Below, piece by piece: positions 1 to 64,000 of a stretch of 64,000 bases of DNA. The stretch lies in NCBI RefSeq assembly GCF_014635665.1, contig NZ_BMDG01000003.1:310001-374000 (forward strand), given 5' to 3'. This stretch comes from Isoptericola cucumis (GTDB lineage Bacteria; Actinomycetota; Actinomycetes; Actinomycetales; Cellulomonadaceae). Every line of letters begins with the position of its first letter. Positions within the stretch are counted from its first letter, which is position 1. The translations under genes and the position numbers were made by a program. The notes beneath the pieces were generated by a model, which ran no database searches, had not been told where the DNA came from, and saw only the letters and a list, made by a program, of their open reading frames with translations.

Positions 1-218
1 GCCCGGTGGAGCTGCTCGGGTACCTGGAGCTCGCCGCGCCGGGCGCGCTCGACGACGCCTTCGCGGACGGCGACGTGCCCGCAGCCGGCCTGCGGCGCGT
101 GACGACCGTGCGTGCCGACGGCAGCACGCGCGACCTCGTGCTGCCACAGGTGCCGATCGCCGTGCCCGGCTCCGGCGACCCCGAGGACGACCCCGAGCAC
201 GAGGAGAAGGACGCATGA
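1..218 (+). CDS. jetA: JetA/MksF-like (DUF3375) Wadjet subunit, 5'-truncated
   Basis: Only the last 71 codons are present; the frame is open to the window edge, so the true start lies upstream. The visible tail reads ELLGYLELA near its beginning and ends in an acidic D/E-rich stretch. I assign it to the DUF3375 (JetA, kleisin-like MksF) family mainly from position: it overlaps the following DUF4194 gene by ATGA and is followed by an SMC-type ATPase, the JetA-JetB-JetC order of Wadjet anti-plasmid systems. In that family JetA bridges the JetC ATPase heads. The fragment alone would not be enough for the call. Confidence 0.6.
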   Translation, partial: PVELLGYLELAAPGALDDAFADGDVPAAGLRRVTTVRADGSTRDLVLPQVPIAVPGSGDPEDDPEHEEKDA

Positions 219-1000
219 CCGACGTGGCCGACACCGAGGCTCCCGAGGCTCCCGACACCGGGGCGTCGGAGGACCCCGGCCTCTCCGGGGCGGACGGATC
301 CTTCGTCGCGCCGTCGGCGATGGAGGACGACGTCGAGGCGCTGTTCGCGGGCGACACCGGGGTGCTGCCGTACGCCGCGCGACGGGCGCTGGCGCTCGTG
401 CTGCAGCGTCGCTACCTGTCGGCGGCCGGCCACCCGACGGAGTGGAAGGCCCTGCTCGCCCACCAGGGAGTGCTGGCCTCGCGCTGCCACGACATGTTCG
501 TCGAGCTGGTGGTCGACCGCGACTACGAGATCGCCTACAAGCGCCAGGTCCGCTCCGACGGGCTGAGCATCCCCGTACTGCTCAAGGACGAGCCCTACCG
601 GCGGGTCGAGACGCTGCTCATGCTGTTCGCCCGCAACCGGTTCCGGCAGGAGCAGGGCGCCGGCGAACGGGCGGCGTACGTGGACGCGGAGGAGCTGGTC
701 ACCTACGCGCTGGGCTTTCTCGCCCAGGACGAGACGAACCTCGCCGGCCGCCGCCGGGAGATCGACAACGCCGTCGCGGCGCTGGTGCGCGAGCACGTGC
801 TGGACGAGGTCGCGGCGGGGCGCTACCGCGTCCAGCCGGTCGTCGAGGTGCTGCTGCCCGTGGAGCGGCTGCGCGAGCTGTCCGCGTGGTTGCGCTCGCC
901 GTCGGCGACCGAGCCGGCCGAGCAGACCGAGCCCGACGGGCCTGCGGAGCCCGCCGAGACGACCGACGTCGTGGACGAGGACGAGGAGGCCCGGGCGTGA
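215..1000 (+). CDS. jetB: JetB/MksE-like DUF4194 protein (Wadjet subunit)
   Basis: Encodes 261 residues. The ATG overlaps the stop of the upstream gene (ATGA) and the TGA overlaps the next start (GTGA), so the three genes are translationally coupled. The central part (about residues 45-230) has the winged-helix-like pattern of DUF4194: a segment around YKRQVRSDGLSIPVLLKDE, then RVETLLMLFARNRF and a long helical region. Both ends are acidic and low in complexity. In Wadjet/MksBEF complexes this subunit is the KITE-type partner binding the kleisin JetA. Family assignment rests on these motifs plus the flanking SMC gene. Confidence 0.8.
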   Translation: MTDVADTEAPEAPDTGASEDPGLSGADGSFVAPSAMEDDVEALFAGDTGVLPYAARRALALVLQRRYLSAAGHPTEWKALLAHQGVLASRCHDMFVELVVDRDYEIAYKRQVRSDGLSIPVLLKDEPYRRVETLLMLFARNRFRQEQGAGERAAYVDAEELVTYALGFLAQDETNLAGRRREIDNAVAALVREHVLDEVAAGRYRVQPVVEVLLPVERLRELSAWLRSPSATEPAEQTEPDGPAEPAETTDVVDEDEEARA

Positions 1001-4000
1001 CGCTCACCGGCGACATCACCAGCGGCATCACCAGCGGCATCACCAGCGACGCGGTCGAGCAGGCCCCTGCACCCCGGATGCAGCAGTCGCTGTTCGGCCT
1101 CATCCCGTCGGCGTCCGACGGGCGGCAGTGGGTGGCGCGCTCGGTGCAGCTGGTCAACTGGGGCGGCTACCACGGCCACCACGAGATCCGCCTGGCCGGC
1201 ACCACGACGCTGCTCACCGGGGCGTCCGGCTCGGGCAAGTCCACGCTGCTGGACGCGTACATCGCCCTGATGATGAGCCACACGACGCCGTTCAACGGCG
1301 CGTCCAACGGCGCCACGAGCGGGCGGGCGCGCGGCCAGGAGCAGCGCAACGTCGTGTCGTACGCCCGCGGCAAGCTCGACGAGCAGCGCAGCGGCGGGGC
1401 GGCGACGGCGAAGGACCGGGTGCTGCGGGGGGAGTCCTCGGACACCTGGTCGGCGATCGCGATGACCTGGTCGTCGCAGGCGGGCGAGCGGCTCACCGCG
1501 CTGCGCGCGTGGTACGTCCCGCGCGGTGCGACGCGCACCGACGAGACGACGGCCGTGCGCGCCGTCGTCGACGCGGACTTCGACGCCCGCGGGCTGGAGC
1601 CGCTCGCCGCGCAGCGCTTCGCCCGGGCCGGGCTCGCGGCCGCCGGCCTCACCACGTTCGACACCGACAAGGCGTTCGCGACGCGGCTGCACGCCGCGCT
1701 CGGCATCGGCGCCGCCGGCGACGGGGACACCGCGATGCAGCTGCTGGGCCGCATCCAGGCGGGCCAGCAGATCACCACGGTCGACTCCCTGTACAAGGCC
1801 ATGGTGCTGGAGGAGCCCGAGACGGTGCGCGTCGCCGCCCGTGCCGTCGCCCACTTCGACGAGCTCAGCGAGGTCCGCCACGAGATGGACCGCGCCCAGC
1901 GGCAGGTGGACGTGCTGCGCCCCATGCTGACCCACCGCCAGGCGATCGACGACGCCGTCGCCGCGCGCCGCGTCGTCGACGGCCTCGGGGTGGAGGGCCC
2001 GCCGGACGCGGGCGACGACGCCCCCACGCCCTTCACGGCGTGGCGCGACCGCACCCAGCTCGAGCTGCTGCGGGACGCCGAGACGGAGAACCGGAACCAG
2101 CACCGGACGGCGGCCGAGCGGGTCGCCGTCGCCGAGCAGCGCATCACCGCCGCGGAGACCGAGCTGGACCAGGTGCGCGCCGACCAGCGCAAGAACGGCG
2201 GCGACGCCATCGAGGCGGCCGAGCGGGACGTCCGGGAGGCCGAGCGCGTGCTCGCCGACGCGCGGCGGGCACGGGCGGAGCTCGAGGGCCAGCTCGCCCC
2301 GCTCGAGCGGGAGGTCTCCTCCCGCCGCGACCTGGACGCCCTGCACGCCGACGCCCGCCGCTACCGCGAGGCCCGTGACGGGCACACGGACGCGCTGTCC
2401 GAGGCGGTGCTGGAGGCCAGCCGCCGCGAGAAGGCGGCCGGCGAGGCGCTGGCGGAGCTCGAGCGGGAGGCGGCCTCGCTGCGCGACCGGCGAGGGAACG
2501 TGCCCCGGGAGCTGCACGAGGCGCGCGTCGCGCTCGCGCGGGCCGCCGGCCTGCGCGCCGAGGACGTGCCGTTCGTCGCGGAGCTGCTCGAGGTGCGCGG
2601 CGAGTACGAGCCGTGGCGGGAGGCGATCGGGCTCGCCCTGGGCGGCTTCGCGCTGACCCTGCTCGTCGACGAGGAGCGGCTGGTGGGCTTCCGGGCTGCG
2701 ATCGACGCCGTGCCGTCGGCGGTGCGCGTGCGGTTCGAGGGCGTGCCCACCGGGCTCGCGCTGCACGAGGAGACCGACCGCTCGCTCCTGCCGGGACGGC
2801 TGGAGATCAAGGCCGGGCCGTTCGGCGGCTGGCTGGCGGGCCGGCTCGCCGAACGCTTCCGGCACGTCTGCGTCGACGACCCGGCCGAGCTCGCCGACCA
2901 CGACCTGGCGCTCACCCGGTCCGGGCAGACCTCCGAGGGCCGGCGCGGCGCGCACGGCGGCCAGGGGCGGGCGTCGGTGCTGGGCTTCAGCAACCACCGG
3001 CGCCTCGAGGGGCTCGCCGCGGACGTCGAGCAGGCGCGCCAGGAGCTGCGGCTCGCGGCCGAGGCGCTGGCGGGCGCGCGGCTGCGGCAGAAGGGCGAGG
3101 CCGACCACTTCGTCGCCTACAGCCAGGCGCTGCGGGTCGAGTGGGACGACGTCGACGTGGCGGGAGCCGAGGAGCGGCTCGTGGAGCGGCGCGAGCGGCT
3201 GGCCGCGCTCGTCGCGGGTTCCGACGTGCTGCGCGCCCTCAAGGACGACGAGGACGCGCTGCGGGCCCGCCTCACGGAGCTGTACCGCGAGCGCGCCGAC
3301 GGGCAGAACCGGGTGACCGAGCTCGCCGTCGCGTGGAAGCAGATCAGCGACCAGGTGGACCAGGTCGCCGACGCCGTCGAGCGTGCCGACGCGGACGACG
3401 TCCGCCCGACGCCCGAGCAGGCGCAACGCCTGACGGCGCTCATGGCCCAGGTGGGCTGGTCGGGCGCGACGGGGGCGCAGGGCGGCGGCGGGCTCGCCGA
3501 CCTCACCACCGCGGTGGGCGCCGTCGTGCGGGAGCTGCGGCACGAGCGGGAAGCCGCGGACGACGCCGAGCGCGCGGCCCGCGCCGCCCTGCAGGCGCTG
3601 TTCGAGCGCTTCAACGACACCTGGCCCGACCCGAACCGCAGCGCCGACCCCGACGGTGCGTACGAGGACTTCCTGCGGATCTTCTCCGAGCTCGAGTACG
3701 CGCAGCTCTACCGGCTGCGGGACAAGTGGTCGGCACACCTACGCCAGATGTCCGGCGACCAGCTCACGCGCCTGAACAACGGCATCGCGCAGGCGGTCGC
3801 GGAGATCCGTGACCGGATGGAGCCGGTCAACGCGATCCTCGCGACCCTGCCCTTCCGCGACGAGCACCACCGGCTGCGCATCACGGCCACGCCCACGGAG
3901 GGGCAGGACGTCGCGTCCTTCCGCCGTCAGCTGCGCGAGTTCGCGACCGTGCCGTCGGGCGACGTGCCCCTCGCGGAGCACGAGCGCCGCTACGCCCGCA

Positions 4001-4446
4001 TGTCGCGCCTGGTCGACCGCATCCGCCCGGACAGCCCGGAGCACCGCCGGCTGGTGGACGTGCGCGACCACGTGCGCATCAGCGCGGAGTGCGTCGACCT
4101 GGACGGCAACCACGTCAGCGTCTACGACCACATCGCCGGCAAGTCCGGCGGGGAGTCGCAGGAGCTGGTCGCCTTCATCGTCGGCGCCGCGCTGCGCTAC
4201 CAGCTCGGCGACGCCGGGGCCGAGCGCCCCCGCTACGCGCCCGTCTTCCTCGACGAGGCCTTCATCAAGGCGGACGCGAGGTTCGCCGGGCGCGCCGTCG
4301 GCGCGTGGCGCGGGCTGGGGTTCCAGCTGATCGTCGGCGCGCCGCTGGACAAGGTGAGCGCGCTGGAGCCGCACGCGGACGTCGTGCTGCAGGCGATCAA
4401 GGACGCGTCCGGCAGGACGCGGCTGGTGACGCTCGTGGGGGAGTGA
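997..4446 (+). CDS. jetC: JetC/MksB-like SMC ATPase of a Wadjet system
   Basis: Encodes 1149 residues from a GTG overlapping the jetB stop; an ATG at 1078 is a possible alternative start. Residues about 50-62 (QLVNWGGYHGHH) precede a Walker A motif GASGSGKS (75-82). Long Glu/Arg-rich coiled-coil arms follow, with a hinge-like region in the middle. The C-terminal head has the ABC signature KSGGES (from 1049) and Walker B VFLDEAF (about 1083-1089). This is the split-head layout of SMC-like proteins. The family compacts and helps cleave circular plasmid DNA by loop extrusion, with JetD as nuclease. No jetD follows; glycogen phosphorylase begins 42 bp later. The N-terminus carries a 12-nt tandem repeat. 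Confidence 0.88.
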   Translation: MTLTGDITSGITSGITSDAVEQAPAPRMQQSLFGLIPSASDGRQWVARSVQLVNWGGYHGHHEIRLAGTTTLLTGASGSGKSTLLDAYIALMMSHTTPFNGASNGATSGRARGQEQRNVVSYARGKLDEQRSGGAATAKDRVLRGESSDTWSAIAMTWSSQAGERLTALRAWYVPRGATRTDETTAVRAVVDADFDARGLEPLAAQRFARAGLAAAGLTTFDTDKAFATRLHAALGIGAAGDGDTAMQLLGRIQAGQQITTVDSLYKAMVLEEPETVRVAARAVAHFDELSEVRHEMDRAQRQVDVLRPMLTHRQAIDDAVAARRVVDGLGVEGPPDAGDDAPTPFTAWRDRTQLELLRDAETENRNQHRTAAERVAVAEQRITAAETELDQVRADQRKNGGDAIEAAERDVREAERVLADARRARAELEGQLAPLEREVSSRRDLDALHADARRYREARDGHTDALSEAVLEASRREKAAGEALAELEREAASLRDRRGNVPRELHEARVALARAAGLRAEDVPFVAELLEVRGEYEPWREAIGLALGGFALTLLVDEERLVGFRAAIDAVPSAVRVRFEGVPTGLALHEETDRSLLPGRLEIKAGPFGGWLAGRLAERFRHVCVDDPAELADHDLALTRSGQTSEGRRGAHGGQGRASVLGFSNHRRLEGLAADVEQARQELRLAAEALAGARLRQKGEADHFVAYSQALRVEWDDVDVAGAEERLVERRERLAALVAGSDVLRALKDDEDALRARLTELYRERADGQNRVTELAVAWKQISDQVDQVADAVERADADDVRPTPEQAQRLTALMAQVGWSGATGAQGGGGLADLTTAVGAVVRELRHEREAADDAERAARAALQALFERFNDTWPDPNRSADPDGAYEDFLRIFSELEYAQLYRLRDKWSAHLRQMSGDQLTRLNNGIAQAVAEIRDRMEPVNAILATLPFRDEHHRLRITATPTEGQDVASFRRQLREFATVPSGDVPLAEHERRYARMSRLVDRIRPDSPEHRRLVDVRDHVRISAECVDLDGNHVSVYDHIAGKSGGESQELVAFIVGAALRYQLGDAGAERPRYAPVFLDEAFIKADARFAGRAVGAWRGLGFQLIVGAPLDKVSALEPHADVVLQAIKDASGRTRLVTLVGE
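1015..1050 (+). repeat. three 12-bp tandem repeats at the 5' end of jetC
   Basis: The unit ATCACCAGCGGC occurs three times in direct succession, the last with one change. In frame it encodes ITSG-ITSG-ITSD. It lies upstream of the conserved SMC head, in a tail likely to be disordered, and could vary in copy number. Confidence 0.9.
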
Positions 4447-4476
4447 CGGCCCCCGGCGGCGCGGCGGGCGTCTGTG

Positions 4477-4482
4477 TACTGT
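4477..4482 (+). promoter_or_regulatory. -10 hexamer TACTGT of glgP (leaderless)
   Basis: TACTGT lies exactly 6 nt before a GTG start. In actinobacteria such spacing normally puts the transcription start on the first base of the start codon. It supports 4489 over the earlier in-frame GTG at 4474. Confidence 0.55.
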
Positions 4483-4488
4483 CGTGAC

Positions 4489-6957
4489 GTGACCGAGACC
4501 ACGCCGCTGATCACCAGCCCCGAGCACTCCGTGGAAGGTTTCGTCCGGGAGTTCCTGCGCGAGCTGAACTTCACGCAGGGCACGGTGCTGGAACGCGCCA
4601 CGACGAACGACGCCTACCTCGCGCTGGCCCGCACGGTGCGGCACTACCTGATGTCGCGGTGGATCGAGACCACGGTGGACCACTACCGCGCGCAGCCCAA
4701 GGCGGTGGCGTACCTGTCGGCCGAGTACCTGCTGGGCCGGCAGCTCGACAACGCGCTCCTGGCGGCCGACCTGGAGGAGATCGCCGCGGAGGGGCTCGCC
4801 AGCCTCGGCCTGGACCTCGCCGAGCTGCGCGACGCGGAGGTGGAGCCGGGGCTCGGCAACGGGGGCCTCGGGCGGCTCGCCGCGTGCTTCGTGGACTCGC
4901 TGGCCACGATGAGCGTGCCCGCCATCGGCTACGGCATCCGGTACGAGTACGGCATCTTCCGCCAGCGGTTCGCGGGCGGGCGGCAGGTCGAGGAGCCGGA
5001 CACGTGGCTCGCCGGGGGAGCGCCGTGGGAGTTCGCGCACCCCGAGCACGCGGTGACGGTGGGCTTCGGCGGGCACACGGAGAAGTACACCGGCGACGAC
5101 GGCGTCGAGCGCTCCCGCTGGGTGCCGGGCTGGCAGGTGCTCGGCGTCCCGTACAACTACATGGTGCCCGGCTACCGCAACGGCCGGGTCAACACGCTGC
5201 GGCTGTGGAGCGCGCGGGCCACGCACGCCTTCGACCTGCAGATCTTCAACGAGGGCGACTACGTGGACGCCGTCCGGTCGCGGACGTTCGCCGAGAACAT
5301 CTCCAAGGTGCTCTACCCGGAGGACTCGACGCCGCAGGGCAAGGAGCTGCGCCTGCAGCAGCAGTACTTCTTCGTCGCCTGCTCGATCCGCGACTTCGTC
5401 GACCAGCTGCTGCCGGCGGGCTTCGACCTGCGCCGCCTGCCCGAGCGGATCGTCTTCCAGCTCAACGACACCCACCCCGTCGTCGCGATCCCCGAGCTGA
5501 TGCGCGTGCTCGTCGACGACGAGGGCTTCGGCTGGGACGAGGCGTGGGACGTCACGCGGCGCTGCTTCGCCTACACCTGTCACACGCTGCTGCCGGAGGC
5601 CCTCGAGGTCTGGTCGGTCGAGCTGATGGGCCGGCTGCTGCCGCGGCACCTGGAGATCATCTACCGCATCAACGAGGAGTTCCTCGCGCAGGTGCGGGAG
5701 CGCTCGGGCGGCGACGAGCTGCTGGTGCGGCGGATGTCGATCATCGCCGAGCATCCGCAGCGTGCCGTGCGGATGGCGTTCCTCGCCACCGTGGCGGCCA
5801 CCAGGGTCAACGGCGTCGCCGAGCTGCACTCCCAGCTGCTGCGCGACAAGGTGCTGGCCGACTTCGCGCAGCTCTGGCCGGAGAAGTTCACCAACGTGAC
5901 CAACGGCGTCACGCCGCGGCGCTTCGTCCGGCTCGCCAACCCCGGGCTGTCCGGGCTGATCACCGAGGCGATCGGCGACGGCTGGGTCACCGACCTCGAC
6001 CGGCTGCGCGAGCTGGAGCCGCTCGCCGACGACGCGGAGTTCCGGCGCCGCTTCCGCGAGGTCAAGGCCGCGAACAAGGGCCGGCTCGTGGACGTGCTGC
6101 GCCGCCGGGACGGTATCGAGGTCGACCCGGGCACGATGCTCGACGTCATGGTCAAGCGCCTGCACGAGTACAAGCGCCAGCTGCTCAAGCTGCTGCACGT
6201 CGTGACGCTGTACGACCGGATCACCGCGGGCGAGGTGAGCGTGGACGACGTCCCGGCGCGCACCGTCGTCTTCGGCGCCAAGGCCGCGCCGGGCTACGTG
6301 ATGGCGAAGGAGATCATCGCGCTGATCAACCACGTGGGCGCCGTCGTCAACGCGCACCCGGACGTCTCGACCGTGCTGCGGGTGGCGTTCCCCGCGAACT
6401 ACGACGTCACCGTCGCCGAGACGCTGATCCCGGCCGCCGACCTCTCCGAGCAGATCTCGCTCGCCGGCAAGGAGGCGTCGGGCACCGGGAACATGAAGTT
6501 CGCGCTCAACGGCGCGCTCACCATCGGCACCGACGACGGCGCGAACGTGGAGATCCGCCGGCTCGTGGGCGACGACAACTTCTTCCTGTTCGGGCTCACC
6601 GAGCCGGAGGCCAGCGCGATCGCGGAGGCCGGCTACCGGCCGTCGTCGTACTACGAGGAGAACCCGGGCCTGCGCCGAGCGCTGGACCTCGTCGCGTCGG
6701 GGGCGTTCTCCGACGGCGACCGCGGGGCCTTCGAGCCGGTCGTGGCGAACCTGCTGGCGGAGGACCGGTTCATGGTGCTCGCCGACTACCAGGCGTACCT
6801 CGACGCGCAGGCGCGCGTGGAGGCGGCCTACGCCGACCCGGACGCGTGGAGCCGGTCGGCCGTGCTCAACGTCGCACGCTCCGGGTTCTTCTCCTCGGAC
6901 CGCTCGATGCGCGACTACCTCGACCGCGTCTGGCACGCCCGCCCCCTGCCGGGCTGA
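4489..6957 (+). CDS. glgP: glycogen/alpha-glucan phosphorylase (GT35)
   Basis: Encodes 822 residues, the usual length of classical GT35 phosphorylases. It releases glucose-1-phosphate from alpha-1,4-glucans with pyridoxal phosphate. Visible family motifs are GLGNGGLGRLAACF near residue 120, the substrate-loop region KEYKRQ-like VKRLHEYKRQ, and the PLP-lysine box ASGTGNMKFALNGALTIGT with the lysine near residue 670. The start is chosen from the -10 hexamer 6 nt upstream. It is transcribed alone, between the Wadjet remnant and degV, with no other glycogen genes here, so the operon context is uninformative. Cytoplasmic. Confidence 0.95.
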   Translation: MTETTPLITSPEHSVEGFVREFLRELNFTQGTVLERATTNDAYLALARTVRHYLMSRWIETTVDHYRAQPKAVAYLSAEYLLGRQLDNALLAADLEEIAAEGLASLGLDLAELRDAEVEPGLGNGGLGRLAACFVDSLATMSVPAIGYGIRYEYGIFRQRFAGGRQVEEPDTWLAGGAPWEFAHPEHAVTVGFGGHTEKYTGDDGVERSRWVPGWQVLGVPYNYMVPGYRNGRVNTLRLWSARATHAFDLQIFNEGDYVDAVRSRTFAENISKVLYPEDSTPQGKELRLQQQYFFVACSIRDFVDQLLPAGFDLRRLPERIVFQLNDTHPVVAIPELMRVLVDDEGFGWDEAWDVTRRCFAYTCHTLLPEALEVWSVELMGRLLPRHLEIIYRINEEFLAQVRERSGGDELLVRRMSIIAEHPQRAVRMAFLATVAATRVNGVAELHSQLLRDKVLADFAQLWPEKFTNVTNGVTPRRFVRLANPGLSGLITEAIGDGWVTDLDRLRELEPLADDAEFRRRFREVKAANKGRLVDVLRRRDGIEVDPGTMLDVMVKRLHEYKRQLLKLLHVVTLYDRITAGEVSVDDVPARTVVFGAKAAPGYVMAKEIIALINHVGAVVNAHPDVSTVLRVAFPANYDVTVAETLIPAADLSEQISLAGKEASGTGNMKFALNGALTIGTDDGANVEIRRLVGDDNFFLFGLTEPEASAIAEAGYRPSSYYEENPGLRRALDLVASGAFSDGDRGAFEPVVANLLAEDRFMVLADYQAYLDAQARVEAAYADPDAWSRSAVLNVARSGFFSSDRSMRDYLDRVWHARPLPG

Positions 6958-7040
6958 CCCCCGGCGGCGTGGGGCGCGCGAGGCGCTCACCGTCCCGCGC
7001 GACCGGGGACCGACGGTGCTCGACGGCACGGGCCGGGCAC

Positions 7041-7046
7041 TAGACT
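7041..7046 (+). promoter_or_regulatory. -10 hexamer TAGACT of the DegV gene
   Basis: TAGACT ends 9 nt before the ATG, with no Shine-Dalgarno in between, suggesting an mRNA with at most a few untranslated bases. Confidence 0.45.
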
Positions 7047-7055
7047 CCTGGCCTC

Positions 7056-7937
7056 ATGTCCCGACCGACTCCCACGGTCCGTGTCGTCACCGACTCGACC
7101 GCCTGCCTGCCCGACGGGGCCGCCGACGACGGCGGCCCCGTCGTCGTGCCGCTGCGGGTGCTGGCCGGGGAGCGCTCCTGGCGCGAGGGGGTGGACATCG
7201 CCCCGCCCGAGGTGGCCGCGCGCATCGGCGCCGGGGAGCGCCTGACGACGTCGCAGCCGCCGGGCGAGGACTTCGCCGCCGTCTTCCGCGAGCTGGCGTC
7301 CGACGGCGCCCGGGCGGTGGTGGCGGTGCACCTGTCGGGCGGGATGTCCGGGACGGCGGACGCGGCGGCGCGGGCCGGGCAGCGCGCGATGCTCCCGGTG
7401 CGGGTGGTCGACTCGCGGACCGTCGCGATGGCGCTCGGGTTCGCCGCGCTGGAGGCCGCACGGTGCGCCGCGGAAGGTCACGACGCCGCCCACGTCGCCG
7501 CGCGGGCGCAGCAGGTGGCGGCCGCCAGCGAGACCGTGTTCCTCGTCGAGTCGCTGGATCACCTGCGCCGGGGCGGGCGGCTGTCCGGCCCGGCGGCCGT
7601 GCTGGGCGGCGCGCTGGGCGTGCGTCCCATCCTCGCGGTGCGCGACGGGGGCATCGAGCTGGTGCAGCGGGTGCGCACCCGCCGCGCGGCGACCGACCGG
7701 CTGATCGACCTGGCGGTGCGGCGTGCGGCACGGTGCGACGCTCCCGGTGTCGCGGTGCACCACCTGGGCGCGCCCGAGCGGGCGGCCGAGGTCGCCGAGC
7801 GGCTGCAGGAGCGCACCGGCACGACGCCCGTCGTGACGCCGGTGAGCGCGGTGCTGGGCGCGCACGCCGGGCCCGGGGCGCTCGCCGTCGTGGTCGCCGA
7901 CCTCGGCAACCACGGGCACGACGAACCCCCTTTGTAG
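7056..7937 (+). CDS. DegV family fatty-acid-binding protein
   Basis: Encodes 293 residues. It opens with VRVVTDSTACLPD, the DegV ligand-site motif. It continues with TSQPPGEDF, the VHLSGGMSGT segment with the Ser/Gly cluster contacting the fatty-acid carboxylate, VVDSRTVAMALGF, and ETVFLVESLDHLRRGGRL, all expected family landmarks. In other bacteria DegV/FakB proteins present fatty acids to the kinase FakA. No fakA-like (DAK-type) gene is seen in this window, so its partner is unknown. It sits immediately upstream of the comE genes but is separated from them by 100 bp containing a distinct promoter. Confidence 0.9.
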   Translation: MSRPTPTVRVVTDSTACLPDGAADDGGPVVVPLRVLAGERSWREGVDIAPPEVAARIGAGERLTTSQPPGEDFAAVFRELASDGARAVVAVHLSGGMSGTADAAARAGQRAMLPVRVVDSRTVAMALGFAALEAARCAAEGHDAAHVAARAQQVAAASETVFLVESLDHLRRGGRLSGPAAVLGGALGVRPILAVRDGGIELVQRVRTRRAATDRLIDLAVRRAARCDAPGVAVHHLGAPERAAEVAERLQERTGTTPVVTPVSAVLGAHAGPGALAVVVADLGNHGHDEPPL

Positions 7938-8026
7938 GGACCTGGCAGCTCGGGCGCCGAGGCTGTCCCCAGGTGGCGCCGTCCACATGGTCGGGCCGGC
8001 GGCCCCTGGCGGCGCGGGGACGTCCC

Positions 8027-8032
8027 TAGCGT
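8027..8032 (+). promoter_or_regulatory. -10 hexamer TAGCGT of comEA (leaderless)
   Basis: TAGCGT lies 6 nt before the GTG start, supporting 8039 rather than the ATG at 8048. Confidence 0.5.
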
Positions 8033-8038
8033 CGTCGC

Positions 8039-9136
8039 GTGACCTCGATGGAACGGCTCGACGACCTCACGGGGCGGGGCCCTGCCGGCAGCCCGGCCGA
8101 CACCACTGCCGACGGCCCGGAAGCCCGTCCGCCCGGCGGGCTCCCCGACGACCTCGCCGCGGCGACGGCGCGGCTGCACGCCTGGCACGCGGTGGCCGAC
8201 GGCCCGCCCGGGGCCGACGTCGCGGGCCGTCCGGGTCCGGACCACCCCGGTCCCGAGGGCCCGGACCCGGACGGTCCGCAGGGCCCGGGCCCGGGCGAGC
8301 TGGCCGACCGGCTGCGGGCCCGCCGGGCTGCCGGACGGTCGGCGAGGCACGTCGCGGCGGCGTACGCCGCCACGCACGGCCACCCGCTGGACGAGGGCGA
8401 CGACGCCTCGGGGCGTCGTCGCTGGGGCCTGGGCCTCCGGACGGCGGTGGTCGCGTCGGTCGTCGTGCTCGTGCTCGCCCTCGGGGTGTCGGTGGTCGCG
8501 TTCCTCCAGCCGGACGACGTGGTCACGCTGGCCGGCGCCGAGCGCCAGCCCGCGGGTGCGGCGTCGACCGAGCCGTCTGCGGAGGCCGACGGCCCCGACG
8601 ACGCCGGCGCCACGGTGCCTGCCGGGGGCGACGCGGCTGCCGCCGCAGACGACCCGGCCGCCACGCCCGCCGGCGTCTCCGCGGACGCGCCCCGGGCCGT
8701 GGTGCACGTCGTCGGCGAGGTGCGCGAGCCGGGGCTGGTGACCGTGCCGGCGGACGCGCGGGTCGCGGACGCCGTGCAGGCGGCCGGCGGGGCGACGCGC
8801 CAGGCGGACACGTCCGCGGTGAACCTGGCACGGGCCGTGGTCGACGGCGAGCAGATCATCGTCCCGGCACCGGGCCAGGCGCCGCCCGCACCGGCTGCGG
8901 GCGAGGACGGGGCCTCTCCGGGCGGTGCGGCCCCCGGCCCCGGCGGCGTGATCGACCTCAACGCGGCGGCGGCGTCCGACCTCGACGCGCTCCCCGGCAT
9001 CGGCCCCGTCCTCGCCGAGCGCGTGGTCGCCTGGCGCGACGAGAACGGGCCGTTCACCAGCGTGGACGAGCTGGAGGAGGTGTCCGGGATCGGGCCGTCC
9101 GTGCTCGAGCAGGTGCGCGACCTGGTCCGGGTGTGA
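8039..9136 (+). CDS. comEA: ComEA family DNA-binding competence protein
   Basis: Encodes 365 residues. Domains in order: a Pro/Gly/Asp-rich cytoplasmic segment (1-130), one membrane span (about 134-155, VVASVVVLVLALGVSVVAFL), an Ala/Asp-rich linker, a SLBB domain (about 220-277, VHVVGEVREPGLVTV), a second low-complexity linker and a tandem helix-hairpin-helix (303-365, IDLNAAAASDLDALPGIGP and EVSGIGPSVLEQV). The HhH module binds double-stranded DNA in ComEA proteins and delivers it to the ComEC channel. The next gene, comEC, overlaps its stop. The unusually long N-terminal extension is typical of actinobacterial versions but low in complexity. Confidence 0.92.
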   Translation: MTSMERLDDLTGRGPAGSPADTTADGPEARPPGGLPDDLAAATARLHAWHAVADGPPGADVAGRPGPDHPGPEGPDPDGPQGPGPGELADRLRARRAAGRSARHVAAAYAATHGHPLDEGDDASGRRRWGLGLRTAVVASVVVLVLALGVSVVAFLQPDDVVTLAGAERQPAGAASTEPSAEADGPDDAGATVPAGGDAAAAADDPAATPAGVSADAPRAVVHVVGEVREPGLVTVPADARVADAVQAAGGATRQADTSAVNLARAVVDGEQIIVPAPGQAPPAPAAGEDGASPGGAAPGPGGVIDLNAAAASDLDALPGIGPVLAERVVAWRDENGPFTSVDELEEVSGIGPSVLEQVRDLVRV

Positions 9137-11580
9137 GTACCCCGGGCGTCGACCTGCGCCTGGTCCCGTCGGTGCTGGCGGCCGCCGTGACGGCCTGGCT
9201 GGTGACCGGACCGGCACGGGCGGTCGCGCCGGTCGCGGCCCTGGTGGGCGTCGCGGTGCTCGTCGTGCTGGGCGCGCTGGCGCTGGCGTACGGACGGAGC
9301 CGCGCCCGGGACACCGCCGGCACCGGGGCGCCGGGGCCGGGCGTCGTCGCCCACGCGCTGCTGGCGGCGGTGTGCGTCGTCGCGGTGTGCGCCGGGGCCG
9401 CCGTGCAGACGGACCGGCAGGCACCGCTCGCGGAGGCCGCCTCGGACGGCGCCCTCGCACACCTGACGGGCCGGGTCGTCTCCGAACCGCGACCGGCGGT
9501 CTTCGGCGGCGGGCGGCGGTGGGTGCTCGCCGTCGGCAGCGTGACGGTGCGCGGCGCCACCGCCGGCACGACCGGTCAGGTCGAGGTCACGGCCACCGGG
9601 CCGGCGCCGCGCTTCGGGGCCGTCGTCGAGGTCAGCGGCGTGCTGCGGGCGGCGCCGTCCGGGGACGGCGTCCTGGCGCGCACGACCTCCGGGCCGGTGG
9701 CCGAGCGGGAGTCGCCCGGCGCCCTGCTGCGGGGGACGCACGTGCTGCGCGCGGCCCTGCTGGACGTCACCGAGCCCCTGTCGCCGCAGGCACGGGGCCT
9801 CGTGCCCGGGGTCGCGGTCGGCGACACGTCACGACTGCCGCCCGACCTCGACGAGGCCATGCGCACCACGAGCCTCACGCACGTCACGGCCGTCTCGGGC
9901 GGGCACTTCGCGATCGTCGTGGCGACGCTCACCGCGCTGTGCGCCCTGCTGCGCGCGCCGCGGTGGGTGCGCGTGGTCGCCGTCGGTGCGGTGGCGCTCG
10001 GCTTCGTCGCCCTGGTGCGCCCCGAGCCCAGCGTGCTGCGCGCGGCGTGGACGTGCGCCTTCGCGCTGCTGGGCCTCGCGCTCGGCCGGCCCTCCGCGGG
10101 CCTGCCGGCGCTCGCGGGCGCGGCGACGGTGCTGCTCGTCGTCGACCCGTGGCTCGCGCGGTCGTACGGATTCGTGCTGTCGTGCGCGGCGACGGCGGGG
10201 CTGGTGCTGCTGGCGGGCCCGCTCGCCCGCCGGCTCACCCCGTGGACCGGTCGTCCGCTGGCCTTCGGCCTCGCCGTCCCGTGGGCGGCGCAGGCGGCGT
10301 GCGGGCCGGTCCTGGTGCTCCTCGACCCCCGGGTGCCGCTCACGTCCGTGCCCGCGAACCTGCTGGCCGCGCCGGCGCTCGTCCCCGCGACCGTCCTCGG
10401 GCTGGTCGCGACCCTGCTCGCGCCCTGGTTCCCCGGCGCCGCGCACGCGGTCGCGTGGCTGGCCGGCGTCGGGACGGCGTGGATCGCGGCCGTCGCGCGC
10501 GGCTTCGCCGGGCTCCCCGGCGCCGCTCTGCCGTGGCCCGGCGGTGTCGGCGGTGCCCTCGCGCTCGGGCTGGTCACCGCGGCCCTGCTCGCCGTGGTGC
10601 TGCGCCGGTCACCGCGCCACGGGTGGCCCCGGGCCTGGCGCGAGGGCCTGCCCCGGGCCCTGCGGCGGGCGCGGCGCTCGGTGCGACGGCGCAGGACGGC
10701 CGCGCTGGTCGCGGGCCTCGGTGCGGCGGCACTCGGCGTCGTGATCGTCGCGGTCCCACGGCTGGCCGCGCTGCCGGGTGCCGCGGTGCCGGCGGACTGG
10801 CAGGTGGCGGCCTGCGACGTCGGGCAGGGCGACGCGCTCGTCGTGCGCACCGGGACGGCGTCCGCCGTGGTCGTCGACGCCGGACCCGACGGCGCCGCCG
10901 CCGGTCGTTGCCTGGACCGGCTCGGTGTGACGAGGGTCGACCTGCTGGTCCTCAGCCACTTCCACGCCGACCACGTCGGCGGGCTCGCCGCCGTCCTGGA
11001 CGGTCGCGAGGTCGCCGCGGCGCTCGTCTCGCCGCTGGACGCGCCCGAGGAGCAGGCGGCCCGCGTGCGGGCTCAGCTCGCCGACGCGGCCGTGCCGGTG
11101 CGCACGGCGGCGGCCGGGGACCACGGCGCCCCCGGCGACGCGCGCTGGCGGGTGCTCGGTGCGGCGGGCCCGGCCCCGGCGTCTGGTGGCTCGAGCCCGG
11201 AGGGAGACGGTGCGAACGACGCGAGCGTGGCCCTGGCGCTGACCACCGCGAGCGGGCTGGACGTCGTCGCGCTGGGCGACCTCGAGGAGCCCGGCCAGGA
11301 GGCGCTGCGCCGCGCCCTGCAGCAGGGCCGGGCGGCGGCCGGCGTGGACGTCGTGAAGATGGCGCACCACGGGTCGCGCTCCCAGTCGAGCGGGCTGGCG
11401 GGGTGGCTGGCGCCGCGCGTGACGCTGGTGAGCGTCGGCGCGGACAACACGTACGGGCACCCGACCGACGCGGCGCTCGGGCTGTACGAGGCCACCGGGT
11501 CCGCGGTGGTGCGCACGGACGAGTGCGGGACCGCGGTGCTCGTGGAGCGGGACGGCGCCCTCGCGCTGGCCTGCGTGTGA
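9133..11580 (+). CDS. comEC: ComEC/Rec2 competence channel with metallo-beta-lactamase domain
   Basis: Encodes 815 residues from a GTG overlapping the comEA stop (GTGA). N-terminal membrane helices flank a DUF4131-like region (about 90-200). A polytopic competence domain follows, with VTAVSGGHFAIV and many hydrophobic spans. From about residue 555 there is a metallo-beta-lactamase fold: CDVGQGDALVV, the metal-binding LSHFHADHVGGL and the later VKMAHHGSRSQSS. The protein forms the inner-membrane channel for single-stranded DNA uptake. Full domain content suggests a functional gene, although the DNA-uptake pilus genes are not in this window. Confidence 0.93.
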   Translation: MSTPGVDLRLVPSVLAAAVTAWLVTGPARAVAPVAALVGVAVLVVLGALALAYGRSRARDTAGTGAPGPGVVAHALLAAVCVVAVCAGAAVQTDRQAPLAEAASDGALAHLTGRVVSEPRPAVFGGGRRWVLAVGSVTVRGATAGTTGQVEVTATGPAPRFGAVVEVSGVLRAAPSGDGVLARTTSGPVAERESPGALLRGTHVLRAALLDVTEPLSPQARGLVPGVAVGDTSRLPPDLDEAMRTTSLTHVTAVSGGHFAIVVATLTALCALLRAPRWVRVVAVGAVALGFVALVRPEPSVLRAAWTCAFALLGLALGRPSAGLPALAGAATVLLVVDPWLARSYGFVLSCAATAGLVLLAGPLARRLTPWTGRPLAFGLAVPWAAQAACGPVLVLLDPRVPLTSVPANLLAAPALVPATVLGLVATLLAPWFPGAAHAVAWLAGVGTAWIAAVARGFAGLPGAALPWPGGVGGALALGLVTAALLAVVLRRSPRHGWPRAWREGLPRALRRARRSVRRRRTAALVAGLGAAALGVVIVAVPRLAALPGAAVPADWQVAACDVGQGDALVVRTGTASAVVVDAGPDGAAAGRCLDRLGVTRVDLLVLSHFHADHVGGLAAVLDGREVAAALVSPLDAPEEQAARVRAQLADAAVPVRTAAAGDHGAPGDARWRVLGAAGPAPASGGSSPEGDGANDASVALALTTASGLDVVALGDLEEPGQEALRRALQQGRAAAGVDVVKMAHHGSRSQSSGLAGWLAPRVTLVSVGADNTYGHPTDAALGLYEATGSAVVRTDECGTAVLVERDGALALACV

Positions 11581-11624
11581 ACCGTCGGTCGCCGGTCGGG
11601 TCCGGGCGTGTCCGCGGCACGTGG

Positions 11625-11630
11625 CAGGCT
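11625..11630 (+). promoter_or_regulatory. weak -10 hexamer CAGGCT of holA
   Basis: CAGGCT sits 6 nt before the GTG. It matches the A2/T6 positions of an actinobacterial -10 only, so this is the weakest of the leaderless candidates. Confidence 0.3.
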
Positions 11631-11636
11631 GGGCCC

Positions 11637-12665
11637 GTGCCACCCGCGTCGTCCACCCGCAGCCCCCGTTCCGCCCGCCGCGGCTCCAAGCCCGCCGCGA
11701 ACAGCAGGTCGTGGGACGAGCCCGTCCTCGCGCCCGTGATCCTGGTGCGCGGCCCCGAGGGCCTGCTCGCGGAGCGGGCCGTCGACGGGGTGGTCGGCCT
11801 CGCGCGGGAACGGGACCCGGAGGTGGAGAAGTCCGAGCTCGACGGCGGCACGTACGCGGGCGGCCAGCTCGCGGTGGCAGCAAGCCCGTCGCTGTTCGGC
11901 GAGTCCTCGGTCGTCGTCGTGCGCGGCGCCGAGGCGGCCACCGAGGACCTCGTGGCCGACGTCGTGTCCTACGTCGCCGCACCCGACCCCGAGACCGTCG
12001 TGATCGTGGTGCACGGGGGAGGCCAGCGCGGCAAGAAGATGCTCGACGCGATCGTCGCCGGCGGCGCCCCCGTCCTCGAGTGCGACGCGATCACCAAGGA
12101 CGCGGAGAAGGTGCAGTTCGTCGGCGGCGAGTTCCGGGCGGCCCGGCGCCGCGCGGAGCCCGCGGCCGTCCGTTCCCTCGTCGACGCGCTCGGCAACGAC
12201 CTGCGGGAGCTGGCGTCCGCGTGCGCGCAGCTCGTCGCCGACACGTCGGGCACGATCAGCGAGGCGGTGGTCGACCGCTACTACGGCGGCCGCGTGGAGG
12301 CCACGGGGTTCAAGGTGGCCGACGCGGCGGTCGCCGGAGACGCCGGGGGAGCGGTCGCGCTGCTGCGGCACGCGCTGGCCACCGGCGCCGACCCGGTGCC
12401 GATCGTCGCGGCCCTGGCGCTGCGCCTGCGCACGCTCGCGCGGGTCGCCGCCATCCGCGGCGGCGCGGCCACCGCACGCGAGCTCGGGCTGCAGGACTGG
12501 CAGGTCCGCAACGCCCAGCGCGACCTGTCGCGGTGGACCCCGGAGGGCCTGGCCGCGGCGATCGGCGCGGTCGCGCAGGCCGACGCCGACGTCAAGGGCG
12601 GCGGCCGCGACCCGGTGTACGCCGTGGAGAAGGCGGTGCTCGCCATCGCCCGCTCGCGGCGCTGA
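11637..12665 (+). CDS. holA: DNA polymerase III subunit delta
   Basis: Encodes 342 residues. After a basic Ser/Pro-rich N-terminus comes VILVRGPEGLLAERAV, the degenerate P-loop region of delta, then TYAGGQLAVAASPSLFGESSVVVVRGAE, and a C-terminal helical collar domain (VPIVAALALRLRTLARVAAIRGG). Delta opens the beta clamp within the clamp loader. The order comEA-comEC-holA followed by convergent rpsT is conserved across actinobacteria and corroborates the assignment. It ends 80 bp before a strong hairpin shared with rpsT. Confidence 0.93.
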   Translation: MPPASSTRSPRSARRGSKPAANSRSWDEPVLAPVILVRGPEGLLAERAVDGVVGLARERDPEVEKSELDGGTYAGGQLAVAASPSLFGESSVVVVRGAEAATEDLVADVVSYVAAPDPETVVIVVHGGGQRGKKMLDAIVAGGAPVLECDAITKDAEKVQFVGGEFRAARRRAEPAAVRSLVDALGNDLRELASACAQLVADTSGTISEAVVDRYYGGRVEATGFKVADAAVAGDAGGAVALLRHALATGADPVPIVAALALRLRTLARVAAIRGGAATARELGLQDWQVRNAQRDLSRWTPEGLAAAIGAVAQADADVKGGGRDPVYAVEKAVLAIARSRR

Positions 12666-12745
12666 CGTCGGTCGACCGGCCTGCGACGCCGCTCGCGGGG
12701 GCCGGTCGGCCGAGGGCGCTCAGCCGGTCCCGCCCAGGAAAGGGC

Positions 12746-12780
12746 GAAGGGCGCCGCACCCGACGGGTGCGGCGCCCTTC
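12746..12780. terminator. bidirectional hairpin between holA and rpsT
   Basis: Two 17-base arms (12746-12762 and 12764-12780) are perfectly complementary, separated by one base. The outer part begins GAAGGG and ends CCCTTC, so either strand gives a GC stem ending in a short T tract. It lies 18 bp from the rpsT stop. Confidence 0.8.
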
Positions 12781-12798
12781 GCGGCGTGCGCGCGTGGA

Positions 12799-13059
12799 TC
12801 AGAGCGCGTCGACGGCCTTGGCGATCGAGGACTTGCGGTTCGCGGCCTGGTTGGCGTGGATGACGCCCTTCGAGACGGCCTTGTCGAGCTTGCGGGACGC
12901 GGCCTGCAGCGCGGTGGTCGCGGCCTCCTTGTCGCCCGCGGCGACGGCCTTGCGCACGTTGCGCACGTACGTCTTCAGCTCCGACTTGACGGCCCGGTTG
13001 CGCAGGCGCGCCTTCTCGTTCGTCTGGATGCGCTTGATCTGAGACTTGATGTTTGCCAC
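12799..13059 (-). CDS. rpsT: 30S ribosomal protein S20
   Basis: Encodes 86 residues, the normal S20 length, beginning [21 protein letters not shown] longer frame is open upstream, but the start is set by homology and by AGGAAG 9 nt before the GTG. S20 is a primary binder of 16S rRNA helices in the 30S body. The basic N-terminal half and Ala/Lys-rich helices ([19 protein letters not shown]) are as expected. It is transcribed alone, convergent with holA. Confidence 0.97.
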
Positions 13060-13284
13060 TGGTGGACTTCCTGGTGTGTTCGCCTGCTGGCGAGCGGATA
13101 GGTCGTAGAGGGCGGCCACAGCTCCGGGACTGGGGTGGGGAACCCGTGGAGAGGAGCTGCGACTGTGCCCGCCGACCTGGGCGGACACGCGACCCACCAC
13201 GATAGCAGAGGCGTTCCCCGGAGCCGAACCGCCCTCCAGGTGCCCGGCATGTGAGATGCGCGACCGGCGAGCGCCGCCCGACCC
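13060..13284. other. rpsT leader and spacer, no gene seen
   Basis: This 225-bp stretch separates rpsT from the MazF-like gene, both leftward. It must hold the rpsT promoter and 5' leader. An open frame runs through it upstream of rpsT but has no S20-like content and no ribosome-binding site. I find no convincing RNA structure or second gene. Confidence 0.5.
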
Positions 13285-13821
13285 TCAGCGACGGGCCCGC
13301 GCCGCGGCCTCCATCACCGCGTCGAACGTGCCCCGGTCCATGACCGCGCCCTCGCGCCGCACCGCCCCCGGGTCGACCCGGATCACGCGGTTGAGCCGGA
13401 CCTCGCTCGGCCGCCCGCGCCCGTCCCAGGGGCCGGAGCCGATGTCGAACCAGAGGCGGCCGTAGCGCGCCTCCTGCGCGGCGTCGCGGTCGTGGTCCTT
13501 GCTGGTCAGCTGCAGCGCCAGCAGCCACGGCCCGTCACGACCGACGAGCAGCACCGGCCGGTCCTTGCCCCGGGAGTGGTCCTCCTCGTACGGCACCCAC
13601 GTCCACACGACCTCGCCCGGGTCGGGGGAGCCGTCGAGGTCGGGGGCGTAGACGGGCCGTACCGCGCCGGTGAAGTCGCCCGGGTAGCCGCCGGGCGCGG
13701 TCGCGGGCCGCGGGCCCGACGTCGTCCGGGGCCCGCGCGGGGACGGCGGCGTCGAGCGCCGCGACGGTCGCGTCGCCGAGCGCAGGACGTCGAACAGCAG
13801 GTTCACCCAACGATTCGCCAC
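13285..13821 (-). CDS. PemK/MazF-like protein without visible antitoxin
   Basis: Encodes 178 residues. The first 45 are a basic, Pro/Ser-rich extension absent from classical 110-residue MazF. The rest contains PGDFTGAVRPVYAP, DPGEVVWTWVPYEEDHSRGKDRPVLLVGRDG and LALQLTSKDHD, matching the MazF beta-barrel core with its GEVVW and RGKDRPVLV motifs. MazF proteins are mRNA endoribonucleases. No MazE-like gene lies next to it: the neighbours are rpsT and an alpha/beta hydrolase. Solo copies of this form are widespread in actinobacteria, and whether it is toxic is unknown. TAGGCT lies 6 nt before its GTG. Confidence 0.75.
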   Translation of the reverse strand: MANRWVNLLFDVLRSATRPSRRSTPPSPRGPRTTSGPRPATAPGGYPGDFTGAVRPVYAPDLDGSPDPGEVVWTWVPYEEDHSRGKDRPVLLVGRDGPWLLALQLTSKDHDRDAAQEARYGRLWFDIGSGPWDGRGRPSEVRLNRVIRVDPGAVRREGAVMDRGTFDAVMEAAARARR

Positions 13822-13827
13822 GGCGGC

Positions 13828-13833
13828 AGCCTA
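13828..13833 (-). promoter_or_regulatory. -10 hexamer TAGGCT of the MazF-like gene
   Basis: On the minus strand TAGGCT is followed by 6 nt and the GTG start, a leaderless arrangement. Confidence 0.5.
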
Positions 13834-13872
13834 CGTGGCGACCGCGGCGGGCCCGCGCGGCGGGCGTGGCCG

Positions 13873-14706
13873 TCAGCGCAGCACGAAGCGGGCGAGCCGG
13901 GTCGCCATGGACTCCGGGTCCCAGGTGTGGCCGGCGCCCGGCAGCGTCTCGGCCGTGCCGTCCGGGACGGCGACGGCCAGGTGCTGCGCTGCCTCGGGCA
14001 TGCCGGGGAACGTCTGCACCCCGGTCATCGCGAGCAGGGGGACATCGATGCCGCGCAGGCCGCCGTCCTCGAGGGCGCGCGTGGCCCAGGCGAGGGCCTG
14101 CGCGTCGGCGCGCTGGGAGACGACGGAGGCGGCGATGGCGGGCCAGTCGGGTGACGACTTCGCCCCGGCCAGCCACTCAGGCGGCATGTCCTTCATGAAG
14201 TGCTCGGTGGCACCCTCCAGGTCTCCGGCGTCCGTGCGCCGTTCGATCTCGGCGGCCCAGGCCGCGGTCTCGTCCGCCGAGGTCTCGAGCGGGGCCTCCC
14301 ACAGCGCGAGGCCGGCGACGGGCAGCCCCCGTGCCGCCGCGCGCAGGGAGATGGCGCAGCCCGACGAGTGCCCGCACAGCACCGCGGGAGCCCCCGCGAC
14401 CTCGATCACGGCGGCGACGGCGGCCAGCTCGCGGTCGAGGTCGAGCCGGCCGTCGGCGGGGGAGTCGCCCCGCCCCAGCCGGTCGAACACGACCGTGGTG
14501 AGCCCGAGCGCCGCGGCGCGCTCCGCCGTCTCGGTGGTCACGGGGTCGGTGGCGCGGAAGGGCCCGGCGCCGGCGACGAAGACCAGTGCGGGACCCGAGC
14601 CCCGCAGGTCGTACGTCACGCGGTCGCCCCGTGCCGTGGTCGCGGTGCCGGTGGTGGTGGCGGTCGTCGTGGAGGGGGTGCCGGTCGGGGAGGTGTCGTG
14701 TGCCAT
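13873..14706 (-). CDS. alpha/beta hydrolase
   Basis: Encodes 277 residues. A Thr-rich N-terminus (about 1-25) precedes the hydrolase core: LVFVAGAGPF (oxyanion-hole region), VVFDRLGRGDS, the nucleophile elbow CGHSSGCAISL (Ser near 118), and GAGHTWDPESM, whose His is the likely base. Overall this is a standard esterase/lipase-like fold; substrate cannot be deduced. It is in a leftward group with the MazF-like gene and the maleylpyruvate-isomerase-like gene, with gaps of 51 and 77 bp, so co-transcription is possible but not evident. Confidence 0.8.
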   Translation of the reverse strand: MAHDTSPTGTPSTTTATTTGTATTARGDRVTYDLRGSGPALVFVAGAGPFRATDPVTTETAERAAALGLTTVVFDRLGRGDSPADGRLDLDRELAAVAAVIEVAGAPAVLCGHSSGCAISLRAAARGLPVAGLALWEAPLETSADETAAWAAEIERRTDAGDLEGATEHFMKDMPPEWLAGAKSSPDWPAIAASVVSQRADAQALAWATRALEDGGLRGIDVPLLAMTGVQTFPGMPEAAQHLAVAVPDGTAETLPGAGHTWDPESMATRLARFVLR

Positions 14707-14783
14707 GTCGAGGTGGACCCGGCGCCCGTCGGGAACTCATCGGAGCGGCCTGCGACCGGCCGCCCGCCGACGGGTCGCGAGCG

Positions 14784-15626
14784 TCAGGGCACGACCGGTG
14801 CCCCGAGGGCGCGGCGCACCACGGCGTCGTCGCCGTCGACCGTGGCCCCGGCGCCGGCCGGGTCCAGACGCCCCCAGAGCAGCAGGGCGAGGCCGTGCGC
14901 CGGGGCCGACAGGGTGGCGGCGGGCCGCCGCCGACCGGCCTCGTCGTCCGGTGAACCGCCGTCGTGCGCCCCCAGCGTCCACGACCAGCCCAGGTCGGCC
15001 GCGACGAGGCGGACCGGTTCCGGCAGCGGGGCCATCCTCCCCAGCCGCACCTGCCGGGGCTGGAACATCGTGACGATCTCGTCGACGCAGTCCGCCCACA
15101 CCTCGGGGGCGACGGGCAGGGCGTCCCCGGTGACGACGGCGGGCCCGGACCCGAGCCGGGCGGCGTGCAGGTCGTGCAGGTGCACGAGCGTCTCGTGCAC
15201 CTGGCGCCGGCGCCAGAACGACGCGGGCCCGTCGCCGACCGGCCCGTCGCCGACCAGGGTGCTGGCCCGGGCGGCGGGGCCCACCGCGGCCAGGACGGCC
15301 CGCAGCTCGGCCGCGTGCCGTCCGTACAGGTCGGCGAGCGCCTCCGGCCCGCCGTCGGGGACGGGGAGGACCTCGGCGCGTGTGTCGTCGCCGGCGGCCA
15401 TGCCCGCCGCCCAGTGGTGCACGCCGGCGAGGTGCACGACGAGCTCGCGCGCGGTCCAGTCCCCGCAGGCGGGGACCGGCGCGCCGGGGTCGGTCGCGAG
15501 GACCGCCGCGGCGAACGCCTCCTGGAGCGTGCCGAGGAGGGCCAGCCGGTCCGGCTCGGGGCCGCCGTCGGCGCGGAGCCCCGTGCGCGGGTCGACGACG
15601 GGACGGGGCACCGCTGCGGCCGGCAT
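14784..15626 (-). CDS. maleylpyruvate isomerase family mycothiol-dependent protein
   Basis: Encodes 280 residues. The N-terminal DinB-like four-helix domain shows PVPACGDWTARELVVHLAGVHHWAAGM, where HLAGVHHW supplies metal-ligand histidines, and a later VHETLVHLHDL. The C-terminal half resembles the associated substrate domain (LLLWGRLDP near the end). This family uses mycothiol, the actinobacterial low-molecular-weight thiol. Most members have unknown substrates, so maleylpyruvate isomerase is a family name, not a claim of activity. TAGTCT lies 7 nt before the ATG, indicating its own leaderless promoter. Confidence 0.8.
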   Translation of the reverse strand: MPAAAVPRPVVDPRTGLRADGGPEPDRLALLGTLQEAFAAAVLATDPGAPVPACGDWTARELVVHLAGVHHWAAGMAAGDDTRAEVLPVPDGGPEALADLYGRHAAELRAVLAAVGPAARASTLVGDGPVGDGPASFWRRRQVHETLVHLHDLHAARLGSGPAVVTGDALPVAPEVWADCVDEIVTMFQPRQVRLGRMAPLPEPVRLVAADLGWSWTLGAHDGGSPDDEAGRRRPAATLSAPAHGLALLLWGRLDPAGAGATVDGDDAVVRRALGAPVVP

Positions 15627-15633
15627 GGCGCCG

Positions 15634-15639
15634 AGACTA
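15634..15639 (-). promoter_or_regulatory. -10 hexamer TAGTCT (leaderless)
   Basis: On the minus strand TAGTCT is followed by 7 nt and the ATG of the maleylpyruvate-isomerase-like gene. Confidence 0.5.
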
Positions 15640-15656
15640 GCGCCCGTGCAGGCAGG

Positions 15657-16211
15657 TCAGGAGCTCAGCACCGCGTCGACCTGGCCGAGGAAGTCGTCCA
15701 GGTCGCCGGGGTTGCGCGACGTCACGAGCGGGTAGCCCGCGCCGTCGTCGCGGACCACCGGCCGGTCCACCCAGGTGCCGCCGGCGTTGCGGACGTCGGT
15801 CGCCAGCGACGGGTAGGACGTGAGGGTGGCCCCCGCGGCGACCCCGGCCTCGACCACCGCCCACGGGCCGTGGCAGATCGCCGCGACCGGCCGGCCGCTG
15901 CCGGCGAAGTCCTTGACGATCCCGACGGCGGCGTCCTGCAGCCGCAGGGTGTCGGCGTTGATGGTGCCCCCGGGCACCAGCAGCAGGTCGGCGCCCGCAG
16001 GGTCCGCCTGGTCGTACGTGACGTCGACGGGCACGCTGCGGCCCGGGTCCTTGTCCCCGACGAGCGTGCGCACCTCGCCGGGCTCGTTCGACGCGACGAC
16101 CACCTCGGCACCCGCGGCGCGCAGGTGCTCGAGCGGGACGACGAGCTCGTCCTGCTCCACGCCGTAGCTCGTCACGATGGTGAGCACGCGCTTGCCGGTC
16201 AGGTCGGCCAT
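15657..16211 (-). CDS. DJ-1/PfpI family protein
   Basis: Encodes 184 residues. VLTIVTSYGVEQDELVVPLEHLRAAGAEV opens the flavodoxin-like fold, LLLVPGGTINADTLR is typical of the PfpI group, and AICHGPWAVVEAG is the nucleophile elbow with the reactive Cys near 113 followed by His. The family includes glyoxalase/deglycase-like and stress proteins; the exact activity is not inferable. A GAGAGGAG Shine-Dalgarno precedes the ATG, and TACGGT upstream is a plausible -10. It is divergent from lepA. Confidence 0.88.
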   Translation of the reverse strand: MADLTGKRVLTIVTSYGVEQDELVVPLEHLRAAGAEVVVASNEPGEVRTLVGDKDPGRSVPVDVTYDQADPAGADLLLVPGGTINADTLRLQDAAVGIVKDFAGSGRPVAAICHGPWAVVEAGVAAGATLTSYPSLATDVRNAGGTWVDRPVVRDDGAGYPLVTSRNPGDLDDFLGQVDAVLSS

Positions 16212-16239
16212 GATCCGCTCCTCTCGACGACGTGCCACG

Positions 16240-16245
16240 ACCGTA
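16240..16245 (-). promoter_or_regulatory. -10 hexamer TACGGT of the DJ-1/PfpI gene
   Basis: TACGGT on the minus strand lies 28 nt before the ATG. Unlike most neighbours, this gene has a short leader with a Shine-Dalgarno. Confidence 0.4.
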
Positions 16246-16316
16246 GGCAGCGGGCCGGATGCTCGCACGGGGGTGCGGCGCCGGGGCCGGCCCCCCGGTG
16301 CGGCCCCGTGCCGTGG

Positions 16317-16322
16317 GACAAT
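16317..16322 (+). promoter_or_regulatory. -10 hexamer GACAAT of lepA
   Basis: GACAAT lies about 50 nt before the TTG start and would give a short leader containing GGAG. It is the only AT-richer hexamer in the divergent DJ-1/lepA gap. Confidence 0.35.
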
Positions 16323-16373
16323 GGCCTGGCCCTGGCCGAGTGCCTCCAGCGAACCTGACGGAGCGAGATCGCT

Positions 16374-18248
16374 TTGCCCATCCCCGGACCCGCGCTCAGC
16401 GCGCGCATCCAGCCGAACTCCACGGCGCCCGAGCTGATCCGCAACTTCTGCATCATCGCCCACATCGACCACGGGAAGTCGACGCTGGCCGACCGCATGC
16501 TGCAGCTCACCGGCGTCGTCGACGCCCGGGCCATGCGGGCCCAGTACCTCGACCGGATGGACATCGAGCGCGAGCGCGGCATCACGGTGAAGTCGCAGGC
16601 GGTCCGCATGCCGTGGCAGGCGGGCGACGAGGCCTACGCGCTGAACATGATCGACACGCCCGGCCACGTCGACTTCACCTACGAGGTGTCCCGCTCGCTC
16701 GCCGCGTGCGAGGGCGCGGTCCTGCTGGTGGACGCCGCGCAGGGCATCGAGGCGCAGACCCTCGCCAACCTGTACCTGGCGATGGAGAACGACCTCGAGA
16801 TCATCCCCGTGCTCAACAAGATCGACCTCCCGGCCGCCCAGCCGGAGAAGTACGCGGAGGAGATCGGCAACCTCGTCGGCGTCGACCCCGAGGACGTGCT
16901 CAAGGTCAGCGGCAAGACGGGCGCGGGCGTCGAGGAGCTGCTCGACCGCATCGTCGAGCGCGTCCCCGCGCCGGTGGGAGATGCGGACGCGCCGGCGCGC
17001 GCCATGATCTTCGACTCGGTGTACGACACCTACCGGGGCGTCGTGACGTACGTGCGCGTCGTCGACGGTGAGATCACGCCGCGCGAGAAGCTCCAGATGA
17101 TGTCGACGCGCGCGACGCACGAGCTCCTGGAGATCGGCGTCATCTCGCCCGAGCCGCACAAGACCAAGGGTCTCGGCGTCGGCGAGGTCGGCTACCTCAT
17201 CACCGGCGTGAAGGACGTGCGCCAGTCCAAGGTGGGCGACACCGTCACCAACGCGACCACGCCGGCCACCGAGGCGCTCGGCGGGTACAGCGAGCCGAAG
17301 CCGATGGTGTTCTCCGGCCTGTACCCGATCGACGGCTCCGACTACCCCGTGCTGCGCGACGCCCTGGACAAGCTCAAGCTCAACGACGCCGCGCTCAACT
17401 ACGAGCCCGAGACGTCCGTCGCGCTCGGCTTCGGTTTCCGCGTCGGGTTCCTCGGCCTGCTGCACCTGGAGATCGTGCGCGAGCGGCTGGAGCGCGAGTT
17501 CGACCTCGACCTCATCTCCACGGCCCCCAACGTCGTCTACGACGTGACGATGGAAGATCGCACCGAGGTCAAGGTGACCAACCCCTCCGAGTTCCCGGCG
17601 GGCAAGATCAAGGAGGTCCGAGAGCCCGTGGTCAAGGCCACGGTCCTGGCCCCCAGCGAGTTCGTGGGCACCGTCATGGGCCTGTGCAACGACCGCCGCG
17701 GCACCATGCAGGGCATGGACTACCTGTCCGAGGACCGCGTGGAGCTGCGCTACACGCTGCCGCTGGCCGAGATCGTCTTCGACTTCTTCGACCACCTCAA
17801 GTCGCGCACCCGCGGGTACGCGTCGCTGGACTACGAGCCCGCGGGCGACCAGGCCGCCGACCTCGTCAAGGTCGACATCCTTCTCCAGGGCGAGCAGGTC
17901 GACGCGTTCTCCGCCATCGTGCACCGCGAGAAGGCCTACGACTACGGCGTGCTGATGACCGCCAAGCTCAAGGAGATCATCCCGCGCCAGCAGTTCGAGG
18001 TGCCGATCCAGGCCGCCGTGGGCGCCCGGGTCATCGCGCGCGAGACGGTGCGGGCCATCCGCAAGGACGTCCTCGCCAAGTGCTACGGCGGCGACATCAG
18101 CCGCAAGCGCAAGCTGCTCGAGAAGCAGAAGGAGGGCAAGAAGCGCATGAAGAACATCGGGTCCGTCGAGGTCCCGAAGGACGCCTTCATCGCGGCGCTC
18201 TCCTCCGACGGCGGCGGCAGCAAGGACGCGAAGGACAAGAAGAAGTAG
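16374..18248 (+). CDS. lepA: elongation factor 4 (LepA)
   Basis: Encodes 624 residues from a TTG. The GTPase motifs are complete: AHIDHGKST (G1), RGIT (G2), DTPGH (G3), NKID (G4). Domains II, III and V follow, and the LepA-specific C-terminal domain ends in a lysine-rich tail ([11 protein letters not shown]...KKK). EF4 binds the ribosome and back-translocates or rescues stalled complexes. The next gene, hemW, overlaps the stop by one base, as in many actinobacteria. Length and domain content are normal. Confidence 0.97.
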
Positions 18249-19546
18249 TGCCCGCGCTGCCCGTCGGCGAGCCGGTCCCCGACGACGGCGCGCTGCCCGA
18301 CTGGGTCCGTCCCCCGGCTGTCGAGCCGGCCCGGCCCTTCGGCGTCTACGTCCACGTGCCGTTCTGCTCGGTGCGTTGCGGCTACTGCGACTTCAACACG
18401 TACACGGCGTCCGAGCTCGGCGGCGGGGCGTCGCAGGCCGCCTACGCGACGACGGCGCTGCGCGAGGTCGCCCTCGCCGCCCGCGTGCTCGACGACGCGG
18501 GCCTCGGCGGCCGGCGGGTGGACACCGTGTTCGTCGGCGGCGGCACGCCGACGATGCTGCCGGCCGCCGACATCGCGCGGGTCCTGGACGGGATCCGCGA
18601 CACCTGGGGCCTGGCCGACCCGTCGACGGGCGCGGCCGCCGAGGTGACCACGGAGGCCAACCCGGACTCGGTCACCCCCGAGTCGCTGCGGGTGCTCGCC
18701 GACGCCGGGTTCACCCGCGTCTCCTTCGGCATGCAGTCGGCCGTGCCGCACGTCCTGGCGACGCTGGAGCGCACGCACGACCCGCGCCGCATCCCCGACG
18801 TCGTGGCGTGGGCGCGCGACGCCGGCCTGGACGTCTCGCTCGACCTCATCTACGGCACGCCGGGGGAGTCCCTCGATGACTGGCGCCGGTCCGTGGAGAC
18901 GGCGCTGGCGACGGGCGTGGACCACGTGTCGGCGTACGCGCTCGTCGTCGAGCCGGGCACGAAGATGCATGCCCAGGTGCGGCGCGGCATCCTCACGCTG
19001 CCCGACGAGGACGACCAGGCCGCCAAGTACGAGCTCGCCGACGACCTCCTGACGGCCGCGGGCCTGCAGTGGTACGAGGTGAGCAACTGGGCGCGCGGCC
19101 GCGAGCACGCGTGCCGCCACAACCTCGCCTACTGGCGCGGCCACGACTGGTGGGGCATCGGCCCGGGCGCCCACTCGTACGTGGCCGGCGGTTCGGTGGC
19201 CGGGGCCGCGGCTCCGGCCGGGCGCGACGGGGACCACGCCGGGGTGCGCTGGTGGAACGTCAAGCACCCGCGGCGCTACGCCGCGCTCCTCGAGGACGGC
19301 CGGTCGCCCGGCGCGGGGCGCGAGCTGCTGACGCGCGGCGAGGCGCACCTCGAGCGCGTGATGCTCGGGGTGCGCCTGAGCGAGGGCCTCGACCTGGCGG
19401 TGCTGGACGCCGCCGGCCGCCACGCCGTCGCCGGACTCGTGGCCCGCGGCCTGCTGGACGGCACCGCGGCCGTGCGCGGGCGCGCGGTGCTGACCCGCCG
19501 CGGCAGGCTGCTGGCCGACGCCGTCGTGCGGGAGCTCACCGCCTGA
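18248..19546 (+). CDS. hemW: HemW-like radical SAM heme chaperone
   Basis: Encodes 432 residues; the GTG shares its first base with the lepA stop. The radical-SAM cluster motif CSVRCGYCDFNTYT has the CxxxCxxC cysteines plus the extra Cys-free HemW signature. VDTVFVGGGTPTML follows, and SLDLIYGTPGESLDDW lies mid-protein. Such genes were long annotated as oxygen-independent coproporphyrinogen oxidases, but the CxxxCxxC spacing without the HemN N-terminal extension fits HemW, which binds heme. Coupling to lepA is conserved but functionally unexplained. Confidence 0.9.
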   Translation: MPALPVGEPVPDDGALPDWVRPPAVEPARPFGVYVHVPFCSVRCGYCDFNTYTASELGGGASQAAYATTALREVALAARVLDDAGLGGRRVDTVFVGGGTPTMLPAADIARVLDGIRDTWGLADPSTGAAAEVTTEANPDSVTPESLRVLADAGFTRVSFGMQSAVPHVLATLERTHDPRRIPDVVAWARDAGLDVSLDLIYGTPGESLDDWRRSVETALATGVDHVSAYALVVEPGTKMHAQVRRGILTLPDEDDQAAKYELADDLLTAAGLQWYEVSNWARGREHACRHNLAYWRGHDWWGIGPGAHSYVAGGSVAGAAAPAGRDGDHAGVRWWNVKHPRRYAALLEDGRSPGAGRELLTRGEAHLERVMLGVRLSEGLDLAVLDAAGRHAVAGLVARGLLDGTAAVRGRAVLTRRGRLLADAVVRELTA

Positions 19547-19550
19547 GGGT

Positions 19551-19575
19551 CGGCGGGCGCCGGCGCCGCCCGCCG
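19551..19575. terminator. hairpin between convergent hemW and DUF4870 gene
   Basis: CGGCGGGC and GCCCGCCG form an 8-bp stem around a 9-nt, itself palindromic, GC loop. It sits between two convergent stops and probably serves both, though it lacks a T tract. Confidence 0.5.
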
Positions 19576-19588
19576 GCCGGCGCCGCGG

Positions 19589-20101
19589 TCAGGAGATGAC
19601 GCGGATGTTGATCGGGTAGCGGTACGCCTCGAAGCGGTTCACCGCGACGGCGGCGAGGATGCCGAAGACGATCGAGCAGACCGCGACGACCCCCCAGAGC
19701 ACGAAGCCGATGAGGACGAGCATGAGGATCCACGAGATCGCGTAGCCGATGAGCAGCGTGATCTGGAAGTTCAGCGACTCCTTGGCCTGGTCGCCCACGA
19801 ACCCGCTGCGGTCGCGGAACACGAGCCAGACCACCAGCGGCGTGAGGAACCCCAGGACGCCGAAGCTCAGCAGCGACAGCACCGGCGGGCCCAGGTGCGC
19901 GACCATCGCCCAGGTGCGCTCCTCCTGCGGCTGCAGGGGCCGGGGGCCGTACCCCTGCGGCGGGTACGGGGGCTGCCCGGGAGGCTGCCCGGGGGGCGGC
20001 CCGCCGTAGGGCGGCTGGCCCGGCGGCTGACCCGGCGGCTGTCCAGGGGGAGGCCCGTACGGAGGCTGCTGGGGCGGTGGGCCCTGGGGAGGCTGGCTCA
20101 T
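19589..20101 (-). CDS. DUF4870 small membrane protein, proline-rich N-terminus
   Basis: Encodes 170 residues. Residues 1-60 are a Pro/Gly/Gln tail with repeated GQPP units. From about 65 the DUF4870 (Tic20-like) domain has three or four membrane spans: TWAMVAHLGPPVLSLLSF, FLTPLVVWLVF, and two long hydrophobic helices, with the family's DQAKESLNFQI motif between. Function unknown; the family is often found near other small membrane proteins. Here it is divergent from another proline-rich membrane protein. Confidence 0.85.
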   Translation of the reverse strand: MSQPPQGPPPQQPPYGPPPGQPPGQPPGQPPYGGPPPGQPPGQPPYPPQGYGPRPLQPQEERTWAMVAHLGPPVLSLLSFGVLGFLTPLVVWLVFRDRSGFVGDQAKESLNFQITLLIGYAISWILMLVLIGFVLWGVVAVCSIVFGILAAVAVNRFEAYRYPINIRVIS

Positions 20102-20249
20102 GACCCCATCCTTGCGCATCCGCCGTGGTCACGGGAGGCGGCGTGTGCGGTGGCGCCGCGCGGGCGGGGCGGCAAGAGTGGGAGTCGCCGGGCGGCCAGC
20201 GCCCGCGCAGCCACGACCAGCGACGCCCCGCGCGTCCGAGAGGGAGCAG

Positions 20250-21095
20250 ATGAGCGAGAGCGCCGGCGGCCCGCCGGAGCAGGAGCCGGGGCCGCGCCAG
20301 CCCCCGGCGTACGGCCAGTACTCGTCGGGAGGCGAGCCGCAGCCGCCGCAGGGCGGCTACGGGCCGCCGCCCGCGGGCCCGCCCGACCCGTACCGCCCGG
20401 GCGGTGACCGCCCCGTGTCGGTCGGGGAGGCGTTCTCCTGGGCGTGGTCGAGCTTCGGCCGCAGCGCCGGGCCGTGGCTGGGTGCCATGCTGATCGTCCT
20501 CATGATCGGCGGCGCCGCGTCCGTGCTGCTCACGCCCGACCTGCGCATGGTGATCGAGAACTACGACGACCCGAACCTGGCCACCGACCTGCTGCAGTCC
20601 ACGGCGACCGTCACGGACGTGCTGCTCGCCGCCGTGCTGGCCGTGGTGAACATCGTGCTGGGTGCGCTGCTCGCCCACGGGGCGCTCGCGGCCACCCACC
20701 GAGGCCGCGCGCAGTTCGCCGACTTCTTCGCCGTGCGCCACCTCGGCGCCGTCCTGCTGCTCGGCGTCATCAACGGGCTGCTCACGTTCGTGCTGGCGTT
20801 CGTGCCCCTGCTGGGTTCGGTGCTGCGCCTGGTCATCGGGTTCTTCCTCGCCGCGGCGCTGTTCTTCGTCGTCGACAAGGGGCAGGACGCCGTCACCGCG
20901 ATCCGCTCCAGCGCGCGGCTCGTGAGCCGCCACGCCGGCATCGTCCTGCTCACGATCGTGCTGTGCCTCGTCACCGTCTTCGTCGGCTTCCTGCTGTGCT
21001 TCGTGGGGGCCTTCGTCGCCGTCCCGGTCGCGATGCTGACCGGCGCGTTCGTGTACCGCCGGCTGACCGGCGAGCAACCGGTGACCCCGACCTGA
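20250..21095 (+). CDS. proline-rich, multi-spanning membrane protein
   Basis: Encodes 281 residues; AGGGAG precedes the ATG. Residues 1-50 are Pro/Gly/Gln-rich. From about 53, VSVGEAFSWAWSSFGRSAGPWLG starts a membrane domain with around six spans, including VTDVLLAAVLAVVNIVLGALLAH and two near-contiguous C-terminal helices. The layout resembles the DUF975/glycerophosphodiester-phosphodiesterase-type membrane domain, but I do not see catalytic residues and make no functional call. The shared proline-rich N-terminus links it to its two neighbours. Confidence 0.75.
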   Translation: MSESAGGPPEQEPGPRQPPAYGQYSSGGEPQPPQGGYGPPPAGPPDPYRPGGDRPVSVGEAFSWAWSSFGRSAGPWLGAMLIVLMIGGAASVLLTPDLRMVIENYDDPNLATDLLQSTATVTDVLLAAVLAVVNIVLGALLAHGALAATHRGRAQFADFFAVRHLGAVLLLGVINGLLTFVLAFVPLLGSVLRLVIGFFLAAALFFVVDKGQDAVTAIRSSARLVSRHAGIVLLTIVLCLVTVFVGFLLCFVGAFVAVPVAMLTGAFVYRRLTGEQPVTPT

Positions 21096-21131
21096 CCTGC
21101 TCGGAGGCGCGGCACCACCGTCACGACCCGC

Positions 21132-21178
21132 TCCACGTCACGACCGGCAGCACTCCACCGGCTCCACGTCACGACCAG
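21132..21178 (+). repeat. direct repeat of CTCCACGTCACGACC before the DUF4282 gene
   Basis: A 15-bp sequence occurs twice, about 32 bp apart, in the spacer just ahead of the ribosome-binding site. A further partial GTCACGACC precedes the first copy. It may be an operator or slippage product. Confidence 0.6.
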
Positions 21179-21186
21179 GAGGAACG

Positions 21187-21774
21187 ATGACCGACAACCC
21201 GCAGCAGCCGCCCCAGCCCGGCGACCCGCACCGTCCGCCGTACCCCCAGCAGCCGTACGGCCAGCAGCCTCCGGGCCAGCAGCCTCCGGGCCAGCAGCCG
21301 CCCGGCCGCGAGCCGCACGGACACCCGCCGTACGGCGAGCAGCCCTCCGGCCCGTCCCACCGGCCGCCGGGCGAGGAGCCGCCGTACGGCCGGCCGGGGG
21401 AGACGCTCGGCGACCCGACGGCGTTCCCGGGGAACGAGGTGCCGCCGGACCGGAGCGTGCACCACCTGCCGCCGACGTCGGACGGCGGGTTCTTCGGTGC
21501 GCTGTTCGACTTCTCGTTCAGCCGGTACATCACGCCGACGGTGGTCAAGGTCGTCTACGTCGTCGTGATCGTGGTCACCGCGCTATACTGGCTGGGCGGC
21601 CTGATCGCGTCGTTCGCCCAGGACTGGTGGGTCGGCCTGCTCTTCCTGCTCTTCGGCTGGATCTTCGCCCTCCTCTACCTCGCCTTCGTGCGGATCGTGC
21701 TCGAGTGCTTCGTGGCACTCATCTCGATCTCGCAGAAGGTGAACGCCTACGCGCACCGCGACGGCGTCTCGTGA
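21187..21774 (+). CDS. DUF4282 membrane protein, proline-rich N-terminus
   Basis: Encodes 195 residues with AGGAGG 5 nt upstream of the ATG. The first 95 residues are Pro/Gln/Gly repeats (GQQPPGQQPPG). The C-terminal part is DUF4282: FFGALFDFSFSRYITPTVVKVVY, then two membrane spans separated by FAQDWWVG and a conserved FVRIVLECFVALISI helix. Function unknown. The upstream gap carries two copies of CTCCACGTCACGACC. It is convergent with the DUF3097 gene, whose stop is 15 bp away. Confidence 0.88.
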   Translation: MTDNPQQPPQPGDPHRPPYPQQPYGQQPPGQQPPGQQPPGREPHGHPPYGEQPSGPSHRPPGEEPPYGRPGETLGDPTAFPGNEVPPDRSVHHLPPTSDGGFFGALFDFSFSRYITPTVVKVVYVVVIVVTALYWLGGLIASFAQDWWVGLLFLLFGWIFALLYLAFVRIVLECFVALISISQKVNAYAHRDGVS

Positions 21775-21789
21775 GGCCGGGCACGCCGC

Positions 21790-22671
21790 TCAGGAGGTGA
21801 CGAAGTCGATCAGCTCCTCGACCCGGCCCAGCAGGGCCGGGTCGAGGTCGCGGTAGTCGCGCACGCGCGCCAGGATCCGCTGCCACGCCAGGCCCACGTC
21901 CTGCGTGGACGTCGCGGGCCAGCCGAGCTCGCGCAGGATGCCGCGCTTCCACTCGGTGCCGCGCTCGATCGTGGGCCACGACGCCAGGCCGAGGCGCTCG
22001 GCCTTCACGGCCTGCCACACGTCCACGTACGGGTGGCCGAGCACCAGCACGGTGCCGTTCGGCACGGTGCGCAGGGCCGCGTCGGCGATGCGCTGCTCCT
22101 TGGACCCGCGCACCAGGTGGTCGACCAGCACCCCGACGCGCCGCTCGGGCGTCGGGTCGAAGTCGGCGAGCGCCTCGGCGAGGTTGTCCACGCCGTCGAG
22201 CATCTCGACCACGACGCCCTCGACGCGCAGGTCGTCGCCCCAGACCTTCTCGACGAGCTCCGCGTCGTGCTTGCCCTCCACCCAGATGCGGCTGCCGCGC
22301 GCGACGCGGGCCCGCTGGCCGTGCACCGCCACCGAGCCCGAGGCCGTGCGGCTGGGCGCCGCCGGCGCGGCGGGGGCGACGGGCGCGGTGAGCTCGACGG
22401 GCTTCCCGTCGACCCAGAACCCGGGCCCGAGCGGGAACGACCGCGTGCGGCCGCGCCGGTCCTCCAGCACCACGAGGTGGATGCCGCCGGACTTCTCCAC
22501 GCGCACGACGGCGCCGACCCAGCCGGAGGTCACCTCCTCCACGACCAGCCCGGCCTCGGCGGGCCGGGGCACCGACGTCGGGCGTCGGCGGTGGTGGGCG
22601 GAGCCGTCGGGGGCGCCGGGGCGGCGCGTGGTGGCGGAGGCGAGGACGTCGGAGCCGTAGCGGTCGTGCAC
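21790..22671 (-). CDS. DUF3097 protein with Toprim-like motif
   Basis: Encodes 293 residues. DUF3097 is almost confined to actinobacteria and uncharacterised. The N-terminal half has a beta-rich part (VVEEVTSGWVGAVVRVEKSGG). The C-terminal half starts with IWVEGKHDAELVEKVWG followed by VEMLDGVDNL, which has the spaced E-G-K-x-D and D-G-x-D acidic pattern reminiscent of Toprim nucleic-acid enzymes; that link is my inference. TAGGCT lies 7 nt before the GTG, implying a leaderless transcript. Confidence 0.88.
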   Translation of the reverse strand: MHDRYGSDVLASATTRRPGAPDGSAHHRRRPTSVPRPAEAGLVVEEVTSGWVGAVVRVEKSGGIHLVVLEDRRGRTRSFPLGPGFWVDGKPVELTAPVAPAAPAAPSRTASGSVAVHGQRARVARGSRIWVEGKHDAELVEKVWGDDLRVEGVVVEMLDGVDNLAEALADFDPTPERRVGVLVDHLVRGSKEQRIADAALRTVPNGTVLVLGHPYVDVWQAVKAERLGLASWPTIERGTEWKRGILRELGWPATSTQDVGLAWQRILARVRDYRDLDPALLGRVEELIDFVTS

Positions 22672-22678
22672 GACGGCG

Positions 22679-22684
22679 AGCCTA
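22679..22684 (-). promoter_or_regulatory. -10 hexamer TAGGCT of the DUF3097 gene
   Basis: On the minus strand TAGGCT is followed by 7 nt and the GTG. The tandem repeat at 22711-22758 covers the region where a -35 would lie. Confidence 0.5.
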
Positions 22685-22710
22685 CGGTCGCCGGAGCGCG
22701 CGCCCGGGCC

Positions 22711-22758
22711 GACACGCAGCCCGACACGCAGCCCGACACGCAGCCCGGCACGCAGCCG
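22711..22758. repeat. four 12-bp tandem repeats upstream of the DUF3097 gene
   Basis: GACACGCAGCCC is repeated four times head to tail, the last copy with two changes. It lies between the end of the LuxR gene and the DUF3097 promoter. Confidence 0.9.
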
Positions 22759-22792
22759 GCTCAGCGGCGGCGGCCCGGCCGGGGCGCGGGCG

Positions 22793-25700
22793 TCACGAGG
22801 TCGATCCGGTGCGGGCCACGACGGCGGCCTCGGTGCGGCTCGCCACCCCGAGCTTGCGCAGGATCGCCGAGACGTGCACCGACGCCGTCTTGCGGCTGAT
22901 GAAGAGGCGCTCGGCGATCTGCCCGTTGGTCAGGCCCTCGGCCACGAGGGCGAGCACCTGTCGCTCGCGCTCCGTGAGCGCCCGCTCGGCGGTCGAGGTC
23001 GTGGCGGACCGCCGCACGTCGCCCCGGGCGAGACCGGCACCGGTGAGCAGGCCGCCGGCCCGGTCGGCGACCAGCCCGCACCCGATGGCCTCCGCCGCCG
23101 CGACGGCGTCGTCGAGCAGCGGCCGCGCGGCGCGCCGGTCGCCCGCGGCCAGCAGCGACGCCCCGTCCCGGTACAGCGCGTACGGGCGCAGGTGCGCCGG
23201 GCCCTCGGCGGCGACGACCGCCTCCCACGGACCGTCGCCGACCTCGGCCGCGAACAGCGCCGCCCAGGTGGGGAACGTGGGCCAGGAGGCGCCCGTCGAC
23301 AGGGCCTCCCGGTACGGCCCCACGTCGACGGCCCGGCCGGCCGAGCGGGCACGGTCGAGCACCCGTCCCGCCACGGCCAGCAGCGTGAGCCGGTAGAAGG
23401 GGGAGAGCGCGTCGGGGACCGTCGCGAGCCGCACCTGCTCGAGGGCGTCGTCGAGGTCGTCGCGGAGCAGGGCGAGGTCCGCCAGCGTCCCGGCGACGCG
23501 CGCACGGATCTGCTCCTCCATGCGCCCGAACCGCAGCCAGGTGGCGCGGTGGGCGTGCGCCCGCCTCTGCGCCTGCGCGACGTCGCCGCGCCACGTCGTC
23601 AGCCAGGTCCAGCGTTCCTGGAGGTAGACGGCGTAGTCGCTCGGGTCGACGAGCGGCACGGACCGCTCGTACCACGCCTGGGCGTCGTCCCACCGGCCCT
23701 GGCCGATCCATGCCTCGGCGACGTTGCCCTCGAGCATCGCCCGGCTGGCCCAGCCCGCACCGAGCTCCCGGGCCCGGCGGGCGCCGGTCTCGGCGATCGC
23801 CTCGGCCTCGGCGTACCGGCCGAGCTTGAGGCGGGTGTCCGACGCGTTCGTGTAGTAGTGGGCCTGGGCGCGCCAGTCGTCGCCGCCCACCTCGCGGGCA
23901 CGCTCCAGCTCGGCGAGCCCGTCGAGGTCGCCCCTGTCGACGCGGCTCAGGCCGCGCAGGTTCAGGGCGAGCGAGGCGTTCGCGGCGTCGCCGGCCGCCG
24001 TCGCGGCGTCGTACGCGGCGCTGGCGACGGCGATCGCCTCGTCGGGCCGGTGGTCCATCATCGCGTTGCGGGCCTGCTGCCGCAGCACCGGCGCGCGCCC
24101 GGCGTGGTCGTCGGGCGGCAGGAGGGCCAGGGCCTCGTCCAGCAGGTCGCCGGACCGGGGGTCGCCGGCCTTGGCACGGATGTGCGCGAGGGTCATCAGG
24201 GCCTGTGCCCGCCCGGCGGGGTCGTCGGGCGGCCACTCCGCGAGGGCCTCGCCCGCGACGCCCGCGGCCCGGTCGACCCGCGCCGTGTCCTGCAGCGCGG
24301 TCGACACGAGGCGGAGCAGCTCCGCGTGGTGCAGCCCGGCGACCTGGGCGGCGTCCGGGACCAGGTCCCACAGCTCGAGGGCGCGCTCCCCGGCAGCGGC
24401 CGTGACGGCGGTCGACGTCTGGCCGAAGGCGTCCCCGGTCCTGACCACCTCGACCGCCGAGGCGAGGGCACGGTCGGGCACCCGGGCACGCCACCAGTGG
24501 TCGGCCGCGGCCGCGACGTCCGCCAGCGTCCGCCTGCCGTCCTCCAGCGCGCGGGCGCAGGCGGCGTGCAGGCGGCGCGCCTCGCCCGGCAGGAGCTCGT
24601 CGGCGACGGCCTCCTGCATCAGCGCGTGCCGGAACCGGTAGCCGTCGGGCTCCGCGACGAGGACGTGGGCGTCGACCGCCTCGCGCGCGGCGGACTCCGC
24701 CCGTTCCAGGTGCTCCGTCCCGAGCATGGCGATGAGCAGCTCGTGCGGCGCGTGCTGCCCGGCGGCGGCGACCGCCCGGCAGAACGTCTGGGCCGCGTCG
24801 CCGAGCGTCGAGTACCGCAGGAGGAGCACGTCGCGCAGCGAGTCGGGCATCGTGTCGCCGGCGAACTCCGTGAGCTCCTCGACGTAGAACGGGACGCCCT
24901 CGCTGCGCTCGACCAGGTCGCTCAGCGTCGCCCCGGACACCTCGGCCGGCTCGCCGCGCGTCGCGAGGAGCGTCGTGACGAGACGGCCGGCCTCCGCGGC
25001 GTCGAGCCGCGGCACGTCCACCCGGGTGGCGAGACGGGACCGCTCCAGCTCGGCGAGCACCGTGCGCAGGGGATGGCGGCGGCCGACGTCGTCGCTGCGG
25101 TACGTGGCGACCACCAGCACCCGGGACGTCGGGGCGGAGCGGACCAGCCGGGCGAGCACCGTACGGGTCACGTCGTCCGACCAGTGCAGGTCCTCCAGCA
25201 CGACCACCACCGGCCGGTCGGCGGCGAGGGCGGTCGTGAGGTCGGCCAGCACCTCCGGCAGCCGGCCCGTGTCCACGTCGTGGCGCACGTCGACGAGGCC
25301 CGGCGCGAGCACGCTCAGCGCGTCGGCCGCGGGCCCGGCGGCGGCGAGCGTCGCGTCGGCCCCGATCGCGTGGACGACGTCGGCGAGCAGACCCGTCGGC
25401 GCCGCGTAGGGGATCGGGCCGGAGCCGGAGTCGGCGCACTGGCCACGCAGCACCAGCGCGTCGGGGCCCTCGCCCGTCCCGGGGGCGGCGAGGAACTCCT
25501 GGACGAGGCGCGTCTTGCCGATGCCGGCCTCGCCGCCGACGACCACGGCCGCGCCGGAGCCGTCGGCGGTGCTCGCGAACGCCTCGCGCAGGAGGGCGAG
25601 CTCGGCCGCCCGGCCGATCATCGGGGGCGCGGCCGCGGAACCGGGCTGCTCGCGGGTCCAGGAGGCAGGCACCTGTTCATCGTGCCAGGTCACCTGCCTG

Positions 25701-25816
25701 TCCACCGCCCCGTCGACCGGAGCGACCGCCGGCCGCTCAGCCGGGTGCTCAGCCGGGTGCTCAGCCGGGTGCTCCGGCGGTGCGGGGACCGGGGCGTGGA
25801 GCGAGTCGCCGCTCAC
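22793..25816 (-). CDS. large ATPase LuxR-family transcriptional regulator
   Basis: Encodes 1007 residues. A Pro-rich N-terminus with HPAE repeats is followed by an AAA/NACHT-type ATPase (PPMIGRAAELALLREAF, Walker A VVGGEAGIGKTRL, Walker B VVVVLEDLHWSDD). A TPR-like helical region spans about 500-930. The C-terminal LuxR helix-turn-helix reads LTERERQVLALVAEGLTNGQIAERLF, then ISRKTASVHVSAILRKLG. This is the LAL/MalT architecture, usually an activator gated by ATP and a ligand. The frame is open 468 nt further upstream. I chose the GTG that overlaps the stop of a 58-residue ORF because both upstream coding potential and a Shine-Dalgarno belong to that ORF. Confidence 0.88.
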   Translation of the reverse strand: MSGDSLHAPVPAPPEHPAEHPAEHPAERPAVAPVDGAVDRQVTWHDEQVPASWTREQPGSAAAPPMIGRAAELALLREAFASTADGSGAAVVVGGEAGIGKTRLVQEFLAAPGTGEGPDALVLRGQCADSGSGPIPYAAPTGLLADVVHAIGADATLAAAGPAADALSVLAPGLVDVRHDVDTGRLPEVLADLTTALAADRPVVVVLEDLHWSDDVTRTVLARLVRSAPTSRVLVVATYRSDDVGRRHPLRTVLAELERSRLATRVDVPRLDAAEAGRLVTTLLATRGEPAEVSGATLSDLVERSEGVPFYVEELTEFAGDTMPDSLRDVLLLRYSTLGDAAQTFCRAVAAAGQHAPHELLIAMLGTEHLERAESAAREAVDAHVLVAEPDGYRFRHALMQEAVADELLPGEARRLHAACARALEDGRRTLADVAAAADHWWRARVPDRALASAVEVVRTGDAFGQTSTAVTAAAGERALELWDLVPDAAQVAGLHHAELLRLVSTALQDTARVDRAAGVAGEALAEWPPDDPAGRAQALMTLAHIRAKAGDPRSGDLLDEALALLPPDDHAGRAPVLRQQARNAMMDHRPDEAIAVASAAYDAATAAGDAANASLALNLRGLSRVDRGDLDGLAELERAREVGGDDWRAQAHYYTNASDTRLKLGRYAEAEAIAETGARRARELGAGWASRAMLEGNVAEAWIGQGRWDDAQAWYERSVPLVDPSDYAVYLQERWTWLTTWRGDVAQAQRRAHAHRATWLRFGRMEEQIRARVAGTLADLALLRDDLDDALEQVRLATVPDALSPFYRLTLLAVAGRVLDRARSAGRAVDVGPYREALSTGASWPTFPTWAALFAAEVGDGPWEAVVAAEGPAHLRPYALYRDGASLLAAGDRRAARPLLDDAVAAAEAIGCGLVADRAGGLLTGAGLARGDVRRSATTSTAERALTERERQVLALVAEGLTNGQIAERLFISRKTASVHVSAILRKLGVASRTEAAVVARTGSTS
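25736..25771. repeat. three 12-bp tandem repeats near the LuxR regulator start
   Basis: CTCAGCCGGGTG (plus-strand reading) occurs three times, encoding repeated E-H-P-A on the minus strand within the proline-rich N-terminus. Confidence 0.9.
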
Positions 25817-25989
25817 GCCGCGCGGTGCAGCGCGCCCGGCACGCGCGAGGTCCGCCGCACCCGGCGCGGCGACGTGAACGGCAGGGCCGTGCGGTCCCGC
25901 GCCGCCCGGTCGCGCCGCCGCTGCGCGACCGCCCGCTCCAGCTCGGCCTCGCGCTCGCGGTACACCATCTCGAACAGCTGCCCGTCCAT
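25813..25989 (-). CDS. 58-residue ORF coupled to the LuxR regulator
   Basis: The frame begins MDGQLFEMVYREREAELERA, a likely amphipathic or coiled helix, and continues as a very basic tail ([18 protein letters not shown]). GGGGAGAG lies 5 nt upstream of its ATG, and its TGA overlaps the regulator's GTG (GTGA). These two features argue for real translation and coupling. I do not recognise the family. It could be a small partner of the ATPase regulator or only a translated leader. The charged composition is partly a consequence of high GC, so expression data would matter. Confidence 0.55.
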   Translation of the reverse strand: MDGQLFEMVYREREAELERAVAQRRRDRAARDRTALPFTSPRRVRRTSRVPGALHRAA

Positions 25990-26235
25990 GTCGCTCTCCC
26001 CGTGCCGTTCGTGCTCCGGCGCGGCCGGTCGGCCGCCACACCCTCAGCCTGGGTTCCTGAGGTAGGCCGGCGGATCGGTCAGCTGCCGCATCTTTCGTGG
26101 CGTCGGGGACCTCAGGAGGGGTGGGGTACCTCAGACCGGGACGGGCGTCGGTGCACGCGGTGCGGCACCCGCCCCGGGGCGGACGAAGGTCCGGCCGCCC
26201 GGTGGGGCGTTCGACGGACCGGCCGCGCGGCCGCG

Positions 26236-26241
26236 TAGGAT
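26236..26241 (+). promoter_or_regulatory. -10 hexamer TAGGAT of hrcA
   Basis: TAGGAT abuts the left arm of the CIRCE, so bound HrcA would cover the transcription start. Confidence 0.5.
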
Positions 26242-26266
26242 GGCACTCGGGACAGGAGAGTGCTAA
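26240..26266 (+). promoter_or_regulatory. CIRCE operator for HrcA
   Basis: The arms are ATGGCACTC and GAGTGCTAA, separated by 9 nt, against the consensus TTAGCACTC-N9-GAGTGCTAA. The right arm is perfect and the left has two changes. It lies 60 bp before hrcA, so HrcA should repress its own operon until heat shock. Confidence 0.9.
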
Positions 26267-26325
26267 GGCCGTGGGCCGGCGCACCAGGTCCGACGGCAGC
26301 GACCGACGGCACGAGGGGAGGACGC

Positions 26326-27435
26326 GTGAGCGAGGAGCGTCGTCTGGCGGTGCTGCGCGCGATCGTCGAGGACTACGTGCACACGCGCGAGCCCGTCGGA
26401 TCCCGCGTGCTCACCGAGCGGCACGGTCTCGGCGTCTCGCCGGCGACCATCCGCAACGACATGGCCGCCCTCGAGGAGGGCGGCTACATCGCGCAGCCGC
26501 ACACGTCGGCGGGCCGCGTCCCGACCGACAAGGGGTACCGGCTCTTCGTCGACCGCCTCGCCGAGGTCCGTCCGCTCACGGTGCCGCAGCGCCGCGCGAT
26601 CGAGACGTTCCTGTCGGAGGCGGTGGACCTCGACGACATCCTCGGCCGGGCCGGGCGCCTCGTCGCCCAGCTCACGGGCCAGGTCGCCGTCGTGCAGTAC
26701 CCCTCGCTGCGGCTGTCCGGGCTGCGGCACCTGGAGCTCGTCCCCGTGGGCGGCGTCCGGCTCCTCGTCGTGGTCATCACCGACACCGGCCGCGTCGAGC
26801 AGCGCTACCTGGACGTCACCGGCGGCCAGGGCGCCGAGCCGACCGTCGCGACGGTCGCCTCCGTCGAGGCGCCCGTGCCGGACGCCGCGGCCGACCGCGT
26901 CCCCGTCCTCGACGACGTCGCGCTCGGCGAGCTGCGCGCCCGGCTCAACGCCGCGGCGGCGGGCAAACGGCTCTCGGAGCTGCCCGACGCGTTCGCCCGC
27001 GTCGTCGCCGGCGTCACCCCGGAGCTCGCCCCGGTGGCCCGCGGCATCGCGGACCTCGTCGTCGAGACCCTCGGCACGGCGAGCGAGGAGCGCATCGTGC
27101 TGGCCGGCACGGCCAACCTGGCCCGGGCCGACATGCGGTTCGAGCACGCGCTGAGCCCGGTGCTCGAGGCGCTCGAGGAGCAGGTCGTGCTGCTCGGGCT
27201 GCTCACCGAGATGGCCGCCGACCCGCCCGGCGGGGCCGGCGTCGGCGTGCGCATCGGGCACGAGAACCGGATGGACGGCCTCACGGAGGCGTCCGTCGTC
27301 GCGTCCGGGTACGGCACGGACGGCGACACGGTCGCCATCCTCGGCTCGATCGGGCCCACCCGGATGGACTATCCGGGCACGATCGCGTCCGTGCGGGCCG
27401 TGGCCCGCTACCTGTCCCGGGTGCTGCCGAACTGA
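26326..27435 (+). CDS. hrcA: heat-inducible transcription repressor HrcA
   Basis: Encodes 369 residues. The start is the GTG after GGGGAGGA, giving [27 protein letters not shown], the conserved HrcA N-terminus with winged helix ([21 protein letters not shown]). A GAF-like dimerisation region follows, ending with the family motif [19 protein letters not shown]. HrcA binds CIRCE and represses chaperone genes. A CIRCE directly upstream and dnaJ 73 bp downstream fit autoregulation of a heat-shock unit. GroEL, the usual HrcA corepressor, is not in the window. Confidence 0.97.
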
Positions 27436-27508
27436 CCACCGCCCACCGACCTCCTGACCGCGGGCTCCCCGCCGCGCACGTCACCGACACGTCACCGAAG
27501 AGAGACTT

Positions 27509-28633
27509 GTGACCGACTACTACGAGAGCCTCGGCGTCCCCCGCGACGCCTCGGCCGAGCAGATCAAGAAGGCGTACCGCAAGCTCGCCCGCGAGCTGCA
27601 CCCCGACGTCGCCGGCGAGGCCGGCGAGGAGCGGTTCAAGGACGTCGCCCGCGCCTACGAGGTGCTCTCCCACCCGGAGAAGCGCCAGCAGTACGACATG
27701 GGCGTCGACCCGTCGTCCCCGAGCGGCGGCGCCGGCGGCGGTTTCGGCAACGGCTTCGGCTTCCAGGACATCTTCGAGACGTTCTTCGGCGGGGGCGGCG
27801 CCCCCGCCGGGCCGGTGCCGCGCGCCCGGCGCGGCCAGGACGCCCTCGTGCGGATGGACGTCGACCTCGCGGAGGCCGCGTTCGGCGCCAAGCGCGAGCT
27901 GCAGGTCGACACGGCGGTCGTGTGCGGCACCTGCGGCGGCGACGGCTGCCGCCCCGGCACCGACCTGAAGACCTGCGAGGTCTGCCAGGGCCGCGGCAAC
28001 GTGCAGCGCGTCGCCCGCTCGTTCCTGGGCCAGGTCATGACGACGGCGCCCTGCGCCGCCTGCCAGGGCTTCGGCACCGTGATCCCCGAGCCCTGCGCGG
28101 ACTGCTCCGGCGAGGGCCGGGTCCGCTCGCGGCGCACCCTGACGGTCAACGTCCCCGCGGGCGTCGACACCGGCACGCGCATCAAGCTCACCGCACAGGG
28201 CGAGGTCGGCCCCGGCGGCGGCCCCGCCGGCGACCTGTACGTCGAGATCCGCGAGAAGCCGCACGACACGTTCGTGCGCCGCGGCGACGACCTGCACTGC
28301 ACGCTGCCGGTGCCGATGACCGCAGCCGCCCTCGGCACGGTGCTCGACCTCGAGACGCTCGACGGCGCGCAGGAGATCGACCTGCGGCCCGGCACGCAGC
28401 CCGGCCAGGTCGTGACGCTCAAGGGCCTCGGCGTCGGCCACCTGCACACGGGCGGGCGCGGCGACCTCAACGTGCACATCGACGTCCAGGTGCCCACCAC
28501 GCTGGACGAGGAGCAGACCGAGCTGCTGCGCACGCTCGCCACGCTGCGCGGCGAGGAGCGTCCGGAGCCCCGCCTGGCGGCGGCCCACCCGGGCGTCTTC
28601 TCCCGGCTGCGGGACAAGCTGAGCGGCCGCTGA
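27509..28633 (+). CDS. dnaJ: chaperone DnaJ (DnaJ2 type)
   Basis: Encodes 374 residues from a GTG. The J domain starts [32 protein letters not shown], with the HPD triad that stimulates DnaK. A Gly/Phe-rich segment follows ([21 protein letters not shown]). The zinc region has four CxxC units (CGTC, CEVC, CAAC, CADC), and two C-terminal substrate-binding domains complete it. It lies in the HrcA-controlled unit, apart from any dnaK-grpE locus, as is usual for the second actinobacterial DnaJ. Its stop is 1 bp from the first of two micro-ORFs leading to rsmE. Confidence 0.96.
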
Positions 28634-28634
28634 C

Positions 28635-28727
28635 GTGAGCGCGAGGAGCCCCCGCGGAGGTACGCCGAGGAACGAGGTGTGCCGGAGCGAGGCACCGCAG
28701 GGCTCACGTGAAGGGAGCACGGGGTGA
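28635..28727 (+). CDS. micro-ORF 1 (30 residues) of a tandem duplication before rsmE
   Basis: The frame is GTG to TGA and contains PRNEVCRSEAPQGSR. It begins one base after the dnaJ stop, and its TGA overlaps the GTG of micro-ORF 2 (GTGA). It is the first unit of an 89-bp tandem repeat. The two copies differ at about a dozen positions yet keep length, start, stop and overlap. I do not recognise a protein family. It may instead be a repeat element whose reading frame is incidental. Confidence 0.4.
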   Translation: MSARSPRGGTPRNEVCRSEAPQGSREGSTG

Positions 28728-28812
28728 GCGCGAGGAGCCCCCACGGGAGTCCGCCGAGGAACGAGGTGTGCCGGAGCGAGGCACCGCAGGGCTCACGTGA
28801 CGGGAGCAGGAC
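28635..28812 (+). repeat. two 89-bp tandem repeat units between dnaJ and rsmE
   Basis: Units 28635-28723 and 28724-28812 both start GTGAGCGCGAGGAGCCCC and share an identical central block of about 45 bp. A third start, GTGAGCGC, is the rsmE start itself. Each unit contains GCTCACGT (28702-28709, 28791-28798), complementary to ACGTGAGC at unit boundaries. No other copies occur in the window. Confidence 0.9.
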
Positions 28813-28816
28813 GTGA
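28724..28816 (+). CDS. micro-ORF 2 (30 residues) coupled to rsmE
   Basis: Second copy of the 30-residue frame, again containing PRNEVCRSEAPQGSR. It starts on the overlapping GTG of micro-ORF 1 and its TGA overlaps the rsmE GTG (GTGA). GGGAG stands in the right place for both itself and the following gene. The chain dnaJ, micro-ORF 1, micro-ORF 2, rsmE would therefore be translated by successive re-initiation, if it is translated at all. Confidence 0.4.
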   Translation: MSARSPHGSPPRNEVCRSEAPQGSRDGSRT

Positions 28817-28818
28817 GC
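28791..28818 (+). promoter_or_regulatory. hairpin occluding the rsmE start codon
   Basis: GCTCACGT (28791-28798) pairs perfectly with ACGTGAGC (28811-28818), which contains the rsmE GTG. The 12-nt loop holds the Shine-Dalgarno GGGAG. A 6-bp version (28702-28707 with 28724-28729) covers the start of micro-ORF 2. A ribosome finishing the upstream frame would open the stem, so rsmE translation should depend on it. Confidence 0.55.
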
Positions 28819-29577
28819 GCTCCCGTCTTCCTCGCGGAGGGCAGCGACCTGGGCTCGCTCGCGCCCGGCGGGCTCTACGTGCTCGACGGCGCGGAGGGCC
28901 GGCACGCGGGGGTCGTCCAACGTCGCGGTCCGGGGGAGCGCCTCGACGTCGTCGACGGCGCCGGCACGCGCCTGCGCTGCGTCGTCGAGTCGGTCGACGG
29001 CCCGCAGGTGCACCTGCGCGTCGAGGACGTGGTCGTCGACCCCGCGCCGGGCGTCGTCCTCACGCTGGTCCAGGCGCTCGCCAAGGGCGACCGGGACGAG
29101 CTCGCGGTCGAGGCCGCGGTGGAGGTCGGCGTCGACGCCGTCGTGCCCTGGCAGGCGGAGCGGTCGGTCGTGGTGTGGCGGGGGCAGCGCGCCGCGAAGT
29201 CGCGCGCGAAGTGGGTGGCCACCGTGCGCTCGGCCGTCAAGCAGGCGCGGCGCGCCTGCCTGCCGCCGGTAAGCGAGGCACTCACGAGCCGACGGCTCGC
29301 CGCCCGGGCGGGCGAGGTGGTGGCCGCCGGCGGCGCCGTCGTCGTGCTGCACGAGGACGCGTCGACCCCCCTCGCGGACGTCGCGCTGCCGTCCCGGGAG
29401 CCCGCCGAGCTGCTCGTCGTCGTCGGGCCGGAGGGCGGGATCTCCGACGAGGAGGTCGCCGCGCTCGCCGACGCGGGGGCCGTGCCCGCCCGCCTGGGCC
29501 CGCACGTGCTGCGCACCTCGACGGCGGGGCCGGTGGCGATCGCGCTGCTCAGCCAGCGCCTCGGCCGCTGGGGCTGA
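28813..29577 (+). CDS. rsmE: 16S rRNA (uracil-1498-N3)-methyltransferase RsmE
   Basis: Encodes 254 residues from a GTG. The N-terminal PUA-like domain includes EGRHAGVVQRRGPGERLDVVDGAG. The SPOUT methyltransferase follows, with LVQALAKGDRDELAVEAAVEVGV, PWQAERSVV, the SAM-binding knot motif VVVGPEGGISDEEV and LGPHVLRTSTAGPVAI. RsmE methylates U1498 of 16S rRNA near the decoding site. It follows dnaJ in many actinobacteria. Its start lies inside a hairpin created by the tandem repeat. Confidence 0.95.
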   Translation: MSAPVFLAEGSDLGSLAPGGLYVLDGAEGRHAGVVQRRGPGERLDVVDGAGTRLRCVVESVDGPQVHLRVEDVVVDPAPGVVLTLVQALAKGDRDELAVEAAVEVGVDAVVPWQAERSVVVWRGQRAAKSRAKWVATVRSAVKQARRACLPPVSEALTSRRLAARAGEVVAAGGAVVVLHEDASTPLADVALPSREPAELLVVVGPEGGISDEEVAALADAGAVPARLGPHVLRTSTAGPVAIALLSQRLGRWG

Positions 29578-29596
29578 GCCGCCCCGCCGGGGGCGG

Positions 29597-29602
29597 TACG
29601 GT
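29597..29602 (+). promoter_or_regulatory. -10 hexamer TACGGT of the HIT gene (leaderless)
   Basis: TACGGT is followed by 6 nt and the ATG. Confidence 0.5.
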
Positions 29603-29608
29603 GCGAGC

Positions 29609-29989
29609 ATGACCAGCACCGAGACAAGCTCCGGGACCGGCAACCAGCCCGCCAGCGACTGCCTGTTCTGCAAGATCGTGGCCGGCGAGCTGCCCGCGGA
29701 CGTCGTCGCCAGCACGGAGCGCATCGTCGCGTTCCGCGACATCGACCCGAAGGCGCCGGTGCACGTGCTCGTGGTGCCCCGGGAGCATCACGGCGACGTG
29801 TCGGTGCTCGCCGCGGCCGACCCGGAGCTGCTGGCGGAGGTCGTCGAGGTCGCCGACCGGGTCGCGCACGACCTGGCGGACGGCCAGTACCGGTTCATCT
29901 TCAACTCCGGGCCGCGGGCCGGGCAGAGCGTCTTCCACGTGCATGGCCACGTCATCGCGGGGGCGCAATTGGGGTGGAGCCCCGCCTGA
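29609..29989 (+). CDS. HIT family protein (HinT-like)
   Basis: Encodes 126 residues. CLFCKIVAGELPA, VAFRDIDPKAPVHVLVVPREHH and the histidine triad HVHGHVIAG near the end define the HinT branch. These enzymes hydrolyse purine nucleoside phosphoramidates such as AMP-lysine. It lies between rsmE and phoH, the usual actinobacterial order, but has its own leaderless -10 hexamer, so it can be transcribed separately. Confidence 0.95.
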   Translation: MTSTETSSGTGNQPASDCLFCKIVAGELPADVVASTERIVAFRDIDPKAPVHVLVVPREHHGDVSVLAAADPELLAEVVEVADRVAHDLADGQYRFIFNSGPRAGQSVFHVHGHVIAGAQLGWSPA

Positions 29990-30074
29990 GGGCGCCGATA
30001 GACTGGCCACCGGGCGCCCGACGCCCGCCAGTCCACGACCTGCCCAGAAGGAGTGCCGAGGCGCGAGCCGGCTC

Positions 30075-31148
30075 ATGACATCCACACCCCACGCCTCGCC
30101 TCGTCCGGAGCCCGACGAACCCCCCAGGGAGCGTTCCAGCGAGCACCGCATCGTGGTCCCGTCGCACGTGCCGATGGTGGCCCTGCTCGGCAGCGGGGAC
30201 TCCGTGCTCCGGGCCGTCGAGGACGGGTTCCCGGGGGTCGACGTGCACGCCCGCGGCAACGAGATCGTGGTGCGCGGGCCGGCCGGGGACGTCGCGCTCG
30301 TCTCGCGCCTCCTGGACGAGCTGGTCGAGGTGGTCGAGGCGGGCACCCCGCTGACGCCGGACGTCGTGACCCGGTCCGTGCGCATGCTCACCGCGGCCAC
30401 GACGCACCGGCCGGCCGAGGTCCTGACGTTCAACATCCTGTCCAGCCGGGGCCGCACGATCCGCCCGAAGACGGTGGGCCAGAAGCGCTACGTCGAGGCG
30501 ATCGACGCCAGCACGATCACGTTCGGCATCGGCCCGGCCGGAACGGGCAAGACGTACCTGGCCATGGCCAAGGCCGTGCAGGCGCTGCAGGCCAAGCAGG
30601 TCAACCGGATCATCCTCACGCGCCCGGCCGTGGAGGCGGGGGAGAAGCTCGGCTACCTGCCGGGGTCGCTGTCGGAGAAGATCGACCCGTACCTGCGGCC
30701 GCTGTACGACGCGCTGCACGACATGATGGACCCGGACGCGATCCCGAAGCTGGTCGAGGCGGGCACCATCGAGGTGGCGCCACTGGCGTACATGCGGGGC
30801 CGCTCGCTGAACGACTCGTTCATCATCCTCGACGAGGCGCAGAACACCTCCGCCGAGCAGATGAAGATGTTCCTCACGCGCCTGGGCTTCGGCTCGACGA
30901 TGGTCATCACGGGCGACGCGACGCAGGTCGACCTGCCCGGGGGCACGACGTCCGGGCTGCGCGTCGTGGAGGACATCCTCACCGGCGTCGACGACGTCGA
31001 GTTCTGCCGGCTGACGTCGGCCGACGTCGTGCGCCACCGGCTGGTGAGCGACATCATCGACGCCTACGCGCGCTGGGACGTGGCCACCGCCCGCCCCGAG
31101 CAGCGTCGGCAGGGCCGCGGCCCGCACGAGCGAGGGGCGCGCAGGTAA
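30075..31148 (+). CDS. phoH: PhoH family ATPase
   Basis: Encodes 357 residues. An N-terminal KH-like segment ([15 protein letters not shown]-type region, about 25-110) precedes the PhoH P-loop domain: Walker [33 protein letters not shown] and Walker [24 protein letters not shown]. The start is set by homology; the frame stays open upstream through the HIT gene. PhoH is a predicted RNA-linked ATPase. Its constant neighbour YbeY is an RNA endonuclease, which supports a joint role in rRNA or stable-RNA metabolism. Confidence 0.94.
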
Positions 31149-31153
31149 GAGAT

Positions 31154-31198
31154 ATGAGTATTGAGGTCAGGGCGAGTGGACGGGGCGATCGCCCATGA
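31154..31198 (+). CDS. 14-residue micro-ORF duplicating the ybeY start
   Basis: ATGAGTATTGAGGTCA here matches the ybeY start ATGAGTATCGAGGTCA with one mismatch. The frame reads [14 protein letters not shown] and stops with a TGA overlapping the ybeY ATG (ATGA). GGTAAG lies upstream of the micro-ORF, overlapping the phoH stop. It looks like a 41-bp duplication of the ybeY start that kept translational coupling. No independent peptide function is evident. Confidence 0.45.
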
Positions 31199-31647
31199 GT
31201 ATCGAGGTCAACAACGAGTCGGGTGTCGAGGTCGACGAGGCCGAGTTCGCGGCGCTGGGGCGTTTCGTGCTCGACTCGATGCACGTGCACCCGCAGAGCG
31301 AGCTGTCGATCCTGTTCGTCGAGACCGACGTGATGTCCGAGCTGCACGTGCAGTGGATGGACGAGCCGGGCCCCACGGACGTGCTGTCGTTCCCCATGGA
31401 CGAGCTGCGCCCGGGACGCGAGGGCGAGGAGCCGACGCCGGGCACGCTCGGCGACATCGTGCTGTGCCCGGCCGTCGCGGCCGAGCAGGCGGTGGTCGCC
31501 GGCCATTCGACCGTGGAGGAGCTGTTGCTCCTGACCACCCACGGGATCCTGCACCTGCTCGGGTACGACCACGCGGAGCCGGAGGAGGAGAAGGAGATGT
31601 TCGCGCTGCAGCGCCGCCTCCTGCTCACGTTCCTCGCCGGCCGGTGA
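31195..31647 (+). CDS. ybeY: rRNA maturation RNase YbeY
   Basis: Encodes 150 residues. The catalytic metal motif [11 protein letters not shown] occupies 116-126, with ligands His116, His120 and His126. [15 protein letters not shown] near 56-70 is the second family hallmark. YbeY is a zinc-dependent endonuclease for 16S rRNA 3' maturation and ribosome quality control. Start and stop overlap both neighbours (ATGA and GTGA), and a duplicated copy of its first 16 bases sits 41 bp upstream, so start choice could be ambiguous for annotation pipelines. Confidence 0.95.
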
Positions 31648-33002
31648 CGGGCGTCATGGACGCGCCGGACCTGCTGCTGGTCCTCGTCACCGTGGTGGCC
31701 CTGGGGCTCGCGGGGATCCTGTCCGCGGGCGAGGCGGCCACCTTGCGGGTGACCCGGTCGTCGGTGGCGGACGCCGTCGTCGAGGCCGAGTCCTCGGCGC
31801 GGCTCACGCAGGCCGCGCGCCGCACCCGGCTGGCGCGGCTGCGGACCGTGCAGGAGCTGGTGGTCGACCCGCCGTCCGCCGTCGCCACGTTCGCGCTGGT
31901 GCGGCTGGTCGCGGAGACCGTGGCCCTCGCCGCGCTGACCCTGCTGCTGGTCGACTGGTTCGACGGGTGGTGGCAGGTGCTCGTGGCCGCCGCCGTCGTC
32001 GGCCTGGTCGCCGGCGTGGTCTTCGTGCGGCTCAGCCCCCGCGCCCTCGGGCTGCGCAGGCCGCTGCCGGTGCTCGTCGCCCTCGCGGGACCGTTGTCGG
32101 TCGTGCACCGCGGGGCGGCGTGGCTGACCGAGCGCTCGGGCGAGCGGGAGCCGGAGCAGGCGCCCAGCGAGGAGGCGTTGCGCGAGGTCGCCGAGCGGGT
32201 CCGCGACAACGCCGCCCTCGAGGACGCCGAGCGGGAGCTCATCCGCTCCGTGGTGGAGCTCGGCGGGACGCTGACGCGCGAGGTCATGGTGCCGCGCACC
32301 GACATGGTGACCGTGGCGGTCGGCACCCCGCTGCGCAAGGCGATGCGGCTGTTCCTGCGGTCGGGCTACTCGCGCGTGCCGGTCGTGGGCGACGACGTCG
32401 ACGACCTCGTGGGCGTCGCGTACCTCAAGGACGTGGCGCGCGTGCTGGAGCAGGATCCCGACGCCTCGACCTGGCCCGTCGAGGACGTGGCCCGGGCGGC
32501 GGTCTTCGTCCCCGAGTCGAAGCCGGCGGACGACCTCCTGCGCGAGATGCAGGCCTTGCGCTCGCACATCGCCGTGGTCGTCGACGAGTACGGGGGCATC
32601 GCGGGCCTGGTGACCGTCGAGGACGTCATCGAGGAGCTCGTCGGCGAGCTCACCGACGAGCACGACACGGCCCGCGAGGAGGAGCCGGAGGACCTCGGCG
32701 ACGGCACGTTCCGGGTGCCCGCGCGGATGCCCGTCGACGAGCTCGGCGAGCTGTTCGACCTGCGGCTCGACGACGACGACGTGGACACGGCGGGCGGCCT
32801 GCTCGCCAAGGCGCTCGGCAAGGTGCCCCTCACGGGGTCGGCGGCCGAGACGGGCGGCCTGCACCTGGAGGCCGAGCACGTCGAGGGCCGGCGCAAGAAG
32901 CTCGCGACCCTCCTGGCCCGCCGGGTGTCCCCGGCGGGCACGGACGACCCAGCAGCGGGCGACGCCGTCGTCCCGCCAGACCAGAAGGAAGCGCACGCAT
33001 GA
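31644..33002 (+). CDS. CNNM/CorC-type transporter or hemolysin family protein
   Basis: Encodes 452 residues from the GTG overlapping the ybeY stop; an ATG 12 nt later is also possible. Domains: CNNM/DUF21 membrane part with three or four spans (about 1-150, including the [15 protein letters not shown] motif), two CBS domains ([15 protein letters not shown] and [25 protein letters not shown]) and a CorC_HlyC domain (about 350-430). Such proteins take part in magnesium or cobalt homeostasis and often sit between ybeY and era. Transport direction and ion cannot be read from the sequence. Confidence 0.92.
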
Positions 33003-33988
33003 CCTCCACCACCCCGGACGGCGACGCCGTCCCGACCACCCCGCCGCCCGCCGCACACCGGTCCGGTTTCGCCTGCCTCGTCGGGCGGCCGAACGTCGGC
33101 AAGTCGACGCTGACGAACGCCCTCGTGGGGGAGAAGGTCGCGATCATGTCGGCGCGCCCGCAGACCACGCGGCACACCATCCGCGGCATCGTGCACCGCG
33201 ACGACGCGCAGCTCGTGCTGGTGGACACGCCGGGCCTGCACCGGCCGCGCACCCTGCTGGGCCAGCGTCTCAACGACCTCGTCGCCGAGACGCTGAGCGA
33301 GGTGGACGTCGTCGCGTTCTGCCTGCCGGCGGACCAGAAGATCGGTCCCGGCGACCGGTTCATCGCCGACCGGCTGGCCCCGCTCATGAGCGGGCGGCGT
33401 GCGGTCCCCGTCGTCGCGGTCGTGACGAAGGCGGACCTGGTCGACCGGGGCCGGCTGGCGGAGCACCTCATCGCGGTCGACCAGCTCGCCCGGTCGATCG
33501 ACCGCGACTGGGCCGCCATCGTGCCCGTCTCGGCGCGCGACGGCTACCAGGTGGACGAGCTGACGGACGTCCTGGTCGCGCACCTGCCCGAGGGGCCCGA
33601 GCTCTATCCGGGGGGCGAGCTGACGGACGAGCCCGAGCAGGTGATGGTCGCGGAGCTGGTGCGCGAGGCGGCCCTGGAGGGCGTGCGCGACGAGCTGCCG
33701 CACTCGCTCGCGGTCGTGGTCGACGAGATCGTGGAGCGCGAGGGGTCCGGCGACCCCGACAAGGGCCGCCCGCCGCTGCTCGACGTCCGCGTGAACCTCT
33801 TCGTGGAGCGGGAGAGCCAGAAGGCGATCGTCATCGGCCGCGGCGGCTCGCGGCTGCGCGACGTGGGCACGACGGCGCGGCGGGGCATCGAGAAGCTGCT
33901 CGGCACGCGGGTCTACCTCGACCTGCACGTCAAGGTGGCCAAGGACTGGCAGCGCGACCCCAAGCAGCTGCAGCGCCTGGGGTTCTGA
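32999..33988 (+). CDS. era: GTPase Era
   Basis: Encodes 329 residues; the ATG overlaps the upstream stop (ATGA). G1 is GRPNVGKSTL, switch I has RPQTTRHTIRGI, G3 is VDTPGLHRPR, and G4 is VTKAD. The C-terminal KH domain contains VIGRGGSRLRDVGTTARRGIEKLL. Era binds the 3' end of 16S rRNA and assists 30S assembly, in keeping with nearby ybeY. Two hairpins follow the stop, so it closes the operon. Confidence 0.97.
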   Translation: MTSTTPDGDAVPTTPPPAAHRSGFACLVGRPNVGKSTLTNALVGEKVAIMSARPQTTRHTIRGIVHRDDAQLVLVDTPGLHRPRTLLGQRLNDLVAETLSEVDVVAFCLPADQKIGPGDRFIADRLAPLMSGRRAVPVVAVVTKADLVDRGRLAEHLIAVDQLARSIDRDWAAIVPVSARDGYQVDELTDVLVAHLPEGPELYPGGELTDEPEQVMVAELVREAALEGVRDELPHSLAVVVDEIVEREGSGDPDKGRPPLLDVRVNLFVERESQKAIVIGRGGSRLRDVGTTARRGIEKLLGTRVYLDLHVKVAKDWQRDPKQLQRLGF

Positions 33989-34036
33989 GGGGGACGTCCC
34001 CCGAGGTCGTGGGGGGTTCCCCGGGCGTGCCCGGGG
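33989..34036 (+). terminator. double hairpin after era
   Basis: GGGGGAC-GTCCCCC (33989-34002) starts at the first base after the stop, and CCCCGGGC-GT-GCCCGGGG lies at 34019-34036. Both are perfect but have tight loops and no T tract. Confidence 0.5.
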
Positions 34037-34048
34037 CCGGGCGCCGAG

Positions 34049-34054
34049 TAACAT
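34049..34054 (+). promoter_or_regulatory. -10 hexamer TAACAT (leaderless)
   Basis: TAACAT is followed by 6 nt and the GTG of the membrane hydrolase gene. Confidence 0.55.
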
Positions 34055-34060
34055 CGCTGC

Positions 34061-35707
34061 GTGATCTTGCGGACCATTGCGACGAGTGCGGCGATCCTCG
34101 TGGGCCTGGCGCTCGTCGGCGCGGTGGCGGGGCCGCAGTGGGACCCCGTCCCGGTGTCCGACCACCTCGTGCCCGCGACCTCCGACACGACGGTCCACGG
34201 GGCGTCCGACCCCGGCGCCGTGGGCGAGGTCGGCGAGTTCGAGGTGCGCGAGACCCCGGTGAGCATCCCCCTCGACGGGACGGAGGTCGGCGGGCTGCTG
34301 CGTCAGCCCCTCGACGCCCAGGGCGAGGTCCTGGGTGGCCGGCCGGGCCTGGTGTACGTGCACGGCGCCGGCACCGGCAAGTCCACCGAGGCGTTCGTCG
34401 AGTCCGCCACCGCCCTGGCGAGCGCGGGCGTCGTGACCCTGGTGCCCGACAAGCGCCTGGACACGTACACGACGCGCGACCGGGACTACGTCGCGATGGC
34501 CGCCGACTACGAGCGCTCCGTCGACCTGCTGCGGGCGACGGACGGGGTCGACGCGGACCGGGTCGGCGTCTACGGCGAGTCCGAGGGCACCTGGATCGTC
34601 CCGATCATGCAGGCGCAGGACCCGGCGATCGCCACCACGGTGCTCGTCTCGGCGCCGGTGGTGCCGCCGCGCCAGCAGGCCGCCTTCGCCGTCGACAACT
34701 ACCTGCGCAACACGGGCGTGCCGGACCAGGTGTTCCGGGCCATCCCGCGGGCCGTCGGGATGCAGCTGCCGGGCGGCGGCTTCGACTACGCCGACTTCGA
34801 CGTGCGGCCCTGGCTGGAGCAGCAGACCGCCCCCGTCCTCATGGCGTACGGGGCGGCGGACCCCTCGATGCCCGTCGAGCAGGGGGCGCGCCAGGTCATC
34901 GCGGACACCGCTGTCGGCGGGGACGACGCCCCCGTGACGGTCCGGTTCTACGCCGACGCGAACCACGGCATCAACGTGCCCACCCCGACCCCCGGCGGCG
35001 GCACGGAGATGCACCTGCACCCCGACTTCGCGCGGGACGTCGCCACCTGGGTGCAGGGGATGCCCGGCACCGCGGACGCCGAGCCGCGGATCGCGGGCGC
35101 CCAGCCGAACCAGCTCTACCTGGCCTCGGCGGTCCCGCAGCCGTTGTGGTGGGGCAACGGCGACATCGTCGTCGGCGGGGTGCTCGTGGGGGTGGGCCTC
35201 CTCGTCGCCGGCCCGCTGGTGTGGATCGTGCACGCCCTGGTGCGGCGGGTGGTGCGGCCGCGCTCGGCGGTGCCGGCTCCGCGGCTCGGGCGCGGCCTGC
35301 GTACGGCCCTCGCCGGCCTCGGCGCGGGCTCCGTCGCGACCATGGTCGCCCTGGTCGTGTACCTCCTCGCCGTCGCGCAGCTCGCGCTCGACTACCAGCG
35401 CGACGACCTGGTCGTGCAGGGCGGGTGGGTCGGGGTCCGGCTGCTCGGGGTCGCGACGGCGGTGGCGGCGGCGCTCGTGCTGCGCCGGGTCGTGGACGGG
35501 CGTGCGGCCCGCCGGGCCGCCCTCGCGGCCGGTGCCGACACCGGCCCGGACGGGGAGGGCCCTGCTCCCGCAGCGGGGGAGACCCCCGACCATGTCGTCG
35601 TCGCGCGCGGCTGGCCCGCCCACCTGACGTTCTGGTGCGTCGTCGTCGGCTCGCTCGCGCTGCTGCTCACGCTCGCCTACTGGGGCGTGTACCAGCTCGG
35701 GATCTGA
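34061..35707 (+). CDS. alpha/beta hydrolase fused to a C-terminal membrane domain
   Basis: Encodes 548 residues. One N-terminal hydrophobic segment (about 5-24) could be a signal anchor. The hydrolase domain shows LVYVHGAGTGKST (oxyanion region), VGVYGESEGTWIV (nucleophile Ser174), AYGAADPSMPVE (acid) and ADANHGIN (His). From about 355 there are four hydrophobic spans (GDIVVGGVLVGVGLLVAGPLV and three later) split by a Pro/Asp-rich cytoplasmic loop. This suggests an exported hydrolase tethered to the membrane. The GTGKS is not a nucleotide-binding site in this context. Substrate unknown. Confidence 0.8.
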   Translation: MILRTIATSAAILVGLALVGAVAGPQWDPVPVSDHLVPATSDTTVHGASDPGAVGEVGEFEVRETPVSIPLDGTEVGGLLRQPLDAQGEVLGGRPGLVYVHGAGTGKSTEAFVESATALASAGVVTLVPDKRLDTYTTRDRDYVAMAADYERSVDLLRATDGVDADRVGVYGESEGTWIVPIMQAQDPAIATTVLVSAPVVPPRQQAAFAVDNYLRNTGVPDQVFRAIPRAVGMQLPGGGFDYADFDVRPWLEQQTAPVLMAYGAADPSMPVEQGARQVIADTAVGGDDAPVTVRFYADANHGINVPTPTPGGGTEMHLHPDFARDVATWVQGMPGTADAEPRIAGAQPNQLYLASAVPQPLWWGNGDIVVGGVLVGVGLLVAGPLVWIVHALVRRVVRPRSAVPAPRLGRGLRTALAGLGAGSVATMVALVVYLLAVAQLALDYQRDDLVVQGGWVGVRLLGVATAVAAALVLRRVVDGRAARRAALAAGADTGPDGEGPAPAAGETPDHVVVARGWPAHLTFWCVVVGSLALLLTLAYWGVYQLGI

Positions 35708-35794
35708 GCCCGGGAGGGGGTCCGTGACACCCGCGGACCGCCCGGTGTGACGTACGTGCGCGCGCCCCGCCTGTCGTGCGGGGTGCGCGTCGGG

Positions 35795-35800
35795 TAGAAA
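35795..35800 (+). promoter_or_regulatory. -10 hexamer TAGAAA of the LRV membrane protein
   Basis: TAGAAA is the only AT-rich hexamer in this 143-bp gap; GAGGAG precedes the ATG about 50 nt downstream. Confidence 0.4.
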
Positions 35801-35850
35801 CGAGGCGGGCACACCCGAGCCCGCCGTCCCACCCCGAGGAGACCCCACGC

Positions 35851-37599
35851 ATGACCGACAACGCCACCCCCGACGCACCGGCCTCGCCGGCCGTTGCCGG
35901 CGCAGCGCCCCGGGAGATCGCGCGCGACGTCGTGGCCGCGCTCGCCCTGCTCGTGGCGCTGCCCATGCCGTGGGACCTCACGCACCGCGGCAGCGACCGT
36001 ATCGAGGTCGTGCTCGTCACCGTCCTGACGCTGGTGGTCCTCGCCCTGCCGTACGTGCGGCGCGCGGGGCTCGGCTCGCCGTCGTGGGACGCGCTGACGA
36101 CGCCGCGCGCCCGCCTGATCGGGTGCGCGCCGTACCTGCTCGTCACCCTCGTCTACCTCGTGCTGGACGCGGCGCGCCCCGGCGCGGCCGAGGGCGCGGT
36201 CGGCGCCGGCGTGGTGCTCGGGCTGGCGGGCGCCGCGCTGGCGCTGGCTCCCACGTGGGAGCGGACGCTGCTCGTCGTCGCCGGGCTCGTGGGCCTCGGG
36301 GCGCTCGCCACGCCTGTCGCGTCGCTCATCGACGGGGACCCGTGGTCCGCGACCGTCGTGGGCGTGCTGAACGCGGCGCTCGTCCTCGGCGTGCTGTGGC
36401 TCACCGCCGTGTCGTACGCGCGGGGTGACCTCGTCGCCGGGATCGTGCTGCTGGTCGTGGGGGCGGCCGTGGCGATCGAGCTGATCCTCTTCGCCGGGGG
36501 GCAGGAGGCGCCCTGGTTCGAGAGCGTCCACGCCCAGCGGCTCGGGCTCCTGCTCCTGCCGGTGGTCGCGGCCTGCGCCGCCCGGCGGGTGCTCGACGAC
36601 GTCGCCGCCGTCGCCGGCGACCCGCAGGACGTGCACGCCGCACGCTGGGTGGCCGTGGCGGTGCGCTGCCTCGACCTCGTGCTGCTGGTGGCGGGGTTCG
36701 TCGCGCTGGTCGCGCTCGTGCGGCTGGTCGCGGGCGGCGTCGCCGTCAGCCTGGTGCTGCGCCTCATCTGCGGGGTGCTCATGGTGGCCGTCGCGTTCAT
36801 GGCCCGCCGGGCGCTGGTGCGCGACCCGCGCAGCGGGCACACCACGGCCGTCGGGGCGGCGTGCGCGCTGGTCGTGCTGGGCCTGGTGATCGTCGTGGCG
36901 CGCGCCGGGCTGGGGACGCAGGCGAACGTCGAGGAGCTCCTCGTGACGTTCGCGCTGCCTGCCGCCACGCTCGCCGCGCTGCTGGTGCCGGCGTCGGTGC
37001 GCGAGCTGGTCGCGAGCGCGCCGGAGCCGGCGCCGGAGGACGCCGGGCCGGGCGCACCGCTGGGCGCGGCGACGTCCGAGGACGCGCCGCGGTCGACCTC
37101 CGAGGAGACCCCGACGGGCCCGATGGCGGTGGTCCAGGACGGCGGCCAGGGATGGGCACAGGAGCAGCCTCAGGAGCAGACCCAGGGATGGGCCCAGGAA
37201 CGGGCCTCCGAGCAGGCCCGGCCGGCGAGCTGGACCGCGGCCGCGCCGCAGCAGACCGCGCCGCAGCGCACCCCGCAGCCGATGGACTCCACGCAGCAGA
37301 TGGAGCCGGTGCGCGACGGTTCGTGGGGCGCCGCCGGAGCCGGGGCGGGCGGCGCGGCCGGCGTCGACTCGACGCAGGTGCTCCCGCCGGTGCCCGCGGA
37401 GGCCGCGGCCCCGGGCTGGACGGCCGCGCACGCCCTCGACCCGGGCACGCCGCTGGCGGACCTCGCGCGCATCGTCCAGGAGGCGCCGCACCTGCGCGCC
37501 CACGTGGCGTCCAACCCGTCGACCTACCCGGCGCTGCTGGACTGGCTGGGCGCGCTCGGCGACCCGGCGGTCGACGCGGCGCTGCGCTCGCGGCGCTAG
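35851..37599 (+). CDS. multi-spanning membrane protein with C-terminal variant leucine-rich repeat
   Basis: Encodes 582 residues. About ten hydrophobic segments fill residues 25-390. They are followed by a disordered Gln/Pro/Ala linker with two GWAQE-type repeats (about 400-525). The last 50 residues (LADLARIVQEAPHLRAHVAS, then NPSTYPALLDWLGALGDPAV) match the leucine-rich-repeat variant module common as a C-terminal add-on in Cellulomonas and relatives. That module is usually thought to mediate protein contacts. No enzymatic motif is visible and the role is unknown. Confidence 0.8.
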   Translation: MTDNATPDAPASPAVAGAAPREIARDVVAALALLVALPMPWDLTHRGSDRIEVVLVTVLTLVVLALPYVRRAGLGSPSWDALTTPRARLIGCAPYLLVTLVYLVLDAARPGAAEGAVGAGVVLGLAGAALALAPTWERTLLVVAGLVGLGALATPVASLIDGDPWSATVVGVLNAALVLGVLWLTAVSYARGDLVAGIVLLVVGAAVAIELILFAGGQEAPWFESVHAQRLGLLLLPVVAACAARRVLDDVAAVAGDPQDVHAARWVAVAVRCLDLVLLVAGFVALVALVRLVAGGVAVSLVLRLICGVLMVAVAFMARRALVRDPRSGHTTAVGAACALVVLGLVIVVARAGLGTQANVEELLVTFALPAATLAALLVPASVRELVASAPEPAPEDAGPGAPLGAATSEDAPRSTSEETPTGPMAVVQDGGQGWAQEQPQEQTQGWAQERASEQARPASWTAAAPQQTAPQRTPQPMDSTQQMEPVRDGSWGAAGAGAGGAAGVDSTQVLPPVPAEAAAPGWTAAHALDPGTPLADLARIVQEAPHLRAHVASNPSTYPALLDWLGALGDPAVDAALRSRR

Positions 37600-37677
37600 C
37601 CTGCGACCCTGACGGGCCCTCCGAAGGAGGCCGCGTGCCGCATTCCGGACGCCGGGTGCAGCACGGACGCGAAGGTG

Positions 37678-37683
37678 TACGGT
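37678..37683 (+). promoter_or_regulatory. -10 hexamer TACGGT of the leuA leader
   Basis: TACGGT is followed by 6 nt and the GTG of the leader peptide, so transcription probably starts on that codon. Confidence 0.6.
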
Positions 37684-37685
37684 GA

Positions 37686-39620
<1,935 letters not shown>

Positions 39621-39632
39621 GCCCCTGCACGA

Positions 39633-39668
39633 CGAGAGCCCCCGGGGGACGTCCCCCGGGGGCTCTCG
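39633..39668. terminator. bidirectional hairpin between leuA and copA
   Basis: Two perfectly complementary 18-base arms meet with no intervening base, a 36-bp perfect palindrome centred on GAC-GTC. It lies 12 bp after leuA and 3 bp from the copA stop on the other strand. Confidence 0.75.
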
Positions 39669-39671
39669 ACG

Positions 39672-41942
39672 TCACCGGGCGGCGACGCTCCGGAACCCGC
39701 GCAGCCGCAGGCTGTTGCCGACGACGAAGACGCTGGAGAACGCCATCGCCGCGCCGGCGAGCATCGGGTTGAGCATCCCGAGCGCGGCGACCGGGATCGC
39801 CGCCGTGTTGTAGGCGAAGGCCCAGAACAGGTTGGTCCTGATGGTGCTCAGGGTCCTGCGCGACAGGCGTATCGCGTCGACGGCGCTGCGCAGGTCGCCG
39901 CGCACGAGCGTGATGTCGGACGCCTCGATGGCGACGTCGGTGCCGGTCCCCATCGCCAGGCCGAGGTCGGCCTGGGCGAGTGCCGGGGCGTCGTTGACGC
40001 CGTCCCCGACCATCGCGACGACCCTGCCCTCGGCCTGCAGCCGGCGGACGACGTCCGACTTGTCGCGGGGCATGACCTCGGCGACGACCTCGTCGATGCC
40101 GACCTCGGCCGCGATCTGGCGTGCGACGGTCTCGTTGTCGCCCGTGAGCAGCACCGGCCGCAGCCCGAGCTCCTTGAGCTCGGCGACCGCCCGGGCGCTG
40201 GTGGGCTTGACGGCGTCGGCGACCACGAGGATGCCGCGGGCCCGCCCGTCCCACCCGGCGGCCACGACGGTCTTGCCCTCGCCCTCGGCACGGGCCTTCG
40301 CCCGGACCAGGTCGTCGCTCAGGTGCTGCGACCACTCGGCCAGCAGGGCCTGGCGGCCCACGAGCACGCCGTGCCCGTCGACGACGCCCTGGACCCCCAG
40401 GCCCTCGACGTTGGTGAAGTCCTCCGGGGTCGGCAGGGTGCCGGCCTCCTGGGTGGCGCCCTTGGCGATCGCCTGCGCGATCGGGTGCTCCGAGGCGTCC
40501 TCCAGGGCGCCGGCCAGCCGCAACAGCTCGGCGCGGTCGGTGCCCGGCTCGGGGATCACGTCGACCAGCGTCATCCGCCCGGTCGTGACGGTGCCGGTCT
40601 TGTCGAGCACGACGGTGTCGACCTTGCGGGTCGACTCCAGGACCTCGGGACCCTTGATGAGGATGCCCATCTGGGCGCCGCGGCCGGTGCCGACCAGCAG
40701 CGCGGTCGGGGTCGCCAGCCCGAGGGCGCACGGGCAGGCGATCACGAGGACCGCGACCGCGGCGGTGAACGCCGCCGTGACGGAGAACCCCGCCCCCAGC
40801 CAGGCGCCGAGGGTGACGACGGCGACCGCGATGACGATCGGGACGAAGATGCCGGACACCCGGTCGGCCAGGCGCTGCACCTCGGCCTTGCCGGTCTGCG
40901 CGTCCTCGACGAGCCTGGCCATCTGGGCCAGCTGCGTGTCCGCCCCGATCCGCGTGGCGCGGACCACGAGCCGCCCGCCCGCGTTGACCGTCGCGCCGGT
41001 GACGGTGTCGCCCTCGGCGACCTCGACCGGCACGGACTCGCCGGTGAGCATGGAGGCGTCCACGGCGGACGTGCCGGAGACGACCACGCCGTCGGTCGCG
41101 ATCTTCTCGCCGGGCCGTACGACGAACTCGTCGCCCGTCTGCAGGTCGTCGACCGGGATCTTCGTCTCGACGCCGCCGCGCAGCACGGCGACCTCCTTGG
41201 CGCCGAGCTCGAGCAGCGCACGCAGCGCCGCACCGGCCTGGCGCTTGGACCGCTTCTCGAAGTAGCGCCCGGCCAGGATGAACATGGTGACGCCGGCGGC
41301 GACCTCGAGATAGATGTTCGCCGCCCCGTCCGAGGGCGCGATCGTGAGCTCGAAGGGGTGCGTCATCCCGGGGGTGCCGGCCGTGCCGAGGAACAGCGCG
41401 TACAGCGACCACAGGAACGCCGCGGACGTGCCCATCGAGATGAGCGTGTCCATCGTCGCGGTGCCGTGCCGCAGGTTCGCCCAGGCGGCCCGGTGGAACG
41501 GCCACGCGGCCCACACGACGACGGGCGCGGCGAGCGCGAGCGACAGCCACTGCCAGTACGTGAACTGCAGCGCGGGGACCATCGCCATCGCGATCACCGG
41601 GACGGTGAGCACGACCGAGCCGACGAGGCGCCGGCGCAGCGAGACGAGCTCGTCGTCCGCCTCCCGGTCGTCCCCGGCCCCCGCGGGCTCCGCCGGGGCC
41701 TGCTTCGGCCGCGGCAGGGCCGCGGTGTACCCGGTCTTCTCGACCTCGGCCACGAGCAGCGCCGGGTCGTACCCCTCGGGCACGGTGACCTTGGCCTTCT
41801 CGGTGGCGTAGTTGACCGTGGCGGCGACGCCCTCGAGCTTGTTGAGCTTCTTCTCGATCCGCATCGCGCAGGAGGCGCAGGTCATCCCGCCGATGCTCAG
41901 CTCGACGTGCGGTCCCCCGGCCGGGGGTGCGGACGTACTCAT
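39672..41942 (-). CDS. copA: copper-translocating P1B-type ATPase
   Basis: Encodes 756 residues. One N-terminal heavy-metal-associated domain (GMTCASC, 19-25) is followed by eight membrane spans with the intramembrane CPC at 403-405 (IACPCALG) defining copper-type specificity. The A domain has LTGES, the phosphorylation site is DKTGT (Asp447), HP is in SEHPIAQ, and the hinge is [17 protein letters not shown]. It exports Cu(I) from the cytoplasm. It ends a leftward operon with copZ and a His-rich protein, downstream of CsoR-like operators. The gap to the preceding gene is 14 bp. Confidence 0.96.
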
Positions 41943-41956
41943 CCGGATTCCTTCTC

Positions 41957-42916
41957 TCAGTGGCCGTGGTCGGAGGTGTCGGGGGTGCCGTGGGCTGCGC
42001 CGGCGTCGAGCACGAGCTCGGCGGTGCGGACCTTCCCGTCGACCTGGAAGTCGAGGTAGAGCAGGTACCGGCCCGGGGTCGGGGCCGTGGCCGCGAACCC
42101 GATCTCCGGCCCGGCGGTGTCGCCCTCGGCGGGCTCGTCCCCGGCGGCGTGGACGTGCAGGTACGCCAGGTCGCCCTCGCGCAGGGCGACGAGGTGCCCG
42201 AACGCCCCGAGGTAGGGCTCCAGCGTCGTGACGGGCTCGCCGTCGCGGCGCACGGAGACCGTGAGCTCGCTGGTCGAGCCCGCCGTGAGCTCACCGGACA
42301 CGTCCACGGTGAAGCCGTCGACCTCGTCGGTCGCGGTGGGCTCGGGCGTGGTGGGCTCGACGTCGCCGGCCACCTGGACCGTCCGCGAGAGGGTGACGTT
42401 CTTCTCGTCGTCGCCCGTGGCCGGGACGAAGTCGACGAACACCCGGTAGGTGCCGGCCTCGGCCCAGCGCCAGGGGATGCTCCACGTGCCGGTGGTCGGG
42501 TCGAGGCGGGGGTGCACGTGGCGGTACCCGCTGCCGTCCGCGCGGACGACGATCAGGTGCAGGTCCTTGTCGTGGGCGGTGCGGTAGTCGACCACCGGCT
42601 CGCCGGCCGCGTCCTGGACCTGGAAGCTCAGGTCTCCGGCCTCGCCGACGGCTCCGGGGGAGCGCACCGGCGTCAGCAGGAACCCGTCCTGCGCGATCGC
42701 CAGGCCGCGCACGTCCTCGACGGCCGGCGCCTGCCCCGGGTGCTCCTGGCCGGCGGCTGCATGGTCGTCCATCTGCTCTCCCTCGACCTCCTGGCGTGCC
42801 TGGGCTGTCTGATCGGCCGCGTCGTCGGGCACGACGGCGCCGGCGACGGCGAACGCGCCGGTGAACGCGACCGCGAGTCCCGCCCCGTAGGCGGTCAGCC
42901 GTCCGGCGGCGTTCAT
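41957..42916 (-). CDS. two-domain His-rich exported protein of the copper operon
   Basis: Encodes 319 residues. A hydrophobic N-terminal segment (about 9-30) suggests export or anchoring; [12 protein letters not shown] follows. Two similar beta-sandwich units are visible: about 95-165 ([11 protein letters not shown] and YRHVHPRLD; His115, 120, 133, 135) and about 217-292 ([18 protein letters not shown]; His241, 254, 256). Its start overlaps the copZ stop (ATGA). Position between copZ and copA plus paired His motifs suggest a periplasm-side copper-binding protein. I know no biochemically studied member, so function is inferred. Confidence 0.75.
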
Positions 42917-43125
42917 CCGACCGGGACCGCCGTGTAGCCGGCCTCGTCCACAGCCGCCAGCACGGCGGACGCCTCGACGCCGTCCGTGCCGGTGACGACG
43001 AGCCTGCCGGTCTCGGCGCTGACCTGGATGTCCTCGACGCCGGGCACCTGGCCGACCTCCTCGCGGACGGACATCTCGCAGTGGCCGCACGTCATGCCGG
43101 TGACCTGGAACTCGCTGGTGCTCAT
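42913..43125 (-). CDS. copZ: copper chaperone CopZ
   Basis: Encodes 70 residues, a single heavy-metal-associated domain. [21 protein letters not shown] contains the CxxC copper site, and DEAGYTAV ends the fold. It would hand Cu(I) to the CopA N-terminal domain. GAGGAGA precedes the ATG. It is the first gene of the copZ-His-rich protein-copA unit, with two CsoR-like palindromes just upstream. Confidence 0.95.
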
Positions 43126-43145
43126 CGTGATCTCCTCTCGAATGG

Positions 43146-43196
43146 ATACCCCCTCGGGGTACCGACTCGAATCAACCTATACCCCCTCCAGGTATT
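43146..43196 (-). promoter_or_regulatory. two CsoR-like operators upstream of copZ
   Basis: Palindrome 1 is TACCCCCTCGGGGTA (43147-43161). Site 2 reads TATACCCCCTCCAGGTATT (43178-43196), with less perfect arms. TACCCC...GGGGTA spacing is typical of Cu(I)-released CsoR repressors. No csoR gene is in the window. The TATAGG overlapping site 2 on the minus strand is a possible -10. Confidence 0.75.
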
Positions 43197-43266
43197 CCGC
43201 CAACCCCTTCGGCGGCGACGTCTACGAGGCCGCCCCGCGTCGTGCCCCGCTGTCGGCGGCATGGCC

Positions 43267-43272
43267 GACAAT
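43267..43272 (+). promoter_or_regulatory. -10 hexamer GACAAT of recO (leaderless)
   Basis: GACAAT is followed by 6 nt and GTG. This fixes the recO start at 43279 over longer in-frame alternatives. Confidence 0.5.
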
Positions 43273-43278
43273 GGAGCC

Positions 43279-44013
43279 GTGCCCCTGTACCGAGACGACG
43301 CGATCGTGCTGCGCACCCACAAGCTGGGCGAGGCGGACCGCATCGTCACGTTCCTCACCCGGGAGCACGGCAAGGTGCGCGGCGTCGGGCGCGGGGTGCG
43401 CCGCACGTCGTCCCGCTTCGGGGCGCGCCTCGAGCCGTTCATGGTGGTGGACGTCCAGCTGCACACCGGGCGCTCGCTGGACACGGTGACCCAGGTCGAG
43501 ACGGTCGGCCCCTATGCCCGCCAGATCGCCGCCGACTACTCCCTGTACACCGCGGGGGCGGCGATGCTCGAGGCCGCCGACCGGCTGGTCGCGACCGAGC
43601 ACGAGCCCGCGGTCCAGCAGTACTGGCTGCTCGCCGGCGCGCTGCGGGCGCTCGCCGAACGGCGGCACCCCGCCTCCCTGGTGCTCGACTCCTACCTCCT
43701 GCGCGGCCTGGCGGTCGCCGGCTGGGCGCCGTCGTTCACCGAGTGCGCGCGGTGCGGCGAGCCGGGCCCGCACCACGCCTTCTCCGTCGGCACCGGCGGG
43801 GCCATCTGCTCCCGCTGCCGCCCGCCCGGCTCGATCGCGCCGGCCCCCGAGACGTTCGCGCTGCTCGGCGCGCTGCTGGGGGGCGACTGGCCGGTGGCCG
43901 AGGCGTCGGAGCCGCGGCACCGCGCGGAGGCGTCGGGGCTCGTGGCGGCGTACTCGCAGTACTACCTGGAGCGCACCCTGCGCTCCCTCCGCATGATCGA
44001 GAGAGAGGCCTGA
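43279..44013 (+). CDS. recO: DNA repair protein RecO
   Basis: Encodes 244 residues. [33 protein letters not shown] is the conserved OB-fold start. [16 protein letters not shown] follows, and the C-terminal helical part has the zinc site CARCGEPG...CSRCRPPG. RecO anneals single strands and loads RecA in gap repair. It is followed by uppS with a one-base overlap, as in most actinobacteria. Confidence 0.95.
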
Positions 44014-44843
44014 TGGCAGCCCGACCGCCGCGCGAGTACGCCGAGCCGTACCCGCACCCCTCGGGGGCGACCGCCCCGAACATCCCGTCCCAGTTCGTGC
44101 CGAACCACGTGGCGATCGTCATGGACGGCAACGGCCGGTGGGCCAACGCCCGCGGCCTGCCGCGGGTCGAGGGGCACAAGCAGGGCGAGAGGTCGTTGCT
44201 CGACGTCGTCGCCGGGGCCGTCCAGATCGGCGTCAAGCACGTCTCCGCGTACGCGTTCAGCACGGAGAACTGGAAGCGGTCCCCGGACGAGGTGAAGTTC
44301 CTCATGAACTTCAACCGGGACGTCATCCGCCGACGGCGCGACGAGATGTCGTCGTGGGGCGTGCGCATCCGCTGGGCGGGCCGCCGGCCGAGGCTGTGGG
44401 GGTCGGTCATCAAGGAGCTGCAGGTCGCGGAGGAGATGACCAAGGACAACGACCGCTGCACGCTGACGATGTGCGTCAACTACGGCGGCCGCGCCGAGAT
44501 CGCGGACGCCGCGGCCGCCATCGCCCGCGACGCCGCCGCGGGGAAGATCAACCCGGCGCGGGTCACCGAGAAGATGGTCCAGCGCTACCTCGACGAGCCC
44601 GACCTGCCCGACGTCGACCTGTTCCTGCGCTCGTCGGGGGAGCAGCGCACGTCGAACTTCATGATCTGGCAGGCGGCCTACGCGGAGATGGTCTTCCTGC
44701 CCGAGCCGTGGCCGGACGTGGACCGGCGGCACCTGTGGCGCGCGGTCGAGGAGTTCGCCCGGCGCGACCGGCGTTACGGTGGTGCCGTGGACGCCGTCGG
44801 TGACGAGCAGGCGGGAGATCGCGAGGGCGCGGGGACCGCATGA
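44013..44843 (+). CDS. uppS: isoprenyl (undecaprenyl/decaprenyl) diphosphate synthase
   Basis: Encodes 276 residues. [13 protein letters not shown] carries the catalytic Asp, [14 protein letters not shown] is the central motif, and [26 protein letters not shown] is the C-terminal substrate region. This cis-prenyltransferase makes the polyprenyl carrier for cell-wall synthesis; chain length is not predictable. GAGAGAGG precedes the ATG. Its stop overlaps the next gene (ATGA). Confidence 0.95.
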
Positions 44844-46225
44844 GCCCCTTCGCGGACCCGCCGCGCGACCTCGGGCCGGCCGCCACGGTCGCGCCGCAGG
44901 TCGACCGGCCGTGGCCGCTGCCCCGCACGACGAGCCCCACGATCGAGGCGCTGGTCGCCGACCCGACGCCGGAGCGGCGCGCCCGGTTCTGGCGCCGGGT
45001 CGCCCAGGAGGGCACGCCGCTGGTCGACGAGATCCCCGGGCACCCGCAGGAGCGGGTGTACACGTTCGTCCACCGGGGCGAGGACGGCGCGCGCCGGGTC
45101 CTCGTGGACGTCGACGGGCTGGTCGACGTCAGCACGTACCGCGACGCGCTGATGTCCCGGATCCCGGGCACCACCCTGTGGTCCCTCAGCCTGCGCCTGC
45201 CGGCGTCGTGGCGCGCGACGTACGGGATCGCGGTCGACGACGACCACGGCGCCACCGCCGACGAGCGCACCGCGGCCTCGGTGGCGGCCCGGCGGGAGCG
45301 GGCCAGGGCGGCGTCCGACCCCGGTGTGCACGCCGCGCTCGACGACTGGTTCGACCTGCTGCTGCGCAGCGAGCCCGACCCCCTCGCGCGCGAGCACGCG
45401 CTGCTGGGGGCCGACACCGTGGCGTCGGGACCCGACGCGCCGGCGCCGCCCGCGGGCGTGGGCGGCGTCGTCGTGGGCGAGCAGCCCGAGCCGGGACCGC
45501 GGGGCCGCACCGTGCCCGTGGCCGGCTTCGGCGAGCCCGGGGCCGGCGCCGCGGGGCGCCGGGCCTGGTGGCACGTCCCGCCCGTGGAGCCGGGACCGGA
45601 CGGCTGGGACGTGGTCGTGCTGCTGGACGGCGACCGGTGGCTGGGAGCGGGGGTGCGGGCGCTCGACCGTGCCTTCGCCACGGGCGCGCTGCGGCCCGCG
45701 GCCGTGCTGCTCGTCGGGTGCGGCGACCGGGAGCGCCGGCTGGCCGACCTCACGTGCTCGCACCCGTACGTCCGGCGGCTGGCGCAGGTGCTCGACGACG
45801 CCGACGCGGAGGTCCTCGGGGCGCCGCTGACGCGCGACCCGGCCCGCACCACGATCGCGGGGCACGACTTCGGCGGCCTGGCGGCCCTGTGGGCGCAGTG
45901 CGTGGCGCCGGAGCGCTTCGGTGCGTCGGTGTGCCAGTCGGGGGCGTGGTGGTGGCCGTCGGCCCCCGACGACGGGGGGCCGGGCGCACCCGCGCCGGAG
46001 GAGTGGCTCACGGGTGCCGTCGAGCGGGCGGCGGCCGACCCCGCGTGGGGGCTCGGCCGGGTGCACCTGGAGGTCGGCGAGCAGGAGTGGGCGCTGCGGG
46101 AGCCGACCCGGCGCCTGCACGACGCCCTCGCCGGGCGGTGCGAGAGCCTCACCGTCGCGCGTCCGGCGGGCGGGCACGACCCCGCGTGCTGGGCGGTACA
46201 GCTCCTCGGCGCGCTCAGCCCGTGA
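44840..46225 (+). CDS. enterochelin-esterase-like protein with nucleophile Ser replaced by Asp
   Basis: Encodes 461 residues. The N-terminal Fes domain includes [22 protein letters not shown]. The C-terminal esterase-D-like domain has [43 protein letters not shown] and AGGHDPACW. In Fes the elbow is GQSFGG; here it is GHDFGG, so Asp343 occupies the serine position, while the candidate base His446 remains. It may be inactive or use a different chemistry. It is coupled to uppS by ATGA but convergent with a siderophore-type ATPase whose end it overlaps by 11 bp. Confidence 0.85.
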
Positions 46226-47024
46226 CGCGGTGCCGGCCCACCGGCACGACGAGCGGCGTCCCGGAGACGGGGTCGGGCACGACCCGTGCCTCCAGGCCGA
46301 AGGCGTCGCGCACCGCGTCCTCGGTGAGCACGGACGCCGGGTCGCCGAGGGCCACGATCCGCCCGGCGCTCATCACCACCAGGTGGTCGGCGTACCGGGC
46401 GGCGAGGTTGAGCTCGTGCAGCACCATGACGACCGTGGTGCCGCGGGTGTGGTTGAGCTCGGCCAGCAGGTCGAGCAGCTCGACCTGGTGCGCCACGTCG
46501 AGGAAGGTCGTGGGCTCGTCGAGCAGCACGATGTCGGTCTCCTGCGCGAGCACCATGGCGATCCAGACCCGCTGGCGCTGACCGCCGGAGAGCTCCGCGA
46601 CGGGCCGGTCCGCGAGCTCCGTCGTGCTGGTGGCCTCCAGCGCGCGCGCCACGACCGCGTCGTCGTCGCTGGTGTGCCGGCCGAACCAGCCCTGGTGCGG
46701 GTAGCGTCCCCGTGCGACGAGGTCGGCGACGCGCACCCCGTCGGGGGCGATCGACGACTGCGGCAGCACCGCGACGGAGCGGGCGAGCTCCTTGCGGGAC
46801 AGTGCGGACACGTCGTGGTCGCCGAGGGTGACCCGCCCGCCGTCGAGCGGGTGCAGCCGGGCGAGGCCCCGCAGCAGCGTCGACTTGCCGCAGGCGTTGG
46901 GCCCGACGATCGCGGTGACCTTGCCCGCGGGCAGCTCGAGGTCGAGCCCCTCGATGACCTTCCGCCCGTCATACCCGAGGCTCACGCCGTGGGCGTGCAG
47001 GGCCGCGCCGGCCGAGGTCAGCAT
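46215..47024 (-). CDS. siderophore/heme-type ABC transporter ATP-binding protein
   Basis: Encodes 269 residues from the ATG supported by homology (LHAHGVSLGYDGRKVIEGLDL follows). Walker A is GPNACGKST, the signature ELSGGQRQRVWIAMVLAQ and Walker B IVLLDEPTTFLDVAHQ, a pattern typical of FecE/FepC ATPases for iron-siderophore import. No permease or binding protein is adjacent, so it is an orphan subunit here. It lies 56 bp behind a VTT protein that has an iron-box-like site upstream, suggesting iron control. Confidence 0.88.
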   Translation of the reverse strand: MLTSAGAALHAHGVSLGYDGRKVIEGLDLELPAGKVTAIVGPNACGKSTLLRGLARLHPLDGGRVTLGDHDVSALSRKELARSVAVLPQSSIAPDGVRVADLVARGRYPHQGWFGRHTSDDDAVVARALEATSTTELADRPVAELSGGQRQRVWIAMVLAQETDIVLLDEPTTFLDVAHQVELLDLLAELNHTRGTTVVMVLHELNLAARYADHLVVMSAGRIVALGDPASVLTEDAVRDAFGLEARVVPDPVSGTPLVVPVGRHRVTG

Positions 47025-47080
47025 GGCCTCAGTCTGGCACGGGACGGCGGCCGCGCCGGGGGCTGCCGGTGCACGCGGCC

Positions 47081-47653
47081 TCACGCTCCCGTGCCCGCGC
47101 GGGAGCGGCGCGTGAGCCGGTACGCGACCCAGGTGACGAGCGCCACGGCACCCAGCCCGATCGCGACGAGCGTCACCGGGTGGCGCACCCCCACGGCGAT
47201 CGCGGCGTTGACGGCGGCGGTGCCGACCGTCGTCCAGATCGTGGCCCAGACGACGCAGCCGGCCAGCAGCGCGACCAGGTACCGGCCGAAGGGCATGCGC
47301 AGGTAGCCCGCCGCGAGGTTGACGAGCGTCTGGACGCCCACCGTGAAGAACGAGAGCGTGACCGCGGGCGGACCCCAGCGGTGGATCCGCTCGATGGCGG
47401 CGAGCGCACCCGGACGCGACAGCAGGTCGGACACCCGTCCGTCGCGGGCCGTCCCGCGGGCCACGCCCCGTCCCGCCCAGTAGGTCGCCTGGGCGCGGAC
47501 CAGCACGATGCAGAACGCCGCGAGGTAGACGACCCAGAACGGCACGCCGGCGATGGTGAAGACGCCGGCGGGTTCGGTGCCGACGGACCCGGTGACGGAC
47601 CCGGTGACGGGCCCGGCGGCGAGGGTGGCGGCGAGCGCGGGGGCGAGAGGCAC
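47081..47653 (-). CDS. VTT/DedA-like membrane protein
   Basis: Encodes 190 residues. The N-terminus contains Val-Thr-Gly repeats (about 15-25). Spans include VPFWVVYLAAFCIVLVRA, and the VTT-like core WGPPAVTLSFFTVGVQTLVNLAAGYLRMP followed by two helices. DedA/VTT proteins act as lipid scramblases or flippases and affect membrane energetics. The standard catalytic Arg/Glu residues are only partly recognisable, so it may be a divergent member. It is probably co-transcribed with the siderophore-type ATPase. Confidence 0.75.
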   Translation of the reverse strand: MPLAPALAATLAAGPVTGSVTGSVGTEPAGVFTIAGVPFWVVYLAAFCIVLVRAQATYWAGRGVARGTARDGRVSDLLSRPGALAAIERIHRWGPPAVTLSFFTVGVQTLVNLAAGYLRMPFGRYLVALLAGCVVWATIWTTVGTAAVNAAIAVGVRHPVTLVAIGLGAVALVTWVAYRLTRRSRAGTGA

Positions 47654-47671
47654 GGACCCAGTCTGCCTTGC

Positions 47672-47690
47672 TGAGGTATGCCTGGCCTAA
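47672..47690 (-). promoter_or_regulatory. DtxR/IdeR-type iron box upstream of the VTT gene
   Basis: TTAGGCCAGGCATACCTCA on the minus strand matches the actinobacterial iron box TTAGGTTAGSCTAACCTAA at about 14 of 19 positions, arms TTAGG and CCT conserved. It ends 18 bp before the VTT start and overlaps the last codon of zur. Confidence 0.6.
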
Positions 47691-48133
47691 CTCGTCCGGG
47701 GTGCCGCGGCCCGGCAGTCCGCGCAGGTGCCCCAGAGCTCCACGGTGTGGTCGATGTCGGCGAAACCGTGGGCGCTGGCCACGCTCGCCGCCCAGGCCTC
47801 CACGGTGGGCCCGTCGATCTCGACCGCGCGCCCGCAGGACCGGCAGACGAGGTGGTGGTGGTGCTCACGGCGCTCGCACCGGCGGTACAGGCTCTCGCCG
47901 TCCTCGCCGCGCAGCACGTCGACCTCGCCGCCGTCCGCCATCGTCTGCAGCGTGCGGTAGACGGTCGCGAGGCCGACGGCGTCGCCGCGCGTGCGGACCA
48001 GCTCGTGCAGCTGCTGGGCGCTGCGGAACTCGTCCGTCTCGCCGAGGGCGTCGGCGACCGCGGCCCGCTGGCGCGTCATCCGCGGCGCGGGCCGGTCGGC
48101 GAGGCGCGAGGGGCGCTGGCGGGTGTCGTTCAC
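47687..48133 (-). CDS. zur: Zur (Fur family zinc regulator)
   Basis: Encodes 148 residues from a GTG overlapping the znuB stop. The winged helix contains TRQRAAVADALGETDEFRSAQQLHELV and LATVYRTLQTMADGG. The metal region has YRRCERREHHHHLVCRSCGR and WGTCADCRAA, giving the structural Cys4 zinc site. Fur-family specificity is hard to read from sequence alone. Being the last gene of a znuACB operon with Zur boxes makes zinc the best assignment. Confidence 0.92.
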   Translation of the reverse strand: MNDTRQRPSRLADRPAPRMTRQRAAVADALGETDEFRSAQQLHELVRTRGDAVGLATVYRTLQTMADGGEVDVLRGEDGESLYRRCERREHHHHLVCRSCGRAVEIDGPTVEAWAASVASAHGFADIDHTVELWGTCADCRAAAPRTS

Positions 48134-49062
48134 GGCGTGCACTCCTCCTGCCTGCCGTCGCCGGCGGGGGTGGCGACGGCGACGTCGTCGGGGATGTCGG
48201 GGTGCGGGTCGGTCGCCGGCCGGCGGCGGGCGAGCAGCGGGTGCACGGCCGCGACGACGGCGTAGACGCCGATCGCGAGCACCACGATGAGGGCGCCGGG
48301 GGAGACGTTGTGCCAGTACGTGATCGACAGGCCGGTGACGCACACGGTCACGCCCACGACCGAGCCCACGAGCATGGTGCGGCGGAACGAGTGCGTCACG
48401 AGCTGGCCGATCGCCACCGGGACGATCATCAGCGCGGACACCAGCAGCAGCCCCACCACGCGCATCGCGACGGTCACCGTCAGCGCGGCGAGGACGGCCA
48501 CGGCCATGTTGAGCGCCCACACCGGCAGCCCGGACGCGATGGCGAACTCCTCGTCGTGGCTGACGGAGAACAGCACGGCCCGCAGCCCGAGCCCGATCAG
48601 CAGGATGAGCCCGCAGAGCGCGACCGTGACCCACACGTCGGCCATGGTCACGGTCGAGATCGACCCGAAGAGGTAGGCCATCAGGCTGCCCGACGACCCG
48701 CCGGCGAGGCCGATGAGCAGCACGCCGCCGGCGATGCCGCCGTAGAAGAGGATGGCCAGCGCGAGGTCGCCCGAGGTGCGCCCGCGCCGGCGGACCACCT
48801 CGATGAGGACCGAGCCGGCCACCGCCGCGACGACCGCGCCGGGGACCGCGAGCACGTCGTCGGGCACCAGGCCCATGCCCGCGCCGACGAGCCAGCCGAG
48901 CGCGACGCCGGTGAGCGCCACGTGCCCGATGCCGTCGCCGAGCAGCGCCAGCCGGCGCTGCACCAGGTACGTGCCCACGACCGGGGCGCTCAGGCCGACC
49001 AGGAGCGCGGCGACGAGCGCGCGCTGCATGAACGGGTCGGTGACCATCTCCCACAGGCCCAT
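48130..49062 (-). CDS. znuB: zinc ABC transporter permease ZnuB
   Basis: Encodes 310 residues. It has about eight spans of the ABC-3 family: FMQRALVAALLVGLSAPVVGTYLVQRRLALLGDGIGHVALTGVALG is the conserved first half, and AMRVVGLLLVSALMIVPVAIGQL the central coupling region. The C-terminal tail is polar. It imports zinc with ZnuC and ZnuA. Its ATG overlaps the znuC stop by one base (TGATG), and its stop overlaps zur. Confidence 0.95.
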   Translation of the reverse strand: MGLWEMVTDPFMQRALVAALLVGLSAPVVGTYLVQRRLALLGDGIGHVALTGVALGWLVGAGMGLVPDDVLAVPGAVVAAVAGSVLIEVVRRRGRTSGDLALAILFYGGIAGGVLLIGLAGGSSGSLMAYLFGSISTVTMADVWVTVALCGLILLIGLGLRAVLFSVSHDEEFAIASGLPVWALNMAVAVLAALTVTVAMRVVGLLLVSALMIVPVAIGQLVTHSFRRTMLVGSVVGVTVCVTGLSITYWHNVSPGALIVVLAIGVYAVVAAVHPLLARRRPATDPHPDIPDDVAVATPAGDGRQEECTP

Positions 49063-49946
49063 CAGCGCGCCCCCTCGTCCTCGGCGGAGTCGTCGCGTGC
49101 GTCGAGCCGGGCCTCGAAGGGCCCGTCCGCCAGGCGCACGTCCTCGGCCCGCTGCAGCGTGCGGGAGTGTGCGTGCGGGTGCACGTGCTCGTGGTCGGAG
49201 TCCTCGTGCCCGGGTCGCGGGTGCGGCGGGGCGCCGTCGTGCACCACGCGGCCGTGCCGCAGCACGACGCACCGCTGCACCAGCGGCGCGAGCTCGCCGA
49301 GCTCGTGCAGGACGACGAGCACCGTCATGCCGTCGCCCACGAGCCGGGTCATCGTGGCGGCGAACGCCTCCTGGCTGGGGCGGTCCACCCCGGCGACGGG
49401 CTCGTCGAGCACCAGCACCTCGGGCCGGCGCACGAGCGCACGGGCGATGAGGACCCGCTGCTGCTGGCCGCCGGAGAGCTGGTGCGTGGGCCGGTGCGCC
49501 CGGTCGGCGAGGCCGACCTGGTCGAGCGCCTCACGGACCCGGGCCCGCCAGCCGCGCGGGAGCCGCAGCCGCCGGCCGTGCAGCAGGCCGGAGGCCACGA
49601 CCTCCTCGGCCGTCGAGGGCACGCCCGCGGCCGCGCTGACACGCTGCGGCACGTAGCCGACGCGGCCCCAGGGGACGCCGTCGCCGAGCGGGCGGCCGAG
49701 CAGGCGCACGTCGCCGGCGCTCGGGGGCAGCACGCCCACGAGCGTGCGGACCAGCGTGGACTTCCCGGAGCCGTTCGCGCCGAGCAGGGCGACGACCTCG
49801 CCCCGACGCACGGTGAGGTCGACGCCGCGCAGCACCGGGCTGGCGCCCAGGCGCACGTGCAGGCCGCGGGCCTCGATCGCCGGGGGCGCGTCGGGCGCGG
49901 GCGGAGTCTCGGACAGGTGTGCGGAGCCGGGGGCGAGCGTGGTCAT
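49062..49946 (-). CDS. znuC: zinc ABC transporter ATP-binding protein ZnuC
   Basis: Encodes 294 residues. Walker A is GANGSGKST, the signature QLSGGQQQRVLIARAL, Walker B VLVLDEPVAGVD. The C-terminus is His-rich (GHEDSDHEHVHPHAHS), as in many zinc-transport subunits. The ATG overlaps the znuA stop (ATGA). It drives zinc import with ZnuB. Confidence 0.95.
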   Translation of the reverse strand: MTTLAPGSAHLSETPPAPDAPPAIEARGLHVRLGASPVLRGVDLTVRRGEVVALLGANGSGKSTLVRTLVGVLPPSAGDVRLLGRPLGDGVPWGRVGYVPQRVSAAAGVPSTAEEVVASGLLHGRRLRLPRGWRARVREALDQVGLADRAHRPTHQLSGGQQQRVLIARALVRRPEVLVLDEPVAGVDRPSQEAFAATMTRLVGDGMTVLVVLHELGELAPLVQRCVVLRHGRVVHDGAPPHPRPGHEDSDHEHVHPHAHSRTLQRAEDVRLADGPFEARLDARDDSAEDEGAR

Positions 49947-50911
49947 GAGCACTGGAGCCCTTCGCTGAGGGTGGCGAGGTTGTCCTGCATCACCGAGACG
50001 TAGTCGGCGCCGGCGGCCGCGGCGTCCTCCGAGAGCCCCTCGAGCGGGTCGAGGACGGCGGTCTCCACGCCGACGTCGGAGGCGAGGGTCTCCGCGACCT
50101 TCGGGCTGGTGAGGGTCTCGGTGAAGATCGTGTCGACGCCGCTGTCCTCGACGACGGCCGCGACCTCGCGCAGCCGGGCGGGGGACGGCTCGGACTCGGG
50201 GTCCAGGCCCACGATGCCGACCTGCTCCAGGTCGTAGCGCTCGGCGAGGTAGCCGAACGCCTCGTGCGACGTGACCAGGGTGCGCGTCTCGCACTCCTTC
50301 AGCCCGGCGGTGAACTCGGCGTCCAGGTCCTTGACCTGCTTCTCGAGGGCGCGCGCCCCCTCCGCGTAGGCGGCGGCGTGCTCCGGGTCGGCGTCGGCGA
50401 GCGCGCCCGCGACGGCGTGGCCGAGGGGGATCAGCCGCGTCGGGTCGAGCCAGAAGTGCGGGTCGAGCGTGCCGTGGTCGTGGCCGTCGCCGGCGTCCTC
50501 CTCGGCGTGCTCGTCGCCGTGCCCGCCCGTCTCCTCGGAGGGCGTGCCCGGGTGGGCCTCCAGGTCGACGACGTCCGCCGCGTCGACGACGTGCTCGGGC
50601 GACTGGGTCTCGACGGCGTCGTCGACCGCGGCCTGGAAGCCGGAGGAGTAGACGACGAGGTCGGACGTGCCGATCTCGCGCATCTGCGCGGGGGAGAGCT
50701 CGAGGTCGTGGGGCTCGGCCGCCGGCGGGGTGAGGTTGGAGACGGTCACGTGCTCGCCGCCCACCTGCTCGGCGACGTACTGCAGCGGGTAGAACGAGGC
50801 GAGGACCTCGAGCGTGCCGTCGCCCCCGCCGTCGTCGGTGGAGCAGCCCGCGAGGACGGCGGGCAGGACGAGCACGGGCAGGGCGGCGAGGGCCGCACGA
50901 CGGCGAAGCAT
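49943..50911 (-). CDS. znuA: zinc-binding lipoprotein ZnuA
   Basis: Encodes 322 residues. A lipoprotein signal ends VLPAVLAGCST with the lipidated Cys near 22. VLASFYPLQYVAEQVGG starts the cluster A-I binding domain. HDLELSPAQ supplies a ligand His, and a flexible His/Asp loop (HGDEHAEEDAGDGHDHG) precedes LDPHFWLDP; TSHEAFGYLAERY and TETLTSPKVAE follow. It captures zinc outside the membrane. Its start codon touches the first of two Zur boxes, so the transcript is leaderless. Confidence 0.95.
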   Translation of the reverse strand: MLRRRAALAALPVLVLPAVLAGCSTDDGGGDGTLEVLASFYPLQYVAEQVGGEHVTVSNLTPPAAEPHDLELSPAQMREIGTSDLVVYSSGFQAAVDDAVETQSPEHVVDAADVVDLEAHPGTPSEETGGHGDEHAEEDAGDGHDHGTLDPHFWLDPTRLIPLGHAVAGALADADPEHAAAYAEGARALEKQVKDLDAEFTAGLKECETRTLVTSHEAFGYLAERYDLEQVGIVGLDPESEPSPARLREVAAVVEDSGVDTIFTETLTSPKVAETLASDVGVETAVLDPLEGLSEDAAAAGADYVSVMQDNLATLSEGLQCS

Positions 50912-50947
50912 GAGAACGATTCTCAGTTGATTGAGAACGGTTGTCAA
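50911..50947 (-). promoter_or_regulatory. znuA promoter with two tandem Zur boxes
   Basis: Box 1 is TGAGAACGATTCTCA (50911-50925, perfect arms). Box 2 is TGAGAACGGTTGTCA (50932-50946, one mismatch). On the minus strand the same DNA holds a -35 TTGACA (50942-50947), a 17-bp spacer and a -10 GAGAAT (50919-50924) 7 nt before the ATG. Both boxes therefore cover the core promoter. Confidence 0.85.
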
Positions 50948-52254
50948 CTGAGGGTCGCGCGGCGGGCGACGAGGTACGCGCGCTGTGCGGGGTCGTGGGT
51001 CAGGGAGACCGCCCTGTCGTAGGCCGCGCCGGCGGCGTCGGCCCGCCCGAGGCGGGCGAGCAGCTCCGCCCGCGTGGCCCAGGCCGGCTGGTACCGGGCC
51101 GCCGCGGCGGCACCGCTCGAGCCGGCCGTGCCCCCCATGCCGTCCAGGACGGCGAGGCCGGCCTCCGGCCCGTCCGTCTCCGCGACCACCGCCGCGAGCG
51201 CCACGGTCCCGCCGAGCGACGGCGCGACGCGGGACAGCGCCTCGTGCAGCCGGCGCAGGGTGGCCCAGTCGGGCGGCTCGCCGGCGCGGCGCGCGCAGTG
51301 CACGGCCTGGACGGCGGCCTCGAGCTGGAACCGGCCCAGCGAACCCTGCGCGTGGGCGGCGCGCAGGTGCTCGTGCGCCCGCGCGATGCGCGCCGCGTCC
51401 CACCGGGCGGGGTCCTGCTCGGCGAGCGGCACGAACCGGCCGGCGTCGTCCGACCGGGCGCCGGCCCGGGCCGAGGAGAGCAGGACGAGCGCGGCGAGGC
51501 CGCGGGCCTCGGGGTCGCGCGGCGCGAGCTGCGCGAGGATCTCGGCGAGGCGCAGCGCCTCCGGCGGCAGGCGGCGCGGCTCGGTCGCGGCGGTGGACCA
51601 CTCGATGACGTACGCGCCGTACACGGCCTCGAGGACGTCGGCCATGCGGCCGGGCAGGTGCGAGCGGTCGGGGAGCTCGAACGGGACCCGCATCGCCTTC
51701 ACGCGGCGCTTCGCCCGCACCAGCCGCGTGGCCATGGTCGCGGCCGGCACGGTGAAGGCGGCCGCGACCTGCTCCGCGGTGCAGCCCAGCACGGTGTTCA
51801 GCATGAGGGGCGTGCGCGCCGCCGGCGCCACCGCCGGGTGGGCGCACACCAGCATCAGCTCGAGGCGCCGGTCGCCGATCGCGTCGGGGTCGACGTCGTC
51901 GAGGTGCGCCGGCGCGTGGCGCTCCGCGAGGTGGGGGACCAGGGGCGCGGTGCGGCGCGCCTCGGCGGACCTCCACCGGTCCCGTTGCCGGTTGCGGGCC
52001 ACCGTGAGCAGCCACGCGTCCGGACGGTCCGGCACGCCCGACCGCGGCCAGGTCCGCAGCGCGCGCTCCAGCGCGTCGCCGAGCGCGTCCTCCGCCGCCT
52101 GGAGGTCGCCGTCGGCGGCGGCGAGGAGGGCGACGAGGCGGCCGTAGCCGTCCCTCGCCGCCGCGGCCGCCGCGTCGTACGCGTCGCAGCCGGCGGCGCC
52201 GTCCACCTCGCCGTCCACCCCGCCGTCCCCCTCGCCGTCCACCTCGCGGACCAC
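50944..52254 (-). CDS. ECF42-type RNA polymerase sigma factor
   Basis: Encodes 436 residues. Region 2 is recognisable (RLVALLAAADGDLQAAEDALGDALERAL, PDAWLLTVARNRQRDRWR). Region 4 follows (TPLMLNTVLGCTAEQVAAAF, VPAATMATRLVRAKRR). A long C-terminal helical extension (about 220-436, DUF6596/TPR-like) contains YGAYVIEWSTAA and AHCARRAGEPPDW-like segments. This is the ECF42 layout, in which the extension replaces an anti-sigma factor and the gene is paired with a DGPF/YCII protein, here just upstream. The N-terminus is four 12-nt repeats, so the exact start is uncertain. Confidence 0.88.
   Translation of the reverse strand: MVREVDGEGDGGVDGEVDGAAGCDAYDAAAAAARDGYGRLVALLAAADGDLQAAEDALGDALERALRTWPRSGVPDRPDAWLLTVARNRQRDRWRSAEARRTAPLVPHLAERHAPAHLDDVDPDAIGDRRLELMLVCAHPAVAPAARTPLMLNTVLGCTAEQVAAAFTVPAATMATRLVRAKRRVKAMRVPFELPDRSHLPGRMADVLEAVYGAYVIEWSTAATEPRRLPPEALRLAEILAQLAPRDPEARGLAALVLLSSARAGARSDDAGRFVPLAEQDPARWDAARIARAHEHLRAAHAQGSLGRFQLEAAVQAVHCARRAGEPPDWATLRRLHEALSRVAPSLGGTVALAAVVAETDGPEAGLAVLDGMGGTAGSSGAAAAARYQPAWATRAELLARLGRADAAGAAYDRAVSLTHDPAQRAYLVARRATLS
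52198..52245. repeat. four 12-bp tandem repeats at the sigma-factor start
   Basis: GCCGTCCACCTC (plus-strand reading) is repeated four times with one or two changes, encoding EVDG-EGDG-GVDG-EVDG on the minus strand. Several GTG codons within it could serve as starts. Confidence 0.9.
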
Positions 52255-52273
52255 CGCCGTCGCCTGCTCGGGC

Positions 52274-52660
52274 CTACTCGGCCGGGCCGTGGCCGGTCCA
52301 GACCCCGCCCGCGAGCGACGTCGCGACCGGCCGGACCTCGACGGACCCGTAGGACGCGCCCGGGCACTTCTCCGCCCAGGCGATGGCGGCGTCGGCGTCG
52401 GGCACCTCCACGACGAAGATGCCGGCCAGCGCCTCCTTCGTCTCCGCGAACGGGCCGTCCTGCACCTGCGTGGCGCCGGTGCGGCGCGTGACCGTGGTGG
52501 CGGCGTCCGAGAACTGCAGGACCTCGCCCGCGACGAGCACCCCCGCGGACTCCAGGGCCTGGCCGTACTCCGCGAAGAGGCGTTCCATCTCGGCGATCCC
52601 CTCGGCGGGGATCTCGCCGGGGGAGGGCTCGCCGTTGTGCAGCAGCAGTGCGTAGCGCAT
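52274..52660 (-). CDS. YCII/DGPF family partner of the ECF sigma factor
   Basis: Encodes 128 residues. MRYALLLHNGEP starts the ferredoxin-like YCII fold and VQDGPFAETKEALAGIFVVEV contains the DGPF signature. Such proteins are constantly linked to ECF41/ECF42 sigma genes and are thought to be their targets, not their regulators. GAAGGAGA precedes the ATG. The sigma gene follows after 19 bp. Confidence 0.92.
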   Translation of the reverse strand: MRYALLLHNGEPSPGEIPAEGIAEMERLFAEYGQALESAGVLVAGEVLQFSDAATTVTRRTGATQVQDGPFAETKEALAGIFVVEVPDADAAIAWAEKCPGASYGSVEVRPVATSLAGGVWTGHGPAE

Positions 52661-52716
52661 CGTCGTCTCCTTCGTCGTGCCGTGCGCGCCGCCCGGGCGG
52701 GCGGTGCTGCTCCTAT

Positions 52717-52743
52717 GACGATCGTCGGGCACCCGGATCGTCA
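52717..52743 (-). promoter_or_regulatory. candidate ECF-type promoter of the YCII-sigma operon
   Basis: On the minus strand TGACGA (52738-52743), a 17-bp spacer and CGTC (52717-52720) resemble ECF promoters, which use a -10 CGTC; ECF42 -35 elements are TGTCGA-like. A second TGACGATCC lies about 30 bp further upstream. Confidence 0.35.
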
Positions 52744-52803
52744 CCGCGAGGGCCGGCACCTTCGGGATCGTCAATGAGGGACAGGGCCCGCCGGACGTCC
52801 CGG

Positions 52804-52809
52804 TAGGCT
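52804..52809 (+). promoter_or_regulatory. -10 hexamer TAGGCT of glyS
   Basis: TAGGCT lies 108 nt before the GTG and would give a leader of about 100 nt, long for this window. Confidence 0.4.
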
Positions 52810-52818
52810 GGTGGTTCA

Positions 52819-52898
52819 CCGCAGCCGGTCGTCGGGCATCGACGTGCCTCCGGGCTGCGGTCGTTCCCCGCACCGGCCCCACGAGCCACGTGGTGGCC
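52819..52898 (+). ncRNA. structured glyS leader
   Basis: CCGCAGCC (52819-52826) pairs with GGCTGCGG (52853-52860), enclosing an inner GGCA/TGCC stem. A second hairpin (52875-52898) has CCACG/CGTGG plus flanking GGCC arms and ends 8 nt before AGGAG. I do not recognise a T-box or glycine riboswitch. It could be a new leader or only GC-rich folding. Confidence 0.35.
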
Positions 52899-52917
52899 CG
52901 ACCCCCAGGAGTGATCC

Positions 52918-54303
52918 GTGGCAGCACCGTCCGCCCATCTCGACGCCGTCGTCTCCCTCGCCAAGCGGCGAGGTTTCGTGTTCCAGTCCGGCGAGATCTA
53001 CGGCGGGACGCGCTCCGCGTGGGACTACGGTCCCCTGGGCACCGAGCTCAAGGAGAACATCAAGCGGCAGTGGTGGAAGGCGATGACGCGTCGTGACGAC
53101 GTCGTCGGCCTCGACTCGGCCGTAATCCTGCCCACCCCGGTGTGGCACGCCTCGGGCCACCTCGGCGCGTTCAACGACCCGCTGACCGAGTGCCTGAGCT
53201 GCCACAAGCGGTTCCGCGAGGACCACATGGTCGAGGAGTTCGAGTCCAAGAAGGGCCGCGCCCCCGAGGGCGGCCTCGCGGAGATCGCCTGCCCGAACTG
53301 CGGCACCCGCGGCCAGTGGACCGAGCCGCGCGACTTCAACATGATGCTCAAGACCTACCTCGGCCCGGTCGAGGACGAGTCCGGCGTGCACTACCTGCGC
53401 CCGGAGACCGCCCAGGGCATCTTCGTGAACTTCACGAACGTCGCCGCGGCCTCGCGCAAGAAGCCGCCGTTCGGCATCGCGCAGATCGGCAAGTCGTTCC
53501 GCAACGAGATCACGCCGGGCAACTTCATCTTCCGCACGCGCGAGTTCGAGCAGATGGAGATGGAGTTCTTCGTCGAGCCGGGCACCGACGAGCAGTGGCA
53601 CCAGTACTGGATCGACACGCGCATGGCCTGGTACACGGACCTCGGTATCGACCCCGAGAACCTGCGCCTGTACGAGCACCCGAAGGACAAGCTGTCCCAC
53701 TACTCGACCCGCACGGTCGACATCGAGTACCGCTTCGGCTTCACCGGCGGCGAGTGGGGCGAGCTCGAGGGCGTCGCGAACCGCACCGACTTCGACCTCA
53801 AGACCCACTCGGAGCACTCGGGCAAGGACCTGTCGTACTTCGACCAGGCCTCGGGCGAGCGGTGGATCCCGTACGTCATCGAGCCGGCCGCGGGCCTCAC
53901 GCGCTCGCTCATGGCGTTCCTCGTGGAGGCGTACGCCGAGGACGAGGCGCCCAACACCAAGGGCGGGGTCGACAAGCGCACCGTGCTGCGGCTCGACCCG
54001 CGCCTCGCCCCGGTCAAGGCCGCCGTCCTGCCGCTGAGCCGCAACGAGAAGCTCTCGCCCAAGGCCCGCGACCTCGCGGCCGAGCTGCGCAAGAGCTGGA
54101 ACGTCGACTTCGACGACGCGGGCGCCATCGGTCGCCGGTACCGCCGCCAGGACGAGATCGGTACGCCGTTCTGCATCACCGTCGACTTCGACACGCTCGA
54201 GGACGACGCCGTGACCGTGCGCCACCGCGACTCGATGACGCAGGAGCGCGTCGCGCTGGACAAGGTCACCGGCTACCTGGCGCAGTACCTCGTGGGCGCC
54301 TGA
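52918..54303 (+). CDS. glyS: glycine--tRNA ligase (alpha2 type)
   Basis: Encodes 461 residues. [20 protein letters not shown] and [20 protein letters not shown] open motif 1. The zinc-site insertion has CLSCHKRF and CPNCGTRG. Class II motifs 2 and 3 appear in [34 protein letters not shown] and [16 protein letters not shown]; the C-terminal anticodon-binding domain follows. It charges tRNA-Gly. The GTG is preceded by AGGAG. The gene is convergent with a LysR regulator. Confidence 0.97.
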
Positions 54304-54321
54304 CCCCGGCGTTCACGGGGT
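54303..54321. terminator. hairpin overlapping the convergent glyS and LysR stops
   Basis: ACCCCG (54303-54308) pairs with CGGGGT (54316-54321) around a 7-nt loop, with the LysR stop codon in the loop. No T tract on either side. Confidence 0.45.
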
Positions 54322-55245
54322 GACGTGGGTGGTGTGCACCACCTGCTCGATGACGCGCGCCACCGCGTCGAGCGCGGGACGACGCGGGGCGGACACGGGC
54401 TCCAGCAGCACCACCTCCCGTTCCACGACGTCGCGCAGCATGCTGGTGCGCAGGTCGGTGCCGGGCCGCAGCCCGCGCATGATCGACGTGGCGAGCGCGA
54501 CACCCAGGCCCTGGGCGACGAGGGCGAGGGTGGTCGACGTGTCGTTCACCTCGTGCGCGGCGCGCGGCTCGAAGCCCGCGGCCCGGCACGCGCCGCGCAC
54601 CGCCGCGCCGTAGTGCGTGGGCGCGGGCGGCAGGATCCACGGCAGGTGGGCGACGTCGGCCAGGTGCAGCCGGTCGGGCAGCTCGGCGTCCGGGGCTGAG
54701 ACGAGGGCGAACCGCTCCGTGCGCAGCGGGCGCAGGGTGGTGCCCGGCAGGCGCGGGATCGGGGCGCGGGGATAGTCGAGCCCGAGCCCCAGGTCGACGT
54801 CGCCTCGCCGCACCGCGGCGGCCACGTCGTCGACCGTGAGCTCGAAGCCCTCCAGCACGACCTGCGGGTGCGCGCCGCCCAGCTCCGCGACGAGCCGGGG
54901 CAGGAGGCTCGCCGCGACCGTCGCGAAAGCGCCGAGCCGCACCGTGCCGGCCGCCTCGCCGGTCGCCGCGCGGGCGGCGCCCACCGCCCGGCGCTGGGCC
55001 GCCAGCAGGGTCTCGGCGTGCTCGGCCAGGGCCGCCCCCGCCTCGGTGAGCACGACGCCGCGCCCGTGCGCCCGGACGACGTCCGCGCCGAGCGCCCGCC
55101 CGAGGGCGGCGAGCTGGTGCGACACGGCGCCCGTCGTGTACCCGAGCGCGGCCGCGGCCGCCGTCATCGTGCGGTGCTCCGCCACGGCACAGAGCGCACG
55201 CAGCCCGGACCACGGCAGGTCGCGGGTCGGGTCGGTGATGTCCAC
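54313..55245 (-). CDS. LysR family transcriptional regulator
   Basis: Encodes 310 residues. The N-terminal helix-turn-helix reads LCAVAEHRTMTAAAAALGYTTGAVSHQLAALGRALG. The effector domain (about 95-300) has TVRLGAFATVAASLLPRLV and GLGVALATSIMRGLRPG. It is divergent from the lysine/pipecolate catabolic operon, the usual position of a LysR activator of its neighbour; a product of that pathway would be the likely ligand (inference). TAGCCT lies 6 nt before its GTG. Confidence 0.93.
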   Translation of the reverse strand: MDITDPTRDLPWSGLRALCAVAEHRTMTAAAAALGYTTGAVSHQLAALGRALGADVVRAHGRGVVLTEAGAALAEHAETLLAAQRRAVGAARAATGEAAGTVRLGAFATVAASLLPRLVAELGGAHPQVVLEGFELTVDDVAAAVRRGDVDLGLGLDYPRAPIPRLPGTTLRPLRTERFALVSAPDAELPDRLHLADVAHLPWILPPAPTHYGAAVRGACRAAGFEPRAAHEVNDTSTTLALVAQGLGVALATSIMRGLRPGTDLRTSMLRDVVEREVVLLEPVSAPRRPALDAVARVIEQVVHTTHVTP

Positions 55246-55251
55246 CTGTCC

Positions 55252-55257
55252 AGGCTA
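55252..55257 (-). promoter_or_regulatory. -10 hexamer TAGCCT of the LysR gene (leaderless)
   Basis: On the minus strand TAGCCT is followed by 6 nt and the GTG. Confidence 0.5.
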
Positions 55258-55282
55258 CGACCGTCCAGAGCTCCTGCACGGT

Positions 55283-55294
55283 TTCGACGACGAA
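55283..55294. promoter_or_regulatory. candidate LysR operator TTCG-N4-CGAA
   Basis: TTCGACGACGAA is a palindrome of T-N10-A type in the 130-bp divergent gap, 26 bp upstream of the regulator's -10. Another TTCG follows at 55297. LysR proteins commonly bind such sites to control both directions. Confidence 0.4.
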
Positions 55295-55375
55295 CCTTCG
55301 ATGGTGCTGGACACTCGCCGCGGGCCAGGATGACGACGAAGGCTCGGACGGGGTCGCACGCGGCAAGGAGGTCGG

Positions 55376-56611
55376 GTGACGCGACAGCACGGGACGGCCC
55401 GGCAGCGGGCGCGCAGGAGCCAGCCCCTGCCCGCGCGGGCCGAGGTGGTGGTCGTCGGCGGCGGGGTCGTGGGCGCCTCCGTGGCGTTCCACCTCGCCGA
55501 GGGCGGCGCCGACGTGCTGCTCGTGGAGTCGGGGGAGCTGGCCGGCGGGAGCTCGGGCAAGCCGATCGGGGGCGTGCGCGCCCAGTTCTCCCAGGAGGCG
55601 AACGTCGCGCTGGGCCGGCGCAGCCTGGAGCTGTTCGAGGACTTCGCGCGGCGGCCCGGCGGCGACATCGGGCTGCGCCAGCCGGGCTACCTCTTCGTGC
55701 TGCCGACCGACGACGACGTCGAGCTGTTCGGGCGGTCGGTCGCGGTGCAGCGCGACCTGGGCGTCGACGCCCGGCTGCTGACGCCGGCCGAGGCACGCCG
55801 TCTCAACCCCTATCTCGCGGCGGAGGGCTACGCCGGTGCCGCGTACGCCCCGCGCGACGGCTGGGCGCACCCCGCCGCCGTCGTCGCCGGGTACGCCGAC
55901 GGCGCCGAGCGGCACGGGGCGCAGGTGCGCACGCACGCCGCGGTGACCGGGATCGGACCCGGGACGCACGACGGGCTCGACCGGCTCGTCGTGACGACCG
56001 TCCGCGGCCGCGTCCGGGCGGGGGCGGTGGTGCTGTGCGCGGGCGCCTGGTCGCGCCCGCTCGGGGCGATGGCCGGCGTCGACCTGCCGGTCGACCCGGT
56101 GCGGCGGCAGATCGCGTTCACGGCGCCGCTGGAACCGCCGGCCGGCGTCCCGGACGCGGGCCTGCCGTTCACCATCGACTTCGGCTCCACGTACTACCTG
56201 CACGACGCCGACGCGCCGGGCACGCTGCTGCTCGGCATGTCGGAGCCGGGCACGCCCGTCGGGTTCGACACGCGCTACGACCCGACCTGGGAGCCCGCTC
56301 TGCGGGCCGCGGCCGCCCGCTGCACCCCCGCGCTCGCCGACGTCGCCCTGACCGGCGGCTGGGCGGGCCTGTACGAGATGACGCCCGACCACGACGCCCT
56401 GATCGGCGAGGCCCCGGCGGACGCGGGCCGCGTGCTCTACGCGTGCGGCTTCTCGGGCCACGGCTTCCTGCAGGCCCCGGCGGTGGGGGAGGCGGTGCGC
56501 GACCTGTACGCCGGCCGATCCGGCGCGGCGTCCTCCGCCGTCGACGTCTCCGCCTTCACCGCCGGCCGCTTCGCCGCCGCGGCCGCCCGCGCCGAGGCGA
56601 ACATCATCTGA
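55376..56611 (+). CDS. FAD-dependent amine oxidase (DAO family), AmaA-like
   Basis: Encodes 411 residues. EVVVVGGGVVGASVAFHLAEGGADVLLVE is the FAD-binding Rossmann start, SSGKPIGGVRAQF the isoalloxazine region, and GGWAGLYEMTPDHDALIGE with CGFSGHGFLQAPAVGE the C-terminal DAO signature. The DAO family includes sarcosine, glycine and L-pipecolate oxidases. Because hglS and amaB follow directly, I favour oxidation of L-pipecolate to piperideine-6-carboxylate (AmaA role). Sarcosine oxidase activity cannot be excluded from sequence. AAGGAGG precedes the GTG. Confidence 0.8.
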   Translation: MTRQHGTARQRARRSQPLPARAEVVVVGGGVVGASVAFHLAEGGADVLLVESGELAGGSSGKPIGGVRAQFSQEANVALGRRSLELFEDFARRPGGDIGLRQPGYLFVLPTDDDVELFGRSVAVQRDLGVDARLLTPAEARRLNPYLAAEGYAGAAYAPRDGWAHPAAVVAGYADGAERHGAQVRTHAAVTGIGPGTHDGLDRLVVTTVRGRVRAGAVVLCAGAWSRPLGAMAGVDLPVDPVRRQIAFTAPLEPPAGVPDAGLPFTIDFGSTYYLHDADAPGTLLLGMSEPGTPVGFDTRYDPTWEPALRAAAARCTPALADVALTGGWAGLYEMTPDHDALIGEAPADAGRVLYACGFSGHGFLQAPAVGEAVRDLYAGRSGAASSAVDVSAFTAGRFAAAAARAEANII

Positions 56612-56680
56612 CTTCCGCCCGAACCTGCCCCGCCCAGACCCGACCCGCCCCGACCCCGACCCCGACCCGAGAGGGAGACC

Positions 56681-58075
56681 GTGACCCAGCAGGAGGAGTT
56701 CTCCGCACCGTGGCAGCTGCGGGCGGCCTTCGCCCGCTCGCTGTCCGACATGTACGGCCAGGAGGTGCCCGCCTACACGACGCTCCTGGAGGTGTCCCAC
56801 GAGGTCAACGCCGACGTCGTGCGTGCCCGCGGCGCGGACGCCGAGCGGCTCGGCTCCATCGACCGCGTCACCGCCGAGCGGCACGGGGCCATCCGCGTGG
56901 GCACGCCCACCGAGATCTCGCAGGTGGCGCGCATCTTCGGCGCGATGGGCATGCACCCGGTGGGCTTCTACGACCTGCGCGACGCGTCCAGCTCGTCCGT
57001 GCCCGTGATCTCGACCGCCTTCCGGCCGATCGACCGCACGGAGCTGGCCCGCAACCCGTTCCGCGTCTTCACGTCCATGCTGGTGCCGGGCGACCGGCGG
57101 TTCTTCAGCGCCGACCTCCAGCAGCGGCTCGAGCGCTTCCTCGGCGCCCGCACGCTGTTCGGGCCCGAGCTGCTGACGCTGGCCGACCGCGCCGAGGCGG
57201 ACGGCGGCCTCGCGGCGGGCGACGCGGCGACGTTCCTGCGCCTGGCGACGGAGGCGTTCGAGCTGTCCCGCGAGCCCGTGGACCAGGCCTGGTACCGCGA
57301 GCTCGAGGCCGTGTCGGCGGTCGCCGCGGACATCGGGGGCGTGCCCTCGACCCACATCAACCACCTCACCCCCCGCGTGCTCGACATCGACGACCTGTAC
57401 GCGCGCATGGAGGCCCGGGGCATCACGATGATCGACGCCATCCAGGGGCCGCCGCTGTGGGAGGGACCCGACGTGCTGCTGCGGCAGACGTCGTTCCGGG
57501 CGCTCGCGGAGCCGCGGGCCTTCCGCACGCCGTCGGGCGAGGTCGTCCAGGACGCGCTGCGGGTGCGCTTCGGCGAGGTCGAGGCGCGGGGGATCGCGCT
57601 GACCCCCGCCGGGCGGGCGCGGTACGACGACGCGATCGTCCGCGGCGCGACGCCCGAGGTCTGGCGCGCGACGTTCCCGGACACCGAGGCCGGTCTCGTG
57701 GCCCACGGGCTCGGCTACTTCACCTACGAGGTGTCCGACGACGGGGCGATGCGGCGCGAGCCCGTCGTCTACGAGGACTTCCTGCCCCGCTCGGCGGCGG
57801 GCATCTTCCAGTCCAACCTCACCGACGAGGGCTCCAAGGACGCCGACCAGGCCGGCGAGGAGCGCGACGCCGACTGGATGTCCGGCGCCGTCGGCCGCGA
57901 GCTGCACGACCCGTTCGACCTGTACGCCGCCCAGGTGGCGGCGTCCCGCGACGCCGCGGCGACGCGCCTCGTCGTCGACCCCGAGTCCCTCGACACCACC
58001 TCCGTCACCACCTCCGTCACCACCCCCGACAGCACGCACGTCACCACCCCGACGAACCTGGGAGCACAGGCATGA
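56681..58075 (+). CDS. hglS: 2-oxoadipate dioxygenase/decarboxylase (HglS, DUF1338)
   Basis: Encodes 464 residues. The vicinal-oxygen-chelate-like fold shows TTLLEVSHEVN (His40), GVPSTHINHLTPRVLDID (His225, His228) and RVRFGEVEARGIALT (Glu299), candidate ligands for iron. RIGAMGMHP-like and PLWEGPDVLLRQTSFRALAEPR are family segments. HglS converts 2-oxoadipate to D-2-hydroxyglutarate and CO2 in lysine catabolism. The last 30 residues (TTSVTTSVTT) are a 12-nt repeat with no counterpart in the core. The stop overlaps the next ATG (ATGA). Confidence 0.88.
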   Translation: MTQQEEFSAPWQLRAAFARSLSDMYGQEVPAYTTLLEVSHEVNADVVRARGADAERLGSIDRVTAERHGAIRVGTPTEISQVARIFGAMGMHPVGFYDLRDASSSSVPVISTAFRPIDRTELARNPFRVFTSMLVPGDRRFFSADLQQRLERFLGARTLFGPELLTLADRAEADGGLAAGDAATFLRLATEAFELSREPVDQAWYRELEAVSAVAADIGGVPSTHINHLTPRVLDIDDLYARMEARGITMIDAIQGPPLWEGPDVLLRQTSFRALAEPRAFRTPSGEVVQDALRVRFGEVEARGIALTPAGRARYDDAIVRGATPEVWRATFPDTEAGLVAHGLGYFTYEVSDDGAMRREPVVYEDFLPRSAAGIFQSNLTDEGSKDADQAGEERDADWMSGAVGRELHDPFDLYAAQVAASRDAAATRLVVDPESLDTTSVTTSVTTPDSTHVTTPTNLGAQA

Positions 58076-59628
58076 CCAGCACCGACACGTCCACGACCGC
58101 CCTCAGCCCGCTGAGCACTCAGCTGCGCGACGCCGCCACCGCGGCACTGGGCCGCGTCGGCGTCACGGCCCCCGAGCCGCCCGCGGCCGGCGGGCTGCCC
58201 GTCGTCTCGCCGCTGTCGGGGGAGCCGATCCTCACCCTGCCGGAGGCCGGCGCCGCCGACGTCGACGCGGCCGTCGCGGCGGCCGCGGACGCGTTCCGCG
58301 CCTGGCGTTCCGTGCCCGGCCCGGCACGCGGCGCCGTGATCAAGCGGCTCGGGGAGCTGCTCACCGAGCACAAGGCCGACCTGGCGGAGCTGGTGACGAT
58401 CGAGGCCGGGAAGATCACGTCCGAGGCGCTCGGCGAGGTGCAGGAGATGATCGACGTCTGCGACCTCGCCGTCGGGCTGTCGCGGACGCTCGGGGGGCGG
58501 ACGATGCCGTCCGAGCGGCCCGGCCACCGCCTCATGGAGCAGTGGCACCCGCTGGGCGTGGTCGGCGTCGTCAGCGCGTTCAACTTCCCCGTCGCCGTGT
58601 GGTCGTGGAACACCGCGATCGCGCTGGTGTGCGGCGACACCGTGGTCTGGAAGCCGAGCGAGAAGACGCCGCTGTCGTCCCTCGCGTCGAACGCGCTGCT
58701 GCGCCGCGCCCTCGCCGAGGCCGGGCACCCGGCCGCCGTGAGCACGGTCGTGGTGGGCGGGCGCGAGGCGGGGGAGGCGCTCGTCGCCGACCGCCGCGTC
58801 GCGCTGCTGTCCGCGACCGGGTCCGAGCGGATGGGCCAGCAGGTCGCGCCGGTCGTCGCCGCGCGCGGTGGCCGCTACCTGCTGGAGCTCGGCGGCAACA
58901 ACGCCGCCGTCGTGGCACCGTCGGCGGACCTGGACCTCGCCGTGCGCGGCATCGTCTTCGCCGCCGCCGGGACGGCGGGCCAGCGCTGCACCACGCTGCG
59001 CCGCCTCATCGTGCACTCGTCGGTGGTGGACGACGTCGTCGCGCGCCTGCAGCGCGCGTACACCGGCCTGCCGATCGGCGACCCGCGGGCGGGCGGCACG
59101 CTCGTGGGCCCGCTGACCGACGCCGCGGCCCGCGACCGGATGCTCGCCGCCCTCGACGAGGCGCGCGCGGACGGCGGCACCGTCGTCGTGGGCGGCGAGG
59201 CGGTGGACGTCGACGGTGCTCCGGGCGCGTCCTACGTGTCGCCGGCCGTGGTCCGGATGCCGGCGCAGACCGACGTCGTGCGGCGCGAGACCTTCGGCCC
59301 CGTCCTGTACGTGATGGCGTACGACACGCTGGACGAGGCGATCGCGATGCACAACGACGTCCCGCAGGGGCTCAGCAGCGCGATCTTCACCATGGACGTC
59401 CGCGAGGCCGAGACGTTCCTGTCTGAGGGCGGCTCCGACTGCGGGATCGTCAACGTCAACATCGGCACCTCGGGGGCCGAGATCGGCGGGGCGTTCGGCG
59501 GCGAGAAGTCCACCGGCGGCGGGCGCGAGTCCGGCTCCGACTCCTGGAAGCAGTACATGCGCCGCGTGACCAACACCGTGAACTACTCCACCGAGCTGCC
59601 GCTCGCGCAGGGGGTCAACTTCGGCTGA
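58072..59628 (+). CDS. amaB: L-piperidine-6-carboxylate/aminoadipate semialdehyde dehydrogenase (ALDH7)
   Basis: Encodes 518 residues. The aldehyde dehydrogenase landmarks are VVSAFNFPVAVWSWNTAIALVCGD, WKPSEKTPLSS, LLELGGNNAAV (general base Glu272) and AGQRCTTLRRL (nucleophile Cys306). The ALDH7-specific ending GIVNVNIGTSGAEIGGAFGG plus GRESGSDSWK distinguishes it from other ALDHs. ALDH7 members oxidise 2-aminoadipate 6-semialdehyde to 2-aminoadipate. It is coupled to hglS by ATGA and closes the operon with a hairpin. Confidence 0.92.
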   Translation: MTSTDTSTTALSPLSTQLRDAATAALGRVGVTAPEPPAAGGLPVVSPLSGEPILTLPEAGAADVDAAVAAAADAFRAWRSVPGPARGAVIKRLGELLTEHKADLAELVTIEAGKITSEALGEVQEMIDVCDLAVGLSRTLGGRTMPSERPGHRLMEQWHPLGVVGVVSAFNFPVAVWSWNTAIALVCGDTVVWKPSEKTPLSSLASNALLRRALAEAGHPAAVSTVVVGGREAGEALVADRRVALLSATGSERMGQQVAPVVAARGGRYLLELGGNNAAVVAPSADLDLAVRGIVFAAAGTAGQRCTTLRRLIVHSSVVDDVVARLQRAYTGLPIGDPRAGGTLVGPLTDAAARDRMLAALDEARADGGTVVVGGEAVDVDGAPGASYVSPAVVRMPAQTDVVRRETFGPVLYVMAYDTLDEAIAMHNDVPQGLSSAIFTMDVREAETFLSEGGSDCGIVNVNIGTSGAEIGGAFGGEKSTGGGRESGSDSWKQYMRRVTNTVNYSTELPLAQGVNFG

Positions 59629-59656
59629 CCGGCCCGCGCCCGCCCGGCCGCCACCC

Positions 59657-59684
59657 GGCGCCGTGGGCCGCTGCCCACGGTGCC
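59657..59684 (+). terminator. hairpin after the lysine/pipecolate operon
   Basis: GGCGCCGTGGGC pairs with GCCCACGGTGCC (one G-T) around a CGCT loop, 28 bp after the stop. No T tract. Confidence 0.55.
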
Positions 59685-59691
59685 GGGGCGG

Positions 59692-59705
59692 ATGACGGAT
59701 GTCAT
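59692..59705 (+). promoter_or_regulatory. palindrome ATGAC-GGAT-GTCAT upstream of the ABC/two-component operon
   Basis: Perfect 5-bp arms with a 4-bp spacer, 59 bp before the ATPase start; GTGACAGACGAC a few bases later resembles half of it. It is the best candidate binding site for the NarL-type response regulator encoded downstream. Confidence 0.5.
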
Positions 59706-59751
59706 GCGCACGTCGTGACAGACGACCCTGCTGGTCACAGGCTCGCGGGAC

Positions 59752-59757
59752 CAGGAT
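59752..59757 (+). promoter_or_regulatory. -10 hexamer CAGGAT (leaderless)
   Basis: CAGGAT is followed by 6 nt and the ATG of the ABC ATPase. Confidence 0.45.
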
Positions 59758-59763
59758 CGAGCC

Positions 59764-60717
59764 ATGACCTCGAACCTGACGACACCCGCCCCGGCGCTCC
59801 TGCTGCGCGGGCTGCGCAAGGAGTACGCCTCGGCCGGCGGCCCGGTCCGGGCGGTCGACGGCCTCGACCTGGAGGTCGCCCGTGGCGAGGTGGTGGCCGT
59901 CCTCGGCCCCAACGGGGCGGGCAAGACCAGCACGATCGACATGGTGCTCGGCCTGAGCGCCCCGACGTCGGGCACCGTGCAGGTGTTCGGCGCCGACCCC
60001 GCTGACGTGATCGCCGCCGGCCGGGTGGCCGCCGTCCTGCAGACCGGCGGGCTGCTGCGCGACATCACCGTCGGTGAGACGGTGGCGCTCACCGCGGCGC
60101 TCTTCGGCAGGGCCGGGTCGCCGCGTCCGTACCTCGAGCGGGCGGGCATCGCCGACCTCGCCGGCCGGCGGGTGGGCGCCTGCTCCGGAGGCCAGCAGCA
60201 GCGGCTGCGGTTCGCGATGGCGCTGGTCGGCGAGCCGGACCTGCTGCTCCTGGACGAGCCCACCACCGGCATGGACGTGGCGGGCCGCCGCGCGTTCTGG
60301 GCCGCGATCCGCGCCGACGCCGCCGCCGGCCGCACCGTCGTGTTCGCCACCCACGACCTCCAGGAGGCCGACACGTACGCGGACCGCGTCGTGCTGGTCA
60401 GCCAGGGCCGGGTCGTGGCGGACGGCCCCACCGCCGACGTGAAGAGCCTCGCGTCCGGGCGCACCGTCGGCGCGCGGGTCGACGACGCCGGCGAGCGCGC
60501 CGACGTCACGGCCCGGCTGCGCGCGCTCGACGTCGTCGACGCCGTCGACCAGCGCGGCGCGCGGCTCCTCGTGCGCACGTCCGACTCGGACCTCGTGGCC
60601 CGCTTCCTGCTCACGCAGACCGTCGCGAGCGACGTCGAGGTCGCCGGCGACAACCTCGAGGGCGCGTTCGTGGCCCTGACCACCACCGCACCCACCACCG
60701 ACGGAGCCCACCGATGA
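59764..60717 (+). CDS. ABC exporter ATP-binding protein
   Basis: Encodes 317 residues. Walker A GPNGAGKTST, Q-loop LQTGGLLRDIT, signature ACSGGQQQRLRFAMAL and Walker B LLLLDEPTTGMD are all present. A C-terminal extension (about 230-317) is typical of DRA-type drug or lipid exporters. It overlaps the permease gene by ATGA. The four-gene operon with DesK/DesR-like partners resembles linear-antimicrobial or membrane-stress response modules; the substrate is not known. Confidence 0.92.
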   Translation: MTSNLTTPAPALLLRGLRKEYASAGGPVRAVDGLDLEVARGEVVAVLGPNGAGKTSTIDMVLGLSAPTSGTVQVFGADPADVIAAGRVAAVLQTGGLLRDITVGETVALTAALFGRAGSPRPYLERAGIADLAGRRVGACSGGQQQRLRFAMALVGEPDLLLLDEPTTGMDVAGRRAFWAAIRADAAAGRTVVFATHDLQEADTYADRVVLVSQGRVVADGPTADVKSLASGRTVGARVDDAGERADVTARLRALDVVDAVDQRGARLLVRTSDSDLVARFLLTQTVASDVEVAGDNLEGAFVALTTTAPTTDGAHR

Positions 60718-61517
60718 CCGCCGCGACCACACCGACCACACCGACCGCCCCGACGTGGGGACGCACGTCCCGGGCCACGGGGACGGCGCGCGCGGTCCGC
60801 ACCTACGTCGCCCTGGAGCTGCGCCGCACGCTGCGCCACCGGCGGACCCTCGTGTTCTCGATGGTCATGCCGCCCGTCCTCCTGTGGATCTTCGCCAGGC
60901 AGGACGTCTTCGCCACCCAGAGCGCGGGCAGCGGCAACGTCACGGCGTGGATCGCCGTGTCCATGGCGCTGTACGGGGCGATGGTGACCGCGACCGCGGG
61001 CGGCGCGGGCGTCTCCGCGGAGCGCGCGCAGGGGTGGACGCGGCAGCTGCGGCTCACGCCCCTGCGCCCGGCCGCGTACGTGGCCGTGAAGCTGGCCGCG
61101 GCGATGGTGGTCGGTGCCGCCTCGGTCACCGTGACGCTGCTCGTCGGATGGCTCGGCGGGGCCAGCATGCCCGCCGGCGCCTGGGCCGCGTGCGCGCTGC
61201 TGGCGTGGGTGGGCGCGCTCGTGTTCGCGGCGTTCGGGCTGTTCATGGGTTACCTGCTCCCGGCGGAGAACGTCATGCAGATCCTCGGGCCCGTGCTGGC
61301 GCTCCTCGCGTTCGGGGGCGGGCTGTTCATGCCGCTCGGGGCGGGTCGCTGGGCCGCGGTGGCGCAGCTCGTCCCGACGTACGGGCCGGCCCAGCTGGCG
61401 CACGTGCCGCTGGGCGGCGAGCTGACCGTGGCCGCGGTCGTGAACGTCGTGGCGTGGGCGTCGCTCTTCGCGGCCGGCACGGCGTGGCGGTTCCGCAAGG
61501 ACACGGCCCGCGCATGA
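60714..61517 (+). CDS. ABC-2 type exporter permease
   Basis: Encodes 267 residues. A Thr/Pro-rich N-terminus precedes RTYVALELRRTLRHRRTLVFSMVMPPVLLWI, the ABC-2 entry helix. Five more spans follow, with AQGWTRQLRLTPLRPAAYVAVKL as the cytoplasmic coupling segment and VMQILGPVLALLAFGGGLFMPL near the end. It pairs with the preceding ATPase. Its stop overlaps the kinase start (ATGA). Confidence 0.9.
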   Translation: MTAATTPTTPTAPTWGRTSRATGTARAVRTYVALELRRTLRHRRTLVFSMVMPPVLLWIFARQDVFATQSAGSGNVTAWIAVSMALYGAMVTATAGGAGVSAERAQGWTRQLRLTPLRPAAYVAVKLAAAMVVGAASVTVTLLVGWLGGASMPAGAWAACALLAWVGALVFAAFGLFMGYLLPAENVMQILGPVLALLAFGGGLFMPLGAGRWAAVAQLVPTYGPAQLAHVPLGGELTVAAVVNVVAWASLFAAGTAWRFRKDTARA

Positions 61518-62785
61518 GCGCCCGCGGCGCCGGCACGTCGGTTGCCCGTGGCACGGTGGGAGGCGTGACCTCGACGACCTCGGCGTCCCCCGTCGGCGCG
61601 CCGACCGGCTCGCCCGGCCGCGCCACCGACCTGTTGTCCGGGACGAGGCGCCTCGGACCGGCGCTCGGCGTGATCTGGCTGGTCTTCCTCGCCGAACCGC
61701 TCGCGGCGGCGCTCGCGGCCGAGACGCCCGTCCGCCGTGGCCTGGGGGTCGCGGGCGTGCTGGGCGTCGCGGCGAGCTTCGCGGGCGTCTGCTGGCACCT
61801 GCAGCGCCGCGGCCGGGTCGGGGCTCGCACCGCCGTGCTGGTGCTCGTCGTGCAGACGGCGTGCGTGGTGCTGTCGTGCGTCGTGGTGCAGGAGCAGGGC
61901 CTGATGGGCCTCGTGTTCGTGTGCGTGACGTCGGTCTACTTCCTGCCGGTCGCCGCGTCCCTGTGGCTGGTCGGCGCGGGCGTCGTCGTGCAGCTGGCGC
62001 TGCCCCGCCTGCTGCCGGGCTGGGAGCCGGCCGACGGCAACGCGCTGGTGCTCGTCCTGGCCGCCGCCACGGTCTACGCGCTCGTCGAGCGGCTCCGGCG
62101 CCGGCGCGAGGCCCAGCAGCAGATGGCGGACCTCGCCGTCGCCCGGGAGCGCGAGCGCATCTCGCGCGACATGCACGACGTGCTCGGGCACACGCTCACC
62201 GTCATCTCGGTCAAGGCCGAGCTGGCCGCCAAGCTCCTGCGGGCCGCCGACCTGCCGGACGGCTCGCCCGCCGCCCGCGCCGCCGCGGAGGTGGCGGACC
62301 TGCAGGGGCTCGCCCGGTCCGCGCTCGCGGACGTGCGCGGCATGGTGTCCGGGTCGCGGCAGGTCACGCTCGCCGGCGAGCTGGCCGCCGCGCGGTCGGC
62401 GCTCGACGCCGCCGGGATCGCCGCGGAACTGCCGGGCGCCGTCGACGAGGTTCCGGCGGACCGCCGCGAGCTCTTCGCATGGGTGCTGCGCGAGGGCACC
62501 ACCAACGTGCTGCGGCACTCCGGCGCCGCCCGGGTGGTGGTGACCGTGGACGTCGACGGGCTCGTCGTCGACGACGACGGGACCGGGCCCGCGCAGGACG
62601 CACCGCAGGACGGAGAGCAGGACGGAGAGCGCGGCGGGCACGGCCTCGACGGCCTGGCGGCGCGCGCCCGCGCTGCCGGCGGGCTGCTGGAGTCCGGTCC
62701 GAGCCCGCTCGGCGGGTACCGGCTCGCCGTGACCGTGCGGCCCGGTGCCGCCGTGCCCGGGACGAGTGCCAGGATCGACGCGTGA
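61514..62785 (+). CDS. DesK-like sensor histidine kinase
   Basis: Encodes 423 residues; later in-frame GTG starts exist, but ATGA coupling to the permease favours this one. Residues about 50-190 hold four to five membrane spans with short loops, so sensing is probably intramembrane. The HisKA_3 box is ERERISRDMHDVLGHTLTVISVKAEL with the phosphorylated His near 223. The ATPase part has REGTTNVLRHSGAARVVVTV (N box) and [17 protein letters not shown] (G box). DesK-type kinases respond to membrane fluidity or lipid-active agents. Confidence 0.92.
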   Translation: MSARGAGTSVARGTVGGVTSTTSASPVGAPTGSPGRATDLLSGTRRLGPALGVIWLVFLAEPLAAALAAETPVRRGLGVAGVLGVAASFAGVCWHLQRRGRVGARTAVLVLVVQTACVVLSCVVVQEQGLMGLVFVCVTSVYFLPVAASLWLVGAGVVVQLALPRLLPGWEPADGNALVLVLAAATVYALVERLRRRREAQQQMADLAVARERERISRDMHDVLGHTLTVISVKAELAAKLLRAADLPDGSPAARAAAEVADLQGLARSALADVRGMVSGSRQVTLAGELAAARSALDAAGIAAELPGAVDEVPADRRELFAWVLREGTTNVLRHSGAARVVVTVDVDGLVVDDDGTGPAQDAPQDGEQDGERGGHGLDGLAARARAAGGLLESGPSPLGGYRLAVTVRPGAAVPGTSARIDA

Positions 62786-63387
62786 TCCGACTGCTGCTCG
62801 CCGACGACCAGGCCCTCGTGCGCGGCGCGCTCGCCGCGCTGCTCGACCTCGAGACCGACCTGGAGGTCGTGGCCCAGGTGGGCCGCGGCGACGAGGTGCT
62901 CGACGCCGCCCGGGGCGCCGCCGCGGACGTCGCCCTGCTCGACGTCGAGATGCCCGGCCTCGACGGCATCGCCGCCGCGGGCGCCCTGCGGGAGCACCTG
63001 CCGACGTGCCGTTCGCTGATCGTGACGACGTTCGGGCGGCCCGGGTACCTGCGTCGCGCCCTGGACGCCGGGACGAGCGGGTTCGTCGTCAAGGACACCC
63101 CGGCCGAGCGGCTCGCCGACGCGGTGCGCCGCGTGCACGCCGGGCTGCGCGCCGTCGACCCGGATCTTGCGGTGGCGTCCCTGGCGGTGGGCGCGAGCCC
63201 GCTCACCGAGCGGGAACGGCACGTGCTGGCACTGGCCGCCGACGGCGGGACCGTCGCGCAGCTGGCGGGCGAGGTGTTCCTGTCGGAGGGGACGGTGCGC
63301 AACTACCTGTCCGCCGCGATCGGCAAGACGGGCGCCCGCACGCGGGCCGAGGCGGTGCGGGTCGCGCAGGAGAACGGCTGGCTCTGA
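62782..63387 (+). CDS. NarL-family response regulator
   Basis: Encodes 201 residues from a GTG overlapping the kinase stop. The receiver shows LLLADDQALVRGALAAL (acidic pocket) and VALLDVEMPGLDGIAAA (phospho-Asp near 53), then Lys in FVVKDTPAE. The C-terminal LuxR-type helix-turn-helix is LTERERHVLALAADGGTVAQLAGEVFL, then SEGTVRNYLSAAIGKTG. It would receive phosphate from the adjacent kinase and probably control the ABC exporter. Confidence 0.95.
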   Translation: MIRLLLADDQALVRGALAALLDLETDLEVVAQVGRGDEVLDAARGAAADVALLDVEMPGLDGIAAAGALREHLPTCRSLIVTTFGRPGYLRRALDAGTSGFVVKDTPAERLADAVRRVHAGLRAVDPDLAVASLAVGASPLTERERHVLALAADGGTVAQLAGEVFLSEGTVRNYLSAAIGKTGARTRAEAVRVAQENGWL

Positions 63388-63401
63388 ACGGCACCCACGG
63401 C

Positions 63402-64000
63402 TCAGGGGCGTCGTCCGGGCGTGGTGGCCACGGCGATCGCGGCCACGGTCAGCGCCATCCCGACGTACTGCGACCCCGCGGGCTGCTCGCCGAGCAGCAG
63501 CGTGCCGAGGACCACGGCCGCGACGGGCTGCAGCAGCATGACGGCCGCCGCGCGGCCGGCGGGCAGCCGGACCGAGCCGTAGCCGATGAGGACGAAGGAC
63601 AGCGCCTGGCCACCGAGCGCCACCGCGGCCAGCCAGAGCCAGCCCTGCGGCTCGAGGTCGAGGTCGATCCCGCCCTTCAGCACCCCGACGACGCCGACGA
63701 CGACCGCGGCCGAGGCGGTCGCGAGGCCGGTCGGCGTGACGATCAGCCGACGGTCCGCGTCGCTCGCCGGCCGCACCAGGTAGAGGAACCCCGCGTAGCA
63801 GACCCCTGCCGCGGTGCCGAGGACCGCACCGCGCAGCGGGTGGGGTGCGGTCGGGTCCGCGGCGAGCAGGCCGCCGGTCAGGCCGAGGCCCGCGATCATG
63901 ACCGGGAGCGCGACGAGGAACCGTCGCGTCAGGTGCTCGCCGTCGAGGACGCGCGCGAGGAGGGGGAAGACCACCACCTGCACCCCGATGAGCACCGTCG
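63402..64000 (-). CDS. EamA family transporter, 5'-truncated
   Basis: The 3' 199 codons are present; the start lies beyond the window. Six or more hydrophobic spans are visible, including LVALPVMIAGLGLTGGLL, AVLGTAAGVCYAGFLYLVRPASDADRR and PAGRAAAVMLLQPVAAVVLGTLLLGEQP, the EamA C-terminal signature with the glycine-rich last span. EamA proteins export amino acids or metabolites. The substrate is unknown. It is convergent with the response-regulator gene. Confidence 0.85.
   Translation of the reverse strand, partial: TVLIGVQVVVFPLLARVLDGEHLTRRFLVALPVMIAGLGLTGGLLAADPTAPHPLRGAVLGTAAGVCYAGFLYLVRPASDADRRLIVTPTGLATASAAVVVGVVGVLKGGIDLDLEPQGWLWLAAVALGGQALSFVLIGYGSVRLPAGRAAAVMLLQPVAAVVLGTLLLGEQPAGSQYVGMALTVAAIAVATTPGRRP

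Follow-up and report, generated by a model that had tools for sequence, protein, structure and literature searches.

Mycobacterial interspersed repetitive units (MIRUs), reportedly first described by Supply et al. in 1997, are to our knowledge repeats without obvious dyad symmetry. PMC12548453 presents them as apparently mobile elements that insert at start codons and carry an open reading frame (ORF) coupled at -4 nt; given this coupled ORF, insertion is there considered likely to have little effect on the gene. MIRUs of 77 and 53 bp lie between senX3 and regX3 (PMC4213456), lengths that differ by 24, a multiple of three. The two 89-bp units considered here come from the window, that is, the whole 64,000-nucleotide stretch of Isoptericola cucumis DNA (genome G000) that was analysed, and are very probably tandem copies of one short mobile repeat, non-autonomous and built on the MIRU plan, whose ORF would make its arrival at RTGA junctions almost harmless. 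The original prediction had known of no described element of this form; in that respect it was mistaken, since mycobacterial MIRUs have the same form (PMC12548453).

The array lies on the forward strand between dnaJ (27509..28633, TGA stop at 28631-28633, DnaJ domains by Pfam matches PF01556, PF00226 and PF00684) and a gene of the RNA methyltransferase family (28813..29577, GTG start at 28813, PF04452 at E = 1.2e-42), which is taken here to be rsmE and has orthologues in all 18 genomes of the genus; the Pfam neighbourhood comprises HrcA, DnaJ, the RNA methyltransferase (RsmE), a HIT protein and PhoH. Unit 1 (28635..28723, 101.1 bits with the covariance model R1) and unit 2 (28724..28812) stand head to tail with an 89-nt period (2.1 copies and 90% matches by TRF) and hold, as had been predicted, GTG-to-TGA frames of 30 codons plus stop (28635-28727 and 28724-28816), the third start being that of rsmE. 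The predicted GTGA chaining is found from unit to unit and from unit 2 to rsmE, each overlap being 4 nt, and is absent at the dnaJ end, where TGA is followed by a single C and then GTG, near and non-overlapping. The two copies differ at 8 of 89 positions rather than at about a dozen, and the residues PRNEVCRSEAPQGSR are identical in both. The array is bounded by two copies of the insertion-site repeat GACGTGAGCGC, the left one (28632..28642) enclosing the first GTG and the right one (28810..28820) the rsmE start. Inspection of the sequence also picks out Shine-Dalgarno-like stretches in unit 1 (AAGGGAG, 28711..28717; GA-rich stretches resembling it occur in most units) and before rsmE (ACGGGAG, 28800..28806), as well as a segment, GCTCACGT, which in unit 1 (28702..28709) is complementary to ACGTGAGC at 28633-28640 and in unit 2 (28791..28798) to the same string in the start context of rsmE (28811-28818). 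Elsewhere in the window, at 25735-25774, there is a perfect 12-bp tandem repeat, GCTCAGCCGGGT, in 3.3 copies.

The likeness to MIRUs is one of plan: short repeats at start codons, in tandem direct copies and in the sense orientation, with an ORF coupled over 4 nt to the downstream gene and a unit length that is 2 mod 3, as it is in the 89-nt arrays. A MIRU core sequence finds matches in 73 of the 148 genomes of one genus, presumably Mycobacterium (control, 0). At seven of 12 MIRU loci (L305, L306, L307, L309, L310, L312 and L315) an RTGA-to-RTGA unit measures 50 or 53 nt, both of them 2 mod 3, and the units end GA-rich, some loci offering other possible starts; at L313 the distance is 50 or 53 to GTGG, and at L304, L308, L311 and L314 no RTGA-to-RTGA frame of 50 or 53 nt is found. 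The sequences themselves are no more alike than shuffles (local score 14 against a shuffle mean of 15.7, with 402 and 412 of 500 shuffles reaching the score), and models R1 and R2 give no match on the MIRU unit core in the 12 loci at E up to 10; of the weak matches that these models give in MIRU loci and in parts of the window other than 28635, the five inspected look, by eye, unrelated to the repeat. Membership of the MIRU family is accordingly rejected on the grounds of shuffle-level similarity and of a host outside the mycobacteria. The present repeat further differs from MIRUs in its 89-nt unit, a segment complementary to its site, a sister family at stop codons and perhaps its conserved hairpin. 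A literature search over titles, the starts of abstracts, text passages and few subscription journals yielded no MIRU-like element outside mycobacteria; what is new here is the hosts, the homologous stop-codon sister family and the segment complementary to each copy's insertion site.

Genome G000 has four clear copies, the two of the window and one each on contigs C15 and C6. At E up to 0.01, BLAST against 38 relatives gives matches in 16 of them; in 11 the matches are strong, all within the genus (G006, G014, G022, G025 and G031 have weak matches only). A strict pattern is found in 10 of the 18 genus genomes, its reversed control giving no match; with one genome per species it picks out 32 stretches, confined to Isoptericola or Krasilnikoviella, three Ruania and two Nocardioides. 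A relaxed pattern matches five of 394 genomes of the class, those in G000 and G008 being real and the other three looking like single chance matches; its reversed control matches eight genomes, so that a wide distribution across the class is rejected for this pattern, which diverged relatives would escape. The set counted below holds 56 copies, 44 from the Isoptericola-group genus and 12 from Ruania and Nocardioides; BLAST rows below 75 bits, which are chance matches and partial copies, were left out with the exception of L052. The hosts are thus Isoptericola/Krasilnikoviella, Ruania and Nocardioides, all outside the mycobacteria.

In 37 of the 56 copies TGA falls exactly 90 nt after the start and within an NTGA overlap, whose NTG begins an ORF of 100 codons or longer in 27 cases, another unit in six and a short frame in four; spread over several loci and species, this closure is more than chance. 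Two copies with 3 extra nt close at nt 93 with the overlap kept, and one closes at nt 144. The orthologous copies L041 and L049 close at nt 114, in phase 1 to the apparent next start, and copies with other length changes (L015, L018, L027, L030, L046, L051, L067 and L082) continue in frame into whichever unit or gene follows. When the next start is placed at the right-hand repeat in all 56 copies, what it opens is an ORF of 100 codons or more in 38, another unit in 10, a short frame in seven and nothing in one (L061); nearly all copies are in the sense orientation, and 48 are followed on their own strand by such an ORF or by another unit. The 89-nt tandem arrays occur in the window, in G007, in G008 (at two loci), in G013 and in G016, with exceptions of 87 and 90 nt at L051, L072, L082 and L030. 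Shortened units are found at rsmE (26 nt in G013, 41 nt in G005), at the gene for an MBL-fold protein (23 nt in G016, 50 nt in G017) and in L051 (65 nt); all five lengths are 2 mod 3 with an overlapping stop, the phase thus being kept in a group that was picked by eye and whose members in G005 and G016 may have arisen from something other than the repeat. The altered rsmE junctions of G016 and G002 have no such overlapping frame.

Some copies depart from this plan in ways of their own. L052 (G017:C1:1105209-1105355) is a 143-nt variant with an enlarged internal part, which the GTGA overlap still closes. In Ruania rhizosphaerae, L061 (offset 5226 on the reverse strand) coincides with the stop codon of a gene and is followed by a GC-rich inverted repeat, with no coupled start. 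At the apparently orthologous sites L002, L017, L041, L047 and L049 an extra short frame intervenes between the repeat and the main gene, and a GTGGCACRAGGNAGTGACAC-like stretch is common to four of these.

The dnaJ-rsmE and murI-MBL junctions, each compared over 18 genomes, provide the empty sites. At dnaJ-rsmE, GACGTGAGCGC occurs once and uninterrupted in G001, G004, G006, G009, G012, G014 and G015, and the junctions of G010 and G011 are about one base off this string; in G000, G003, G007, G008 and G017 one or two units are present, with a copy of GTGAGCGC on either side, and the flanking string common to both ends extends in G000 and G003 to the 11 nt of GACGTGAGCGC. On the RsmE tree the filled state needs five changes, at least four when starred branches are used, and clusters no more than shuffled labels do, a lack of clustering that fits repeated gain and also repeated loss. 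The murI-MBL junction (...GC followed directly by ATGAG) is uninterrupted in 15 of the 18 genomes, the inserts being one unit in G013 (where the upstream racemase gene is confirmed by Pfam), one shortened and one full unit in G017, and 23 nt in G016. Compared with orthologous empty sites the insertions are precise, and the flanks are repeats of 8-11 bp that hold the start codon. The junction is duplicated: the shared run around the start averages 8.07 nt against 6.55 in permutations, none of 5000 of which reaches it (28 sites), with shorter shared ends at some sites (2 nt at L003, 3 at L073, 4 at L042). Target-site duplication, a feature of MITEs, is therefore also a feature of the 89-bp repeat.

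Upstream frames ending in the overlapping TGA contain Pfam domains in nine of 10 tested, and so do downstream genes in nine of 10. Natural operon partners (opcA and pgl, for 6-phosphogluconolactonase; uvrC and rapZ; the transketolase-C subunit and E2) are separated because copies sit at the coupled junctions between them, and the downstream genes (rsmE, pgl, rapZ, an ABC transporter, E2, an MBL fold) are functionally unrelated. A mechanical count finds overlapping upstream stops at 34 of 46 sites, an upper estimate that includes unit 1 of the window, where the dnaJ stop does not overlap, and that is inflated because GC-rich frames stay open by chance; the upstream frame is open in 40 of 45 cases, as against 11 and 29 in shifted control frames. 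One option in the original prediction, a repeat element exploiting the junction, is borne out by the precise empty and filled sites, by the unrelated genes and by what follows 48 of the 56 copies. The outcome that would have marked an ordinary REP-like repeat, with most copies in non-coding gaps, in both orientations and with broken frames, is not what the 56 copies present.

Coding bacterial MITEs such as the Rickettsia palindromic elements (RPE), as PMC2229807 describes them, are likewise small, structured, non-autonomous repeats capable of in-frame fusion with genes, and copies L015, L018 and L027 do just this; unlike RPE, the 89-bp repeat has the start codon as its usual site, and in most cases a coupled stop ends its ORF. 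No copy was seen inside a gene among the 56 counted, a set put together with no particular search for copies in such places. REP elements, which are moved by RAYT/IS200-like Y1 transposases, are likewise short hairpin repeats present in several copies per genome. A Y1 transposase as the driver here finds no support, Y1_Tnp (PF01797) having no match in the 18 genus genomes (a control search matched five of 14 genomes). IS110-type DEDD transposases, present in six of the 18, do not follow the copies and find no support either: copy-rich G008 has none, and G001 has five matches and no copies.

The reading of the array as a MIRU-type mobile repeat can be set out as a series of steps. A copy would enter DNA at an RTGA(G) start codon, often one that forms an overlapping stop/start (ATGA or GTGA), and the insertion site would be duplicated around it. 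The old start codon would now start the repeat's 30-codon ORF, and the end of the repeat would provide a Shine-Dalgarno-like sequence and the second copy of the start codon, its TGA overlapping the start of the original gene; the ribosome's path from gene A to gene B would become one from A through the repeat to B. With that path coupled throughout, insertion, and growth of the array by 89 (2 mod 3), would therefore be near neutral. The 30-codon ORFs are presumably translated, their coupling would protect expression of the downstream gene, and the repeat probably spreads by transposition and not by another copying route.

A second family bears on how sites are recognized. Model R1 also gave weak tandem matches spaced 88-89 nt, which turned out to form a family of their own, beginning CTGAGCCGGAGGTGCAGCGCAGGGTGAGGGCCGAGGAACGAGG and placed at stop codons (CTGA). 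Its core is homologous to that of the rsmE repeat (local score 32 against 16.9 for shuffles, none of 500 reaching it), and at E up to 1e-4 it turns up in 26 of the 61 genomes that represent the GTDB family, and so in 11 of its 25 genera; G000 has 30 matches and G443 at least 70. Its loci (L194-L209, L211-L213 and L244-L303, in G000, G004, G007, G008, G010-G017, G023, G443, G450, G463 and G466) have a period of 88-93 nt and are often tandem arrays. CTGA is found in 65 of 77 first copies, the upstream frame is open for at least 80 codons in 72 of the 77 (19 and 57 in control frames), and six of eight upstream frames tested have Pfam domains. The two families share the homologous core, the tandem arrays, a hairpin plan (the CTGA hairpin also covaries) and a site-complementary segment; they differ in the site, which is the stop codon of the upstream gene for the CTGA family and the start codon for the rsmE repeat. 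In G000:C15 an IS110-type transposase gene (64571-65005) adjoins a CTGA array (65144-65325, L244), possibly by chance.

The complementary segment of the CTGA family fits the last codons of its own host gene (9.22 against 6.60 permuted, 0 of 5000, over 74 filtered first copies), host bases -4 to -1 pairing, in the best register, in 62, 74, 71 and 61 of the 74. This pairing may guide insertion, or the match may arise only afterwards, the segment being rewritten, for example by template switching at a quasi-palindrome. It is conceivable, if rather improbable, that the RTGA and CTGA repeats represent two target specificities within a single new class of mobile element, with insertion guided by base pairing that takes in bases of the upstream host gene and the segment re-specified at each site, MIRUs then being a convergent or very distant branch; such an element would address the TGA of gene ends and coupled starts, and would therefore be harmless there.

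Quite unlikely is an origin with no transposition, in which start-codon contexts would exchange the repeat through gene conversion or illegitimate recombination, or the units would be left over from gene duplication. It would draw on five loci (L043, L046, L050, L053 and L055) at which the first 20-32 nt of the downstream gene equal or nearly equal the 5' end of the repeat, as in a partial tandem duplication; the proteins there have what look like repeat-derived N-terminal extensions (MSARSPRAG-, VNPRSPR-, MTARSPRG- and MNLRSPRGGSA-). It would also draw on the array of G007 and G008, which carries the same rare variants in both and is missing from G011, the sister of G007: this clean junction points to precise loss of the array and is consistent with recombination between repeats. 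Against an origin without transposition stand the site-specific duplications and the fact that the genes hit are unrelated and lie in hosts of different families (Isoptericola, Ruania, Nocardioides).

The hairpin of the unit is conserved and covaries. In alignment A1, 95.9% of cells pair, and cells changed on both sides number 46 against 12.5 in shuffles (0 of 500), the structure having been drawn from the same alignment and slid versions of it failing. Folded singly, the units differ (z is -2.62 for the first unit of the window and 0.17, no better than shuffles, for the second), and Rfam 15 has no covariance-model match over 28400-29100 at E up to 5. After CACCGCAG, about 8-10 nt of each unit tend to complement the region around the start of that unit: in a set of 28 sites, in which each orthologous group is represented once by a choice made by hand (L052, L061, L072 and L085 left out), pairing scores 5.96 with the own start against 5.08 permuted (0 of 10000) and 5.23 with the right-hand site against 4.77 (23 of 10000). 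The complementarity may reach into host bases, as at L067 (CCGATGA with TCATCGG), and is slight at L027, L073 and L082.

A translational regulator, another option of the original prediction, is conceivable, but the genes downstream are functionally unrelated. The properties just described invite comparison with a cis-regulatory leader, in which a uORF or RNA hairpin, conserved for its ability to sense some signal, would tune the gene coupled to it, the segment acting as a switch by pairing with its own or the next start. The covarying hairpin, the fit of the segment to both starts and the Shine-Dalgarno-like stretch between the arms would suit such a leader. It is nevertheless very unlikely to be the explanation: the genes downstream have nothing in common, the repeat is missing at orthologues in sister species, and a right-arm hairpin serving as a start-codon switch does no better than shuffles, 34, 21, 58 and 12 of 200 of which fold as well in the four examples tried.

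An open frame by itself means little in these units. Frame 1 is open in 54 of 55 copies, and shuffling these 55 units leaves codons 2-29 free of stops 67% of the time; of the other frames, frame 3 is open in 43 copies and the three antisense ones in 55, 53 and 35. Differences among 43 distinct units fall on codon positions 1, 2 and 3 in the numbers 2331, 2106 and 1951, and 57 of 196 changes are synonymous against 139 non-synonymous (29%, with 25% expected), so that purifying selection on the 30-codon peptide is rejected for want of a clear synonymous excess. What is conserved is the length modulo 3, the ribosome-binding site and the covarying hairpin, not the peptide. The peptide gene that the original prediction also entertained, a real small protein duplicated in tandem, can scarcely be credited even though frame 1 is open more often than in shuffles and the two window copies share identical residues, for besides the absence of peptide selection the unit peptide has no Pfam match and +1 insertions that rewrite its C-terminus are tolerated as long as the unit keeps its length or becomes fused to what follows (L050, L030).

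The array read as a MIRU-type mobile repeat has consequences for annotation as well as for biology: for gene callers, such repeats displace the starts that are annotated and give rise to small proteins or N-terminal extensions that are spurious. The hosts are soil and environmental bacteria, which makes the question workable outside the tuberculosis bacteria, and the stop-codon sister family, together with the site-complementary segment, offers testable hints on site recognition. That a second, sequence-unrelated element has the MIRU geometry suggests that selection keeps the geometry itself: the densest sites of a compact genome are open to a repeat that carries a 2 mod 3 frame, a ribosome-binding site and a duplicated start.
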